This document shows positions 1 to 64,000 of a DNA stretch of 64,000 nt, piece after piece. A program made the translations under genes and the position numbers. This DNA comes from Thermosynechococcus sp. HN-54 (GTDB lineage: Bacteria; Cyanobacteriota; Cyanobacteriia; Thermosynechococcales; Thermosynechococcaceae). Location: the NCBI RefSeq assembly GCF_023650955.1, contig NZ_CP098039.1, forward strand, positions 1,302,001 through 1,366,000, given 5' to 3'. The notes under the pieces were generated by a model, which had not been told where the DNA came from, made no database searches, and worked only from the letters and a program-made list of their open reading frames with translations. How positions within the stretch are numbered: the stretch's first letter is position 1; each line of letters opens with the position of its first letter.

Positions 1-410
1 AAATGAGCCGATTTTTACTGGCGTTGGAGACCTGCTTGACGACACAGCAAACGCCGAAAACGTTGATTTTTGATGAAATTGATGTCGGGGTCTCCGGCCG
101 CGTCGCGGGGGCGATCGCCGAGAGTTTAAGCCGATTGGGGCAAACCCATCAGGTGTTGTGCGTTACCCATCAATCCTTGATTGCGGCAGCGGCGGATCAC
201 CACTATTTGGTGCAAAAGGACATTGACCCCAGTACTGCCACAACGGTAATTCGTGTGCAATACTTAACCGAGGAGGCACGGGTGCAGGCATTAGCAGATT
301 TAGCGGGGGGCGATCGCTCGGCAATGGCACTCTCATTTGCCAGTGGTCTTTTGGCGCAGCAGCAGCGACCCTCTCCTCCCCCCTCCGCAGAAATAACCAT
401 GAAAACTTGA
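1..410 (+). CDS. recN: DNA repair protein RecN, C-terminal fragment (cut by window start)
   Basis: C-terminal part of an SMC-like ATPase used in double-strand break repair. The reading frame is already open at the first base, so the true start lies outside the window. Visible near residue 20 is the Walker B segment LIFDEIDVGVSG, followed by the switch region VLCVTHQ and then ADHHYLVQK, which is the usual order at the RecN C-terminus. About 135 of the roughly 550 residues expected for the family are present. The stop at 408-410 follows a short polar tail. The call rests on the motif order and is fairly secure. Confidence 0.88.
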   Translation, partial: MSRFLLALETCLTTQQTPKTLIFDEIDVGVSGRVAGAIAESLSRLGQTHQVLCVTHQSLIAAAADHHYLVQKDIDPSTATTVIRVQYLTEEARVQALADLAGGDRSAMALSFASGLLAQQQRPSPPPSAEITMKT

Positions 411-477
411 TGAGCTTACGGGAATACTCTTACAGTAAAACAAGTTTGACAGCAACATTACCGTTTGGCCGTTCTCG

Positions 478-843
478 ATGCAGCGTTCTTCTTATCCTGC
501 GGGGGGGGATGAGTTAATGACCATTGATCAAGTGCAGCAAACTCTCCGCCGCTCCCGTGCGTCTATTTATCGCTATGTCAACACCAATCATGAAACCATT
601 AATCCCCCCTTTGATCCCCAACGCCTCAATCCAGAGCACCGCAAGAGCCGCCGCGAACCGTTGCTGTTTCACCCCAATGAAGTGGCTCGCTTTGCCCGTG
701 ACGTAATGGGCATTACTACCCTGCAAGTGGAATTGAAAACCACACCCCCGAACCCCACCGAGGATCTGTTAAGGCAAGTTTTGGAAGAGTTAAAACAAAT
801 TCGTGAAGTGCTAGAGCGAGTGGAGAAGCGCTTGGGGAGCTAG
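478..843 (+). CDS. Small helix-turn-helix protein (excisionase/MerR-like fold)
   Basis: 121 residues if the first ATG is used. A second ATG at 517 (MTIDQVQQTLRRSRASIYRY) is equally plausible, because the helix-turn-helix begins exactly there. The segment after MTIDQV has the pattern of a winged HTH of the excisionase/HTH_17 type (QVQQTLRRSRASIYRYV), with a wing rich in basic residues and the phrase LFHPNEVARFAR typical of such domains. The last 30 residues are a charged amphipathic helix (LLRQVLEELKQIREVLERV), probably a coiled coil for dimerisation. It sits between recN and hisS on the same strand. Likely a DNA-binding protein; its target is unknown. Confidence 0.72.
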   Translation: MQRSSYPAGGDELMTIDQVQQTLRRSRASIYRYVNTNHETINPPFDPQRLNPEHRKSRREPLLFHPNEVARFARDVMGITTLQVELKTTPPNPTEDLLRQVLEELKQIREVLERVEKRLGS

Positions 844-848
844 GCAGT

Positions 849-854
849 TATAAT
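849..854 (+). promoter_or_regulatory. Possible -10 element upstream of hisS
   Basis: TATAAT hexamer starting 37 nt before the hisS ATG. No convincing -35 box is seen 17 nt upstream, and the site lies just after the stop of the preceding gene. Candidate only. Confidence 0.35.
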
Positions 855-885
855 ACCTCTGTTCTATTGTGCGTTTGCTGTCAGC

Positions 886-2154
886 ATGGGTTTGCAAGCA
901 CCCCGCGGAACTCGCGATATTTTGCCCGCCGAACGGGCCTATTGGCAGTATTTAGAAACCCTTGCTCGCCAAATCCTTGATCGAGCTGCTTACCGTGAAA
1001 TCTGCACCCCTATCTTTGAGCAAACAAATCTCTTTGAGCGGGGCATTGGCGAAGCTACCGATATTGTCAGCAAGGAAATGTACACCTTTAGCGATCGCGC
1101 TCAACGCTCGCTGACCCTACGGCCAGAGGGCACGGCTGGGGTAGTACGTGCCTATATTGAGCATGGTCTGCACAGCCAAGGGGGCGTGCAACGTCTGTGG
1201 TACCTAGGGCCCATGTTTCGCTACGAGCGGCCACAGTCCGGTCGCTATCGCCAGTTTCACCAGTTGGGAGTGGAAGTTTTAGGGAGTGCCGATCCCCGTG
1301 CCGATGCTGAAGTGATTGCCGTGGCCTTAGATATTTTGCAGGCCCTAGGACTGAAGGAGTTAACCCTGATGCTCAACTCCGTCGGCGATCGCGAGGATCG
1401 CAGTGCCTACCGTCAAGCCTTGGTGGATTACCTCACCCCCTACAAAGCCGATTTAGACCCCGATTCCCAAGAACGCCTGCACCGCAATCCCCTACGGATT
1501 CTCGATAGCAAAGACCCTCGCACCCAAGCGATTGTCAAGGAAGCGCCTCGGCTATTGGATTACCTCAGCCCGCGATCGCGCGACCATTTTGAGCAGGTGC
1601 AATCCCTCTTGCAGGCTCTGGGCATCCGCTACCAGATTAATCCTGCCCTTGTGCGCGGCCTCGACTACTATACCCACACCGCCTTTGAATTTCAGGATTT
1701 GAGTTTGGGCAACGAGGGAACCGTCTGTGGGGGGGGGCGCTACGATCACTTGGTTGAAGAACTCGGCGGCCCGCCAACCCCGGCCATTGGTTGGGCGATG
1801 GGCCTGGAGCGACTGATTTTGCTTCTACGGGATCACCCCCTACCCCCACGGGATGAACCCTATCTCTACATGGTGACGCGGGGCGAGGCTGCCGAACGGC
1901 AGGGGCTGATCTTGGCACAGCAATTGCGGCATCAAGGTTACACCGTCGAGGTGGATCTTAGCGGCAGTGCCTTTGGTAAGCAGGTGAAACGCGCCGATCG
2001 CGTTGGTGCCACGGTGTGTCTGGTGATTGGCGAGAGTGAAGCGGCCGATCGCACGGTTCAAGTGAAGTGGTTAGCCTCTGGGGAGCAGGTTTTGGTACCG
2101 CAACAGGAACTCTTGAGTGAAACTTGGCGCTCTCGATTCTCTGCCCCATCATGA
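886..2154 (+). CDS. hisS: Histidyl-tRNA synthetase
   Basis: Class II aminoacyl-tRNA synthetase that charges tRNA-His. 422 residues, the usual length. The N-terminus APRGTRDILP is diagnostic. Motif 2 lies near residues 108-132 (MFRYERPQSGRYRQFHQ), the histidine-specific loop is LVRGLDYYTHTAFEF, and motif 3 is GWAMGLERLILL. The C-terminal 95 residues form the anticodon-binding domain. The stop overlaps the start of the next gene (ATGATG/TGA), suggesting translational coupling with the chelatase gene. Confidence 0.97.
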   Translation: MGLQAPRGTRDILPAERAYWQYLETLARQILDRAAYREICTPIFEQTNLFERGIGEATDIVSKEMYTFSDRAQRSLTLRPEGTAGVVRAYIEHGLHSQGGVQRLWYLGPMFRYERPQSGRYRQFHQLGVEVLGSADPRADAEVIAVALDILQALGLKELTLMLNSVGDREDRSAYRQALVDYLTPYKADLDPDSQERLHRNPLRILDSKDPRTQAIVKEAPRLLDYLSPRSRDHFEQVQSLLQALGIRYQINPALVRGLDYYTHTAFEFQDLSLGNEGTVCGGGRYDHLVEELGGPPTPAIGWAMGLERLILLLRDHPLPPRDEPYLYMVTRGEAAERQGLILAQQLRHQGYTVEVDLSGSAFGKQVKRADRVGATVCLVIGESEAADRTVQVKWLASGEQVLVPQQELLSETWRSRFSAPS

Positions 2155-2846
2155 TGGCCTATTTTCTGATTAGCCACGGCAGTTCTGCCCCTGAGCCACA
2201 GGCGGCAATGGCGTTTTTGTGTCAGCAATTAATCAGTCTAGGAATTGTGGGATGGGGCACCCTTGAGGGAGAACCGCTACCCAAGAAGATTCAGGCCTTC
2301 AGTGGCCAAGCGCAACGCCAAGGGGTTGACCGGATAGTGATTTTACCCCTGTTTTTACTACCGGGCAACCATGTGGTTGTGGATTTGCCGCAGGCGATCG
2401 CGAGTACTGAATCGGGTCTACCCTTAGAACTGTTGACCTTCCTAGGGGGGCAACCCTTGTTTCAAGCATGGTTACAGCAGGCGATCGCCGAGGGATCTGC
2501 CCATATTCTCCTTGGCCATGGTAGCCGCCGTCCCGAGGTGCTTCCTTGGTTTGAAGAACTGTCTCAGGCTTGTGGTGTCCTCCCAGCTCTGTTGGCCCAA
2601 GAGGGGAGTTTAGGGCGTGCTATTGAAATGCGAATTGCTCAGGGCTACACCAGTAGTCGAATCTATAGCTATTTTCTCTTTGGAGGTAGAATACTCGCTC
2701 AGCTCCATGCCCAAGTGCCCCCCCTGCAAGCTCAGTACCCCCAACACCGGTTATCGCTTCTATCAGCAATTCAGCCTACCGCTTCTTTCATCAATGTGAT
2801 CCAACAGATTCTGAAGGCGGCAGCGGTAGTGGAGCGTGTGGCATGA
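2151..2846 (+). CDS. Sirohydrochlorin chelatase, CbiX/SirB family
   Basis: Inserts a divalent metal (iron for siroheme or cobalt for cobalamin) into sirohydrochlorin. Two half-domains are seen, each with a chelatase-type histidine motif: LISHGSS at the N-terminus and LLGHGSRR near residue 125. With about 231 residues it is longer than single-domain CbiX-S proteins. The start is ATG 2151 or 2154, overlapping the hisS stop; an upstream in-frame ATG at 2124 inside hisS is less likely. The stop overlaps the csaB start by 4 nt. Iron versus cobalt use cannot be decided from sequence. Confidence 0.82.
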   Translation: MMAYFLISHGSSAPEPQAAMAFLCQQLISLGIVGWGTLEGEPLPKKIQAFSGQAQRQGVDRIVILPLFLLPGNHVVVDLPQAIASTESGLPLELLTFLGGQPLFQAWLQQAIAEGSAHILLGHGSRRPEVLPWFEELSQACGVLPALLAQEGSLGRAIEMRIAQGYTSSRIYSYFLFGGRILAQLHAQVPPLQAQYPQHRLSLLSAIQPTASFINVIQQILKAAAVVERVA

Positions 2847-3862
2847 CTCAGGTCTTTCTCTGTGGTTACTACGGCTATGGCAACGCGGGTGATGAAGCGC
2901 TCTTGGCCACGCTCCTAGAACAGCTCCCGCGTCATGTCTCCCCTGTGGTGCTCAGCGGTAATCCTGCGGTCACATCTGCCCTCTATGGTGTTGCCACCTG
3001 CGATCGCCGCGATTGGGGTCAGGTCCTCCGCACTCTCCGCCAGAGTCAAGCCTTTATTTGGGGGGGTGGCAGCCTGATTCAGGATGTGACGAGTTGGCGC
3101 AGTCCCCTCTATTACCTTGGCCTGATGACGCTTGCACAACAGTTGGGCTGTTGCACCCTTGCTTGGGCACAGGGCATTGGACCGCTGCAATCGCCCCTCT
3201 ATCGTTGGTGGACACGAGCACTTCTGCGGCGTTGTCTTGCAGTCACAGTGCGAGATTCTGGGTCAGCAGCTCTCCTAAGGCAGTGGGGTATTTCCTATCA
3301 ACAGGGGGCAGATCCGGTGTGGCTGATGTCGGCGCGTCCTGTGTTGCCCCCCAAGAATAAGGCGCCCATTGCTGTGTGCTTGCGTCCCCATCGGCACCTG
3401 ACGGGCGAGCGCTGGCAATTGCTCAAAACCGCCCTGCGCCAATGGCAGGAAGACACTGGAGTTGATCTACTGCTCTTGCCCTTTCAACCCCAACAGGATT
3501 TGCCCCTTGCACAAGACCTCTACGCCACCTTGATTCCTGAGCAAACCCAACTTCTCTCCTGTGAGGATCCGCGGCAGATGAAGGGAATTTTCACAACAAC
3601 GGCGGGAGCGATCGCCATGCGCCTCCATGCCCTGATTATGGCAGCTAGTGGGGGTTGTCGCTGTTTTGCCCTCAGTTATGATCCCAAGGTAAGTTACTTA
3701 ATGGCCGATACGGGGATGGCTGGGGTTGAACTCAAGGCTTTGCCGGCCGACCCCCGTGCCTTGATTCGCCAATGGCAAGATACGTTCTCAGCACCCGCGC
3801 CGAGCTATCAAGCCTATCTTCAGTCTGCCGCCGTTCACAAGGCAGTGCTGAATCTCCTCTAG
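2843..3862 (+). CDS. csaB: Polysaccharide pyruvyl transferase CsaB
   Basis: Transfers a pyruvyl ketal onto a cell-wall or envelope polysaccharide. 339 residues. The N-terminus CGYYGYGNAGDEALL is the CsaB/WcaK hallmark. A second glycine-rich motif, WGGGSLIQDVTS, follows near residue 73, and the C-terminal motif is AMRLHALIMAASGG. It overlaps the chelatase gene by 4 nt (ATGA) and so is probably co-transcribed with hisS and the chelatase. In other bacteria CsaB modifies the wall polymer that anchors S-layer proteins; the substrate here is inferred. Confidence 0.87.
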   Translation: MTQVFLCGYYGYGNAGDEALLATLLEQLPRHVSPVVLSGNPAVTSALYGVATCDRRDWGQVLRTLRQSQAFIWGGGSLIQDVTSWRSPLYYLGLMTLAQQLGCCTLAWAQGIGPLQSPLYRWWTRALLRRCLAVTVRDSGSAALLRQWGISYQQGADPVWLMSARPVLPPKNKAPIAVCLRPHRHLTGERWQLLKTALRQWQEDTGVDLLLLPFQPQQDLPLAQDLYATLIPEQTQLLSCEDPRQMKGIFTTTAGAIAMRLHALIMAASGGCRCFALSYDPKVSYLMADTGMAGVELKALPADPRALIRQWQDTFSAPAPSYQAYLQSAAVHKAVLNLL

Positions 3863-3925
3863 GCCAGCCTGCCCGCAAGGATAGGCTAAGATGAATCCGA
3901 TGCGTCGTTTTGCGGCTGCAATGCC

Positions 3926-4495
3926 ATGAGCGAATTCCATCGCCGCTATCCCACCGGCAGCATTGTCAGTGATTTGTTGCAAATTCATGACGGTCTCTTT
4001 ATTGTCAAAACCACCCTTCTTGTGGGGGATACGATTTTAGCCACAGGGATGGCTGCTGCACCGACACTGGAGCAGGCGGAAGATAGTGCCCGCCAGCGTG
4101 CCTTGCAACTTCTCAGTATTCATCTACCCTTGCAAACCGAAGCGGAACTGATTCCTCGGCCACCAGCAGCTCTAGAGGCAGCTTCGTGGTCAGAAACCAA
4201 CAATACAGAGCTACTCCTCGAACCCACCACCCCGCCCACGCCCCGCCGCAGCAAACCAGCGGTGAAACCGGCTAGCGAGAAGCCCCCCACGAAGCGGGAA
4301 CCGGTGGATCTCGCCGATGAAATTGCCCAAACCACGGTGGAAATGAAACGCTTGGGGTGGACAGAGGCTCAAGGACGAGCTTGTTTGTTGCAACGCTATG
4401 GCAAGCGATCGCGCCAGCAACTCACCGATGAGGAACTATTGGATTTTCTCCATTTTTTGCAACAACAACCCAGTGCCGGCGAACCCTCATTTTAG
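3926..4495 (+). CDS. Conserved cyanobacterial protein of unknown function
   Basis: 189 residues in three parts. Residues 1-75 form a compact domain (GSIVSDLLQIHDGLFIVKTTL...ILATGMAAAPTLEQAEDSARQRAL) that resembles a small double-stranded-RNA-binding-like alpha/beta fold. The middle (about 85-125) is a Pro/Lys/Thr linker. The C-terminal 60 residues are helical with a Lys/Arg patch (LLQRYGKRSRQQLTDEELLDFLHFLQ). No catalytic motif is visible. It stands alone, 63 nt after csaB. Function unknown. Confidence 0.75.
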   Translation: MSEFHRRYPTGSIVSDLLQIHDGLFIVKTTLLVGDTILATGMAAAPTLEQAEDSARQRALQLLSIHLPLQTEAELIPRPPAALEAASWSETNNTELLLEPTTPPTPRRSKPAVKPASEKPPTKREPVDLADEIAQTTVEMKRLGWTEAQGRACLLQRYGKRSRQQLTDEELLDFLHFLQQQPSAGEPSF

Positions 4496-4526
4496 GCAAA
4501 AAAACGCAAGAAAAATTTATACTCTG

Positions 4527-4609
4527 GCAACAACTTAAAGAAAAGCTATAGATTTTCATGCCAGCCGTGATCCCCCCCTTAGCTTCTTTACCATAAATGA
4601 AGTTGTTGC
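4527..4609 (+). promoter_or_regulatory. Extended inverted repeat in the ctaA leader
   Basis: GCAACAACTT at 4527-4536 is exactly complementary to AAGTTGTTGC at 4600-4609. Inside it TAAAGAAAAGCT (4536-4547) pairs with AGCTTCTTTA (4581-4590) with one 2-nt bulge. A two-stage hairpin could therefore form 16 nt before the ctaA start codon. It may be a leader RNA structure or a protein-binding dyad. No known riboswitch consensus was recognised. Confidence 0.4.
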
Positions 4610-4625
4610 TGTCGAGGAAAAATCC

Positions 4626-5549
4626 GTGCTGGGTCCCTTTGATGTTCGACCCCTAACGCTAGGCAGTGATCCCAGTGCTCGTCGCCAGTGGATGTTTCGC
4701 CTCGTCCTACTGATGGCGGTCTTTACGCTCTTTTTGATGGCGGTGGGCAGTGCCACACGGGTAATGGATGCCGGTCTCGCTTGTCCCGATTGGCCGCTGT
4801 GCTTTGGCACGCTGGTGCCGCAAATGGATTTGCAAATCTTTCTAGAGTGGTTTCACCGCCTCTTGGCCACCAGTTTAGGGCTGATGGCGATCGCCTTTGC
4901 CGCATTGAGCGTGGCTTGGCGGCCAGCCCTGCCGCCTTGGGTCCCCTCCGCCGCTGCGGCGGCACTGTGCCTCGTGATTGTGCAGGGGATTTTGGGGGGG
5001 CTGACGGTGACTGAATTGCTGCGTTTTGAAATTGTTACCGCTCACCTCGGTACAGGACTGCTTTTCTTTTGCCTGTTGGTGGCAATTACCCTTGGCTTGG
5101 CTCCCTTTAGGGGCACGGGTAGTGCCCGTTGGTTGCGGATTGCAGCACCGATCGCCGCTTTATGTGTCTATGGCCAAAGTTTGTTAGGGGGCTTGGTGTC
5201 TTCGCAGTGGGCGGTGCATCAGTGTCTCTATGGCGATCGCCTGTGTGCAGTGCTCAGTAGCCATCTGATTGGCGTTGTCCCAGCTACCTTGAGCGTCTTG
5301 GGGGTGGTGATTGTGGCGTGGCGCAGCCCAGCCTTGACGCCCCTTTTGCGACAACTGAGTGTCTCGCTTCTGCCGGTGGTGGCTCTGCAAGTGGCCTTGG
5401 GGTGGAGCACCCTACAACTAAAGCTACAGGTTCCGGCACTCACGGTTGCCCATCAAACGATTGGCGCCACCCTCTTGGGACTATTGGTTGCGATTTCCAC
5501 ATTGGCGTGGCGCGATCGCCAACTTGGTTCCCTGAAGCATGAGTTTTGA
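4626..5549 (+). CDS. ctaA: Heme A synthase, COX15/CtaA family
   Basis: Oxidises the C8 methyl of heme O to give heme A for cytochrome c oxidase. 307 residues with about eight membrane spans. Candidate heme-ligand histidines lie in HRLLATSLG, VTAHLGTGLL, SHLIGVVPA and VAHQTIGATLLG, in two repeated four-helix halves. A cysteine pair sits in CLYGDRLC. The start is GTG, preceded by a GAGG stretch at 4614-4617. The gene overlaps the open frame of ctaB and forms an obvious two-gene heme A operon. Confidence 0.92.
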   Translation: MLGPFDVRPLTLGSDPSARRQWMFRLVLLMAVFTLFLMAVGSATRVMDAGLACPDWPLCFGTLVPQMDLQIFLEWFHRLLATSLGLMAIAFAALSVAWRPALPPWVPSAAAAALCLVIVQGILGGLTVTELLRFEIVTAHLGTGLLFFCLLVAITLGLAPFRGTGSARWLRIAAPIAALCVYGQSLLGGLVSSQWAVHQCLYGDRLCAVLSSHLIGVVPATLSVLGVVIVAWRSPALTPLLRQLSVSLLPVVALQVALGWSTLQLKLQVPALTVAHQTIGATLLGLLVAISTLAWRDRQLGSLKHEF

Positions 5550-5566
5550 ATGATCTTGAGGCTTAC

Positions 5567-6526
5567 ATGACATTCCTAGCCAGACTTTCCTCCTCGACGG
5601 GGGATCTCTCGACAAAATTAGTGGACTATGTCCAGCTCACGAAACCCCGCTTAATCCTGCTTTTTTTGATTACCACGGCAGCAGCCATGGAAGTGGCGAG
5701 TCAAGGTCGGGTAGCCCCTCAACTGCTCCTGATTACCCTTGTCAGCGGTGCCTGTGCGGCGGCGGCGGCCAATACGATTAACTGTCTCTATGACCGCGAT
5801 ATTGATGCCATCATGGAGCGGACGCGCTATCGTCCTCTGCCCGCCGGTCGGGTTGCCCCTTGGGAAGCGGTGTGTCTGGCGGTGCTGTTGGCAATAACGG
5901 CCTTTAGCCTTTTGGCGGTCTTTGCCAATCTCCTCAGTGCCTGCCTTGCCATGGCCGGAATTGCGGTTTATGTGGGGGTTTATACCCACTGGCTCAAACG
6001 CTCTTCGCCGCAAAATATCGTCATTGGCGGTGCCGCTGGGGCAATTCCTCCCTTGGTGGGCTGGGCAGCAGTGACGGGAGAGCTGAGTTGGGCAGCTTGG
6101 GTGCTCTTTGCCATCATTTTTATCTGGACACCACCCCATTTTTGGCCGTTGGCAATGCTGATCCAAGAGGACTATGCCCGTGTGCGGGTGCCAATGCTGC
6201 CGGTGGTGGATGGCGATCGCGTGACGGCACAGCAAATTTTCCTCTACACGTTGGCATTGGTGCCCACCAGTCTGCTGTTGGTCTATCCCTGTGGTGTCGT
6301 GGGGTGGGGCTATGGTGGGGTGGCGATCGCCCTTGGCGGCTGGTTTATTTACCGCGCGTGGCAGTTGACCCAAACCCCCGAGGACAAGGAACAGGCACGC
6401 CGCCTCTTTAAGTTCTCGATTCTTTACATGATGTTGCTGTGTGCGGCAATGGTGGGCGATCGCATTCTCCTGCCGCAACTATCCGAAAGCCTTGATGCCC
6501 TTGCTTGTCTGATCAAGGCAACTTAG
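5567..6526 (+). CDS. ctaB: Protoheme IX farnesyltransferase
   Basis: Attaches a farnesyl group to heme B, making heme O for ctaA. UbiA-family prenyltransferase with about nine membrane spans. The first Asp-rich motif is NCLYDRDIDAIMERTRYRPLP and the second is DYARVRVPMLPVVDGD. The ATG at 5567 is preferred; the frame stays open to a TTG at 5546 that overlaps the ctaA stop. Length from the ATG is 319 residues, normal for CyoE/CtaB. It acts directly with the preceding ctaA. Confidence 0.94.
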   Translation: MTFLARLSSSTGDLSTKLVDYVQLTKPRLILLFLITTAAAMEVASQGRVAPQLLLITLVSGACAAAAANTINCLYDRDIDAIMERTRYRPLPAGRVAPWEAVCLAVLLAITAFSLLAVFANLLSACLAMAGIAVYVGVYTHWLKRSSPQNIVIGGAAGAIPPLVGWAAVTGELSWAAWVLFAIIFIWTPPHFWPLAMLIQEDYARVRVPMLPVVDGDRVTAQQIFLYTLALVPTSLLLVYPCGVVGWGYGGVAIALGGWFIYRAWQLTQTPEDKEQARRLFKFSILYMMLLCAAMVGDRILLPQLSESLDALACLIKAT

Positions 6527-6533
6527 CTCTTAG

Positions 6534-7424
6534 CTAGATTTGACCCAACTGCTGCAACCACTCAATTAAAATGGGGTTCACTAGCTCCGGGCGATCGTCA
6601 TGGGGACAGTGGCCGGTATGGGGAAGCCGCTCAATGCGAATCGGCAGGCGATCTTGGTGGGCTTCAAAGTGCTTCGCCCCGGAGACGGGTGTCCACGGAT
6701 CCACCTCGCCCCACAGCACGAGAATCGGCACTTGAATCTGTGGCAGCAAATCCACAATTTTCGGTCCCGGCGGTGCCGAAATCACACGGGCAAAGACCTC
6801 CTTGGCACCCACATCCATTGCTGGCCGGTGCAACAGCTCCACCAACTCATCGGTAATGGCATCGGGATTAGCATAGACTTGGGTCAGCGTTTTGCGGATG
6901 CGCTCTGGCTGCCGAATCTGATTGAAAATCAGGTGACCAATGATGGGGGACGCCACCAAGGCACGAAAAATGGCTGTAAAGAGACTCTGCGTCCAGTTCA
7001 ATTCATTGGGACGGTGGTTCAGTCCCCCGGCGCAATTGAGGACACTGACAGCGCGACAGGTATGACCGTAGCGAGCCGCCATCATCAAACACAGCAGACC
7101 ACCAATCGAGTTGCCCACCCAAACTACCGGTTCACCAATATGAGCCTGCCAAAAATCGGCTAGTAACTCTGCCCACAAGTCCAAGCTGTAGGTTAAATCC
7201 GGCTTTGCTGAGGCACCAAAACCCAGTAAATCAAGGGCATAGACACGGTAGCCAGCTGCTGCGAGCGCAGGGATATTTTTGCGCCAGTGACCAATGGAGG
7301 CACCAAAGCCATGGACTAAAACCACTGGCGCACCACTGCCGTCAACTCCGTAGCGAATGCGATGACCCCGCCAGTGCCAGTCTGCGGTGGGAAATGCTGT
7401 TGTTGGTGGGAGCGTAGAGGTCAT
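6534..7424 (-). CDS. Alpha/beta hydrolase fold protein
   Basis: About 296 residues from the ATG at 7424 (MTSTLPPTTAF); the frame extends 22 codons further but without family-like sequence. The oxyanion segment VLVHGFGASIGHW is at the N-terminus, the nucleophile elbow is VGNSIGG (Ser), the acid is in WGEVDPWTP, and the catalytic His is in LPHTGHCPH. The closest family is the cyanobacterial and plant group of chlorophyll-pathway-like and epoxide-hydrolase-like esterases. The substrate is unknown. Transcribed away from the SDR gene. Confidence 0.88.
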   Translation of the reverse strand: MTSTLPPTTAFPTADWHWRGHRIRYGVDGSGAPVVLVHGFGASIGHWRKNIPALAAAGYRVYALDLLGFGASAKPDLTYSLDLWAELLADFWQAHIGEPVVWVGNSIGGLLCLMMAARYGHTCRAVSVLNCAGGLNHRPNELNWTQSLFTAIFRALVASPIIGHLIFNQIRQPERIRKTLTQVYANPDAITDELVELLHRPAMDVGAKEVFARVISAPPGPKIVDLLPQIQVPILVLWGEVDPWTPVSGAKHFEAHQDRLPIRIERLPHTGHCPHDDRPELVNPILIEWLQQLGQI

Positions 7425-7492
7425 TCTGCCCAATCCCTTCCTGCAAAGTGTATTACCTTTTAAGATAGCGATCTTTACGTTTCGTAACAATT

Positions 7493-8269
7493 ATGACAAC
7501 GGCACTGATTACAGGGGCAACGGGAGGGTTGGGGCAGGCTTTTGCCCAAGCTTTGGCCGATCGCCAGCATCACCTGATCCTCACGGGTCGCTCCCTCGAG
7601 ACTCTCGAAGAGCTAAAGACGCGCCTCAGCAAACGGGTAAAGGTTGTGTGTGTCCCCCAAGACCTCAGCGAACCCGGTGCAGCTCGCTGCCTCTATCAGC
7701 AGATTCAATCCCTAGGATTAACGGTGGATGTCCTAGTCAATAATGCTGGCTTTGGCGATTATGGAGCTTTTGGCGATCGCGATCGCCAGAAATTGACGGC
7801 CATGCTCCAAGTCAACATCACAGCGCTGGTGGAACTCACCCATCTCGTGCTGCAAGAAATGCGCCCCCGCCGTCAAGGAACGATCATTAACGTTAGCTCC
7901 ATTGCAGCCTTTCAGCCCCTGCCCTACCTCGCTGTCTATGCTGCTAGCAAAGCCTTTGTTCGCCACTTCAGCGAAGCCCTCTGGGCAGAAGTCAAACCCT
8001 TGGGTATTCGGGTATTGGCCGTCTGTCCCGGACCCACTGCCACCAACTTCTTTGAGCGCGCTGATATGACCCGCAACCCGGCTCTGATTGCCCAGCAGGA
8101 TACACCGGAACAGGTGGTGGCCGAAACCCTTGCCGCTTTGCAAACCGATGTGGCCACCGTCATTCCCGGTCAGCCCGCCAATCGCTTCCTTGCCCTTGCC
8201 GGTCGGTTGGTGCCCCGCCAGTGGTTGGTACAGCAGTTAGAACCCCGCTTCCGTCCCCCCGCTCAGTAG
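7493..8269 (+). CDS. Short-chain dehydrogenase/reductase
   Basis: Classical SDR of 258 residues. The nucleotide-binding motif TGATGGLGQAFA opens the protein, followed by NNAG (residues about 83-86), the catalytic Ser in INVSSIAAF and the YAASK active-site motif (Tyr/Lys), then CPGPTATNF. The residues after the second strand (TGRSLETLEELK) suggest NADP(H) preference. The substrate cannot be predicted. The 3' end overlaps the convergent protease gene by 33 nt. Confidence 0.92.
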   Translation: MTTALITGATGGLGQAFAQALADRQHHLILTGRSLETLEELKTRLSKRVKVVCVPQDLSEPGAARCLYQQIQSLGLTVDVLVNNAGFGDYGAFGDRDRQKLTAMLQVNITALVELTHLVLQEMRPRRQGTIINVSSIAAFQPLPYLAVYAASKAFVRHFSEALWAEVKPLGIRVLAVCPGPTATNFFERADMTRNPALIAQQDTPEQVVAETLAALQTDVATVIPGQPANRFLALAGRLVPRQWLVQQLEPRFRPPAQ

Positions 8270-9643
8270 GAGCAAGCCTAAAAAGGAACCACTATTCCAG
8301 ATGCCGTGGAGAATCATTGCTGCACCGATATTTTGCGATCGCCAGTAGATGTAACTCAGCACCGTTCCCAAGACCGTTAAGGGCAACAGATCAGCTAAAT
8401 TCAGGTGGGCAATGGCAAAGAGGAGCCCGGTCAGCCCCATGGCGGTTCCTAGGGGCAGATAGGATTGCACCGACCGAAAGAAGAACCCCCGAAAGAGAAT
8501 CTCCTCAAAGAAGGGCGCCATCACCGCCACCATGACATAGAGCAGGGCAAAGGTGGTGTAATCGCGGCTTTGCAAAATAATCTCCAAGAGGGGGTTGCCG
8601 CCCCCTTGATTTTTGAGAAGGGCTTGACTGATGAGGGAACTGGCCAGCACCAGCGGCAGCGCCGCCAAATAGCCGCCAATACCCCAACGCAGGGCACCCC
8701 CCAACCCCCCCTGCCAACGTAACCAATCCCAAGGGCGCTTGCCAAAGGGACGCAGAAAGTACCACAGCCAGCACAAGCCAGCAACCATCATCATCCCGTA
8801 GCTTACTAAGGCATACAGCGTTTGGGCCATGGCAGAGCGCAGCGGCAGTCCCATGCCAATCAGGGAGCGCACCAAGGGCATGAGCACCAAACTAATGGCA
8901 AAGAAAAGAGTGAACCAGATCACCATGCCTTCCCACAGGGTTTCCCAGCTCCATGTCACGGGGGTCAGCACCGGGAGCAGATTGGCCTGTCGGCGTCGTC
9001 GCAGGTGTTGATAGATCCAGACAATCCAAAGAACAATCCCGATCAAACTTCCTATCAAAGGAGTCGTGCCAATCAGGGCAAGGCGATAGAAGGCCGCTTC
9101 GGCTCGGTGTTGTTCTGCGGTGGCCAAGGCCATGAGGGCATCGGGTCGCTGTTGCAGTTCATAGAGGCGCTCGAGGGCGCGATCGCGAAACCAACCTTGA
9201 AGCGTGTTTTTAATCAACATTTCCGTATCTGGCAGCAGTTGGGGCGGCTCCGCCCACAAGCCCATCAGCACTTCTGCGGTACTACGGGTTGCCCCTTCAG
9301 CCTCGTTGATCAGGAGTTGCCACGTTGTCAGGGCGCGATCGCGCTGCCCAGTTTCAGCATAGAGCAATCCTAACTGGAGACGCAGAGGTTGATTTTGCAG
9401 TGTGGGGGTTACCAGCACCTCTTCGTAGGCTTGGATGGCAGCTTCTAAATTCCCCACCAAGCGATCGCGGGTTGTGGCATCTCCCAGCCCCTGCCATTCT
9501 CGGGCTTGCAGTGACAAATTCGTTTGAAACAGGTTGATTTGTCCTTGGGTTTGGGGTTCTAAGTAACTGCCGAGCAACGATACTGTAATTAGAGCAGCGA
9601 CCACAATACTGAGGGCTGCAAGCACCAACCGCTTGAGAGACAT
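8237..9643 (-). CDS. CPBP-family intramembrane metalloprotease with N-terminal TPR-like region
   Basis: About 468 residues starting at MSLKRLVLAAL; an upstream ATG at 9694 is less likely. An N-terminal membrane anchor is followed by about 150 residues of helical, TPR-like sequence, then at least seven membrane spans. The C-terminal CPBP (CAAX protease/Abi) domain shows EEILFRGFFF (EExxxR), FAIAHL and HGIWN, the three metal-site motifs of the family. Members cleave membrane-anchored substrates or mature bacteriocin-like peptides; the role here is unknown. Confidence 0.87.
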   Translation of the reverse strand: MSLKRLVLAALSIVVAALITVSLLGSYLEPQTQGQINLFQTNLSLQAREWQGLGDATTRDRLVGNLEAAIQAYEEVLVTPTLQNQPLRLQLGLLYAETGQRDRALTTWQLLINEAEGATRSTAEVLMGLWAEPPQLLPDTEMLIKNTLQGWFRDRALERLYELQQRPDALMALATAEQHRAEAAFYRLALIGTTPLIGSLIGIVLWIVWIYQHLRRRRQANLLPVLTPVTWSWETLWEGMVIWFTLFFAISLVLMPLVRSLIGMGLPLRSAMAQTLYALVSYGMMMVAGLCWLWYFLRPFGKRPWDWLRWQGGLGGALRWGIGGYLAALPLVLASSLISQALLKNQGGGNPLLEIILQSRDYTTFALLYVMVAVMAPFFEEILFRGFFFRSVQSYLPLGTAMGLTGLLFAIAHLNLADLLPLTVLGTVLSYIYWRSQNIGAAMILHGIWNSGSFLGLLLLSGGTEAGF

Positions 9644-9905
9644 AGGGCAAAGCTGACAAGGGACTCCCCAAAACCTTAGCGGAAAGCGACCCAAGGGATC
9701 AATGCAATGGTCTGGTGATGATCTGCTGCACGACTCGTGACCTCGCAGCGCTCTATCTCAAAATACTCGGTTTTACTGACCCCAGCCTCATCATTGGGAA
9801 AAGAGCTGGCTCTACCTGATTAACTTGCTATCCATCGTACAGAGACATTGTTAGGAACTGTATAAAATACTAAATAGTTAAGTTTATTAGTTTAAGTTCA
9901 ATATA

Positions 9906-12442
<2,537 letters not shown>

Positions 12443-12634
12443 GTCTCTTGACCTACAATCTCCTTACCTAAAAATCCTTATACTGGCTAGATCACCGTTC
12501 CCCACGGGTTACGTTAGGGTATGAACAAAGGTCTAGTGTTTCTCCTTGCTCCCCATGATACGGTGGGAGAACACAATTCTATGATTGATCGTTAAACTTG
12601 AGAGTGCCGAAAAACCCATCCCGCAGCATCTGCT

Positions 12635-15298
12635 ATGTCCACCCTTGTCATTGTTGAATCCCCAACAAAAGCCCGTACTATTCGCAAATTTCTGCCACCG
12701 GACTATCGCGTTGAAGCCTCGATGGGTCATGTCCGTGATCTGCCCCGCAGCGCTGCCGATGTCCCCCCCGAACTCAAGGGGGAAGAGTGGGCAACTCTAG
12801 GCGTCAATGTTGCTGCTGGCTTTGAACCTCTCTACATTGTGCCCAAGGACAAGCAAAAAGTTGTCAAAGACCTGAAAACCGCACTGAAAACAGCCGACGA
12901 ACTCCTCCTCGCCACCGATGAAGACCGCGAAGGGGAAAGTATTAGTTGGCACTTGCTGCAACTGTTGGAGCCAAAGGTGCCTGTGCGGCGCATGGTCTTC
13001 CATGAAATTACTGAGGAAGCAATTCAAGAAGCCTTGCGCAATTGCCGCGAGGTCAACCAGCAACTGGTGCGTGCCCAAGAAACGCGGCGAATTTTAGACC
13101 GCTTGGTGGGCTATACCCTGTCGCCCCTCCTCTGGCGAAAAATTGCTCCCCATCTGTCGGCGGGGCGGGTGCAGTCGGTGGCAGTGCGCCTATTGGTGCA
13201 ACGGGAGCGGGAACGGCTGGCCTTCCGCAAGGGTCAATTTTGGGATCTCAAGGCCACATTGGATCAACGGGGAACCCTCTTTCCAGCCCGTTTGGTGAGT
13301 GTTGGCGGTCAACGCTTGGCCACGAGCAATGATTTTGATCCGGCCACAGGACAGGTGCGCAACCCTGAGGCGGTCTTGCTCTTGGATGAGGCGGCTGCCA
13401 ATGCCCTGCGCGATCGCCTGCTGACGGAAACATGGACGGTCAGCGAACAGGAGGAGCGCCAACAAACCCGCAAACCGGCTCCCCCCTTTACCACCTCGAC
13501 GCTGCAACAGGAAGCCAACCGCAAACTGCACCTATCAGCACAGGAGACGATGCGTATTGCCCAGAAGCTTTACGAAGAGGGCTATATCACGTATATGCGC
13601 ACGGACTCGGTGCATCTGTCGGAGCAAGCGATCGCCGCCGCCCGCAATTGTGTTGAAGCCATGTATGGCAAAGCCTTTTTGTCCCCTCAGCCGCGCCAAT
13701 ACACCACCAAAACCAAGGGTGCCCAAGAAGCCCACGAAGCGATTCGTCCTGCCGGTAGCCAGTTTCGTACCCCCCAAGAAACTGGTCTTAAGGATCGCGA
13801 ACTGGAACTGTATGACCTGATCTGGAAACGCACGGTGGCTTCGCAGATGGCCGATGCCCGTGTCACCCTGCTGACGGTCTCGATTACGGCGGGGGATGCC
13901 CTCTTCCGTGCCCACGGCAAACGCATTGATTTTCCCGGCTTTTTCCGTGCCTATGTCGAAGGATCGGATGATCCTGATGCCGCCCTCGAAAGCCAAGAGG
14001 TGATGCTGCCCCTGATGCAGGTGGGGGATATTCTCCGCTGTCGCGCCCTTGAAAGTGTGGGTCACGAAACCCAGCCGCCGCCACGCTACACCGAAGCCAG
14101 CCTTGTCAAAGCCCTCGAGCAAGCCGGTATTGGGCGCCCCAGCACCTACGCCACGATCATCAGCACGATCCAAGAGCGCGAGTATGCCATTCGCCGCGGC
14201 AATGCCCTTGAACCGACCTTTACTGCGTTTGCTGTCACCGCACTGCTAGAGAAGTATTTCCCTGACTTGGTGGATATTAACTTCACCGCCCGCATGGAGC
14301 AAACCCTTGACGATATTTCCATCGGTGAAGTGCAGTGGCAGCCCTACCTTGCATCCTTTTACCTTGGTGAAAATGGCCTTGAGCAGCAGGTCAAGGAGCG
14401 GGAACGGACAATTGAGGCCACTGAAGCACGGGCAATTTTGCTGCCAGAACTGAACGCTGAAGTGGTAGTGGGTCGCTTTGGTCCTTTTGTCGTCTATCAA
14501 AATGGCAATGGCAGCGAACCCATTAAGGCTTCTTTGCCCCAAGACGCCACCCCCGGTAGCCTCACCCGTGAACAGGTGGAGCAATTAATCCGCCAAAAAC
14601 TGGAGGGGCCTGACAAGCTTGGCATTCATCCAGAGACTGGGGAACCCATCTTTTTGCTAACCGGGCGGTTTGGTCCCTATGTGCAGTTGGGGGAAGCCAC
14701 AGAGGCCAATCCAAAACCCAAACGAGCCTCGTTGCCCAAGGGGGTCAGTCCCGATGAAGTGACCTTAGACTTGGCGATTACATTGTTGTCACTGCCGCGA
14801 ACACTGGGCGTTCATCCGCAAACGGGTAAGCTCATTCAGGCAAATCAAGGTCGCTTTGGCCCCTACATTGTCCATGACCCCGAAGGCGAGAAGGACTATC
14901 GTTCCCTCAAGGGGGAAGATGATGTCTATACGATTACCCTAGAGCGTGCCCTAGAGTTACTGGCAACCCCGAAATCGAGTCGCGGTCGTGCCAAAAAACA
15001 GGTGCTCGCGGTGTTGGGGACTCACCCAGAGGATGGGGAGCCGGTGCAGATCTTGGATGGTCCCTATGGTCCCTATGTCAACCATGGCAAGGTGAATGCC
15101 TCACTGCCAGAAGGGATGAGTCCAGAGACCATGACCCTAGAACAAGCCCTCCCCCTCTTGGCTGAAAAAGCGCCGAAGAAAACCCGCCGCACTTCAACGG
15201 CCACTGCCCCAAAAACAAAACCAACCACGAAGAAGGCCACAGCCAAAGTGGCCACAAAGACCACAAAAACCCGCCGTCGTCAGTCAACGGAAACCTAG
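12635..15298 (+). CDS. topA: DNA topoisomerase I
   Basis: Type IA topoisomerase relaxing negative supercoils; 887 residues. The Toprim domain opens with [12 protein letters not shown] and contains ATDEDREGE. The catalytic tyrosine is in [13 protein letters not shown] near residue 316. The C-terminal third lacks cysteine zinc ribbons and instead has four repeats containing FGPFVVY, FGPYVQL, FGPYIVH and YGPYVNH, followed by a Lys/Thr-rich tail of about 45 residues. This repeat-type C-terminus is known in cyanobacterial enzymes. The stop abuts the GTG of the next gene. Confidence 0.96.
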
Positions 15299-16903
15299 GT
15301 GAATTCCCCCTTTACTGCTGAAACCCTCCTCTTTGAGCGATCGCGCCCACGGCCAGAGGCCCTGCGGGTCCTCTATGGCTTTCCCAATACCTACAGTGTC
15401 GGGATCACTAGCTTGGGGTATCAACTGGTGTGGGCACAGCTGGCTAGCCGTCCTGATGTGGCAGTGGGCCGCCTCTTTACCGATGTGCAGGAATCACTGC
15501 CTCGGGATCCGGAGTTGGTTGGATTTTCCTTCTCGTGGGAGTTGGACTACGGCAATCTGCTGGCTCTGCTGGAGCAGTTGGGCATTCCCATTTGGCAGCG
15601 CGATCGCGACAATTGCCATCCCTTGGTCTTTGGCGGTGGCCCGGTGCTAACGGCGAATCCTGAACCCTTTGCCGACTTTTTTGATGTGATTTTACTGGGG
15701 GACGCCGAACCCCTGCTCGATCCGTTTCTAACAACCATGGCACAGGTGCGCTCTGCCCCGCGATCGCAACAACTAGACGCCCTTGCCCAAGTGCCGGGCA
15801 TTTATATTCCCAGTCTTTACCAAGTCAGCTACAACGGGACTAGCGGTCGGATTGAAAAGATTGCACCCGTCAAGGCCAATGTTCCTGCAACGGTCACCAA
15901 ACAAGTGCATCGCGGCAATACCCTTGCTGCCTCAACGGTGGTTACTCCCCGCGCCGCTTGGGAAAAGATTTACATGGTGGAGGTGGTGCGCAGTTGTCCT
16001 GAGTTGTGTCGCTTTTGTTTGGCCAGCTATTTGACGTTGCCTTTTCGCACACCTAGCTTGGAAACCTTAATTCCTGCCATTGAGCGGGGGCTAGCGGTCA
16101 CCGATCGCCTAGGGCTTTTGGGTGCCTCCATTACCCAACACCCTGAGTTTCCTGCGTTGATGGAACATTTGCGTCAGCCGCAATTTGCCCATGTGCGGGT
16201 CAGTTTGGCCTCAGTGCGCACCAATACGGTGACCGAATCCCTTGCCCAACTCTTGAGTCAACGGGGCAGTCAGTCGCTGACGATCGCCATTGAAACGGGG
16301 TCTGCCCGCCTACGCCAAGTAATCAATAAAAAATTGGAAACGGAGGAGATCCTCGCGGCCGCGAGCCATGCCCAAGCCGGCGGTCTCAAGGGGCTAAAGT
16401 TCTATGGCATGGTGGGACTGCCTACGGAAACGGATGCCGATGTCGAAGCCACGGTCGATCTCTTTCGCCAATTGAAAAAAACAGCGCTGCGCCTGCGGCT
16501 CACCCTTGGCTGTAGTACCTTTGTGCCCAAAGCCCATACGCCCTTTCAGTGGTGGGGGGTGCAACCCGTGGCTGAAAAACGCCTCAAATTCCTGAAAAAA
16601 GAATTGGCCAAATTGGGGGTTGAGTTTCGTCCTGAATCCTATCATGACTCGCTGATTCAAGCTTTAATTTCGCGGGGCGATCGCCGGCTTGCCCCCCTCC
16701 TCGAGCAGGTGCGCCGCTATGGCACCTCTTTAGGCAGTTATCGGCGGGCGTTTAAGGAACTGCGGGGACAGTTGCCCGATTTTGAGGCCTATGTCACTGA
16801 ACATTGGCCAGAAGATACCATTTTACCGTGGCAGCATCTCCAGAGTGGTCTGCCCACTAAAACCCTGCAAAATCATCTGCAGCGAGCGCTGGCGATCGCC
16901 TAA
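15299..16903 (+). CDS. B12-binding-type radical SAM protein
   Basis: 534 residues starting with GTG directly after the topA stop. The N-terminal 200 residues look like a cobalamin-binding-type Rossmann domain (NTYSVGITSLGYQLVWAQL, LVFGGGPVLTANPEPFADF). The 4Fe-4S cluster motif CPELCRFC (CxxxCxxC) lies near residues 233-240, and the SAM-barrel segments TIAIETGS and GLKFYGMVGLPTET follow. It belongs to the large family of uncharacterised cyanobacterial radical SAM proteins. The substrate is unknown. Confidence 0.87.
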   Translation: MNSPFTAETLLFERSRPRPEALRVLYGFPNTYSVGITSLGYQLVWAQLASRPDVAVGRLFTDVQESLPRDPELVGFSFSWELDYGNLLALLEQLGIPIWQRDRDNCHPLVFGGGPVLTANPEPFADFFDVILLGDAEPLLDPFLTTMAQVRSAPRSQQLDALAQVPGIYIPSLYQVSYNGTSGRIEKIAPVKANVPATVTKQVHRGNTLAASTVVTPRAAWEKIYMVEVVRSCPELCRFCLASYLTLPFRTPSLETLIPAIERGLAVTDRLGLLGASITQHPEFPALMEHLRQPQFAHVRVSLASVRTNTVTESLAQLLSQRGSQSLTIAIETGSARLRQVINKKLETEEILAAASHAQAGGLKGLKFYGMVGLPTETDADVEATVDLFRQLKKTALRLRLTLGCSTFVPKAHTPFQWWGVQPVAEKRLKFLKKELAKLGVEFRPESYHDSLIQALISRGDRRLAPLLEQVRRYGTSLGSYRRAFKELRGQLPDFEAYVTEHWPEDTILPWQHLQSGLPTKTLQNHLQRALAIA

Positions 16904-17439
16904 GCTTGTCGGCGCTGAGAAAGCCATTCCAAGAGAACCGCCCGACATTGTAAGCACTCCAACTGAGCCAGTAGCTGCGGGATGTCTGGACTCTCCAGCC
17001 GAAACTTGCTCCCTCCTCGTGGCACGGGTGCTGTTGGTGCTAGTTCCGCAATAAAACCCCACAATCGTTGATTAGAGAAGGCGCTATTGATAAGCCACGG
17101 TTGCTCATTTAAGGAGGCGATTGCTTGAATGCTATCGGTGTCAGTCCCCAATTCTCGCGCTAAAATTTGGGGCACCATTGCCATAGGGGTTTGATCGGGA
17201 AGCACTCTCCCACCGGGAAAATCAACAGTGGCTCGCCGAATTCCTACTCGAAAGGTTGGGGGCAGGCAGATTAAGTAGTCGCCTTGCAGCGTCAGGATAA
17301 TCACCGAGTCCGCCTTTTCCACCCGCCAGTACTCTAAAGTTTCACCCTTCTCGGTTAACCATTGCTCGGCAATTAACGTAACCCACTTCGATTGAATGCG
17401 TACCAGTTCGTTGAGCGATCGCCAATTCACTGTTGCCAC
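16900..17439 (-). CDS. Nudix-fold protein with degenerate Nudix box
   Basis: 179 residues (GTG start at 17439, or the GTG at 17430), beginning inside the end of the upstream methyltransferase gene, so translation is probably coupled. The layout matches ADP-ribose pyrophosphatase-like Nudix proteins: EYWRVEKADSVIILTLQG then a Pro-Gly-Gly turn DFPGGR. The box GX5EX7REUXEEXGU is damaged: it reads GRVLPDQ...VPQILARELGTD, with Gln in place of the first Glu and no REUXEE. Hydrolytic activity is therefore doubtful; a binding or regulatory role is possible. Confidence 0.7.
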   Translation of the reverse strand: MATVNWRSLNELVRIQSKWVTLIAEQWLTEKGETLEYWRVEKADSVIILTLQGDYLICLPPTFRVGIRRATVDFPGGRVLPDQTPMAMVPQILARELGTDTDSIQAIASLNEQPWLINSAFSNQRLWGFIAELAPTAPVPRGGSKFRLESPDIPQLLAQLECLQCRAVLLEWLSQRRQA

Positions 17440-18365
17440 TCTTCAGGAATTTGTGCTATTTTCTCATGTCCTGTGGGGGTGTACACCGGTCTGCCGAGGG
17501 GGCGGTAGGGCAGGGTGCCATTTTCATAGGCCTGAATTCGTTGGCGAGCAATGTTGACATAAGCGGGTTCCTTTTCACAGCCCATCGCCCGCCGATTGTG
17601 CATTAGGGCAGCCAAGAGGGATGATCCCACCCCCATATAGGGGTCAAAGACCCAATCCCCTGCATGGCTGAGGGCAAGGACGCACCGCTCCACCAACTCA
17701 ATGGGAAACTGGCAGGGATGCAGTGTTTTTTCAGGATGATTGGACTTGACATTGGGAATATCCCACACCAGTTCTTGCCAATCCTGAACAACTATTTCCC
17801 AGACATCTGATGGATTTTTGCCCAAGGGATTGCCCGAGGGTTTGCCCTTATTGGGGCCTTTGAAATGGCGTTTCCCCGGATATTTGGCTGGAATACGCAC
17901 CGCATCCAAATGAAAGATATAGTGATCGGACTTCGTGAACCAAAGAATCGTTTCATAGCGGCCAGAAAAGCGCTTTGTGGCATGGAGACCGTGGCCAAAT
18001 TTCCAAATGATGCGATTGCGCAGCTTCAAACCCAACCGCTTGAACAGGGGATAAAACAAAATATCTAAGGGATAAACCTCTCCCCCTTGAACAAAATTCC
18101 CCACTTGCCAGCACAAACTTCCCTCTGGCCGAAGCACTCGATATAGCTCGGCAATCACTTGGCTTTGGCTCTGGAGATAGTCCTCGATCGCCATCGGCGT
18201 TTCATAGGCCTTGCCGAGGTTGTAGGGTGGCGACGTGAAGATGAGCGTCATGGCCTCATCCGGCACCTGACGAATTACCTCACAAACATCTCCACTGGCA
18301 ATGACTAGCTTAGCCTCTGGAGAAAAGCGCTCTTGAATGTGCTGGCCAGAACTCAATAAATACAA
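17427..18365 (-). CDS. DNA methyltransferase (beta-class, probable N4-cytosine type)
   Basis: 312 residues. Motif IV TSPPYNLGKAYE is near residues 44-55 and the SAM-binding motif FDPYMGVGSSLLAAL is near residue 240, so the catalytic motif precedes the SAM motif as in beta-class enzymes. The SPPY form of motif IV favours N4-methylcytosine over N6-methyladenine. No restriction endonuclease gene is adjacent, so it looks like an orphan modification enzyme. It resembles the Synechocystis N4-cytosine enzyme that methylates GGCC (from memory; unverified). The 3' end overlaps the Nudix-like gene by 13 nt. Confidence 0.87.
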   Translation of the reverse strand: MYLLSSGQHIQERFSPEAKLVIASGDVCEVIRQVPDEAMTLIFTSPPYNLGKAYETPMAIEDYLQSQSQVIAELYRVLRPEGSLCWQVGNFVQGGEVYPLDILFYPLFKRLGLKLRNRIIWKFGHGLHATKRFSGRYETILWFTKSDHYIFHLDAVRIPAKYPGKRHFKGPNKGKPSGNPLGKNPSDVWEIVVQDWQELVWDIPNVKSNHPEKTLHPCQFPIELVERCVLALSHAGDWVFDPYMGVGSSLLAALMHNRRAMGCEKEPAYVNIARQRIQAYENGTLPYRPLGRPVYTPTGHEKIAQIPEEWQQ

Positions 18366-18412
18366 GCCATCCTTCCCTGTACCGCCAAAATACCATATTC
18401 ATAATCCTGAGA

Positions 18413-18445
18413 TAAAAAAAGAGGCCGACCCCTAGGGAGTCAGCC
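18413..18445 (-). terminator. Rho-independent terminator after ycf35 homologue
   Basis: On the minus strand a 10-bp stem with two mismatches (18423-18432 with 18436-18445, loop of 3) is followed by seven T (read from A-tract 18414-18420). It lies about 55 nt downstream of the ycf35 stop. Confidence 0.7.
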
Positions 18446-18498
18446 AGCGAATTACTTGGGAACGCGCGCTAGACAGTACAAAGCAATTGGCAACAGGA

Positions 18499-18852
18499 TT
18501 AGCTATGCACCACGAGCTTGACGTTGGCGTTCTGAAGGCCAGGACGCTTCACCTCAGCCAAGGTTTTGTTGATGGCATATTTTTGGTTGATCGAGTTGAT
18601 CAGCTCGGTCTGGTTGTGTTTTTTGGCCACACCCCAGAGGTCAGCAATCAGATCAAAGGTGCCATCAGCATTGCGAGACCAGCCCAGATCATACTCGCCA
18701 TCGAGGACAGCGACGATGTCAGAGCGAACACGTTGGCCATTGTAGCCACGCACATCGGCATTGGTTTTCACCGTAATGCCCAGATCCCGCAGGGACGCTT
18801 TCAAGATTTCAGCATCGGTAATTTTCGTACGCAGGGTGCTGAAGTGAGACAT
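18499..18852 (-). CDS. ycf35: Ycf35 homologue (DUF1257)
   Basis: 117 residues beginning MSHFSTLRTKITDAEIL, the recognisable Ycf35 N-terminus; the open frame extends 16 codons upstream but without family similarity. The rest (TNADVRGYNGQRVRSDIVAVL, YDLGWSRNADGTFDLIADLWGV) is also typical. The family is conserved in cyanobacteria and red-algal plastids, with no proven function. It lies directly downstream of the ycf46 homologue on the same strand, so the two may be co-expressed. Confidence 0.88.
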   Translation of the reverse strand: MSHFSTLRTKITDAEILKASLRDLGITVKTNADVRGYNGQRVRSDIVAVLDGEYDLGWSRNADGTFDLIADLWGVAKKHNQTELINSINQKYAINKTLAEVKRPGLQNANVKLVVHS

Positions 18853-18972
18853 GTGGATTTCCTCCAGATTGAGACAGAAACATTGGACTGAATGAACCAC
18901 AATTTATGGCGAACCAAACCCTTGTGGTCGGGTCTTTCTCCCATCTGCGCAAGGCAGACAGAAGGAAGCTTG

Positions 18973-20502
18973 TCAGAACTCCAGTCGCTGGTATTCAGCC
19001 ACTGAAGCAGCCGCTGGACGCGCTCGTTGGCGGGCCCAATCGCGAAGTGCCGTGACCTGCTCTTGCATCGTCTTGGAAAGCGGTTGAGTGGCACGGCTAG
19101 CGGCAATAATGTCTAACTGAGTAAACTCGCGCCCTTGAGCAAAGGCTTCATACATCGCTGCAATGATGGCCTGTTCAATCTCGGCACCCGAAAAGCCATC
19201 ACAGATATTGGCCAGTTGCTCTAGGTCAAAGCGATCGATCTCGCGACGGCGCTTGGTGAGGTGAATGCGAAAGATTTCCTTGCGCTCCTCGGCATTGGGC
19301 AAATCCACAAAGAAAATTTCATCAAAGCGACCTTTGCGCAAAAATTCACCGGGGAGCCGTTCAACGCGGTTGGCTGTCGCCAAGACAAAGACGGGAGACT
19401 TTTTCTCCTGCATCCAAGTGAGGAAGGAGCCAAAGATCCGACTCGAGGTACCGCCATCGGAGTCCGAGGAGCCTGCGCCGCCAGCAAAGGCCTTGTCCAT
19501 TTCATCAATGAAGAGAATGGCAGGGGAAATGGATTCAGCGGTTTTCAGGGCATTGCGCAAATTGGCTTCCGATCGCCCCACCATTGAACCGTCATAGACT
19601 CGACCCATATCAAGGCGCAGCAACGGCAAGCCCCAAAGGCGAGAGGTGGTTTTGGCAATCAGGGACTTCCCACAGCCTGGGACACCTAAAATTAACATCC
19701 CCTTCGGTTGCGGTAAGCCGTATTCCCGAGCCTTTTCACTGAAGGCGTTGGCGCGTTGGCGTAACCAGACTTTAAGTTCCTCTAGACCGCCGACTGAATC
19801 AATGGTTTCATCCACTTCCATATACTCGAGAATGCCATTGCGGCGGATGAGTTGCTTTTTCTCGGAGAGAATGATGTCCACTTCGGCTTCCGTAAGGCGC
19901 CCAGCGGTCACTTTGGCTTTGCGAAAGACTTTTTCGGCTTCATCCCGTGTCAGGCCAAGGGTGGCTTTGACGAGTTTTTCCCGTGCTTCGGGGCTGAGGC
20001 GACGATTGCGGGGATCCAGTTGCTCCCCGAGAACCTCATCTAGTTCGTTGATACTGGGTAGGGGGTAGTCAACGACAACGATTTCTTTTTCCAGTTCGAC
20101 GGGAATCCGCTGCGCCGCTTCGGGGGACATGAGAATAATGGTTTTGTGGCTGCTCTTGAAGCTGGCGATCGCGTCCCGTAAAGAACGAGTCACAGGGGGC
20201 GAATCAATGAAGGGGTGCAAATCCTTGAAGACATAGATGCCTGGTTCGCGTTGGTGAACAACCCATTGAATGGCGGCTTCTGGTGAGACGGTGTTGTGGT
20301 GACTATTGTTGCGGGGATGGCCATACTCGACTATGCCGTGGGTCACTGTCCAGATGTAGAGCTTGCGGGGAGACCGCCCTTGAGGCCCGACTTGACTTTG
20401 GGCAATGGTGGCGATCGCCTGCTCAGCCCGCTCTTCTTCAGAGGTCAGGAGGTAGATCAACGGATATTGCGCTTGGATTAGGATGCTCAATTCTTCTTGC
20501 AC
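18973..20502 (-). CDS. ycf46: AAA ATPase, Ycf46 family
   Basis: About 509 residues. The start is placed at the GTG at 20502 because AAGGAGGT precedes it with proper spacing; the GTG at 20511 lies inside that ribosome site. Homologues also begin near EELSILIQAQYPLIYLL. An N-terminal domain of about 180 residues is followed by one AAA module: Walker A GVPGCGKS near residue 275, Walker B ILFIDEMDKA near 330, sensor ATANR and arginine-finger region LRKGRFDEIFF. Found in cyanobacteria and plastids; linked by others to carbon-use regulation, not proven. Confidence 0.92.
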   Translation of the reverse strand: MQEELSILIQAQYPLIYLLTSEEERAEQAIATIAQSQVGPQGRSPRKLYIWTVTHGIVEYGHPRNNSHHNTVSPEAAIQWVVHQREPGIYVFKDLHPFIDSPPVTRSLRDAIASFKSSHKTIILMSPEAAQRIPVELEKEIVVVDYPLPSINELDEVLGEQLDPRNRRLSPEAREKLVKATLGLTRDEAEKVFRKAKVTAGRLTEAEVDIILSEKKQLIRRNGILEYMEVDETIDSVGGLEELKVWLRQRANAFSEKAREYGLPQPKGMLILGVPGCGKSLIAKTTSRLWGLPLLRLDMGRVYDGSMVGRSEANLRNALKTAESISPAILFIDEMDKAFAGGAGSSDSDGGTSSRIFGSFLTWMQEKKSPVFVLATANRVERLPGEFLRKGRFDEIFFVDLPNAEERKEIFRIHLTKRRREIDRFDLEQLANICDGFSGAEIEQAIIAAMYEAFAQGREFTQLDIIAASRATQPLSKTMQEQVTALRDWARQRARPAAASVAEYQRLEF

Positions 20503-20551
20503 AGCAATCACCTCCTTCTTTCAAGGCTAACCCAACACCCCCGCCACTAGC

Positions 20552-20875
20552 CTAGCGGGCAGACACCAACTCGACGGAGAGCGAAGGAACACTGAGGCTG
20601 TCGTCATCAATCACCGTGGGCTGATTGACCAAGGCCGTTAGCTCATCCCCCCGCAGGACAAGGGCACTAGCACACTCTGGGCAGTGGTAAACCCGATGCA
20701 CATTGCCATGCTTTTGCTCAGCATATTCCGCCAGTACTTCTGGGTGAGCCAGTAGAAACTCAATGGCACGTTCAGCAAGGACGGACATCGTTTCCTGCTC
20801 GACCACAGCGGCAATCTTTAGCTGGCGGTGCACATCGGGGGATAGATACAACGTAACCTTTTGCTTATCTTCCAT
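20552..20875 (-). CDS. Ribbon-helix-helix-like protein with C-terminal CPEC zinc motif
   Basis: 107 residues from MEDKQKVTLYLSPDVHRQL; the frame is open 26 codons further upstream but the family pattern begins here. Residues 5-45 fit a CopG/Arc ribbon-helix-helix (KVTLYLSPDVHRQLKIAAVVEQETMSVLAERAIEFLL). After a helix comes HRVYHCPECASALVL, half of a zinc-ribbon-like pair with HGNVH just before it as possible extra ligand. It lies between fmt and ycf46. Likely a small DNA-binding regulator; its target is unknown. Confidence 0.72.
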   Translation of the reverse strand: MEDKQKVTLYLSPDVHRQLKIAAVVEQETMSVLAERAIEFLLAHPEVLAEYAEQKHGNVHRVYHCPECASALVLRGDELTALVNQPTVIDDDSLSVPSLSVELVSAR

Positions 20876-21007
20876 AGGGGCTAGAGACGTACCTAGGTAT
20901 GTGTGCCAGTGTAGTGAGCCGATCCGAGGGGTGTCAAGGTGAAATGCTGTCAAAACAGCAAAATCGTAACATTTAGTTACATTAAGCCTCGCGTGCTTAA
21001 AACTCAG

Positions 21008-22003
21008 TTACAGAGCTGAGGACACAATACCGAATTGAGTGGCGATCGCCAGCCGTACCCCATTGATAAAATCCCAGCCCGATTGGGTTTTGCGACCACT
21101 CAACTGCACCTGACTCAGCAGCAGGCGACCCTTGCCCGTCTGTACCACGGGACCCCACCCCTTAATTAGCTCCACTACCGTACCGGCAGCGGCGGACGCC
21201 TCAGGCTCGCAGACAAAAGACTGTAAGGGTTCGGGTAATTCGGCGGCCACTTCAGGGATCAACGGCCACGTTTGCAGCAGTTTCAAAGGCGTCCCTTGCC
21301 ACTGGGTATAGGCATAGGGATAAAAGGCGCGCACTTGGTTGTGGAGTGCCAATGCCGATCGCCCCCAATCAATGACGTAGTTGCTTTTTTGAATGAGCGG
21401 TGCATAGGTGGCCTCAGCGTCGTTTTGGGGTTCGGGTTGCAACTGCGGCAGTTGTTGCAATGTTTCCAGCAGCAGGTCGGCACCGATTTGACTGAGGGTG
21501 GCACTGAGGGCCGCAGCCGTATCCCCTAGGTGAATACTAACTTTCTGCTTCAGCAGCATCGGCCCAGTGTCCATGCCGGCATCCATGAGCATTGTGGTCA
21601 CCCCAGTTTCCCGCTCGCCATGGTAGAGTGCCCACTGGATCGGAGCGGCACCGCGATACTTGGGCAGGAGTGAGCCGTGGATATTGATGCAGCCGTAACG
21701 AGGACTCTCAAGGATCGACGGGGGCAGGATTTGACCGTAGGCAACAACCACAAAGACATCGGCTCCCAGCGATCGCAAAACCTGAGGCAGCTCTGGATCC
21801 CGACGCAGACGTTCCGGCTGCCAAACCGGTAACCCGTGGCGAAGGGCTAAGGCCTTGACCGGAGAAGGCGATAATTGGTTGCCCCGTCCCCGACGCCGAT
21901 CAGGCTGGGTGACCACCCCTAACACTTGATAGGTCTCTGTTTCCAGCAGCCGTTGTAGCGGCGCAAGGGCAAACTCCGGTGTGCCAAAATAAATGATTCT
22001 CAA
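21008..22003 (-). CDS. fmt: Methionyl-tRNA formyltransferase
   Basis: Formylates initiator Met-tRNA using 10-formyl-tetrahydrofolate. 331 residues. MRIIYFGTPEFALAPL opens the protein, the folate-site motif INIHGSLLPKYRGAAPIQWAL lies near residue 107, and DAGMDTGPML follows. The C-terminal OB-like domain is complete. Normal length. Downstream of the RNase R gene on the same strand, 37 nt away. Confidence 0.95.
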   Translation of the reverse strand: MRIIYFGTPEFALAPLQRLLETETYQVLGVVTQPDRRRGRGNQLSPSPVKALALRHGLPVWQPERLRRDPELPQVLRSLGADVFVVVAYGQILPPSILESPRYGCINIHGSLLPKYRGAAPIQWALYHGERETGVTTMLMDAGMDTGPMLLKQKVSIHLGDTAAALSATLSQIGADLLLETLQQLPQLQPEPQNDAEATYAPLIQKSNYVIDWGRSALALHNQVRAFYPYAYTQWQGTPLKLLQTWPLIPEVAAELPEPLQSFVCEPEASAAAGTVVELIKGWGPVVQTGKGRLLLSQVQLSGRKTQSGWDFINGVRLAIATQFGIVSSAL

Positions 22004-22039
22004 CCGCTACGCACTCCCTGCACAACGTCAACTGCTGGT

Positions 22040-24304
22040 TTAGAGATTCTCAGGGGCGTCATCTTCAGGAGGGGTGAGGACTTCGCCGCCGTCACTGCTG
22101 CCGTTGAGATCTTCTTCCGTCGCTTGGGAGCCACCACTAATGACCGCCAAGTCCACCTGCTGGCGGTAGGAATCCACATTTTTAATCAGGACTTCAACGC
22201 AATCGCCCAAGCGGTAGCGCAAGCGGTTACGCCGACCCGTCAAGGTTTGGGCATGGGCACGGTATTCATACCAGTCATCCTTGAGGGAACTGACGTGGAC
22301 TAAGCCCTCAACATTAAAGTCAATCAGTTCGACAAAGAAGCCATAGGACTGTACGCCGGTAATGATACCGGGACGCACTTCGCCGATACAGGCTTGGACT
22401 TGGCGCACCCGTTGCAGCCCCACCAAATCCTTCCAAGCTGTGTAGGTTTGCCGCTCCCGCTCTTGGAGGTGGGGGGCTAATTCATTAACGAGAGTGTCCA
22501 CTTCCCGCTGGGTATCAGTAGTGAAGACGGTCCAATTCACCTGCTCCAAGCAACTGGACTCGCCAAGATTGACGCGCTCTTTTGCCCTTGGTCCTCGGCG
22601 ATCGCGCCCTTCCGTCAGAAGAATATGCAAAATGCGCTGATTAACAATGTCAGTGTAGCGTTGGAGGGGCGAGCAGAAATGGCCATAGCCCTCGCCAGTG
22701 GCCAAACTAAAGTGGGGCAGTGCCACGGCGGCATCGCTGGCGGGTTTGAGTTTATCGAGCAAGAGTTCCTGCAACACGGCTGCCAGATCTGAGGTGGCCA
22801 ATTGCGCCATAAAGCGCTGACAGTCACGGGGCGTGACCTGCGCGGGATTGTCTAGGCTCAAGGGCAAGTTGAGATTTTGGCAGAGCTTGAGAAAATCCTG
22901 CACCGCATAGAGTTCGGGCACAGGCTGCGTGCGGTAGAGAGCCGCTACTCCCAACTTCGCCAAATGACGGGCAAGGAGTTCATTGGCAAGGATCACTAAG
23001 CTTGTCCAAGGGGTGACCCTCGGTAGGGGAATGGCGGGGGCGAGACCCTCATCGGCATAGGCAAGGCTCAGGGCATCTGCTGGGGTAACTTCAGTGCTCC
23101 CCCGTGCCTGTCGCTGCTGACTGACGGCATTGGCAAGGTGAATCAGGGCACGCAACCAATCACCGGAACTATCCCCTAGGGCAAGGGTGGCCGCCACCTG
23201 CTCACTGGTGACACAGGCATCGACGCGGATACAACTGCGGTAAATCCTGTAGGACTGAACTTCACCAGCGTTGTTGATCACAATCAGCAGCGAAATGGCA
23301 GCGCGATCGCCCCCCGGCAGCAAGCGCAGCCTCTCCAATTCCTGCGGCAATAGGGGCAAACTCAGTTCAGGGGTTGCAAGGGTCATGCCCTGACGGCGGG
23401 CAGTGCGATCCAGCAATTCATCGCGGGGGAGCAATCCCCCCACATCACTGATGTGAATCCCCAACTGCCAGAGATTTTGCTCAAGGGCATCGAGGGAAAA
23501 GGCCACTTGGGGTTCTTGGCCGGGAGCCACCAAGGTAATGGTGACCAGTTCCCGCAAGTCTTGGCGATCGCTGAAGTCTAAGGTTTCCAACTGGGCATTT
23601 AAGGTGGCGGCTGCTGTCCGCAGGGCTGGGCTAAATTGGCGGACAAGGTTGTGTTTGCAGCAAATCAAGTCCAAAGCAGGCGCCGATTGGGCATCACTCC
23701 CTAGGATCTGGCCAATTTCCCCCGTCGGCAGGTACCCCCCCAAGGGATAGCGGCGAATGTTCACATGCACCAGTTGATCCACCACAGTGGATAGATCGGG
23801 CACGAGGTCATTGGGTTCAAGGGCAATTTCAAAGAGCAAGCGATCGTCGAGGGGCGTAGCCCGAAAACCATCTTCGGTCTGTTTCACTCGAGCAATCACC
23901 GAGGGATTTCCCCGCTCAAGGATCAGTTTCACTTCCCCTTCTGGAGATTTCTTGCGGCGGCCTTCACGGGTGACCCGCACCAGCACGCGATCGCCATTCC
24001 AAGCGGTACTGAGTTGATGCTCGCGCACAAAAATATCTTCGGCACCCTCGGTATCTTGAATGGCAAAGCAAAAGCCCTTGCTGGAGCAACGCAGCCGCCC
24101 TTCAATCAATGCATCATCATTGGCACGGCGATACTTGCCCCGTTCTTTGATGAGCAGGCCAATGCGTTCTAGGGCATCAAGGACAATTTCCAGTTCTCGC
24201 TGGCTCTCAGGATCGTCACAGCCGAGTTTTTTTTCGAGAACTTTGGGGGCAACAAATTTATCTTCGCTAAAGTTGGCAAGCAGACTGGCAATCGTAAAAT
24301 GCAT
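22040..24304 (-). CDS. rnr: Ribonuclease R (RNase II/VacB family)
   Basis: 3'-5' exoribonuclease, about 755 residues starting at MHFTIASLLANFS (the ATG two codons earlier is possible). An N-terminal winged-helix-like segment and cold-shock domains precede the RNB core. The usual RNB metal-site sequence is partly changed here: HISDVGGLLPRDELLDRTARRQGMTL corresponds to the catalytic segment. YTDIVNQRILH marks the core end, and a C-terminal S1 domain (GIITGVQSYGFFVELIDFNVEGLVHVSSL) completes it. A short acidic tail ends the protein. RNase II versus R is not fully separable. Confidence 0.9.
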   Translation of the reverse strand: MHFTIASLLANFSEDKFVAPKVLEKKLGCDDPESQRELEIVLDALERIGLLIKERGKYRRANDDALIEGRLRCSSKGFCFAIQDTEGAEDIFVREHQLSTAWNGDRVLVRVTREGRRKKSPEGEVKLILERGNPSVIARVKQTEDGFRATPLDDRLLFEIALEPNDLVPDLSTVVDQLVHVNIRRYPLGGYLPTGEIGQILGSDAQSAPALDLICCKHNLVRQFSPALRTAAATLNAQLETLDFSDRQDLRELVTITLVAPGQEPQVAFSLDALEQNLWQLGIHISDVGGLLPRDELLDRTARRQGMTLATPELSLPLLPQELERLRLLPGGDRAAISLLIVINNAGEVQSYRIYRSCIRVDACVTSEQVAATLALGDSSGDWLRALIHLANAVSQQRQARGSTEVTPADALSLAYADEGLAPAIPLPRVTPWTSLVILANELLARHLAKLGVAALYRTQPVPELYAVQDFLKLCQNLNLPLSLDNPAQVTPRDCQRFMAQLATSDLAAVLQELLLDKLKPASDAAVALPHFSLATGEGYGHFCSPLQRYTDIVNQRILHILLTEGRDRRGPRAKERVNLGESSCLEQVNWTVFTTDTQREVDTLVNELAPHLQERERQTYTAWKDLVGLQRVRQVQACIGEVRPGIITGVQSYGFFVELIDFNVEGLVHVSSLKDDWYEYRAHAQTLTGRRNRLRYRLGDCVEVLIKNVDSYRQQVDLAVISGGSQATEEDLNGSSDGGEVLTPPEDDAPENL

Positions 24305-24416
24305 CGGCAACTCGGTGAAGGGAGGGCAACAGTGGATGTAGCGTTGTTGGTGTCAAGTATCCAAACTGTAGCTTATCACAGTTGCAGGAGTATCTTAGGG
24401 GATCCCCAATCTGTCC

Positions 24417-24422
24417 TATAAT
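24417..24422 (+). promoter_or_regulatory. Possible -10 element of the acpP-fabF transcript
   Basis: TATAAT about 100 nt upstream of acpP in the 220-nt gap to the divergent RNase R gene. No good -35 hexamer is seen. Confidence 0.4.
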
Positions 24423-24525
24423 TATGGCGCGTTGATTCTGGGCACGAAACATCCTAGATTTGAGGAATGGCGATCGCCCGCATCAATTACTGTTCTCAAT
24501 CGTTGTCCATCCAGTTAAGGCATCT

Positions 24526-24771
24526 ATGAATCAATCTGAAATTCTCGAAAAAGTAAAAGCCATTGTTGCCGATCAACTCAGTGTTGATGCAGAGAAGGTT
24601 GTGCCCGAAGCAAGTTTTGCCGAGGATCTCAATGCTGACTCCCTTGACTCTGTGGAGTTGATCATGGCACTTGAGGAAGCCTTTGGTGTAGAAATTCCCG
24701 ACGAAGAGGCGGAAAAACTGAAAACCGTCCAAGATGTCCTTGACTTTATCAACAATAAGGTAGCTGCATAG
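24526..24771 (+). CDS. acpP: Acyl carrier protein
   Basis: Carries growing fatty acyl chains on a phosphopantetheine arm. 81 residues from [11 protein letters not shown]; the frame is open 22 codons upstream but not conserved. The phosphopantetheine serine is Ser39 in [13 protein letters not shown]. Highly acidic, as expected. It ends 4 nt before fabF, the classic acpP-fabF arrangement. Confidence 0.97.
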
Positions 24772-24775
24772 ATCC

Positions 24776-26038
24776 ATGGCAAAGGCGCACCAAAAACGGG
24801 TCGTTGTCACGGGGATGGGGGCGATTACCCCCCTCGGCAACACCCTTGCGGAGTATTGGGAAGGGTTAATGGCCGGTCGCAACGGCATTGATTACATCAC
24901 GGCTTTTGATGCCAGTCGTCATGACTGCCGCATTGCGGGTGAGGTGCGTGGCTTTGATCCCACCCTCTACATGGATCGCAAAGACGCCAAGCGCATGGAT
25001 CGCTTTGCCCAATTTGCCGTGGCTGCCAGTAAGCAAGCCCTTGCGGATGCCCAATTGACGATTGACGAGGGCAATGCCACTGACATTGGCATCATTATTG
25101 GTACGGGTGTGGGTGGCCTAAAGGTGATGGAGGATCAGCAGGAGGTCTATCTCACCAAGGGTCCCGATCGCTGTAGTCCCTTTATGATTCCGATGATGAT
25201 TGCCAATATGGCCGCCGGACTCACTGCCATTCACACCGGTGCCAAAGGCCCCAATTCCTGTTCCGTGACCGCCTGTGCAGCCGGTTCCAATGCTATTGGC
25301 GATGCCTTCCGCATGGTGCAGCACGGTTATGCTAAGGCGATGATCTGTGGCGGCACTGAGGCGGCGATTACCCCCCTATCGGTGGCGGGTTTTGCGGCAG
25401 CCCGTGCCCTTTCCACCCGCAATGATGACCCCCACCATGCCAGCCGTCCCTTTGACCTCAACCGCGATGGCTTTGTCCTTGGGGAAGGGGCAGGCATCTT
25501 GATCCTTGAAGAATTGGAATTTGCCCTTGCCCGGGGGGCACGCATCTATGCGGAAATGGTGGGCTACGGCTTGACCTGTGATGCCTACCACATGACCGCT
25601 CCCTCACCGGGGGGAGAAGGGGCTGCCCGTGCCATTGAAGCCTGCCTCAAGGATGGGGAGATTGCCCCCGATCAGGTGAGCTATATCAATGCCCACGGTA
25701 CAAGTACCCCCGCCAACGACAGTACGGAAACTGCCGCGATTAAACGTGCCCTTGGCGAGGAAAATGCCCGTCGCGTTCCTGTGAGTTCGACAAAATCCAT
25801 GACGGGGCACCTGCTGGGGGGGTCGGGTGGCATTGAAGCGATCGCCACGGTAATGGCCGTAGCCCACGATCGCATCCCCCCTACAATTAACTTGGAGCAA
25901 CCGGATCCCGCCTGCGATCTGGACTATGTTCCCCATCAGAGCCGGGCATGCCCGGTGACGGTGGCTTTGTCCAACTCCTTTGGCTTTGGTGGGCACAACG
26001 TCACGTTGGCCTTCCGCAAATTTACTCCCGACCGTTAA
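24776..26038 (+). CDS. fabF: 3-oxoacyl-[acyl-carrier-protein] synthase II
   Basis: Condensing enzyme for fatty acid elongation. 420 residues. The catalytic Cys is in SVTACAAGSNAIG near residue 166, and the two catalytic His residues are in NAHGTSTPANDS and KSMTGHLLGGSGG. Thiolase fold with both halves complete. It follows acpP by 4 nt, so the pair is transcribed together, and it precedes tkt by 36 nt. Confidence 0.97.
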   Translation: MAKAHQKRVVVTGMGAITPLGNTLAEYWEGLMAGRNGIDYITAFDASRHDCRIAGEVRGFDPTLYMDRKDAKRMDRFAQFAVAASKQALADAQLTIDEGNATDIGIIIGTGVGGLKVMEDQQEVYLTKGPDRCSPFMIPMMIANMAAGLTAIHTGAKGPNSCSVTACAAGSNAIGDAFRMVQHGYAKAMICGGTEAAITPLSVAGFAAARALSTRNDDPHHASRPFDLNRDGFVLGEGAGILILEELEFALARGARIYAEMVGYGLTCDAYHMTAPSPGGEGAARAIEACLKDGEIAPDQVSYINAHGTSTPANDSTETAAIKRALGEENARRVPVSSTKSMTGHLLGGSGGIEAIATVMAVAHDRIPPTINLEQPDPACDLDYVPHQSRACPVTVALSNSFGFGGHNVTLAFRKFTPDR

Positions 26039-26074
26039 CTGTCTGCTGCAAACCCAATCTAGAGAGAGAAAGCA

Positions 26075-28069
26075 ATGCCTGCGGTTACTCAATCCCTTGA
26101 TGAACTCTGTATTAATGCGATTCGTTTTCTAGCGATCGATGCGGTGCAAAAGGCCAACTCCGGCCACCCCGGTCTGCCCATGGGAGCGGCACCCATGGCC
26201 TATGTGCTGTGGAACCAGTTCATGCGGTTTAACCCGAAAAATCCGCAGTGGTTCAATCGCGATCGCTTTGTCCTCTCAGCGGGTCATGGCTGTATGTTGC
26301 AGTATGCCCTGCTCTATCTCACCGGCTATGACAGCGTCACCATCGAGGACATCAAGCAATTTCGGCAATGGGGATCGCGCACGCCTGGTCACCCAGAAAA
26401 CTTTGAAACGCCGGGTGTGGAAGTGACGACGGGTCCTCTGGGTCAAGGGATTTGTAATGCGGTAGGTCTAGCCGTGGCTGAAGCCCATCTGGCAGCGCGC
26501 TTCAATAAGCCCGATATCAAACTCGTTGATCACTACACCTACGTCATCCTTGGCGATGGCTGCAACATGGAGGGCGTCTCCAGTGAAGCCTGCTCTCTTG
26601 CAGGGCACTGGGGCTTAGGTAAACTCATTGCCCTCTACGATGACAATCACATCTCTATTGACGGCTCCACCGACATTGCCTTTACAGAGGATGTCTGCAA
26701 GCGTTTTGAGGCCTACGGTTGGCATGTGCAGCACGTTCCCGATGGCAATACAGATCTGGCGGGCATTGCCAAAGCTATTGAAGCCGCCAAAGCCGTAACC
26801 GATAAACCTTCGCTGATTAAGGTCACCACCACGATTGGCTACGGTTCCCCCAACAAAGCCAACACCGCGGGGGTTCACGGCACTGCTCTCGGTTCTGAGG
26901 AGGTCAAGCTCACCCGCGAAAACTTGGGTTGGCCCTATGAACCCTTTGTCGTACCCGAGGATGTCCTCAGCCACTTCCGCAAAGCCATTGAGCGCGGTGC
27001 CAGCTATGAAGCGGAATGGAATCAAACCCTTGCTACCTATCGCCAGAAATATCCTGAGGAGGCTGCAGAATTTGAACGACTGCTGCGGGGTGAGTTGCCC
27101 GCCAACTGGGACGCCAATCTCCCCAGTTACACTCCTGAAGACAAGGCGGTGGCCACCCGCAAGCATTCAGAAATTTGCTTGAACGCGATCGCCCCCAACT
27201 TGCCGGAACTCATTGGCGGTTCTGCGGACTTGACCCACTCCAACCTCACCGAACTCAAGTGCTCCGGTGACTTCCAAAAAGGCCAGTACCAAAACCGCAA
27301 CATCCGCTTTGGCGTGCGCGAACACGGCATGGCTGCCATCTGTAACGGCATTGCCCTCCATAATTCCAGCTTGATTCCCTACTGCGCCACCTTCTTGGTC
27401 TTTGCGGATTACCTACGGCCGGCTCTGCGCCTCTCGGCGCTCTCGCAAGCGGGCGTGATCTACGTGATGACCCATGACTCCATTGCCCTTGGGGAAGATG
27501 GTCCTACTCACCAACCCGTGGAAACCTTGGCCTCCTTGCGTGCTATTCCCAACCTACTGGTGATCCGTCCTGCCGATGGCAATGAAACCGCTGGTGCCTA
27601 TCGAGTGGCGGTACAACGGCGCAAGCAGCCCACCCTCCTAGCGCTGACGCGGCAAAACGTTCCCAACTTGGCCGGTAGCTCTGCGGCAAATGTGGCCAAA
27701 GGTGCCTACACGCTAGTAGATTGCGAGGGGACGCCCGACTTGATTCTGATTGGGACGGGTTCAGAAGTCTCCCTCTGTGTCAAGGCTGCCGAAGCTCTGA
27801 GCGCCAATGGCAAGAAGGTGCGGGTGGTGTCCATGCCCTCTTGGGAACTCTTTGAGGAGCAGTCTCCTGAATATAAAGCAAGTGTGCTCCCTGCGGGGGT
27901 AAAACGCCTTGCTGTAGAGGCAGCTTCTAGTTTTGGTTGGTGCCGCTATGCCGATGCAACGGTGTCGATCGAACGCTTTGGCGCCTCGGCTCCCGGTAAC
28001 GTGCTCATGGAGAAATTTGGCTTCACCGTGGACAATGTGGTGGCCAAGGCCAATGCTCTTCTTAGCTAG
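26075..28069 (+). CDS. tkt: Transketolase
   Basis: Transfers two-carbon units in the Calvin cycle and pentose phosphate pathway. 664 residues, normal length. The thiamine-diphosphate motif [32 protein letters not shown] is complete, [14 protein letters not shown] lies at the N-terminus, and the second-subunit segment [13 protein letters not shown] and the [16 protein letters not shown] loop follow. A purine-rich ribosome site (GAGAGAGAAAG) precedes the ATG. Confidence 0.97.
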
Positions 28070-28115
28070 GTTGCCACTCGTACTCCTTTAGGCGGAAGAT
28101 ATCAATAGCTGCTCA

Positions 28116-28147
28116 GGGTGGGGGGACAACTCTCTGCCCGGTTTTTT
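28116..28147 (+). terminator. Probable terminator after tkt
   Basis: GGGTGG can pair with CTGCCC (allowing G-T pairs) around a G-rich and CT-rich loop, and the stem is followed by six T. It lies 47 nt after the tkt stop. Confidence 0.45.
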
Positions 28148-28163
28148 CGCTTAGAATAGCCCT

Positions 28164-28586
28164 ATGCCACGTCGTCGGAAACAATTTCCCTGCGGCCACC
28201 AAGGCTATGGTCGGGTTTGCCACTACTGTGTTCAGTTAGAGCAAGCAAAAGCTCTAGAAGCCCTGCAACAGGAACAGGCACGACGGGCAGAGGAGCAAGC
28301 ACGCTTGGCACGACAGGAATGGGAGGCCTCCTTTGCAACAGACGTGGTGGAGCTAAAGGGATTGCCGAAGTGGATTGTCCTCAAAGCTCGCCAAGTGATT
28401 GCAGAACTCCTTGCAGGCGCTGACTATCGCCAATTTAAGGGGAAGCGTCTCCATCACGATCGCCGAATTATTAGTATTCCCCTCAGTTACGACTATCGCC
28501 TCATCTGCTATGACACGGGCGATCGCATTGAACCCCGCAGCGTTCTCTCCCACGAGGCCTACAATGTCAAAAAACCCCTAGCCTGA
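28164..28586 (+). CDS. Small zinc-knuckle protein with a RelE/ParE-like C-terminal half
   Basis: 140 residues. N-terminus MPRRRKQFPCGHQGYGRVCHYC supplies Cys, His, Cys, Cys as a likely zinc site. An Ala/Gln/Arg-rich helix of about 35 residues follows. The C-terminal half (ARQVIAELLAGADYRQFKGKRL, RRIISIPLSYDYRLICYDTG) has the strand-and-helix pattern of the RelE/ParE superfamily, including the basic core and the DYRLI strand. It fits a cyanobacterial zinc-binding family (DUF7682-like) by appearance. It ends 4 nt before the next small gene. Whether it acts as a toxin is untested. Confidence 0.7.
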   Translation: MPRRRKQFPCGHQGYGRVCHYCVQLEQAKALEALQQEQARRAEEQARLARQEWEASFATDVVELKGLPKWIVLKARQVIAELLAGADYRQFKGKRLHHDRRIISIPLSYDYRLICYDTGDRIEPRSVLSHEAYNVKKPLA

Positions 28587-28590
28587 TGCT

Positions 28591-29001
28591 ATGACCCTAG
28601 ACACTGATCACCCTTGGTATGCAGCGGCACAACTGATTCAACCGGCATTGATTCGCCTCCTTGATCATCTGCGGCGATCGCTAGAAAGTTCTCCTTGGCA
28701 GGGCACCTATGAAACTGTCGAGATTCCCTGTGGTGAAGCCGAACCACAAATTCTCTATTGGCTGCATTTGCGTCAGGGCGATCGCCAGCAGCGGGTGAAC
28801 CTGTGGGAGCTGTGCTACCAAATTTGTTTTCAACAGTACACCCCTGAACTCGACTACAGTGGTATTCATGACTTTCAAGTGGGGGAAGTGCAAGCCGATC
28901 TGAGCCTCTTTGACGCTGCCGGTGAAGTGGACTGGCACAAACTGGATCAGAAGGCCGCCCAAGTGGTTGCAGCCCTATTTGCGGGCTTGGATACCCCTTA
29001 G
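28591..29001 (+). CDS. Conserved cyanobacterial hypothetical protein
   Basis: 136 residues, soluble, acidic. No known motif. Recognisable stretches are WYAAAQLIQPALIRLLDHLRRSLE (helix), EPQILYWLHLRQGDRQQRVNLWELCYQICFQ and DYSGIHDFQVGEVQADLSLFD. Starts 4 nt after the zinc-knuckle/RelE-like gene, so the two are almost certainly on one message. Function unknown. Confidence 0.7.
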   Translation: MTLDTDHPWYAAAQLIQPALIRLLDHLRRSLESSPWQGTYETVEIPCGEAEPQILYWLHLRQGDRQQRVNLWELCYQICFQQYTPELDYSGIHDFQVGEVQADLSLFDAAGEVDWHKLDQKAAQVVAALFAGLDTP

Positions 29002-29123
29002 TTTTAAGTTTTTTAGAGAAAAATTCGCCAAGGCTGCCACAGGGAACACCCCATGAAGACCCACTGCATGGTATGCTCCAATGCCATAGGGAATCTTTCC
29101 TAAGTTGTCTTTACCGAAGCAGC

Positions 29124-29741
29124 ATGGGTTCAAACTATCAAAACCAGCAAAACAGTAACGAGCAGCCTTGGGAGGAGGAAGACTTCGAGGAAGAGATGGA
29201 GCAACTCCGCCTCTACGACGATGAAGGTCGCTTCCTTGACTGCTACATCGAGTTTCGCCTGAACGTGCAAGGGGAAACCTATGCGCTGCTGCGTCCTGTG
29301 GACTACCCCGTAGAAATTTTTGCGGTCGTGGCTGAAAACGATGAGGAAGAAACCTTGGTTCCCCTAGAGGAGGAGGAAATTGATGCTGTCTTTGATACAG
29401 CGCGAGCCATCCTTGAGGAACAAAACCTCACCCTCAAGCGCACAGCCCTAACCCTGACCGTTGCCGGCGACCTCCCTGATCTTGATGAAGAGGATATTCT
29501 CACGGTGGAGGCGGAAGCTGATGAGGAAATTGAGGAGTATCAGCCCCTTGGGAGTAGCTTCTTTTGTGGTACGCGAGAATACAGCGTTTATACGCCCCTG
29601 AGTCCGACGCTCTACGTTGCCCGTCTTGTCCCCGGCCAAGAACCCGAACTGCTTTCTCCCCAAGATTTTCAGCACCTACAGCCCCTCTTGGAACAACATT
29701 TAGTGAGCCATTTACTTGAAGAGGAAGACTGGGAAGACTAG
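29124..29741 (+). CDS. DUF3727/DUF1292-type acidic protein
   Basis: 205 residues from MGSNYQNQQNSNEQPW; an upstream ATG at 29073 lies in sequence without family character. Very acidic, with runs of Glu/Asp. Two beta-rich repeats are visible: DDEGRFLDCYIEFRLNVQGETYALLRPVDYPVEIFAVV and a second one ending FCGTREYSVYTPLSPTLYVARL. The pattern matches the DUF3727 family of cyanobacteria and plastids. Role unknown. Its stop overlaps the convergent decarboxylase gene by 4 nt. Confidence 0.78.
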   Translation: MGSNYQNQQNSNEQPWEEEDFEEEMEQLRLYDDEGRFLDCYIEFRLNVQGETYALLRPVDYPVEIFAVVAENDEEETLVPLEEEEIDAVFDTARAILEEQNLTLKRTALTLTVAGDLPDLDEEDILTVEAEADEEIEEYQPLGSSFFCGTREYSVYTPLSPTLYVARLVPGQEPELLSPQDFQHLQPLLEQHLVSHLLEEEDWED

Positions 29742-31135
29742 ACCCTACAAATTCTCAGCGTTTGCAAACTAGGATCGGCCGCCCCCACAATCTGCGCACC
29801 CAATTCTTGAAGGGTTTGCAAGGTTGCAAGCACTGAGGCAGTGATCCGTTCCCCAGCGATTACAGTAGGAATTCCGGGTGGGTAGGCACAGATTGTCTCA
29901 GCACTAATGTGATCCAAGGCCACCTTGAGAGGAACCGAGACCTGTGGGCAAAAGTAGGCGTCCCGTGGTGCGAGCGTAGGTTCTGCAAGGTTAGGGATGG
30001 GTGGGATGGCCAGTGGTGGCAGAGGCGCATGGTGGCAGTATTCGGTGTAAACACTTTTTAGGCGATCAGCCAAGATTTCAAGCATTGTTTGGCTGGTACC
30101 GAGGCCAAGGCAAAAGGTGAGCGATCGCCCGCTGGGAAACTCTGCCATAATTTCCGGTTGCAACAGCTCATCCAGCTCAAACCCCGTGAGTCCAATCGGC
30201 CAAGTGCCAAGGGTCAATCGCAGCGGATCCTGAGGCACCTCTGGGGGTTGCCAACGGGGCAGGGGCCATGCATAGCGCTTGACCCACTCAAGTAGCCTCC
30301 CGTAGATCTCCTGTCCCTGCTCAGCCATCTGCCAGCCCGCTCGCTCAAGAGCTGCGAGAAACCAATAGCTGGGACTCGTGGTTTGTACCCAGTTCAACGC
30401 TTGACTCAGGCGCTCAGGAGACACCCGCTCCCCCTTAAGATGCAGCACTGCCGTTTGGGTTAACGTTCCGAGGGTTTTGTGCCACGACTGCACCACCACA
30501 TCCGCACCTGCGGCCAAAGCGGCCACCGGAAAGGCGGGATGATAGGCAAAATGACTGCCGTGGGCTTCATCGACAATGAGGGGCAAACCGTGCTCATGGA
30601 CACACTGGGCAATCTCTACCAAGGGGGAGCAGAGACCCTCATAGGTGGGACTCACCAGCACAACTGCCTTGACATCGGGATAGGCGGCCACTCCAGCGGC
30701 AACAATGTCGGACGTGACGGGCAACGACAGCCCCCACTGGGGATCAACCGCAACTCCCAAGTAGACGGGCTTCGCCCCCGTTAACACTAGTCCCGCAATC
30801 ACTGAGCGGTGGACATTCCGACCTATGAGGACGCGATCGCCCGGACCTACGGTGGCCAGAAGTGCCGCCAAAAGCCCAGTGGTGGCACCATTCACCAAAA
30901 ACCAAGCGCGATCGCTCCCCGCCGTCGCCGCTACCGCTGCCTGTGCCTCTGCCAGCACCCCTGTCGGCTGAGCCAAATTATCAAGGCCGGGCAACTCACT
31001 CAAATCTTGGGCTAGGGCGGTTCCCCAAAGGGCACGCAACAGCGGCTCCATGCCTCGACCCCGTTGATGGCCGGGCGTATGTAAGGGAATCGTGTGGTTT
31101 TGGGCTAAAAGAGCAGCAAGGAGAGAAATCGTCAA
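29738..31135 (-). CDS. Orn/Lys/Arg decarboxylase-family PLP enzyme
   Basis: 465 residues, aspartate-aminotransferase fold. HTPGHQRGRGM opens the protein, NGATTGLLAALLATVGPGD binds cofactor phosphate, DEAHGSHFAYH contains the PLP-contacting Asp, and the Schiff-base lysine is in SWHKTLGTLTQTAVLHLKG near residue 219. It lacks the N-terminal wing of enterobacterial inducible decarboxylases, like the short cyanobacterial and Bacillus SpeA/YaaO group. Arginine decarboxylation for polyamines is the best guess. Divergent from the pedR-like gene, 43 nt apart. Confidence 0.87.
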   Translation of the reverse strand: MTISLLAALLAQNHTIPLHTPGHQRGRGMEPLLRALWGTALAQDLSELPGLDNLAQPTGVLAEAQAAVAATAGSDRAWFLVNGATTGLLAALLATVGPGDRVLIGRNVHRSVIAGLVLTGAKPVYLGVAVDPQWGLSLPVTSDIVAAGVAAYPDVKAVVLVSPTYEGLCSPLVEIAQCVHEHGLPLIVDEAHGSHFAYHPAFPVAALAAGADVVVQSWHKTLGTLTQTAVLHLKGERVSPERLSQALNWVQTTSPSYWFLAALERAGWQMAEQGQEIYGRLLEWVKRYAWPLPRWQPPEVPQDPLRLTLGTWPIGLTGFELDELLQPEIMAEFPSGRSLTFCLGLGTSQTMLEILADRLKSVYTEYCHHAPLPPLAIPPIPNLAEPTLAPRDAYFCPQVSVPLKVALDHISAETICAYPPGIPTVIAGERITASVLATLQTLQELGAQIVGAADPSLQTLRICRV

Positions 31136-31178
31136 CTACAATTAATATAAGGGTCTAAGTAATTATACGGATTTAGGG

Positions 31179-31460
31179 ATGTCTATACCGCAAGACGATC
31201 GGTTGGAGTATTCACTGCTGTCAGAGCGTGAGCTACAGGTGTTGGAGCTTGTGGCGGCGGGGCTAACCAACCAAGATATTGCCGCCAAATTAGACATCAG
31301 TAAGCGCACGGTGGATAACCACATTAGCAATATCCTGACGAAAACCAAATCGGAGAACCGTGTGGCACTCGTGCGGTGGGCGTTGGCGTGGGGTAAGGTT
31401 TGCTTGAATGATGTCAATTGTTGTGCATTACCGACCCCCCCTGCCCAGCTCCATGAGTGA
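31179..31460 (+). CDS. pedR: LuxR/NarL-type small regulator, PedR-like
   Basis: 93 residues consisting almost only of a GerE/LuxR DNA-binding domain: LLSERELQVLELVAAGLTNQDIAAKLDISKRTVDNHISNILTKT. There is no receiver domain. The C-terminus continues RVALVRWALAWGKVCLNDVNCC, which matches my recollection of the cyanobacterial redox-responsive regulator PedR; the cysteine pair is consistent with thioredoxin sensing. Symbol given from memory of the family. It overlaps the next small gene. Confidence 0.75.
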   Translation: MSIPQDDRLEYSLLSERELQVLELVAAGLTNQDIAAKLDISKRTVDNHISNILTKTKSENRVALVRWALAWGKVCLNDVNCCALPTPPAQLHE

Positions 31461-31704
31461 ACGTGTATACTACAACCCTTGCATGCCGCTGGCGGTCTAT
31501 CGCGAGTTGGCTGCCCACTTGCAATTACTCGATGGCGTTTCTGTGCGGCTGCTGCCCCAAAGCCGTGCTCAATTTGACTACCAACTGAGTCAAATCGAAG
31601 GAATTGCTGTGACTTGGCCCACCACGCCAAAGATGCAAGCACGCTGTGAGGAGATTCTCCAACACTATGGACTTCAGCATGGGGGCTGGCAGTGTTCACC
31701 ATAG
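31453..31704 (+). CDS. Conserved cyanobacterial small protein
   Basis: 83 residues starting MSERVYYNPCMPLAVYRELAAHLQ, overlapping the pedR-like stop by 8 nt. A longer start at 31411 would give 97 residues and a 50-nt overlap, but family-like sequence begins at YYNPCMPLAVYRE. Helix-strand pattern with a C-terminal CEEILQHYGLQHGGW. No catalytic motif. Probably co-translated with the upstream regulator. Function unknown. Confidence 0.65.
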   Translation: MSERVYYNPCMPLAVYRELAAHLQLLDGVSVRLLPQSRAQFDYQLSQIEGIAVTWPTTPKMQARCEEILQHYGLQHGGWQCSP

Positions 31705-31758
31705 GCTTTCTTAAAAATTCAGACACATTCAAACCTTGATCCCTCCCTTAGACTGACG

Positions 31759-32751
31759 ATGGAATCTGAAGAGTTTCTAGCTCGCTACGCCAAGGGCAAA
31801 ACCAATTTTCAAACTGTGAATCTGGCCGGAGTCAGTCTGGTTGGCGCCGATTTAATAGGAATCGATTTGCGCGGTGCTAGTTTACAGGGGGTACACTTTC
31901 AATTTTGTCACTTTGGTCGTGCTGATTTTAGTTATGCTCTGCTGACGGGAGCATGCTTGGAGGGGTGCAACTTTACCCAAGCAGTTTTTAACGATAGCCA
32001 TTTTCGTGATGCTCAGTGTCATGGCTGTGTTTTTGATCGCGCCAATTTACAGGGAGCAGATCTCACGTTGGCGGTTTTTCGCGATTGCAACTTCCTCAGT
32101 AGTGATTTGCGACAGGTAAATCTCAGTCATACCGTTTTGGTTGGCTCCTGTCTGCGGGGTGCCAACTTTCGCAAAGAGAACTATCAAGAGGGGGCGAGTC
32201 TGGTGGGTGCCGATCTCCGCCAAGTCGATCTCCAAGGTACCAATTTAGCAGGGGCAGATCTATCACGGGCTAACCTCAAGGGAGCCAATCTCAAGGAGGC
32301 CAACCTTAATGCCGCCAACCTTGCCCAAGCCAATTTGGAAAATACCAATCTACAGGGAGCGATTCTCACCCGTGCCATCCTCTATGAGGCCAATCTTGGG
32401 GGGAGCAATTTACGGCAGTCGCGGCTGGCTCAAGCAGACCTGCGGGGAGCGATGCTCAATCAAGCGGATTTGAGTCAAGCGATTCTCTCAGAGGCGCGAC
32501 TCGATGATGCCCAAGCTCAAGGGGTGAACTTGCGGGAAGCAGTTCTCAATAAGGCGGATCTGCGGCGTACGGATCTAACGGGGGCAGATTTGCAGGAGGC
32601 TCGTCTCATTGATGCCTACCTAGCGCGGACGAATCTCAAAGGCGCCAATTTACGTCAAGCCAACCTGATGCGTGCTGATCTCAGTAGTGCCCTGTTGCTG
32701 GAGGCTTGTTTGGCAGAGGCACTGATGCCCGATGGCAGTGTGTTTATCTAA
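31759..32751 (+). CDS. Pentapeptide repeat protein
   Basis: 330 residues. From about residue 20 to the end almost every fifth position follows the A(D/N)LXX pattern, for example LVGADLIGIDLRGASLQG and GTNLAGADLSRANLKGANL. These form a right-handed quadrilateral beta-helix. The first third has Cys/Phe-rich variant repeats (HFQFCHFGRADFSYALL). No signal peptide or membrane segment. The molecular role of such proteins in cyanobacteria is mostly unknown. Confidence 0.9.
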   Translation: MESEEFLARYAKGKTNFQTVNLAGVSLVGADLIGIDLRGASLQGVHFQFCHFGRADFSYALLTGACLEGCNFTQAVFNDSHFRDAQCHGCVFDRANLQGADLTLAVFRDCNFLSSDLRQVNLSHTVLVGSCLRGANFRKENYQEGASLVGADLRQVDLQGTNLAGADLSRANLKGANLKEANLNAANLAQANLENTNLQGAILTRAILYEANLGGSNLRQSRLAQADLRGAMLNQADLSQAILSEARLDDAQAQGVNLREAVLNKADLRRTDLTGADLQEARLIDAYLARTNLKGANLRQANLMRADLSSALLLEACLAEALMPDGSVFI

Positions 32752-32795
32752 GGCACTTGCTATAGTACGACAGAGGCGCAGTTTCCCTAAAGAGT

Positions 32796-33992
32796 ATGGC
32801 AGAGTTTGCAGCGGCACTGGCACCAGAGCTAACGATTCAGTGGGTGAATGCGATCGCCAGCGTTCCCCAAGATCAATGGGATGCTCTTGCTTTACCCTTG
32901 GAAACCCCCTTCTTTGAATGGGAATGGCTGCATCAAATTGAAGCCTCTGGTAGTGCGACACCGCAAACGGGTTGGCTACCCCATCATCTATTGGTTTGGC
33001 GCGATCGCCAGGGTCAGCGGGAACTGGTTGCAGCGGCTCCCCTATATCTCAAAGGCCACAGTCAAGGGGAATTTGTCTTTGATCACCAATGGGCAGATCT
33101 GGCCACACGACTCGGGATTCGCTATTATCCAAAACTGCTGGGCATGGCGCCCTTTACGCCGGCGGTGGGCTATCGCTTTCTCATGGCTGAAGGGGTGGAT
33201 GAGGTCACGATGACCAAGGTGATGCTCCATGAAATTGATCGCCTCTGCCAGCGCCATCGCCTTTCCAGTTGCCACTTTCTCTACGTCGATCCCCAATGGC
33301 AGCCCGCTGTCGAAGCCTATGGTTATCGCCCATGGCTACACCACAGTTACATTTGGCAAAATCGCAACTATCAGACCTTTGACGACTATCTGGCGGACTT
33401 CAATGCCAACCAACGCCGCAACATCAAGCGGGAACGCAAGGCCGTTGCTCAAGCGGATTTCACCTTTCGTGTCCATCGGGGGGATGAGGTCAGCCGCACT
33501 CTGCTGCGCCAAATGTACGATTTCTATGCCGATACCTGTGACAAATTTGGTTGGTGGGGTAGCAAGTACCTGACGCGGCAATTTTTTGAAGCCCTCAGCG
33601 ATCGCTATCGCCACCGCGTGGTACTCTTTGCTGCCTATCCTAGGAATGGCGGCCAGCGTCCCATTGCCATGTCCTTTTGCATTACTAAGGGAGCCAATCT
33701 CTACGGTCGCTATTGGGGCAGTGCTCGCGAAATTGATTGCCTGCACTTTAATGCCTGTTACTACGAACCCATTGAGTGGGCGATCGCCAACGGGATTCAG
33801 CGCTTTGACCCCGGTGCCGGCGGACGCCACAAAAAACGGCGGGGTTTTCCAGCCACTCCCAACTACAGCCTGCACCGCTTCTATGAACCGCGGTTAGCGC
33901 AAATTTTTGATCACTACATTGACGAAATCAATGACGAGGAGCAACGGCTCATTGACACGATCAATGCCGATCTACCCATGAAGTCTCTCTAA
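32796..33992 (+). CDS. GNAT-fold protein, DUF482/COG3146 type
   Basis: 398 residues. The family pattern is clear: [23 protein letters not shown] near the start, [11 protein letters not shown], a central [16 protein letters not shown], and at the end [32 protein letters not shown] then [15 protein letters not shown]. Related to Fem-like peptidyl or acyl transferases with a duplicated GNAT fold. Substrate unknown. The stop overlaps the convergent nrdR gene by 4 nt. Confidence 0.85.
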
Positions 33993-34477
33993 GACTGGGA
34001 GGCCGTCACTAACTCTGGCGAGGCAGGGGTCTCCTGGAGATGAGCCAGTTCAGCAACAAAGTCACTAATCCCTTGGAACTGACGATAGACCGAGGCAAAA
34101 CGGACATAGGCCACTTCACTCAGGTGACGCAGCCGCTGGAGTGCCGCTTCCCCCAATTCTGCACTAGTCACTTCACGGCGCGATCGCAACTGCAAGTCCG
34201 CTTCAATATCATCCACGAGAGCTTCAATCTTTTGCTGCGGAATGTTGGTTTTGCCACAGGCAGTCATGATTCCCCGCAACAATTTCGAGCGATCAAAGGA
34301 TTCGCGATCGCCATTGCGCTTAATGACCGTAATGGGAACGTACTCAATCCGCTCATAGGTGGTAAAGCGACGACCGCACTCCAAACATTCTCGACGCCGT
34401 CGAATACTTTGCCCCCCTTCTGCCGATCGAGACTCAAGAACACGACTATCGGTATGGTGGCAATAGGGACACTGCAT
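33989..34477 (-). CDS. nrdR: Transcriptional repressor NrdR
   Basis: Represses ribonucleotide reductase genes in response to dATP/ATP. 162 residues. The N-terminal zinc ribbon has CPYC and CLECGRRF, followed by the ATP-cone domain starting [20 protein letters not shown]. Normal length. The initiation site is well defined ([17 protein letters not shown]). Confidence 0.95.
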
Positions 34478-34596
34478 AGGGATCCCACTGACTGAGGCAC
34501 CTGTAGAGTATCATAGCGGATTCTTTCGACTCATTAACATTGACGAGGGCAGCGACAGCGTTTGTTAGGCTAGGGGTATCCCTTGAATGTACTGCG

Positions 34597-34728
34597 ATGA
34601 CCGACCCTACCCCCCGCAAAAAACGCAATCAACCCACCATCATTAATGTCGAGCCAGAAAATTTACTCCTCATTGTTGCCCTGAGCCTCTTTATTCCTCT
34701 CGTGATCGTCGGCTTTTTTGTCCATTAG
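34597..34728 (+). CDS. Small single-span membrane protein
   Basis: 43 residues from the ATG at 34597 (MTDPTPRKKRNQPTIINVEP), followed by one hydrophobic segment NLLLIVALSLFIPLVIVGFFVH. A positive N-terminal tail suggests it faces the cytoplasm. Size and shape resemble the small subunits of cyanobacterial photosynthetic or NDH-1 complexes, but I do not recognise it as any named one. Confidence 0.6.
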   Translation: MTDPTPRKKRNQPTIINVEPENLLLIVALSLFIPLVIVGFFVH

Positions 34729-35628
34729 TACAACCTTTTGCCAAAAATGGCGCGTACAAGACAGGAGTGTGATGCTCTGGTGTGACTGCACCTTGGCTCA
34801 GAAAGTTTAATGCTCGTTAAAAGGCCTGTATCCCCGCCTGAAAATTAACGTAAGTTGCATAAATACAACAGAATTAACCGCTAAGAAATTTGCTTTTTGC
34901 ATTATAAATTGTAAATCAGGGCCAACTCAGGGGCTTGGCATTGTAGAGTATCGAGCTTTTGCTGAATAAGACCTATCCGTTGCTGGAGTGGTTTTGGCGG
35001 GGGAGAAATTATTAAGAAATTATAAAAATCTCAAATAAGTCTTAACTATTCAACGCTTGAGTCATTAAAAAGCAAAAAAGATTACAAAGTTTTGTATCTT
35101 TGGTAGTCTGAATCTTAAGATGTTGGATAGATAGTCTGTTATCGAAAATTCTCTTTTGATGAGATTTTGCTCGGTGACATGGTTGTCGAAAATTAAGTTC
35201 CATTTGGGGGAAAGGTGATGAAAAATCTGCAGTTTCAATGTAAGACTCAATTTATCAAAATTGATCATTTAAGCGATTGTATTATGAGCAAAAAGATGAT
35301 TAGTGAATATCAATTACGGTACCTACATAAAAATTAATTAAAGCTTAAATCCCGTAAAAAGAAGCCGACTTAGTATTCAGGAATACTAAAACTCAATTGA
35401 CAGAAACTGTGGCGGCTGCCTAGACTATAAGCATTGATAATCTGTCAAATTTACACCAAAATATCGCTGCCCTAATCTAAATCTTAGGAGAGCAAAATTG
35501 AGATTATCTATGGAAATTGTAGTCGAGATAACAGTCATTCACGCTGTTTTCACGATTTAATACCTAGTTGCTCAATGAGTAATACTCACATTTTGCCTGT
35601 TCCTGAATTGGATGTAAGGAAGTAGTCT
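34729..35628. other. AT-rich intergenic stretch without a recognised gene
   Basis: About 900 nt between the small membrane protein and the IS-split gene. AT-rich, free of HIP1 palindromes, with no long open frame that looks coding. It holds one short frame with a good ribosome site (35218-35337, listed separately). No tRNA or known RNA family recognised. A minus-strand frame at 35065-35268 is AT-rich, low-complexity and probably not a gene. Confidence 0.6.
35218..35337 (+). CDS. Possible 39-residue peptide
   Basis: ATG preceded by GGGGGAAAGG at good spacing. It encodes MKNLQFQCKTQFIKIDHLSD and continues to a C-terminus ending in RYLHKN. Lysine-rich, no hydrophobic span. Supported only by the ribosome site; it could be chance in an AT-rich stretch. 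Confidence 0.22.
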   Translation: MKNLQFQCKTQFIKIDHLSDCIMSKKMISEYQLRYLHKN

Positions 35629-35850
35629 ATGGTTCCCTGTTTATCAATTTCAATGATTTATTATTTGCGGCGGTTGTTGCGGCAGTATGAGCCATTTCTT
35701 AAGCCTGTTATTCATGAAGGGGCAGGGTTAGTGGCAAATGCCGAGGCAGATCTTGGTGCTGTATTGGAGAGTCTCTATCCTGATGCAGAGGAGTTGGCGA
35801 CCGCAACCGAACAGTTGAGTCGGTTAATTCTTTTACATCAGAAAAAAGAC

Positions 35851-35859
35851 CTTCTCTCT
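35851..35859. repeat. Target-site duplication, left copy
   Basis: CTTCTCTCT directly left of the IS; identical to 36949-36957 directly right of it. Confidence 0.85.
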
Positions 35860-36948
35860 CAGAAGTGTTGAAAGATAGTTTAAGAGGCTAGAAAAAAGGG
35901 AAGAAATGTCGTATTCTTCCCTCAAAAGAAGAAAAATTAATCAGCTTACTATGGCATCTTTTTCAGTTCTTGTCAAGTCTATTCTCAAGCAGCTCAGCCC
36001 TTGCGACTACCCCGTCCTCAACTCTCAATTGTTCTTCAAAATCTGGTTGACCTACATTCTCGACCAAGGATTAACCAGCATGAGAGCCTTATTTTATCGC
36101 TTGAATCATTCGGGGATTACAGTGGATATGTCCACGTTTTCCAAGGCGAACAAAACTCGAACAACCACCTTATTTGAGAGGATTTACACTCATCTCATGT
36201 CTCAAGCTCGCAAGAGACATCGTTGTTCAAGTCTGATGCTGTTTCCTATTGATTCAACCGTCATTACCCTGACGAGTAAGCTCTTTTGGTTCTACAAATA
36301 CCATCAAGTGAAGTTAATTACAGGATTTGATTTAACAGAGAACATCCTGGGTAAGGCAGTAGTCTCTTTTGGGGAGAGACATGACCTAAGCTTTCAAGAC
36401 GAGATTTTAGAAATGATCCCTGAGAATGCCGTTGCCATCATGGATAGAGGGTTTGCGAGTTGGAGATTTTTAGAGCGGCTGAGTGAGAGGAAGTGTTTAT
36501 TTGTTGTGCGTATCAAGAATAACATGAGAATGAAGCTCAATCATGAGAGATACCGAGTGGTTCAATTTTTTGATGAGCATGGAACAGAGTTTCGTATTGC
36601 GACGAATCTAATGCATCTAAGTGATGAGGAAGTGAGTGAGCTGTATCGGCATCGGTGGGGGATTGAGAACTTATGGAAGTTTCTAAAGATGCATTTATCA
36701 TTAGACAAGCTGATTACGAAGAGTTTGAATGGGGTGATAAATCAGATTTATATGGTTTTGATTGGGTACTTAATTTTAGAGCTAATGGAGATACCTGAAT
36801 ACTTTGGCAGGAAGCTATTAGACAAATTGCGATATTTGCAACTGGAACTGAGTCGCCGCTGCTCGATAGTGCATTGGAGCTTTGATTGGCAGCCAGAGCT
36901 ACTTGTCACTTAGGATGTTAAGTTTTGTTGCAGAATTCAACACTTCTG
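35860..36948 (+). mobile_element. Complete IS4-family insertion sequence, 1,089 bp
   Basis: Bounded by a perfect 13-bp terminal inverted repeat: CAGAAGTGTTGAA at 35860-35872 and TTCAACACTTCTG at 36936-36948. It is flanked by a perfect 9-bp direct repeat (35851-35859 and 36949-36957). It contains one transposase gene with an intact DDE/YREK signature. All parts needed for movement appear intact, and the perfect target duplication suggests a recent insertion. Confidence 0.93.
35906..36913 (+). CDS. IS4-family transposase
   Basis: 335 residues, full length. The first Asp lies in LFPIDSTVITL, the second in VAIMDRGFASWRFLE, and the YREK block with Glu and Lys in ELYRHRWGIENLWKFLKMHL exactly fits Y-x2-R-x3-E-x6-K of IS4 transposases. 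GGGAAG precedes the ATG. AT-rich relative to the chromosome. Reading frame intact, so probably active. Confidence 0.95.
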   Translation: MSYSSLKRRKINQLTMASFSVLVKSILKQLSPCDYPVLNSQLFFKIWLTYILDQGLTSMRALFYRLNHSGITVDMSTFSKANKTRTTTLFERIYTHLMSQARKRHRCSSLMLFPIDSTVITLTSKLFWFYKYHQVKLITGFDLTENILGKAVVSFGERHDLSFQDEILEMIPENAVAIMDRGFASWRFLERLSERKCLFVVRIKNNMRMKLNHERYRVVQFFDEHGTEFRIATNLMHLSDEEVSELYRHRWGIENLWKFLKMHLSLDKLITKSLNGVINQIYMVLIGYLILELMEIPEYFGRKLLDKLRYLQLELSRRCSIVHWSFDWQPELLVT

Positions 36949-36957
36949 CTTCTCTCT
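36949..36957. repeat. Target-site duplication, right copy
   Basis: CTTCTCTCT directly right of the IS; identical to 35851-35859. Confidence 0.85.
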
Positions 36958-37183
36958 GTTGAGCAATATGAGGCAATCACTCGCCAAATTTTCTGGATCT
37001 TGGGACTAAAATACACGTCACCAACCATGGATCAAGAATCAGTCACTGCTTAGCCAGCAGCAGATAGAAATTTTTTCTCTTGCTAATCGAAATGCTAGGA
37101 GAGGCGCCAATGGTTCTAGCAATTTCATTGGTCTAGGTCAAGTCACTCTGTTATTTCCGCAATATCCAAGCTAGGATAACATT

Positions 37184-39322
37184 ATGGAGCACGATCCCTC
37201 GTTTTTATTTCCTCAATTTGGTCGGCCAATCATGGGTAGTCAAGGGGGCTATGGATTTGACTTTCCAGTGAGTACGGATCCCTATGATCTGCTGCGGAGT
37301 GTTTGTGCCCGTTTACCCCTGTTGATTATTTTCTATGACAATGAGGGGCAAATTCATTCCATTAACCAAGAGGTGACGACCCAGTTGGGCTGGGATACGG
37401 GGGACTTGCTCTCGCGGGATTTTTTGAGCCACTGCTTTCCCGATCCAGAGACACGGCAGCAGATGCGTTATTGGATGATTCATCCCCCCAACGGTTGGCA
37501 GGAGATTCCTGTCCATGGTGCAGATGGCCAAGTCCTAGAGATGATCTGGGCTTTTGTGCGATTTCCCAATGGCGCAGGCTTGATCTGCGGCTACAACATT
37601 ACGGATATGAAGTTGACCCAAGCAGCGTTGCTGGAAACCAGCGATCGCTACGCGCTACTCACCCGTGGCATCAATGATGGCATCTGGGACTGGAACTTGA
37701 CGACCAATGAGACCTTTTATTCCTCCCGCTGGAAAAGCATTCTCGGCTATCAGGATCACGAAATTGGCAACCACATTGACGATTGGCTCAAGCGCATTCA
37801 CTCCCAAGATGTCGAGCGGGTGAAGTTGAATTTAATGCTCCATGTGCGGGGACAAACGCCCCATTTCCATCAGGAGTTTCGCATTCAGCATTGCAATGGT
37901 TCCTATCGTTGGGCGTTGGCACGAGGGCTGGTACTGCGGGATGCCTATGGCAATGCTACACGGGTTGCGGGTTCCCTGACGGATTTGACCGAACATCGCC
38001 TTGCCGAGGCACAGTTGCTCCATGATGCCCTCCACGACTCCCTGACGGGGTTGGCCAATCGCACGCTGCTCTTTGATCGCATTGAACAGGCGGCTCGCCA
38101 CGGTCGGCGTCGTCCCGACTACAAGTTTGCAATTTTGTTCATTGACATTGATCGCTTTAAGGTCATTAATGACAGCCTTGGCCACAGTTGTGGTGACTTG
38201 ATTTTGATTGAATTGGCCAATCGCCTCACCCGCATTGTCCGCCCCGATGATACGGTTGCTCGTATTGGCGGTGATGAGTTTGTGATTTTGCTGGATGACA
38301 TTAGCAACAATAGCGATGCTTTGGGGGTTTGCGATCGCATTCACTGTGAACTGGAGAAACCTTTTATTGTCAAAGACCAACCGATTACGCTGCGGGTGAG
38401 TATTGGCGTGGCCACCCGATCGCCCCATATTGAGAAGGCAGAAAACTATTTGCGCAATGCCGATATTGCCATGTATCGTGCCAAGCTGGCGGGGGGCAAT
38501 CGCTATCAAGTCTTTAGTGAAGAAATGCATTTGATGGCGCGCGATCGCCTCTCCCTCGAAGTCGGGTTGCGCCAAGCCCTTGAGCGAGATGAATTTACCC
38601 TCTTTTATCAGCCCATTTACCGCCTTAGTGATAATCGTCTCTACGGTTTTGAAGCCCTGATTCGCTGGCAGCATCCCACCCAAGGATTACTCCTCCCGGA
38701 TCGCTTCATTCCCCTTGCCGAGGAGACTGGCCTGATTTTGCCCATTGGCGATTGGGTGATCTGGCGCGCCTGTCGCGATCTCCAGCACTGGCACGAGCAA
38801 TTTCCCCAGTGTCGGTTGTCTGTGAATGTCAATTTATCGAATCGGCAACTGATGCACCCTGCCCTCGCGGAACAGGTGTTGGCTGCCTTGGAGCAAACCC
38901 AAATCCCCCCCCATTGCCTGCACCTCGAAATGACCGAAAGTGTGGGGATTGATCAGCCCGATCAGGTGCGGCAGACATTGCTCAAACTCAAGGCGCAAGG
39001 GATCAAACTCAGTCTCGATGACTTTGGTACGGGCTATTCTTCTCTTGCCTACTTGACCAATCTTCCCATTGACATCCTGAAAGTGGATCGCAGCTTTGTG
39101 AAGCTGATCACCGAAACCAACCAAAAACACCTCGTGATTGATGCCATTGTCGGCCTCGCCAAGGGTCTAGAACTCGAAGTGATTGCCGAAGGGGTAGAGC
39201 ATCCCTATCAGGTGACACGACTGCGGGAACTAGGCTGTGACTACGCTCAGGGCTATTATTTCTCACAACCCCTCAGTATTGAGCAAGTGAATGCCCTCCT
39301 CGCACAAATCCATGCAGCATAA
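37184..39322 (+). CDS. PAS-PAS-GGDEF-EAL cyclic-di-GMP protein
   Basis: 712 residues. Two PAS sensor domains (about 30-145 and 155-275, the second with a PAC segment HFHQEFRIQHCNGSYRWALARG) precede a GGDEF domain and an EAL domain. The diguanylate cyclase site VARIGGDEFVILL near residue 360 is intact, and the inhibitory site RxxD (RPDD) sits five residues before GGDEF. The phosphodiesterase site YGFEALIRWQHP near residue 488 and the DDFGTGYSSLAYL loop are also intact. It could be bifunctional. Cytosolic; no membrane segment seen. Confidence 0.93.
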   Translation: MEHDPSFLFPQFGRPIMGSQGGYGFDFPVSTDPYDLLRSVCARLPLLIIFYDNEGQIHSINQEVTTQLGWDTGDLLSRDFLSHCFPDPETRQQMRYWMIHPPNGWQEIPVHGADGQVLEMIWAFVRFPNGAGLICGYNITDMKLTQAALLETSDRYALLTRGINDGIWDWNLTTNETFYSSRWKSILGYQDHEIGNHIDDWLKRIHSQDVERVKLNLMLHVRGQTPHFHQEFRIQHCNGSYRWALARGLVLRDAYGNATRVAGSLTDLTEHRLAEAQLLHDALHDSLTGLANRTLLFDRIEQAARHGRRRPDYKFAILFIDIDRFKVINDSLGHSCGDLILIELANRLTRIVRPDDTVARIGGDEFVILLDDISNNSDALGVCDRIHCELEKPFIVKDQPITLRVSIGVATRSPHIEKAENYLRNADIAMYRAKLAGGNRYQVFSEEMHLMARDRLSLEVGLRQALERDEFTLFYQPIYRLSDNRLYGFEALIRWQHPTQGLLLPDRFIPLAEETGLILPIGDWVIWRACRDLQHWHEQFPQCRLSVNVNLSNRQLMHPALAEQVLAALEQTQIPPHCLHLEMTESVGIDQPDQVRQTLLKLKAQGIKLSLDDFGTGYSSLAYLTNLPIDILKVDRSFVKLITETNQKHLVIDAIVGLAKGLELEVIAEGVEHPYQVTRLRELGCDYAQGYYFSQPLSIEQVNALLAQIHAA

Positions 39323-39347
39323 AAAACATTGGTAGCAGACTTTCGGA

Positions 39348-39893
39348 CTAGTGATGCGCTTCTGAACTGACGCGGTACATCAAGTAGGTGCTGATAGCAA
39401 TAATTAGAATTGCAGCGGCCAAGTAAAGCAAATCTAAGGGGGTTTTGACACTGAAGGCAATCAGTTGCTTAAAGAAGGTAACCACTAAGGCCATGACAAT
39501 TGTTTTCAGCAGTTTATCCTTAAGCTGATCTAAGCTTTGAGCCTGCATTAGCGAAACATCAGTGGCGCGATCGCGAGCTAGACCCGCATCAATTTTAGAA
39601 ATAAACAGTTCATAGATACCGAGGGCAAACAGCAATAAAATAATGCCAATTAAATACAAATCAATACCCGTGATGATGTAGCCAAGCGTTTTGATATAAA
39701 TTGTGGAATCCCCATAGTTGCGAAATTGGATGCCTAGCCCCAGAAGAATTTCATGACTGCCAAGAATGAAAAGAGCAAACGTACTCAATAGGCTAAAAAT
39801 AACTGGAATAATGACAAAAAGGCGGAAATACCAGAGAAACGGCTCAACTACCCTCTCCAGTTGGGACAATCTTCGCATTACCAAGAGCACCAA
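39348..39893 (-). CDS. UPF0114/YqhA-family membrane protein
   Basis: 181 residues (or 176 from MRRLSQLERVVEPFLWYFRL). About four membrane spans. FLWYFRLFVIIPVIFSLLSTFALFILGSHEI and GIDLYLIGIILLLFALGIYELFISKID are hallmarks of the family, followed by the LDQLKDKLLKTIVMALVVTFF segment. Function unknown across bacteria. Confidence 0.82.
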   Translation of the reverse strand: MVLLVMRRLSQLERVVEPFLWYFRLFVIIPVIFSLLSTFALFILGSHEILLGLGIQFRNYGDSTIYIKTLGYIITGIDLYLIGIILLLFALGIYELFISKIDAGLARDRATDVSLMQAQSLDQLKDKLLKTIVMALVVTFFKQLIAFSVKTPLDLLYLAAAILIIAISTYLMYRVSSEAHH

Positions 39894-39996
39894 AAGCTCC
39901 TAACATCCTAGCAGAGCCACTCGCCCATCCTTAGGGAGATAATGTGGCAAATGCTAGGGGGTATTGGCTGAAGATTACCAGCGGATGCGTAGGAGC

Positions 39997-41082
39997 CTAT
40001 TGGGATAATTCTTTAATCAAGAGGTTGCCCATTTCGCGACAGCCCACCAGCGTACAGCCCTCAGACATTAAGTCGCCGGTGCGGTACCCTTGATCCAAAA
40101 CGCGAGTAATCGCCTCTTCAATTGCTTGGGCAGCCGCGGGCTGGTTGAGGCCATAGCGCAGCATCATTGCCGCACTCAGTACCATTGCGAGCGGGTTGGC
40201 TTTATCTTGGCCGGCAATGTCGGGAGCAGAACCATGAACGGGTTCAAACAAGCCCGGCCCCGACTCCCCGAGGCTGGCAGAGGGGAGCATACCAATACTG
40301 CCCGTGAGCATGGCGGCAATATCGGAAAGAATGTCACCGAACAAGTTAGCGGTCACAATTGTGTCAAACTGTTTTGGGGCACGCACCAGTTGCATGGCGG
40401 CATTGTCCACGTAGAGGTGCGTCAGTTCGACATCGGGGTATTCAGCACTGAGGGCCGTTAGGCGATCGCGCCACAATTGCGAGACTTCAAGGACATTGGC
40501 TTTATCCACGGAGCAGAGCTTGCCCTGTCGTTTGCGAGCGGTTTCAAAGGCCACACGGCCAATGCGATCAATTTCGGTGGCGGTATAGGCCATCGTATTC
40601 ACGCCCCGCTGCTCGCCTGTTTCCGTGGTGAAAATGCCCCGCGGTTGACCAAAGTAAATGCCGCCTGTCAGTTCGCGCACCACCATGAGATCCACGCCGT
40701 CAATCACTTCCGGCTTGAGGGAGGAGGCATGGAGCAGTTGGGGAAAGATTTTGGCGGGGCGCAAGTTAGCAAATAAACCCAGACCCGACCGAAGGGCAAG
40801 TAACCCAGTCTCCGGGCGCAGATGACGCGGCAAGGTATCCCACTGGGTTCCGCCAATGGCAGCTAAAAGCACGGCATCACTTTGGCGACAGGTTTCCAGC
40901 GTTGCTGCGGGTAGGGGTTCACCGACGGCATCAATGGCACAGCCCCCCACAAGGGCAGGAACAAAGTCAAATGCCAAGTCAAAGCGGGGAGCGATCGCTC
41001 GCAACACATCAAGGGCGACGGCAGTAATTTCTGGACCGATGCCATCCCCAGCCAAAACAGCAATGCGATACGTGGTTGCCAT
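39997..41082 (-). CDS. leuB: 3-Isopropylmalate dehydrogenase
   Basis: Leucine biosynthesis: oxidative decarboxylation of 3-isopropylmalate with NAD. 361 residues. [19 protein letters not shown] opens the protein. [14 protein letters not shown], the Tyr/Lys segment with [16 protein letters not shown], the metal-binding region [25 protein letters not shown] and the cofactor loop [19 protein letters not shown] are all present. Normal length. Confidence 0.96.
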
Positions 41083-41139
41083 GCCTGTCTCAAAATCACC
41101 GATCTTTTACTGTACACCAGCCGTGGTGTTCCCTTGACG

Positions 41140-42069
41140 CTATTCCGAGAGATAGCCATCCGGCAGAATCGCCTCGCTCATATCCACGGCACTCAGATCA
41201 ACGCCATTGAGGCTGGCACCGGTGAGAATCGCTTCGATGAGATTGGCTCCCCGCAGATCGGCACCGCTGAGATTCGCCCCCATTAAGTTGGCGCCAATGA
41301 GAATGGCAGAGCTGAGATTGGCTCCCCGCAGCAGCGCTTGGGCAAGGCTCACCCCTCGCAAATCGGCACCGACAAGGTTGGCTTTGTCCAAACAGGCATG
41401 GCGTAAATTCGCTTCTTTGAAGGCGACTTCGCGAAGACTGGCTTCTTCAAGGCGGGCACGACGCAGATTCGCACCAATCAGGACGGCGCGTTCTAAATTG
41501 GCCTGCTGCAAATTGGTGGCACTGAGGTTGGCACCGCGCAAATTCGCCTGTACGAGTTGACTTTCCCGCAAGACCGCATCCGCCAAATCAGCGCCCCGTA
41601 AATAGGCCTCCGTCAGGTTGGCACGGGTGAGGTTGGCTCGCTCTAGCTCAGCAAGGGTGAGATCTGTGAGGGTCAAATTGGCATCCCGCAAAATCGCCTC
41701 ACTAAGTTGAGCACCGGTGAGGTTGGCCTCACTGAGATCCGCATTGGCCAGGTTGGCACGGCTGAGATCCGCCCCCGTGAGGTTGGCCTTGCGCAACGAC
41801 ACCCAGCGTAGATCGGCGCTAATTAAAATCACGCCGCGGAGATCCGCCCCCCGCAAATCCGCCTGACTGAGATTGACGCCAGTAAGAATCGCCCCCCGCA
41901 AATCGGCTCCTTGCAGGTTGGTACTTTGCAAAGCCGCATCGGTGAGATCGGCACGGGAAAGATCAATGCCCGTCAAAATACACCGACTCAGGTTAGCACG
42001 GCGCAAGCGTACCCCCGCAAAGTCGCGATCGCCCACGTTATATCGTTTCAGTAAAACATCAGCTTCCAC
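41140..42069 (-). CDS. Pentapeptide repeat protein
   Basis: 309 residues, nearly all A(D/N)LXX repeats from residue 20 onward (for example GADLRGVILISADLRWVSLR). N-terminal MEADVLLKRYNVGDRDFAGV resembles the MESEEFLARYAKGKTNFQTV start of the other pentapeptide gene at 31759, and both end with a Met-x-Pro-Asp-Gly or Leu-Pro-Asp-Gly tail, suggesting paralogues. No membrane segment. Confidence 0.9.
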   Translation of the reverse strand: MEADVLLKRYNVGDRDFAGVRLRRANLSRCILTGIDLSRADLTDAALQSTNLQGADLRGAILTGVNLSQADLRGADLRGVILISADLRWVSLRKANLTGADLSRANLANADLSEANLTGAQLSEAILRDANLTLTDLTLAELERANLTRANLTEAYLRGADLADAVLRESQLVQANLRGANLSATNLQQANLERAVLIGANLRRARLEEASLREVAFKEANLRHACLDKANLVGADLRGVSLAQALLRGANLSSAILIGANLMGANLSGADLRGANLIEAILTGASLNGVDLSAVDMSEAILPDGYLSE

Positions 42070-42144
42070 AGTAATTGAGTCACTTCCGTCGCAAATGCAA
42101 ATTTCATTCCCCTAATTCCAGTATTCCCCCCGTTGTAGCTGAAC

Positions 42145-43770
42145 CTACGGTGGTGAGAGGGGTTTTAGGCGAATTCGAGCCATGTAGTGGGTAAACTGAT
42201 TATCTCGCACATGACTGGTAATGCCTAGGGCAGCAAAGGGCTGGAGCGATCGCGCGACTTCAGGTGCCAGTTCGGGCAAGAGCAAGTTATTTTGCAGTGA
42301 CCCAAGGTTACTCAAATTCAGGTAGAACTGCGTGTCTTTGGGCTGGGGCAGCACTGCACGGTAGAGGGGAGAGTCGGCAAGGGAGCGCTCAGGGGGGGTA
42401 CTCATATCCGTCAAAGGGCCGAGTCCCAAAAAGAGGGTCTGGTCATTCAGCCAACCGTGCTGCCCTACTGGCAACCCCGGCGGAATGCGCCAAGTGGTGA
42501 TCGGTTGCGGTTCTGTTGCTGTTTGTTGTACTTGCCACCGTAGGCGATCGCGAATTTGGCTATCGAGTTGGCTCAAGGTTTGACTGGCTTGGGGGCGATC
42601 GCTGGTCTGACTGAGAAAGAGTAAACTAGGGGCATTGCCTAGGGCGGGAACGGGCACAAAGGCAGCAGCAAATTCGCCATCCATCCAAGGGACAAAGGCC
42701 TGTTGCCAATCAAGGCCTGTGAGCTCTTTAACCGTATTAGTAATTGTTTCTTGGACAGAAGCGGGGGTATTCTGCCATAAATTCCTAAAGGAACCCGTAC
42801 TGTAAAAGGCTAAGGTGGTCTCCGGCACCAGACGGCTGAGTTCACGGCTTTCACCTTCACTGACAAGGGCTTGATCCTGTTGCGAACGCCATGTCACTGC
42901 CTCCAATTCAATTTGCTCAGAGGTCATGTCTGCTGTTAGGACAATCCCTTGGAGTTCCCGCGGGGGTTCAGGAAGACTCCCCTCAGGGGCAGCCATCTGA
43001 CTGGCTAAAAAGGCGGGTAGGTTCACATAGAGTTCGACCAGCGGACGATGATCGGATAACCCTTTCACGGCTTGTTGATAGGTGGGCTGGCTGCCAATGC
43101 CGTTGTTGGCTTGGGCGGTGGCAATGACTTGTTGCAGGGCGCTCTGGTGCTGACTCCAGAGGATGTAGGCCTGATTCTCATGCGTAACGAGGGCGATCGC
43201 ATCCTGCGCACCGGAGGTGTTCGCGCCGCTGTCGGGGTCAGGGAGAATCCCCTTGGCCTTGAAGATTTTCACGCCGTTGATTTCTGTGATCGGTTCGCCA
43301 ATGACGCTTTGCAGGAGTTGCTCCCCCATCGGTACATTTAGGGTCGGCACAATCCAAACGTGGGGCGGTACGGGTGATTCTCTGACGGACTCTGGGGTAA
43401 TAGGCAACAACACCACTGTGGCTTGGTCACCAATAAAGGGGCGGACATCCTTGAGGTAGTCCAGTTGTGCCAGATTCACCCCCTCTGGCGAGAGCGGATC
43501 ATAGCTGGGGTTCAACCACGGTTGGGCTTGTAACAGGCCGCTTTTGGCAAGGGCTTCCCAAGGCTTGGGATCTGTGGGTAAGGTGAGGGTCAAGAGGGCG
43601 CTCTTGGGGGCGATCGCCATTCCGGGGGCGATCGGGCGTTGGCTCAAGCGCTGCCATAGGAATACCGCTGCTGCCGTTCCCGCGCCTAGAATCACAATGG
43701 CTACCCCGCCCACCAACCAAGGGCGGAACCGACGGGGGGAGCGCACAGAAGGCTGAGATTGTGTGGTCAT
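42145..43770 (-). CDS. DUF3352-type membrane-anchored protein
   Basis: 541 residues. A single N-terminal membrane span (residues about 17-40, [20 protein letters not shown]) is followed by a large extracytoplasmic region with the family pattern: [49 protein letters not shown], and [22 protein letters not shown]3352 is common in cyanobacteria; function unknown. It overlaps cofH by 4 nt on the same strand. Confidence 0.85.
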
Positions 43771-44948
43771 TGCATCTCTCCAACGGCATCGTAAAGGGTT
43801 GTCCGCTGACGGGGGATGCGACCAAGGGAGCGAATCGCTGCCACTAACTCCCTAGGCCTAAGAGCGGTTCCCCCTTTTGCCCCGGCCACGGAAGTAATGT
43901 GTTCTTCCATCAACGTTCCCCCCAAATCATTACACCCCCAGTTGAGTGCCATTGTTGCACCCTCAAGACCCAATTTGACCCAACTAGGCTGATGGTTGGG
44001 AATCCACCGCCCTAAAAACAACCGTGCCACTGCCGTCAGAACCAATGTTGGTAATAACTGTGGTTGATGGTGTCCTACCCATTGTCGCATTGCCTTGGGG
44101 GCAAGTTCCCCCACATAAGGCAGGAGGATAAACTCGGTAATTCGTGCTGGGTAGTCCTGCTCTAGCGCCTTCTGCTGAAGCTGTTGCAGATGTTGCAGGT
44201 GAGCCACCTGATCGGCTGGTGTTTCAATGTGGCCGCAGAGCATTGTGCTGGTTGTCCACACCCCCAAACGATGGGCGGTTTCAACAATCTCTAGCCATGT
44301 TGTGGTGTTAATTTTCTGAGGACAGATTTTTGCCCGCACTCGATCCACTAACACCTCAGCGGCGGTACCCGGCATGGAGTCCACCCCAGTCTGATGCAGG
44401 ACATCAATCACTTGGGCATAGGAGAGGTCATCCTCACGGGCAATGAATTGAATTTCTTGGGGCGAAAAGGCATGGAGATGGAGTTGCGGAAAGGCGGTTT
44501 TGATTTGCCGCACGAGGAATTGGTAATAGCGCAAACTGGACCCACATTCTTTAGCTGCTGGATTGAGACCCCCCTGCATACAAATTTCCGTTGCTCCTTG
44601 GCCAACAGCTTCGGCCACTTTGCTGAGAATAGTCTCAATCTCTAACCAGTAGGCATCCGCTGCTGTCGCATCCCGACGAAAGGCACAGAAAGCACAGTGT
44701 TGCTCACAGATATTCGTAAAGTTGATGTTGCGGTTAATCACATAGGTGACGGTGTCTCCCACTTGCTGCTGGCGCAGGCGATCGCTAGCAGTTTGCAGTG
44801 CCCTGAGGAGGGGGGGCAATGGTTCTTGAGGAGCACTGATTCTGGCTACGGGAAGGGCGGTTGCCAAAAGGGTTTGGGCTTGTTGGGCAGAAATGCCATT
44901 GTTAGCCACAACCTCCTCTAGCTCCGCGATCGCCCCTGTGGTCTGCAT
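43767..44948 (-). CDS. cofH: FO synthase subunit 2 (CofH), radical SAM
   Basis: With CofG it makes the deazaflavin FO, the antenna chromophore of some photolyases. 393 residues. The cluster motif is [10 protein letters not shown] (CxxxCxxC) near residue 82, followed by [25 protein letters not shown] and [17 protein letters not shown], all diagnostic of CofH. CofG is not in the window. Overlaps the downstream DUF3352 gene by 4 nt (ATGA). Confidence 0.9.
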
Positions 44949-45044
44949 CGAATCTACTCCACCTTTAGGAAACTAGGTCACTCTTTCTTTAGCTTAAGCA
45001 CAGCCCTTTTCTAAAATATGGGAGACGTGGAAGGGGTAATGGTG

Positions 45045-45347
45045 ATGGCAGCGGAAGCGGTGGGCATGGTGCAGGTCTTGGGATACCCGGCAGCCCTTGC
45101 TGTGGCCGATACATTGGTGAAAGCGGCTCAGGTCACCCTTGTCAGTTGTGAGGGCATTGGTGCGGGCTATTGGACAGTGGTGATCCGAGGAGAGGTGGCG
45201 GACGTGAATGCAGCAGTTCGAGCGGCGCGATCGCTCAAGGGTCACGAGGTCATCTCGCATCAGATTATTGCCCGTCCCGCTGGCAATCTCGAACACGTCC
45301 TACCGATTGTAGTCCCTCACCAGCCACCTGAGGATTTTCTACTTTGA
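45045..45347 (+). CDS. Single-domain BMC shell protein, CcmK-like with unusual pore loop
   Basis: 100 residues from the ATG at 45045, chosen because GGAAGGGG lies 8 nt upstream (ATGs at 45018 and 45039 are alternatives). Aligns by eye with CcmK: AVGMVQVLGYPAALAVADTLVKAAQVTLVSCE, VVIRGEVADVNAAV, IIARPAGNLEHVLPI. The pore loop, KIGSGR in CcmK1/2, reads GIGAGYW here, and does not match CcmK3/4 as I remember them. It stands alone, away from any ccm operon. Likely a minor carboxysome shell component. Confidence 0.83.
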   Translation: MAAEAVGMVQVLGYPAALAVADTLVKAAQVTLVSCEGIGAGYWTVVIRGEVADVNAAVRAARSLKGHEVISHQIIARPAGNLEHVLPIVVPHQPPEDFLL

Positions 45348-45389
45348 GCCAATCCTAAACTTCGGCTCATCGGCTAAAAGCTGCTTAGC

Positions 45390-45785
45390 TTAGCGCGATC
45401 CTTGCAGTTGCTTCACCTGCTCGGGGGTGAGAATGGTCAGCATTTCCACGCGGGTATCCTGCATCACCTTCGAGAGCTGATTTTTTTGATCGGGGCGCAG
45501 GGAGACCAAGTTCATGGCTTCACCCGTGGATTTTCCCTGCTTAATGGCATTGCGGAAAATGCGCTGTTGGTCGCGATCCAGAATTCTTAGAATGCGATCA
45601 TTAGTGCGGAGTGTCAGGCGCAGTACGGCCTGTTTTTGCTCAACACTAAGATTGAGTTTTTTCATTTGCTCAGCGGTCAGGAGGCCGCCACTGGTTTGGG
45701 CAATCACCTGAGGTGGAATGGTTGTGCCACTGATACCCGCCACAAGGGCGATCGCCACCATTAATCGCTGAATATTCTTTTTCAT
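45390..45785 (-). CDS. Secreted Spy/CpxP-like helical protein
   Basis: 131 residues from MKKNIQRLMVAIALVAG; the N-terminal 30 residues are a signal peptide with likely cleavage after VIAQ. The mature part is all helical and contains LTAEQMKKLNLSVEQKQAVLRL and LRPDQKNQLSKVMQDTRVEMLTILTPEQVKQL, the Leu-Thr-x-x-Gln pattern of the Spy/CpxP chaperone-like family. Periplasmic. Single gene. Confidence 0.72.
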   Translation of the reverse strand: MKKNIQRLMVAIALVAGISGTTIPPQVIAQTSGGLLTAEQMKKLNLSVEQKQAVLRLTLRTNDRILRILDRDQQRIFRNAIKQGKSTGEAMNLVSLRPDQKNQLSKVMQDTRVEMLTILTPEQVKQLQGSR

Positions 45786-45827
45786 CCCTGCCACCTCACC
45801 ACTGCTGCTACGCTTGCTACCCCTATT

Positions 45828-47039
<1,212 letters not shown>

Positions 47040-47056
<17 letters not shown>

Positions 47057-47909
47057 GAAATAGCCCTTGGGGACGCACCAGAAGCACTGCCATCATGATC
47101 ACTAGGGCAACGGCCAGCTTGTATTCAGAAGGAATCATCAGTGTACTCATCTCCTGAGCAACACCAATAATCAGGGCGCCAGCGATCGCCCCGTAGGGAT
47201 TGCCAATGCCACCGAGAATCACACTGGCAAAGAGGGGCAAGATCAAAAACCAACCCATCGTTGGCCGCACAGCGGTAATCAGGCCATAAAGCCCCCCGGC
47301 CACTCCTGTGAGCACCCCCGCCAAGAGCCAAGTGGACAGCACCACCCACTCGACATCAATGCCAGAAACCCGCGCCAAGTCAAGATCATCGGCTACGGCT
47401 CGCATGGCTTTGCCCACCTTGGTGCGTTGCAATAATAAATGAACCGCAGCGATCGCCACCACCGCCAAAATCATTACAATCACCTTCGAGTAAATAATTT
47501 TCACCCCCCAAAAATCAAGGGCGGGCATCACGGGTAGCCGATAAGTTTGGTTTTCACTGCCCCAGATGAGAATCACGGCATTGCGCAGCAGAAACGAAAG
47601 ACCAATGGAGATAATAATCAATGTTGTCGAAGTTGCCCGGCGATCGCGCATCGGCTGCCACAGGAGCTTCTCGCTCAGGAGCATCAACCCCGCCGTTCCC
47701 AAGCCCCCGATCGCCATTGAGAGCCAAATATCCAGTCCCGTTGCATTGGCCACCAATGTCAGGTAGGCTCCCGCCGTCATAAAGTCACCATGGGCAAAGT
47801 TGGGCAGGCGCAAAATTCCAAATGTGAGCGTCAAACCCACCGCTGCGAGGGCAATAATACTCCCCACTGCCAAGCCATTAACGAAAAGTTGAATCAGTTG
47901 AATATCCAT
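47040..47909 (-). CDS. Branched-chain/neutral amino acid ABC permease, LivH type
   Basis: 289 residues with about eight membrane spans. VNGLAVGSIIALAAVGLTLTFGILRLPNFAHGD near the N-terminus and GKAMRAVADDLDLARVSGIDVEWVV are LivH signatures; the C-terminus GAIAGALIIGVAQEMS is also typical. In cyanobacteria such permeases serve the NAT neutral amino acid or urea uptake systems. No LivM, ATPase or binding protein is adjacent, so it works with subunits coded elsewhere. Confidence 0.88.
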
Positions 47910-48252
47910 GAACGATTGCGACTAAAATTTGAGAAACCGTGAAAGGGGCAGCACCTGCTCATAGAATAGCGATCAGTGGGGTGTTTAGACGAGAGCTTTT
48001 TCTCTGACTGGAAAAAGTCAATGTTCCCCCGAAAGCTTCAAGCCAAAATCAAAATTATACCTTGATTCACGCTGCCAAAATGTAGCGACAATAACAAATA
48101 ATAGTACGGATTCCCGAAGTTTCAGGTAGGGATTTACCCCCTTGGTTTTTTTTGTTCAGATTGCGTACCGTTGAGGCAGCCGTGCTGCTGAGTCAATCGC
48201 GCGATTAGCATCAACGCATCGGTGACCAACCGTATTGTTCGAGGAGGCTTGT
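47910..48252. promoter_or_regulatory. 343-nt divergent control region with a 12-bp palindrome
   Basis: Lies between livH (minus) and the glycosyltransferase (plus). It contains the hairpin GCAGCCGTGCTGC (48176-48188) and the perfect palindrome AATCGCGCGATT (48195-48206), 47 nt before the plus-strand ATG. A run of T (ggTTTTTTTTg near 48148) precedes them. No known riboswitch recognised. Confidence 0.4.
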
Positions 48253-49329
48253 ATGCGCATTGCTCAAATCGCCCCCCTGTGGGAACGGGTACCGCCGCCA
48301 GCCTATGGGGGTGTGGAGTTGGTGGTGAGTCTGCTCACGGAAGAATTAGTCAAGCGAGGGCACGAGGTCACGCTGTTTGCCAGTGGCGACTCCATTACCC
48401 AAGCCAAATTAGTGTCTACCTATCCCCACGCCATTCGCCTCGATCCCAATGTGCAAGAATATGCCGTCTATGAAGCCCTGCAACTAGGAGAGGTCTTTAG
48501 TCGCGCCAATGAATTTGATGTCATCCATTCCCATGTGGGCTATACAGCTTTACCCTACGCCAGTCTGGTGAAAACACCCGTTGTTCACACGCTCCATGGT
48601 CGCTTTACGACGGATAATGAGCGCATTTTCAGCCAATATCGCAACCAAAACTACGTCAGTATTTCCCATTCCCAGCGGCAACTAGGGGACTTGAACTACA
48701 TTGCCACGGTCTATAACGCCATTGCTGTGGAAACCCATCACTTCTATCCCCAGCCCAGCAATCCGCCCTATCTGGCCTTCCTAGGACGGCTCTCCCCGGA
48801 AAAAGGCCCTCACCATGCCATTGAAATCGCCAAGCGGGTGGGCATTCCGCTGCGGATGGCCGGCAAAGTGGATCGGGTCGATCGCGACTACTTCAAGGAA
48901 TTGATCGAACCCCACATTGATGGTGAATTTATCCAGTTCATCGGCGAAGCGGATCATCCAACCAAGAATGCCCTCCTCGGTGGGGCGATCGCCATGCTCT
49001 TTCCAATTACGTGGCAAGAACCCTTTGGTCTTGTGATGATCGAATCCATGGCAGCCGGTACACCAGTGGTGGCGATCGCCAAAGGAGCAGCGCCCGAAGT
49101 GATTGAGCACGGCAAAACGGGTTTTCTGTGCCATTCTGTTGACGAATGTGTAGCGGCTGTTGACCAAGTGCCGCAACTGGATCGCAAGGCCTGTCGAGAT
49201 TATGTTTGGCAGCGGTTCAGCGTTCAGCGGATGGTGAGCGAGTATGAAGCTGTTTATGATACCGTTCTTGCCGAGAGCTTCGTCCATAATGGACATCGTC
49301 GGGGGACGTTTGAACTGCTGGCCAGTTAG
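48253..49329 (+). CDS. GT4-family glycosyltransferase
   Basis: 358 residues starting MRIAQIAPLWERVPPPAYGG, with GAGGAGG ideally placed upstream; an in-frame ATG at 48235 overlaps that site. GT-B fold: the donor half shows FLGRLSPEKGPHHAIEIAKR and the retaining-GT signature EPFGLVMIESMAAGTPVVA with both Glu residues. The acceptor is unknown. It is 59 nt upstream of a second GT4 gene, so the two may act in one pathway. Confidence 0.88.
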   Translation: MRIAQIAPLWERVPPPAYGGVELVVSLLTEELVKRGHEVTLFASGDSITQAKLVSTYPHAIRLDPNVQEYAVYEALQLGEVFSRANEFDVIHSHVGYTALPYASLVKTPVVHTLHGRFTTDNERIFSQYRNQNYVSISHSQRQLGDLNYIATVYNAIAVETHHFYPQPSNPPYLAFLGRLSPEKGPHHAIEIAKRVGIPLRMAGKVDRVDRDYFKELIEPHIDGEFIQFIGEADHPTKNALLGGAIAMLFPITWQEPFGLVMIESMAAGTPVVAIAKGAAPEVIEHGKTGFLCHSVDECVAAVDQVPQLDRKACRDYVWQRFSVQRMVSEYEAVYDTVLAESFVHNGHRRGTFELLAS

Positions 49330-49388
49330 GTGTATCCCTGAATACTTTGTAACTGTGTTTCTTTGGCCGTTATTCGAAAGGTGTATTT

Positions 49389-50744
49389 ATGCAAGCATTA
49401 TCAACCCGTACAGCAAAAAATACACTCCATCGAGCCTTTGCTCTGCCCCAACTCCAATTACCTGCTCGTCAACCCATTGCCTTGATTTCTGTGCATGGGG
49501 ATCCCGCCGCTGATGTCGGCCATGAATCCGCCGGTGGTCAAAATATCTATGTACGGCAATTGGGGGAAGCCCTAGCGGCAGCCGGGTGGCACGTGGATAT
49601 GTTTACCCGCAAAATCCATCCCGATGACCCCGATGTGATTGAGCACAGCCCCCACTGTCGCACCATTCGCCTCGAGGCAGGCCCTCTGACCTATATTCCG
49701 CGTGAGAAACTCTTTGAGACATTACCGAAGTTTGTCGAAGCGTTCAAGGCTTACCATGCCAAATATGGCTATCCCCTGATCCACACCAACTACTGGCTCT
49801 CCGGCTGGGCGGGTTGGCAGTTGCGTCAGGAGTTGAATTTCCAATGGCTGCATACCTACCATTCCTTGGGGGTCGTGAAATATCAAGTGGCTTCTGAGCA
49901 AGCCCAACGGGATGAAACCCGCCTCACGGTGGAAAAAGCCATCCTTGAAAATGCCGACTGTGTGATTGTGACTAGCCCCCAAGAGGAAGCCTATCTACGG
50001 CGCTGGGTGTCTAAGGCAGGGCAAACACGTCTGATTCCCTGTGGCACGAATTTGCATCTCTTTTACCCCGTGGCCGATGCCCGTACCCAACTGAATTTGC
50101 CTACCGATGAGCCGATTGTGCTCTATGTGGGTCGCTTTGATCGCCGCAAAGGGATTGAAACGCTGGTGGCAGCGATGGCTCAGGTGACCCAAGGGCGGTT
50201 ACTGCTTGTGGGGGGAAGTGATCCGCAGCGCAGTGATGGTGCCGAACGGCGGCGCATTGAAGGATTAGTGCAGGAGTATCGTTTGGGCGATCGCGTGACC
50301 TTTGTGGGGCAAATTGACCATGAGCGCTTGGCGGTGTACTACAGTGCTGCCAATGTCTGCGTTGTGCCCAGCTACTATGAACCCTTTGGCTTGGTGGCCA
50401 TTGAAGCGATGGCCTGTGGCACACCGGTGATTGCCTCCGCTGTGGGTGGTCTGCAATTCACGGTGATTCCTGAAGAAACAGGGCTACTGGTGCCGCCTCA
50501 GGATGCCACTGCCTTGGCCAATGCGATTCAACGGATTTTGGCAGATCCAGACTGGGCACGTATCCTTGGGGCAAATGGCCGTGAGCGGGTGCAAGCCCTC
50601 TTCAACTGGGAAGCGATCGCCCTGCAAATGGGGCAACTCTACCGTCAGCTCTTTGCCGCTTCTCTCATGGGGAATTCAACCCGCTTAGATACCGTCAAGA
50701 ACACGACGCCACTGACAGTGGCTAAAACGGCTTTAGCCTCCTAG
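49389..50744 (+). CDS. GT4-family glycosyltransferase, sucrose-phosphate-synthase-like group
   Basis: 451 residues. LISVHGDPAADVGHESAGGQNIYVRQLGEALAAAGWHV contains the GGQNxYVR motif shared by sucrose synthase, sucrose phosphate synthase and MshA-type enzymes. The donor domain has VLYVGRFDRRKGIETLV and EPFGLVAIEAMACGTPVIAS. A sucrose-type role is possible but not proven; other GT4 members share these motifs. The C-terminal 25 residues are a non-conserved tail. Confidence 0.87.
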   Translation: MQALSTRTAKNTLHRAFALPQLQLPARQPIALISVHGDPAADVGHESAGGQNIYVRQLGEALAAAGWHVDMFTRKIHPDDPDVIEHSPHCRTIRLEAGPLTYIPREKLFETLPKFVEAFKAYHAKYGYPLIHTNYWLSGWAGWQLRQELNFQWLHTYHSLGVVKYQVASEQAQRDETRLTVEKAILENADCVIVTSPQEEAYLRRWVSKAGQTRLIPCGTNLHLFYPVADARTQLNLPTDEPIVLYVGRFDRRKGIETLVAAMAQVTQGRLLLVGGSDPQRSDGAERRRIEGLVQEYRLGDRVTFVGQIDHERLAVYYSAANVCVVPSYYEPFGLVAIEAMACGTPVIASAVGGLQFTVIPEETGLLVPPQDATALANAIQRILADPDWARILGANGRERVQALFNWEAIALQMGQLYRQLFAASLMGNSTRLDTVKNTTPLTVAKTALAS

Positions 50745-50751
50745 GCACCAT

Positions 50752-50874
50752 CAGAGCGGCAGAGATGCCCATGGACATCCGTCTCGTCCTCAAGGACAGG
50801 GATTCGCAGTCAAGATTTCAGACAGGGCTGCCATCTCCTAGGGAAACCCTCAGGATGCCTAGCTTGCCGCTCTG
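50752..50874 (+). ncRNA. Candidate structured RNA between two genes
   Basis: CAGAGCGGC (50752-50760) pairs exactly with GCCGCTCTG (50866-50874), enclosing about 105 nt. Inside are the hairpins GTCC-TCAA-GGAC and AGGG-AAA-CCCT and a GAGATG/CATCTC pairing. The whole would form a multi-branched RNA starting 8 nt after the glycosyltransferase stop, 74 nt before the DUF2085 gene. It could be a 3' UTR structure, a leader or a free small RNA. Does not match an RNA family I know. Confidence 0.4.
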
Positions 50875-50947
50875 CTCAGGCAATCATTGCCCTTGACTGA
50901 AACGGTTTGTTAAATTTTAGGGAGTTCTGTGTCCATTCTGAAATCTA

Positions 50948-51439
50948 ATGGTGCGGTGGCGATCTCCCCTCTGGCCTGATGTGATTCTTGCGGCACTCAT
51001 TCTAGGCCCCCTTTTTGCCCCTTTCTTGGCCGCTAGCGACTTTCTGTTCTTGCCTAAAATTGCCCACATTATCTACACGATGGGCAACCACGTGTGTCCG
51101 CAACCAGAGATGGGCTTAATGTTAGCTCCCCCTTGGAAAATGGCGGTCTGTATGCGCTGCTATGGCACCCTTTTGGGGGTTCTCCTGACCCGTTGGTGGA
51201 TTCAGCGATCGCCCACTGCCCAAGAATGGTATTGGCTGCGGCAGTATGGTTTGGCGGGCTTTTTAGTGGCGACCCTATTGATGCTCTTTTATCCCCTTGA
51301 GTGGGCACTGCAACACTATGGCGTTTGGGGCTATTCCAACTGGATTGTCTTTCCCTTTGGGGCGATCGCTGGACTGGGCTTGGGATTACTGATCATGCCC
51401 CTCCTGTATGCCAAACAGCGCCTTGCCACCTCCCGTTAG
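50948..51439 (+). CDS. DUF2085 membrane protein
   Basis: 163 residues with about four membrane spans. The family core is GNHVCPQPEMGLMLAPPWKMAVCMRCYGTLLGVLL, with Cys residues in HxxCP and CMRCYG spacing that may bind metal or heme. Function unknown. Its stop is 110 nt before glnA. Confidence 0.78.
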   Translation: MVRWRSPLWPDVILAALILGPLFAPFLAASDFLFLPKIAHIIYTMGNHVCPQPEMGLMLAPPWKMAVCMRCYGTLLGVLLTRWWIQRSPTAQEWYWLRQYGLAGFLVATLLMLFYPLEWALQHYGVWGYSNWIVFPFGAIAGLGLGLLIMPLLYAKQRLATSR

Positions 51440-51460
51440 GGGGCAGACAGCGGAATTTTT

Positions 51461-51474
51461 GTAGCCTCCGATAC
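51461..51474 (+). promoter_or_regulatory. NtcA box of glnA
   Basis: Exact GTA-N8-TAC (GTAGCCTCCGATAC), 76 nt before the glnA ATG. A -10-like TACCAT lies 23 nt further down at 51498-51503, the spacing of NtcA-activated promoters. NtcA with 2-oxoglutarate would activate glnA under nitrogen limitation. Confidence 0.85.
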
Positions 51475-51497
51475 AAAAATTAACTGGGGCAACTTTC

Positions 51498-51503
51498 TAC
51501 CAT
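51498..51503 (+). promoter_or_regulatory. -10 element of the NtcA-dependent glnA promoter
   Basis: TACCAT placed 23 nt after the NtcA box, in the class II activator layout. Confidence 0.55.
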
Positions 51504-51549
51504 AGATTGTCGCTGCGGTGCGCCCAATACAGTAAGGAGTAACCTATAC

Positions 51550-52965
51550 ATGGCAACGCCCCAAGAAATCTTGAATTTGATTGACAGCAAGTACGAGCTA
51601 ATCGACTTGAAATTTATTGACATGCCCGGCACGTGGCAACACCTGACGGTTCACAAGAGCCAAATTAGTGAAAGTTCATTTACCGATGGTGTGCCCTTCG
51701 ACGGCTCCAGTATTCGCGGTTGGAAAGCCATCAACGAGTCCGACATGGTGATGGTGCCCGATCCAAACACAGCGTGGGAAGACCCCTTCATGAAGGAGCC
51801 AACCCTGAGCATGATTTGCACGATCAAAGATCCGCGCACAGGGGAATTGTATGATCGCTGCCCTCGCTCCATTGCCACCCGTGCCGTTGAATATTTGAAA
51901 GCAACGGGCATTGGTGATACCGCCTATTTTGGCCCTGAGGCTGAATTTTTTGTCTTTGACGACGTTCGCTACGACCAAAACCAAAAGTCTGGCTACTACT
52001 ACGTTGATAGTATTGAGGGTCTTTGGAACACTGGCCGCGAAGAAGAAGGGGGCAACCTCGGCTACAAAATCCGTGGCAAAGAGGGCTACTTCCCCGTTGC
52101 GCCCACGGATACGCTGCAAGACCTGCGTACAGAAATGCTCTTGACGATGGCCAAGTGCGGTGTGCCCATTGAAAAACATCACCACGAAGTGGCCACAGCA
52201 GGTCAGTGCGAGCTGGGTTTCCGCTTTGGTACCCTGATTCAAGCCGCCGACTGGCTGATGACCTATAAGTACTGCGTCAAGAATGTTGCCCGCAAGCACG
52301 GCAAAGTGGCAACCTTTATGCCCAAGCCCGTCTTCAACGACAACGGTTCGGGGATGCACACCCACCAGTCCATTTGGAAAGATGGTCAACCCCTGTTCTG
52401 GGGCGAGGGCTACGCCAATTTGAGCCAAATTGCCCTCTGGTACATTGGGGGTATCCTCAAGCACGCTCCAGCGCTGTTGGCCTTTACCAACCCGACAACG
52501 AACTCCTACAAACGACTGGTTCCCGGCTTTGAAGCCCCCGTGAACCTTGCCTATTCCCAAGGCAACCGCTCTGCCTCTGTGCGGATTCCTCTCACTGGTC
52601 CCAATCCCAAAGCGAAGCGCTTAGAGTTCCGTTGCCCCGATGCCACGAGTAACCCCTACCTTGCCTTTGCGGCGATGCTGTGTGCGGGGATTGATGGCAT
52701 CAAGAATCAAATTGATCCGGGTAGCCCCTTGGATGTTGATATCTACGACCTCAGCCCCGAGGAATTGGCCAAGATTCCCTCGACCCCCGGTTCACTCATG
52801 GCGGCTCTGGAAAACCTGCAAAAGGATCATAGCTTCCTCACAGCGGGCGGTGTCTTCAGTGAAGACTTTATCCTCAACTGGATTCAGTACAAGCTGGACA
52901 CAGAAGTGATTCCGATGTCCCTGCGTCCTCACCCCTATGAATTCACCCTCTACTTTGATGCCTAG
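51550..52965 (+). CDS. glnA: Glutamine synthetase type I
   Basis: Condenses ammonium and glutamate with ATP; first step of nitrogen assimilation. 471 residues. DGSSIRGW, the metal-site segment [46 protein letters not shown] and [22 protein letters not shown] are all intact. The C-terminal [11 protein letters not shown] region corresponds to the tyrosine loop adenylylated in enteric enzymes; cyanobacteria usually regulate instead through small inactivating factors. AAGGAG precedes the ATG. Confidence 0.97.
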
Positions 52966-53008
52966 GGCAGTGAATCGCTAGAGCCTTGCATTTAGGGATA
53001 TAGCACTC

Positions 53009-53042
53009 AGAGGCACTCATCAAGAGTTGCCTCTTTTATTTT
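53009..53042 (+). terminator. Rho-independent terminator of glnA
   Basis: AGAGGCA (53009-53015) pairs with TGCCTCT (53028-53034), the stem extended by CTC/GAG with a bulge, followed by TTTTATTTTT. 43 nt after the glnA stop. Confidence 0.85.
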
Positions 53043-53117
53043 TGTATTTTTGCTGCTGATGTCTCTCCGAGAGGAGATTTGCACAAAATAACCTCTGACT
53101 CTGAACTCCACTTGTGC

Positions 53118-54083
53118 CTAATGTTGCAAGTAACTGGGTACCAAGGGCAGTGCATCCTGAAACAGGGGTGTGGTCAAGTAGCGTTCGCCAAAGCTCGGCT
53201 GCACCATGACAATTAACTTACCCGCATTTTCGGGTCGTTGAGCCACCTGAATAGCAGCACAAAGGGCAGCTCCACTGGAAATGCCTGAGAGGAGGCCTTC
53301 TTCACGGGCTAGGCGGCGACCAAAATGAATGGCTTGATCGTCAGAGACGGGGATCACTTCATCAATGAGTTCCCGTTTGAGCACGGGGGGCACAAAGCCG
53401 GCGCCAATGCCTTGAATTTTGTGGGGTCCTGGTTTGCCTCCTGAAAGGACGGGGCTATTGCTGGGTTCGACGGCGATCGCCTGAAAGCTGGGCTTCTTGG
53501 CTTTGATGACTTCAGCCACCCCTGTAATCGTGCCCCCTGTGCCGACCCCCGCTACCAAAATATCCACTTGACCATCGGTGTCTTGCCAAATTTCGAGGGC
53601 AGTGGTTTCACGATGAATCTTCGGATTGGCGGGATTTTTGAATTGTTGCAGCATGAAGGCGTCTTCGAGGGAGGCCGCAATCTCTTCGGCACGGCGAATG
53701 GCGCCACTCATACCCTCTGTCCCCGGTGTTAAATCGAGTTCTGCCCCATAGGCACGCAACATGGCGCGCCGCTCTGCACTCATCGTTTCTGGCATCGTCA
53801 GAATTAAGCGGTAGCCTTTCGCTGCGGCCACCATGGCCAAGGCAATCCCCGTATTGCCCGATGTCGGTTCCACAAGAACCGTTTTCCCTGGCGTAATCCA
53901 GCCCGCTGCTTCTGCCTCCTGAATCATACTCAGGCCAATGCGATCCTTAACCGAGGCCGCAGGATTCATGCTCTCTAGCTTGACAACAATTTGTGCAACG
54001 CAACCTTCCGCTTGGGGAATGCGGTTCAAGCGCACAAGGGGGGTTCGACCAATGAGGGCAGTAATATCGCGGGCAATGTTCAT
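53118..54083 (-). CDS. cysK: Cysteine synthase A
   Basis: O-acetylserine sulfhydrylase, PLP-dependent; last step of cysteine synthesis. 321 residues. The PLP lysine is in [15 protein letters not shown], the substrate loop is [16 protein letters not shown], and the phosphate-binding glycines are in [24 protein letters not shown] near the C-terminus holds the cofactor nitrogen contact. Downstream of the Rrf2-type regulator gene on the same strand. Confidence 0.96.
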
Positions 54084-54146
54084 GGGGTATCAATCTCCAA
54101 TTCAAGACAAAAACGTTAGGAAAATTAGATGAATATCAGCCTCAGC

Positions 54147-54584
54147 CTAGATGTAGTACATGACATCCACTTGCTGGTAAGCCTGCCGCCGATCGCACAA
54201 ATCTTGAAGGGTATACTTTTTCAAGACATCATTGGCCGCTGCGCAGGCTTCTAGCCATACTGACCGGATCAGACTACGCTCCAGATCGCCCTTGTCAGGG
54301 GGCTTTTGGGCAAGCTTGGACTCAATCCCCTCAATACAGTTGAGAACGTCCAAAATTGAGATTTGCCAAGGTGCTTTTGCCAGCAGGTAGCCACCGCGTG
54401 CCCCCCGTTGACTGCGAATTAGACCCTTGCGCCGCAGCGTCGCCATCAGCTGCTCCAGATAGCGATCGGGAATGTTGTGCATGGCAGCAATTTGGCGAAT
54501 CTGTAACGGCTCTGCCTGTTCATAGGCCGCTGACATTTCCAAGAGCGCCAAGAGGGCGTACTCACTTTTGGCAGACAGTTCCAC
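54147..54584 (-). CDS. Rrf2-family transcriptional regulator
   Basis: 145 residues. The winged HTH begins MELSAKSEYALLALLEMSAAY and contains IRQIAAMHNIPDRYLEQLMATLRRKGLIRSQRGARGGYLLAK, the Rrf2 recognition pattern. It lacks the three-cysteine cluster motif of IscR, so it resembles CymR, the repressor of cysteine genes. Placed 63 nt upstream of cysK on the same strand, which supports control of sulfur assimilation. Confidence 0.88.
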   Translation of the reverse strand: MELSAKSEYALLALLEMSAAYEQAEPLQIRQIAAMHNIPDRYLEQLMATLRRKGLIRSQRGARGGYLLAKAPWQISILDVLNCIEGIESKLAQKPPDKGDLERSLIRSVWLEACAAANDVLKKYTLQDLCDRRQAYQQVDVMYYI

Positions 54585-54811
54585 AAGACGTTTGGCACAC
54601 GCACGACATTGAGCAGATTGCCCAACCCATAGTATATCCTACTTCTTGATCGGGATTTAGGAGATTCTTAAGAATCTTCACCGTGGCGCAGGTTGCAACC
54701 TCAAGAATTCACGGCATTGCGGAAACGCCCTTCAACAACTTCACTCGATAAACAGGCTAGACTACAGGCTAGACTAAAAAGAGGCTCTAGATTCATGCCC
54801 AAGTCTGCCCG

Positions 54812-55873
54812 ATGGTAAGAATTCTGGCCATTGAAACCAGTTGTGATGAAACAGCTGCTGCTATAGTGCGCGATCGCGCCATTGAAAGTAATGTGATTGC
54901 CTCCCAAGTGCGTGCCCATCAACCCTTTGGTGGGGTGGTGCCGGAAGTCGCCTCCCGTGCCCACTTGGAAAACATTAACGGCGTGATCACAGCAGCCATG
55001 AGTGAGGCCGGTTGCGATTGGTCTGCCATTGATGCCATTGCTGTCACCTGCGCTCCCGGATTGGTGGGGTCACTGCTCATTGGGGTGACGGCGGCAAAAA
55101 CCCTTGCCCTTGTGCAGCAAAAACCCCTCCTAGGAATTCACCACCTTGAAGGCCACCTCTATGCCTCCTACTTAGCGGAGCCGACCCTTGAACCACCGTT
55201 TCTCTGCCTCTTGGTGTCTGGTGGTCACACGAGTCTCATTGGCGTTTATGGCTGTGGCGAGTACCAACTCTTTGGCCAAACGCGGGATGATGCAGCGGGG
55301 GAAGCCTACGATAAGGTAGCACGCCTACTGGGCTTGGGGTATCCAGGGGGGCCAGTCCTCGATCGCTTGGCGCAGCAGGGCAACCCAGAGGCCTTTGAGC
55401 TGCCGGAGGGCAATATCCGCTTCCCCGATGGCAAGGTGCATCCCTACGATTCCAGTTTTAGTGGGCTGAAAACCGCAGTGGCACGACTTGTGGAGGAGCT
55501 GCGTCAAACCCACGCGGAATTGCCGGTGGCTGACCTCGCAGCCAGTTTTCAGAAGGCGGTGGCCCAAGCTCTCACCAAGCGGGCGATCGCGGCAGCGGTG
55601 GATCATGGATTCAAAACCCTCGCCATTGGCGGAGGAGTAGCGGCCAATTCTGGACTGCGGCACCACCTGACTGCGGCTGCTGAACCCTTGGGGCTACAGT
55701 TAATTTTTCCGCCCCTGCGGCTGTGTACCGATAATGCCGCGATGATTGGCTGTGCTGCTGTGGATCATTTTCGGCGGGGCGATCGCTCCCCCTTGGATCT
55801 GACAGCCCGTTCACGCCTCAGCCTGTTGGAGATTTCTGCCCTCTATGCAGCCACGCCCCTCGCAGTGCGTTAA
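54812..55873 (+). CDS. tsaD: tRNA N6-threonylcarbamoyladenosine transferase
   Basis: Makes the t6A modification of tRNAs reading ANN codons. 353 residues. [16 protein letters not shown] opens the ASKHA fold. The metal-binding histidines are in [16 protein letters not shown] and the ATP site is in [12 protein letters not shown], with [11 protein letters not shown] and [11 protein letters not shown] later. Its 3' end overlaps the convergent metal permease gene by 56 nt. Confidence 0.96.
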
Positions 55874-56672
55874 TGGCAATCGATCCTAAAAAAAACGCCA
55901 GTTGACAGACAACAATACTCGGACCCGACGGCCAATTCATCCCTGCTGACAACAGCATGCCAACAATAGCACTGCTTACCCCCACGAGGGCTGCCAAAAC
56001 CACGTACTGGGAAAATTGCCGACTCCACAGGCGGGCCCCACAGGCGGGAATCACCACAAAGGCACTAATGAGCAATACCCCCACCGTCTTAATCGAGACG
56101 GCCACCACCAAGGCCAATAGGGTGATAAACAACAGCCGCTGAATCCCCACCGCCGCCCCCCGCGCCACCGCCAAGGCTTCATTCACCGTGATTAACAATT
56201 GCACCCGTAACGTGAGCAGGATGAAAATGCCAACAAGGGCGCAGAGCGTGCCACTCATGACGAGATCGGCTGGACGCACTGCCAAAATATCACCAAAAAG
56301 GAGGTTATTCAGCCCCCCTTGGTAGCGATCGCTCATACTCAGCAAAATCACCGCCACCGCCAACGAGGCCGAATAGATGATATTCAAGAGGGCATCCGTC
56401 CACAACCGCGTATGCTCCAGCAGATACGTCACCCCGAGGGCAAACACCACGGCAAAGGGCAACAACATCACGGAGGGATTCAACCCTAGAATAATTCCTA
56501 AGCTAATTCCCAGTAGGGCTGAGTGCCCCAAAGCATCACTAAAAAAAGAAAGTTGCCGCAGGATGGTAAAGCTACCGAGGGCACCCGCCATCCCTCCCGT
56601 AAAGATCCCTGCCCACAGTGCCCGCTGCATAAAGGGCAACTGCAACAGGTCAATGATTCGTTCCAAGATCAT
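55818..56672 (-). CDS. Zinc/manganese ABC transporter permease, ZnuB/MntB family
   Basis: 284 residues with about eight membrane spans. [43 protein letters not shown] near the N-terminus is diagnostic, and [21 protein letters not shown] marks the family C-terminal core. Metal specificity cannot be told. The ATPase and binding protein are not in the window. Its 3' end overlaps tsaD. Confidence 0.88.
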
Positions 56673-56754
56673 GGGGACTTCTGGTTAGCGCCTGCCAAAG
56701 AGGAATAGAAGAATAATATGCTATTGAACGAGGTGGTTGTGAGGATGGGGCTGC

Positions 56755-57690
56755 GTGTATCGTCTGCTGGCACCTGCCAAAATTAATCTGTTTTTACAAA
56801 TTGTTGGCAATTGTTTGGATGGCAGTGGCTACCATGAACTGGTGATGGTCATGCAGGCGGTCTCCCTCATGGATCGCATCGAACTCATCCCCCGGCGCGA
56901 TCGCCAAATTAAAGTCCATTGCACCAACCCTGCCGTCCCCTGCGATCAACGAAATCTCGCCTACAAAGCAGCGGCCCTACTCCAGCAGCATTTTCCCGAT
57001 CACGATGGCGTTGAAATTTTCATTGAAAAACGGATTCCCATGGGTGCTGGTTTAGCCGGCGGGTCAACCAATGCAGCAGCAGTACTGGTCGGCTTAGATC
57101 TGCTCTGGCAGTTGGGACTCACCCAAGAGGAGTTGCAGACTCTTGCAGCCCAACTAGGTGCTGACGTTCCCTTCTGTTTGCAAGGCGGCACCGCTTTAGC
57201 CCTAGGGCGTGGTGAACAATTGACCCCCCTAGCGGATTTACAGGGATTGACCGTCCTCTTGGGGAAGTATCGCTCCCTCAGCGTGGCTACCCCTTGGGCC
57301 TATCAAACCTATCGGCAGCAATTTGCCGCCACCTATGCCCAAACCCCCAACGAGCAGGAGCAGGCGCGACAGGAGGGGGGATCCCCAACCCTGTTACAGG
57401 CCATTCAGCAGCGTGACATTGCCAAATTGGCTGCTAGTCTCCGTAATGATTTAGAGAAAGTTGTGTTGCCCCGCTACCCTTTGGTGGCAGAGTTACGGGA
57501 GCACTTCCTCGCCGCTGGGGCGATCGCCAGCATGATGTCTGGATCGGGGCCAACGGTTTTTGCCCTCGCGCCCTCTGCCGATGAGGGCTACACAATCATG
57601 CAGCGGGTACGACGCGCCTTGCCGGATCCAGACCTTGATCTGTGGGTATGCGAGTGCTGTCCCCACGGCATTCAGCTAGATGCCGCCTAA
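56755..57690 (+). CDS. ispE: 4-Diphosphocytidyl-2-C-methyl-D-erythritol kinase
   Basis: GHMP kinase of the MEP isoprenoid pathway. 311 residues, GTG start. LLAPAKINLFLQIVG is the N-terminal motif, RIPMGAGLAGGSTNAAAVLVGL is the ATP-binding glycine loop, and SMMSGSGPTVFAL is the third GHMP motif. Normal length. The stop overlaps the convergent sigma factor gene by 4 nt. Confidence 0.95.
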   Translation: MYRLLAPAKINLFLQIVGNCLDGSGYHELVMVMQAVSLMDRIELIPRRDRQIKVHCTNPAVPCDQRNLAYKAAALLQQHFPDHDGVEIFIEKRIPMGAGLAGGSTNAAAVLVGLDLLWQLGLTQEELQTLAAQLGADVPFCLQGGTALALGRGEQLTPLADLQGLTVLLGKYRSLSVATPWAYQTYRQQFAATYAQTPNEQEQARQEGGSPTLLQAIQQRDIAKLAASLRNDLEKVVLPRYPLVAELREHFLAAGAIASMMSGSGPTVFALAPSADEGYTIMQRVRRALPDPDLDLWVCECCPHGIQLDAA

Positions 57691-58799
57691 GCAAAGTCCT
57701 CCAGATAGTCCTGAATTTCTCGCCGCCGCTGTGGCTGACGCAATTTTTGCAGAGCGCGGTGCTCAATTTGGCGAACTCGCTCCCGACTCAGTCCCAGCAA
57801 GTCTGCAATTTCCCCCATATCGAGAGGGGGCTGATCGCCCAGCCCATAGTGCAATTCCATCACTTGGCGTTCACGGGGAGAGAGATCACTGAGGAGTTGC
57901 TGCAAGGCGGCGCGTAGGGAGTCGCGCATGATCACCTCATCGGGGGTGGGTGCACTTGACTCAATCAGCTCCTGTAATTCCGTTTCTTGGTCGGAACCAA
58001 CCCGCTGTTCCAAGGCCACTGATCGCGGCACAGCCATCAACACCTCGCGCACTTGGGCAACCTCTAAGTTCAGCTCTTGAGCAATGTCTGCCAGACTGGG
58101 CATGACTCCCTGCTGCGCCGCAAGACGCCGTTGGGCACGCTTAATCTTGTTGAGCTTTTCGACAATGTGGATTGGGAGGCGGATCGTGCGACTTTGGCTA
58201 GCAACGGCACGGGTGACACTTTGGCGAATCCACCAATAGGCATAGGTGCTAAAGCGAAACCCCTTCGTGGGGTCAAACTTCTCCACAGCGCGTTCTAGGC
58301 CTAGGGTTCCCTCTTGGATTAAGTCCAAAAACTCGACACCGCGGCGCTGATACTTTTTAGCGATATTCACTACCAAGCGTAGGTTTGCTTCCAGCAGCTG
58401 GGTCTTTGCCCGCTGTCCTTGGCGCTCAATGTGCTGAAGTTCGGCAACGCTGATGTTTGCTGCCTTTGCCCAAGCTTGGCGACCCGCCTGCACACAGGTT
58501 TGCAATTCAGCTACACTCATCTTGAGTCGCGCAGCCCATTGGGCACGGGTAAGGGAACGCCCCAACTGCCGCTGCTGGCGATCGCGCTCCGTAACAGCCG
58601 CCACATAGCGTTTGATCTGGGGGTCATCGGACTGATCTCGCACTGCGAGCAGGGCTTGGTACTGCTGAACTTGTTGAGCAAGGCGCAGTTCTTGGCTGGG
58701 GGTGAGCAAGGGCACACGGCCAATTTCCTGCAAATACTGCCGTACCAAATCCGTTGTCAATGGACGGTCGGACACGGTTTGAATGGGGGTAGCCACCAT
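57687..58799 (-). CDS. Group 2 sigma-70 factor
   Basis: About 370 residues from MVATPIQTVSDRPLTTDLVR (an ATG four codons upstream is also possible). Region 1.2 (LVRQYLQEIGRVPLLT), region 2 (LRLVVNIAKKYQRRGVEFLDLIQEGTLGLERAVEKFDPTKGFRFSTYAYWWIRQSVTRAV), region 3 and region 4 (LLGLSRERVRQIEHRAL) are complete. There is no region 1.1, as in group 2 factors. Which Sig letter it corresponds to is not decided. Confidence 0.92.
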   Translation of the reverse strand: MVATPIQTVSDRPLTTDLVRQYLQEIGRVPLLTPSQELRLAQQVQQYQALLAVRDQSDDPQIKRYVAAVTERDRQQRQLGRSLTRAQWAARLKMSVAELQTCVQAGRQAWAKAANISVAELQHIERQGQRAKTQLLEANLRLVVNIAKKYQRRGVEFLDLIQEGTLGLERAVEKFDPTKGFRFSTYAYWWIRQSVTRAVASQSRTIRLPIHIVEKLNKIKRAQRRLAAQQGVMPSLADIAQELNLEVAQVREVLMAVPRSVALEQRVGSDQETELQELIESSAPTPDEVIMRDSLRAALQQLLSDLSPRERQVMELHYGLGDQPPLDMGEIADLLGLSRERVRQIEHRALQKLRQPQRRREIQDYLEDFA

Positions 58800-58972
58800 A
58801 GGACAACTCAACTCACAACATCGAGAATTCAGCTCGATAGTGGTATTCTCTGCCCTTGGCGAGGGGGGCCGCAGTGATGGAGCCGGTGCTCAGGTTGTGA
58901 TATGGATCAACTATTTTGCTCGGAGTCTTCAATCCCTGTTATAAGGGTTGGCATCATCTATAGATTTTCAAA

Positions 58973-59833
58973 CTAGGCCGCATCAACCTCAGCCAGTTCA
59001 ACGATTTTTACTTTGATACCCAGTTCCAAATCCTTGAGCCACTAAATCAGTTGCTCGCCATCAATAAGGTCAATCGGTGGCGCACCATTCCCTTGTCGCT
59101 TCTTTAACGGTATCACGGGTAAATGTTCCTGTGGTAATCAATAGTCCCTTATCAGTGCGCCCCTGCATTCCTCCACGAAAATCCCGCACATGACTAGCTG
59201 TCACAGAGCCTTGGTAGCGCTTGCATTGAAGCAAAACATGGAAACTCAGCAAACCGTTGATCTGAGCAATACCCACCCCATCAATGCCACCATCGCCTGT
59301 TTTGGCCGTCACATGAACTTAGATAAATCCTGATTCCCGTAGAAGCCGTTGGATTAAGCGCTCAAAAGCCGATGGCTCAAGGTTGCTAAGAATTTGGTAA
59401 AGTTGCTGATGCCAAGAGGTCTCTTCTAACTTTTCTTCTAGGATCGATGGTAGGGGGAAGCTTTTGGCTGGGAGTCGCTTCGTTTGTCCTTATCAGCCTC
59501 TCGGACAAATTTGACGATTTCTCGTGCATCTAATTCTTGAAGATTGAGATGGGTCGTTGAGAGTGACCAGACCCCCCGCGATGAATTCTAATTCTGCAAA
59601 AGCCCGTATTTTTTCAAATAGATGCGAGACCAACCAAGGCGGTACTCAACTTCTGTGACAGTACTATTGACGTGGGGAACTGCGAACACTTCGTCTGAGA
59701 GATTCAGCAGTTGCGAGACTTGCTCATAAATTTCCTCAATTGTGCCTGACCCCCCTAAATTTTACAGTGCCTGAAGTGTGGGAATGAGCATTTGATCAAA
59801 GGTTGGCACAAGGGGTTTAGATACCTCTGTCAT
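58973..59833 (-). pseudogene. mrr: Decayed mrr (type IV restriction endonuclease) gene
   Basis: Reading the minus strand from the ATG at 59831-59833 gives the Mrr N-terminal winged helix in pieces: LVPTFDQMLIPTLQAL, stop, GTIEEIYEQVSQLLNLSDEV, then EVEYRLGWSRIYLKKYGLLQ, stop. Further on come SAFERLIQRLLRESGFI, stop, then the catalytic core TAKTGDGGIDG and LLQCKRYQG (Asp and QxK). A frameshift after EATRE precedes GAPPIDLIDGEQLI, stop, WLKDLELGIKV. At least four nonsense codons and two frame changes are visible, so the gene is dead. The start lies 10 nt after the upstream unknown gene. Confidence 0.85.
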
Positions 59834-59843
59834 TTCTCCGTCG

Positions 59844-60428
59844 CTATTCTGTGCTTTCTGAGGAACCCGTCATGAGTTTTGTGGCTGGAGACGGCTGTTC
59901 CTTGAGAATCGTGGTGTCAATCACGCAGGGCAATCGGGCAGCCTTGAGACCGCGCTTAATCACGGCAAGGGTTTCTTGAAAGAGGACAAAGAGCGGAAAT
60001 TGACGATTGGCGCCCTCACTAAAGACATCCCGATACTGCAAGGGCATATCCCAGCTATAACTGCGACTGAGAAGCACTTGAGATTGGCGCCAACGGGTCA
60101 GCAACTCCGTAAAGCTTTCCCCCGGACGATGGATAAAAACGAGCAGTTCAATGTCGGTTTTCACTTTCCATTCAGGGTCGCACATAACAAAAACCAGATC
60201 ACAGGGCACCATCACTGACTTGACTTGGGGACGTTGGTTCGAGGTTGTAGCGGCAGGAACCTGAATATGGGCGATCGGCAGCGGAATCGGAATTAAGCTC
60301 TCTTGAGGTCGCCGCATACTGGGAATCATTTCTAGGTACGGGCGATATTGCCGCAAGAGTTCTGTCGCATGCAGCGGATCCGTGTAGCGAACCAAGGTGT
60401 GTTCGTAGAGGTTAGGGGCGATCGCCAT
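59844..60428 (-). CDS. Hypothetical protein upstream of mrr
   Basis: 194 residues, ATG start. No recognised domain; basic, no signal or membrane span. Segments such as PCDLVFVMCDPEWKVKTDIELLVFIHRPGESFTELLTRW and SYSWDMPLQYRDVFSEGANRQFPLFVLFQETLAVIKRGLKAARLP are well formed and unbroken, so it is probably a true gene. Its stop is 10 nt before the decayed mrr start, which suggests a former operon. No HIP1 palindrome within it except near the start. Function unknown. Confidence 0.65.
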   Translation of the reverse strand: MAIAPNLYEHTLVRYTDPLHATELLRQYRPYLEMIPSMRRPQESLIPIPLPIAHIQVPAATTSNQRPQVKSVMVPCDLVFVMCDPEWKVKTDIELLVFIHRPGESFTELLTRWRQSQVLLSRSYSWDMPLQYRDVFSEGANRQFPLFVLFQETLAVIKRGLKAARLPCVIDTTILKEQPSPATKLMTGSSESTE

Positions 60429-60497
60429 ATGTAGAAATAGCTTGTAACTATTGTTATCCTAGGCGAGGCAATTCCTCCTCAGCAAGCCAATCGAATC

Positions 60498-61208
60498 TCA
60501 ACTCCCTGATTGCTGCGCCAGTTGCTCCAGTTGCGGCAAATTGAGAATTTGCAATTCCTGCTTGGCAGGATCAATTTTGATCCAGTGTTTCGCCACCAGT
60601 TTATCGAGAAGTTGACGTGCCTCCTCAGCGCTAATATTCGCCACATCCGCTAAATCCTTGACGGGCACATTGAAAATCACAGCTGTGTGGGGATTGCCCC
60701 CTTGGCGCTGACCATAGCGACGTGCCAAATTCAGCAAAACATGGGCTAGTTTCACCGCAGGGGGTTGGTGCAACAGTTCAATGCGGGCATTTGTCAAACG
60801 TAGCCGTTGCGCCATCAATTGCAGCATGCGATAGTGCAAATCCGGTTCGTGGCGCAGGACATGGACAAATTTTTGCGCCGGCACCGACAGGACTTCCGCT
60901 GGACACAGCGCCACCACATCCGTCGAACGCGGGGATTGATCAAGAATCGCCATTTCCCCAAAAAAATCCCCAGGGCCTAGGATGGCCAGTGTCAGGAAAT
61001 CCCCATTCGGGAGCAGTCGCCGCACCTTGACCCAGCCTGAGAGAATAAAGTAAACGGCATTGCCCCACGCATCTTCAATCAAAATGGCGCGCCCCGCGGG
61101 ATAGGTGTTATGCCAAGCCACTGAGAGCATTGAAGAAAGCGCCTCTTGGGAACTGGCTCCAAACAGTGGAAAAAGTTGACTAAAGTTTTCCGTCTCGATA
61201 CTTGACAT
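60498..61208 (-). CDS. Crp/Fnr-family transcriptional regulator, SyCRP1-like
   Basis: 236 residues. The cyclic-nucleotide domain holds EDAWGNAVYFILSGWVKVRRL and GDFFGEMAILDQSPRSTDVVAL; the Gly-Glu and Arg-Ser of the phosphate cassette are conserved, favouring cAMP binding. A winged HTH ends the protein (VKDLADVANISAEEARQLLDKL). EDAWGNAVYFI recalls the cyanobacterial cAMP receptor SyCRP1, an impression only. NtcA is excluded by sequence. Confidence 0.87.
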   Translation of the reverse strand: MSSIETENFSQLFPLFGASSQEALSSMLSVAWHNTYPAGRAILIEDAWGNAVYFILSGWVKVRRLLPNGDFLTLAILGPGDFFGEMAILDQSPRSTDVVALCPAEVLSVPAQKFVHVLRHEPDLHYRMLQLMAQRLRLTNARIELLHQPPAVKLAHVLLNLARRYGQRQGGNPHTAVIFNVPVKDLADVANISAEEARQLLDKLVAKHWIKIDPAKQELQILNLPQLEQLAQQSGS

Positions 61209-61392
61209 AACGACCTTAAGTGAAGTTCTTCAAGGGTAAAGCTTCTCCCCTACGATACTAGAATACGCGATCGCCCTCAGCCACCGTTCACTTCTTCCTT
61301 GCCAGCTCCTGATTCTTGCCACAGGTGTTGGTAGCACGTTTAAGGAGAGACTCCTACAATTTCCCTCTCAGGATGGAGTCAGATGGCAAAAA

Positions 61393-61890
61393 CTAGGCAC
61401 CAATAACATACTTACGCCACTCTTGGTGAGTACCCGTGCGCACGTGCTTTGTGACTTCAAAGTATAGGCTACTAATGGGACGGCGCGGAGTTTGCCGGAG
61501 GGGCATATTGGCTTCTTTGGGGGTGCGATTCCCTTTCTTGACATTACAGCGCACACAGGCGGTCACAATATTTTCCCAAGTCTCACCTCCCCCTCGCGAT
61601 TTGGGAATGACATGATCAAGGGTGAGTTCATCGCCAGTATAGCCACAGTATTGGCAAGAATGGCCATCTCGATGCAGGATATTGCGGCGGGTGAGGGGAA
61701 TTTCTTTGTAGGGAGTGACAACGTAGTGGCGCAGGCGAATGACGGTTGGCAAGGGAAAATTGTTGTAAACCATCTTGCCGTTGTGCTCAACTTGCTCCGC
61801 CTTGCCCTTAATTAAAAGGACAACTGCCCGCTGCCAACTCGTAATATTGAGTGGTTCATAGGAGGCATTGAGTACCAGAACCTTTGCCAT
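61393..61890 (-). CDS. HNH endonuclease family protein
   Basis: 165 residues from MAKVLVLNASYEPLNITSW; the frame extends 20 codons upstream without family sequence. The HNH module is complete: CQYCGYTGDELTLDHVIPKSRGGGETWENIVTACVRCNVKKGNRTP, with two Cys pairs and the DH/N residues. A widespread cyanobacterial stand-alone HNH protein of unknown role. Confidence 0.88.
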   Translation of the reverse strand: MAKVLVLNASYEPLNITSWQRAVVLLIKGKAEQVEHNGKMVYNNFPLPTVIRLRHYVVTPYKEIPLTRRNILHRDGHSCQYCGYTGDELTLDHVIPKSRGGGETWENIVTACVRCNVKKGNRTPKEANMPLRQTPRRPISSLYFEVTKHVRTGTHQEWRKYVIGA

Positions 61891-62041
61891 ATTCGTTGAC
61901 ACGCGGCATTCTCTCAGATGGTAGCATATTCCCTGTGATTGGAGTAACACCAGCCAGGGTTTTTGCAGTTCCCACCATGTGCCCTAGGAGCCACCCCTAG
62001 GATCGTGATAGTCTGACGGAAGATTTTCATTTAGATTTTCA

Positions 62042-62581
62042 ATGGTCACTCGTTCTCTTGCGGCCTTGCTACAACCGGATTTAATTCTGGAAGGCACGAT
62101 TGAGCAGTTGCATCCCCGTCTGTTGCAGAAATATGATCTGCGCGGCATGGTTCTCGATGTGGATGATACCTTGCTCCCCACTTGGGACGCGGATCTGCCT
62201 CCCCAAATTCTCAGGTGGTTACTGGAGATCAAATGCCAAATGCCCATCTGGCTGGTGAGCAATAACTTGAACCACCGCCGCATTGAGCGCATTGCGCAAC
62301 AGGTTGACTTACCCTTTTTGATGGGGGCGGGCAAGCCCTCGCGTCGCAAGCTTCGCCAAGCGGTACAGGCCATGAATTTGCCTTACCATCAAATTGCAAT
62401 GGTGGGCGATCGCCTGTTTACGGATATTCTCGCGGGTAATCGCTTGGGGATGTTCACCATCTTGGTACAACCCGTGCTGGTCAAACGGGTTGACGGTAAG
62501 TCTTGGGTACGCAATGTGGAGTTCTGGCTGGCACGACAACTGGGAACGCCGCTAGAGATCGCGCCCTCCTCTGAAGGCTAG
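62042..62581 (+). CDS. YqeG-family HAD phosphatase
   Basis: 179 residues. The HAD nucleophile motif is [14 protein letters not shown], motif II is WLVSNN, the lysine is in [13 protein letters not shown], and the acidic motif is [23 protein letters not shown]. Close to Bacillus YqeG and yeast Gep4 phosphatidylglycerophosphatase, so a role in PG synthesis for thylakoids is plausible. Overlaps the convergent aroQ by 4 nt. Confidence 0.88.
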
Positions 62582-63030
62582 CCTTTGGCGTGTAAATAGT
62601 TCACCAATGCGCGCAGCCCTAAAAGATAACTGTCAGCACCAAAGCCGGCAATTTGACCGATCGCCACCGGGGCAATGTAGGAATGATGGCGAAAGGCCTC
62701 CCGCTGATGAATGTTACTCAGGTGAACTTCCACCGTTGGCAGGGCAACGGCAGCGATGGCATCCCGTAAGGCAACACTCGTATGGGTATAGGCGGCTGGA
62801 TTAATTAAAATGCCATGGGCACGTCCTATTGCCCCCTGAATGGCATCCACCAAGACTCCTTCGTGATTGGACTGGAGGCACTCGATGGTCACCCCTAACT
62901 CCTGCGCCAAGGCTGCCAAGGATTCATTAATACTCCCTAGGGTAACCACACCATAGATTCCCGGCTCCCGTTGTCCCAATAGGTTTAGGTTTGGGCCGTG
63001 AAGCACTAGAATATGAAAGGCCAAGCTCAA
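62578..63030 (-). CDS. aroQ: 3-Dehydroquinate dehydratase, type II
   Basis: Shikimate pathway. 150 residues, dodecameric flavodoxin-like fold in the family. [20 protein letters not shown] contains the catalytic Tyr and Asn/Arg residues, [12 protein letters not shown] follows, [17 protein letters not shown] and [17 protein letters not shown] complete the active site. Normal length. Confidence 0.95.
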
Positions 63031-63070
63031 CCTAACTGCTCAAGATTGCAATAACTCAATACTCATTGAA

Positions 63071-63199
63071 CTAACGGCGATCATGCACGGGAATCGGAAT
63101 CGGCTCCAGTTCAGGCGTGGGTTCGGCTCCGCCCAAAAGCTCCAAGAGTTTTTTCAACCACGATTTGAGGGTGTCAAGCAGGCTCTCTAGATAATCCAT
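63071..63199 (-). CDS. Small amphipathic-helix protein
   Basis: 42 residues from MDYLESLLDTLKSWLKKLLE, with AGGGAC just upstream; a longer frame to 63268 lacks credible sequence. One amphipathic helix is followed by a Pro/Glu-rich tail (PTPELEPIPIPVHDRR). Lies between aroQ and psb28, on the same strand. Unknown function. Confidence 0.5.
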   Translation of the reverse strand: MDYLESLLDTLKSWLKKLLELLGGAEPTPELEPIPIPVHDRR

Positions 63200-63323
63200 T
63201 GATGTCCCTACTGTATCGCTATAGAACTTAGGGATGCCCTTTCTCGTGCATAAAGACAAAAAAGGCATCGTAACTTTAAGCTAGCACAATCTTTCTGAAT
63301 CAGCACCCGATTAGTTGGGACTT

Positions 63324-63656
63324 CTAAGACTTTTGGAAGCCAAGGCCATGGCTCGCCGCATAGCGATCCATAAAGCGAATAAAGCGATCCCACTCTTGGG
63401 GGCTACGCATCGTGTAGGTGGCCTCAATGGCAACGGGTTGGCCGTTAATGAACTTGGCATTGACGTCACGGGTAACAATTTCGCCTTCTTCATCCACCAT
63501 GTACATTCCCGTGATCTCTAGATTGCCCTCTTGGACGATTTTCGGGTTATCGAAGTAAAACATGGCCTGACCGCTGCTGCCATCCCGAGCCCGCGTCAAA
63601 CGCACATCGGGCACCACTTCTTCATCAACGCCACGAATAAATTGAATTTCTGCCAT
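63324..63656 (-). CDS. psb28: Photosystem II assembly factor Psb28
   Basis: 110 residues. [35 protein letters not shown] and [35 protein letters not shown] are characteristic. Psb28 binds the cytosolic side of RC47-type PSII intermediates during assembly. Normal length; ATG start. Downstream of the truncated hydrolase on the same strand. Confidence 0.96.
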
Positions 63657-63706
63657 TGCACCAACACTTCAATCCATATCTCTAGGATACCTGTATCGGG
63701 GACAGC

Positions 63707-64000
63707 TCAAACCAAGAAATCGCGCCGTAGGCTGTAAATGACCCATTCGGGCTGCTCCAGATGGGGTAAGACCCCTGCCTTGGGAATCACTTGAAACTGT
63801 TGCAGGCGATCGCGGGCAGTGGCATAGAGTCGCTCGCCAAGGGAAAGGGGGGTCAGCTTGGCCTTTTCTCCCCAAAGCATCATGGTGGGGATGCTCAACT
63901 GCGGCAAATAGTGGCTGAGATCAAACGAAAGATTGCCCTTAAGGGTGGCAAGGGCTGACCACTCGGCATTTGGGCGGCAGGCAGAGTCAAGGTACGCTTC
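63707..64000 (-). CDS. Alpha/beta hydrolase, C-terminal part (cut by window end)
   Basis: The reading frame is open to the last base of the window (upstream SFDLSHYLPQLSIPTMMLWG). WGEKAKLTP carries the acidic region and AGVLPHLEQPEWVI the likely catalytic His, a normal C-terminal end of the fold. About 97 codons are visible. Full identity needs the missing N-terminal part. Confidence 0.75.
   Translation of the reverse strand, partial: EAYLDSACRPNAEWSALATLKGNLSFDLSHYLPQLSIPTMMLWGEKAKLTPLSLGERLYATARDRLQQFQVIPKAGVLPHLEQPEWVIYSLRRDFLV

Follow-up and report, generated by a model that had tools for sequence, protein, structure and literature searches.

Restriction genes are well known for being frequently gained and lost. 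The closest described relatives of the locus reported here are the Mrr type IV endonucleases, exemplified by EcoKMrr of Escherichia coli K-12 and modeled in PADLOC as mREase_IV, which combine PF14338 and PF04471 domains with D...QxK catalytic motifs. E. coli Mrr was discovered through the SOS induction that foreign methylases provoke (PMC3874153), McrBC kills cells once their genome becomes methylated (PMC2614495), and almost every cyanobacterial clade includes members with m4C methylases of the M.Ssp6803II type (PMC6560206). Clear full-length relatives of the copy studied here belong to a cyanobacterial Mrr subfamily, that of genome G012 and its relatives, known from sequence.

Here, we examine an mrr locus in a 64,000-nucleotide stretch of the genome of Thermosynechococcus sp. 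HN-54, the whole of which we call the window. The remnant has the same two domains as the described enzymes, in the same order, and the D...QxK motifs are also in place, but unlike working Mrr endonucleases, the window copy is unable to make a protein. What sets this locus apart from restriction-gene pseudogenes in general is that one can see the site without the insert, another genome that carries it, and lesions that arose independently.

Results

Read along the minus strand from 59833 to 58958, the locus presents every part of an Mrr endonuclease with the order kept, over 876 bp from ATG to natural stop (Table 1). In a Pfam scan of the separate pieces, Mrr_N matched the piece at 59833-59591 at 1.1e-11 and Mrr_cat matched at 1.2e-24, both above the gathering score. 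Both the N-terminal winged helix and the C-terminal PD-(D/E)xK-like domain with its D and QxK motifs are thus recognizable, GDGGIDG and QCKRYQG falling in a single frame of the Mrr_cat part. The pieces align with intact cyanobacterial relatives of about 286 aa at no more than 71% identity, and one intact relative (286 aa, 68% identical) matches PADLOC mREase_IV at 1.3e-24. Across the 2,705,963-bp single-contig genome, Mrr_cat matches were found at this locus only.

Table 1. Features of the mrr locus and the methylase considered with it (window coordinates)
Positions	Strand	Feature	Basis
17427-18365	-	PF01555 DNA methylase named in the sequence-only reading; genus-wide, no strain-specific acquisition	
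57687-58811	-	SigC-like sigma factor gene (start probably 58799), 112 bp past the insert	
58912-59843	-	932-bp insert, missing from most congeners, exactly between CAGAATAG and GTTGATCC of the empty site	
58958-59833	-	mrr pseudogene, ATG to natural stop	Frame-by-frame reading, Pfam
59591-59833	-	Mrr_N (winged-helix) part; premature stop 59764-59762	PF14338, 1.1e-11
59588-59590	-	Stop created inside a 6-bp insertion that is missing in G008	Comparison with G008
59453-59587	-	Linker part, ending at a 1-bp frameshift not in G008	Comparison with G008
59088-59459	-	Mrr_cat part (GDGGIDG, QCKRYQG); premature stop 59321-59319, frameshift at 3' end	PF04471
58958-59086	-	C-terminal part GAPPIDLIDGEQ; premature stops 59044-59042 and 58975-58973, natural stop 58960-58958	Frame reading
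59844-60428	-	194-aa conserved cyanobacterial gene; stop codon adjoins the insert, 10 nt before the mrr ATG	

A sequence-only reading of this stretch had described a full-length mrr gene in decay, with all Mrr parts in order on the minus strand and at least four stops and two frame changes. Frame reading and profile scores well over the curated cut-offs bear this out, as does alignment to intact Mrr proteins, and the actual count is five premature stops and two frameshifts. The span it gave, 58973-59833, needs amending at the 3' end, as 58973 belongs to a premature stop and the gene runs to 58958. Four of the five stops are substitutions, whereas the remaining one (59590-59588) lies within a 6-bp insertion, and the frameshifts fall near 59453-59459 and near 59086-59088. 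With these interruptions there is no translatable open reading frame for a type IV enzyme, and the locus is an mrr pseudogene, now nonfunctional, and not a working member of the family. That an intact gene was misread through sequencing or assembly errors is extremely improbable: 1-bp indels are a common type of error and make up two of the lesions, but the same 876 bp hold five stops, four of them substitutions, and a 6-bp insertion, the genes beside the pseudogene are intact, and a second copy, described below, is broken as well, with a raised pN/pS between the two.

The pseudogene takes up nearly the whole of a 932-bp insert that contains mrr alone, from 10 nt before the ATG through 46 nt after the stop. 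We compared 11 Thermosynechococcus genomes, that of the window (G000) and 10 congeners, by searching with the flanking DNA. A clean empty site is present in 7 of the 10 congeners (G001, G003, G004, G005, G006, G007, and G009), where CAGAATAG is followed by GTTGATCC and the sequence before 59844 is directly joined to that after 58911. In the distant G002 and G010, the flanking genes lie apart and are uninformative on the insertion site. Two empty sites show small irregularities: G004 is missing 2 bp exactly at the insertion point, which may be a scar left when an insert was deleted or a coincidence, and G001 has a short tandem duplication there.

No transposase, terminal inverted repeats, or clear target duplication was found at the insert ends, which share only 4 to 5 bp of similarity (AATAG), and no target duplication is needed because the empty site accounts for both junctions. 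With mrr alone inside, the insert lacks the marks of a self-mobile transposon or cassette. Elsewhere in the window, at 35906-36913, there is an apparently intact transposase-like open reading frame of 335 aa. The mrr start follows shortly after the stop codon of the codirectional 194-aa gene, and mrr was therefore probably read from the transcript of that gene; a promoter scan of the region returned nothing above chance. On the 3' side of the mrr stop, a hairpin at 58925-58949 (AACCCTTATAACAGGGATTGAAGAC) resembles a CRISPR repeat, an identity ruled out by its single copy in the genus.

Among the 10 congeners, the same insert is present in G008 alone (Thermosynechococcus sp. M98_K2018_005), at the same base and with both junctions identical to those of the window. 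Related strains had been proposed as a place to look for an intact copy, and this one carrier was recovered, but its gene is also broken. G008 is a draft MAG, and its mrr copy, split at the ends of contigs C32 and C67 (L046/L045), was read from those two ends. The break sequence, a hairpin repeat, has 14 occurrences in the draft, several at contig ends, and the interruption is probably an IS-like repeat with IS200/IS605-like ends; a near variant of the hairpin occurs 56 times in G002. Besides this break, the G008 copy has lost about 100 bp of the catalytic core and shows two smaller deletions (about 23 and 28 bp), and its own three stops all face sense codons in the window. Conversely, the window's four nonsense substitutions all correspond to sense codons in G008, and the two copies have no indel in common. 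The natural stop at 58960-58958 is common to both. The same precise insertion thus holds, in two genomes, pseudogenes with independent lesions. Because the comparison turned up no lesion in common, the two copies very probably descend from an intact gene, which would have decayed separately in each lineage.

Divergence between the two copies bears on how they came to lie at the same base. For mrr, pN is 0.066 and pN/pS is 0.57, which is what relaxed constraint gives, with neighboring genes at the same locus at about 0.01 to 0.26. The pS of mrr, 0.116, falls below that of all 29 host genes compared between G000 and G008 (0.141 to 0.526, median 0.336), although an estimate from a 142-site stretch carries noise and a few host genes (0.141 and 0.148) come close to it. 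Per-segment FastTree trees and pairwise identities group G008 with G004 (about 95%) and then G007 (92 to 95%), both with an empty site, and apart from G000, which stands at 87 to 93% from all three. In the 194-aa gene adjacent to the insert, the pS of G000 is 0.19 to G008 and 0.23 to G004, against 0.39 to G007 and 0.35 to G005.

The low silent divergence of mrr, its presence in non-sister hosts, and the reduced divergence of the 194-aa gene to G008 and G004 are better explained by homologous recombination exchanging the locus between lineages than by inheritance followed by many clean losses. Under the latter, the insert would be ancestral to the genus or a large part of it, with G000 and G008 as its last remnants. 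This would account for two non-sister lineages carrying mrr at one base, and the 2-bp difference in G004, a close relative of G008, could be a scar. We nevertheless consider ancestral inheritance quite unlikely, as at least four losses would be needed, each restoring nearly identical sequence, and the two copies are too alike to have been inherited since the host split, given the host median.

No donor copy of at least 90% identity was found, the best intact relative being about 71% identical, and plasmid and phage records held none close to the window's copy. The best plasmid match to an intact relative is 53% (Proteus), and phage matches are 23 to 36%, with one viral contig at 54%, so that neither was retained as a source. 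Relatives of the window's Mrr occur at E ≤ 1e-30 in 60 of 390 sampled genomes of the class, and full-length matches of at least 70% identity number 33 among the 390, at least 1 of them interrupted. Among copies of at least 70% identity that no contig end cuts, the tally outside the genus is approximately 32 uninterrupted against at least 8 truncated or interrupted. There the gene is often followed by an 80-aa gene, an order that recurs in many other cyanobacteria, whereas the Thermosynechococcus insert is mrr alone. At another site, G010 has a C-terminal fragment of this subfamily (L056:4224-5160), with an intact 80-aa gene and then an HNH endonuclease gene behind it. All three members in the genus are thus broken, against mostly uninterrupted copies elsewhere, with a Fisher value of about 0.01 (computed for 33 versus 7) that is post hoc and draws on lineages and genomes that are not independent. 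In G001 (L055:4407-8384), a large SNF2-type helicase gene is adjacent to an intact 302-aa Mrr from a different subfamily, the two possibly forming a separate defense unit.

The sequence-only reading had also tied the loss of mrr to acquisition of the methylase at 17427-18365. This link found no support, as the methylase or a homolog is present in 11 of 11 Thermosynechococcus genomes (59 to 96% aa identity), including those with an empty site. In G001, G003, G004, G005, and G008 it is 94 to 96% identical and has topA and/or fabF-tkt nearby, as in the window; the homologs of G007 and others are at 59 to 75%. In G007, the homolog (74%) clearly occupies a different genomic position, and topA and fabF are about 1.5 kb closer together, which suggests a history of gain or replacement at the methylase locus within the genus. 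The methylase or a homolog coexists with the empty site, with broken mrr (G000 and G008), and with an intact close mrr in G012, whose methylase ortholog (59%) argues further against loss following acquisition. Silent divergence of the methylase between G000 and G008 is 0.212, above that of mrr; its alleles would thus be older than the mrr copies, and mrr probably arrived where the methylase was already established.

A different role for methylation can be envisaged, in which Mrr cut DNA modified by resident methylases, such as that at 17427-18365, and broken alleles were selected. Such a conflict is plausible in view of the SOS induction by foreign methylases through which E. coli Mrr was found (PMC3874153) and of killing by McrBC (PMC2614495), and E. 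coli Mrr is known to cause damage in the presence of incompatible methylases (PMC3874153). The PF01555 methylase is genus-wide, and genus members of this subfamily are broken in 3 of 3 cases (G000, G008, and the G010 fragment), versus about 32 of 40 uninterrupted elsewhere. We regard selection of this kind as unlikely, however, as G012 has an intact close mrr together with an ortholog of the methylase, G001 has its intact Mrr of a different subfamily alongside the methylase, and sampled genomes outside Thermosynechococcus show 1 overlap where about 1.5 would be expected by chance, with no clear avoidance. If there is a conflict, mrr is the newcomer and methylation the resident.

Discussion

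The reading that we favor, at a probability of roughly 0.8, is a single insertion of mrr, exchange by recombination, and then separate losses in G000 and G008. One mrr segment would have inserted between the 194-aa and sigma factor genes in one Thermosynechococcus lineage, in a position where the transcript of the upstream gene could include it. While still intact, the gene may then have moved between lineages at the same locus through homologous recombination, after which the window's genome and G008 would have lost it by different routes, the former by point nonsense mutations and 1-bp frameshifts and the latter by an IS-like interruption, other stops, and deletions. The intact protein would have been an Mrr-type endonuclease with an N-terminal DNA-binding winged helix and a C-terminal PD-(D/E)xK nuclease, predicted to cut DNA bearing foreign methylation. 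Its decay would reflect an absence of selection for mrr; selection against it may be an alternative cause. The wider proposal that Thermosynechococcus repeatedly gains and destroys this Mrr subfamily as resident DNA methylation makes the enzyme self-harmful is very unlikely; if true, these loci would document, in nature, how methylation forces the loss of a type IV nuclease.

The mrr of the window is a real full-length pseudogene, gained fairly recently and decayed independently in two lineages. With the methylase probably in place before mrr arrived, the order is opposite to that first proposed, and the idea of a conflict becomes testable. The event itself is of an ordinary, known kind, and its record is unusually clear, spanning the gain, the probable exchange, and the parallel loss of a restriction gene.
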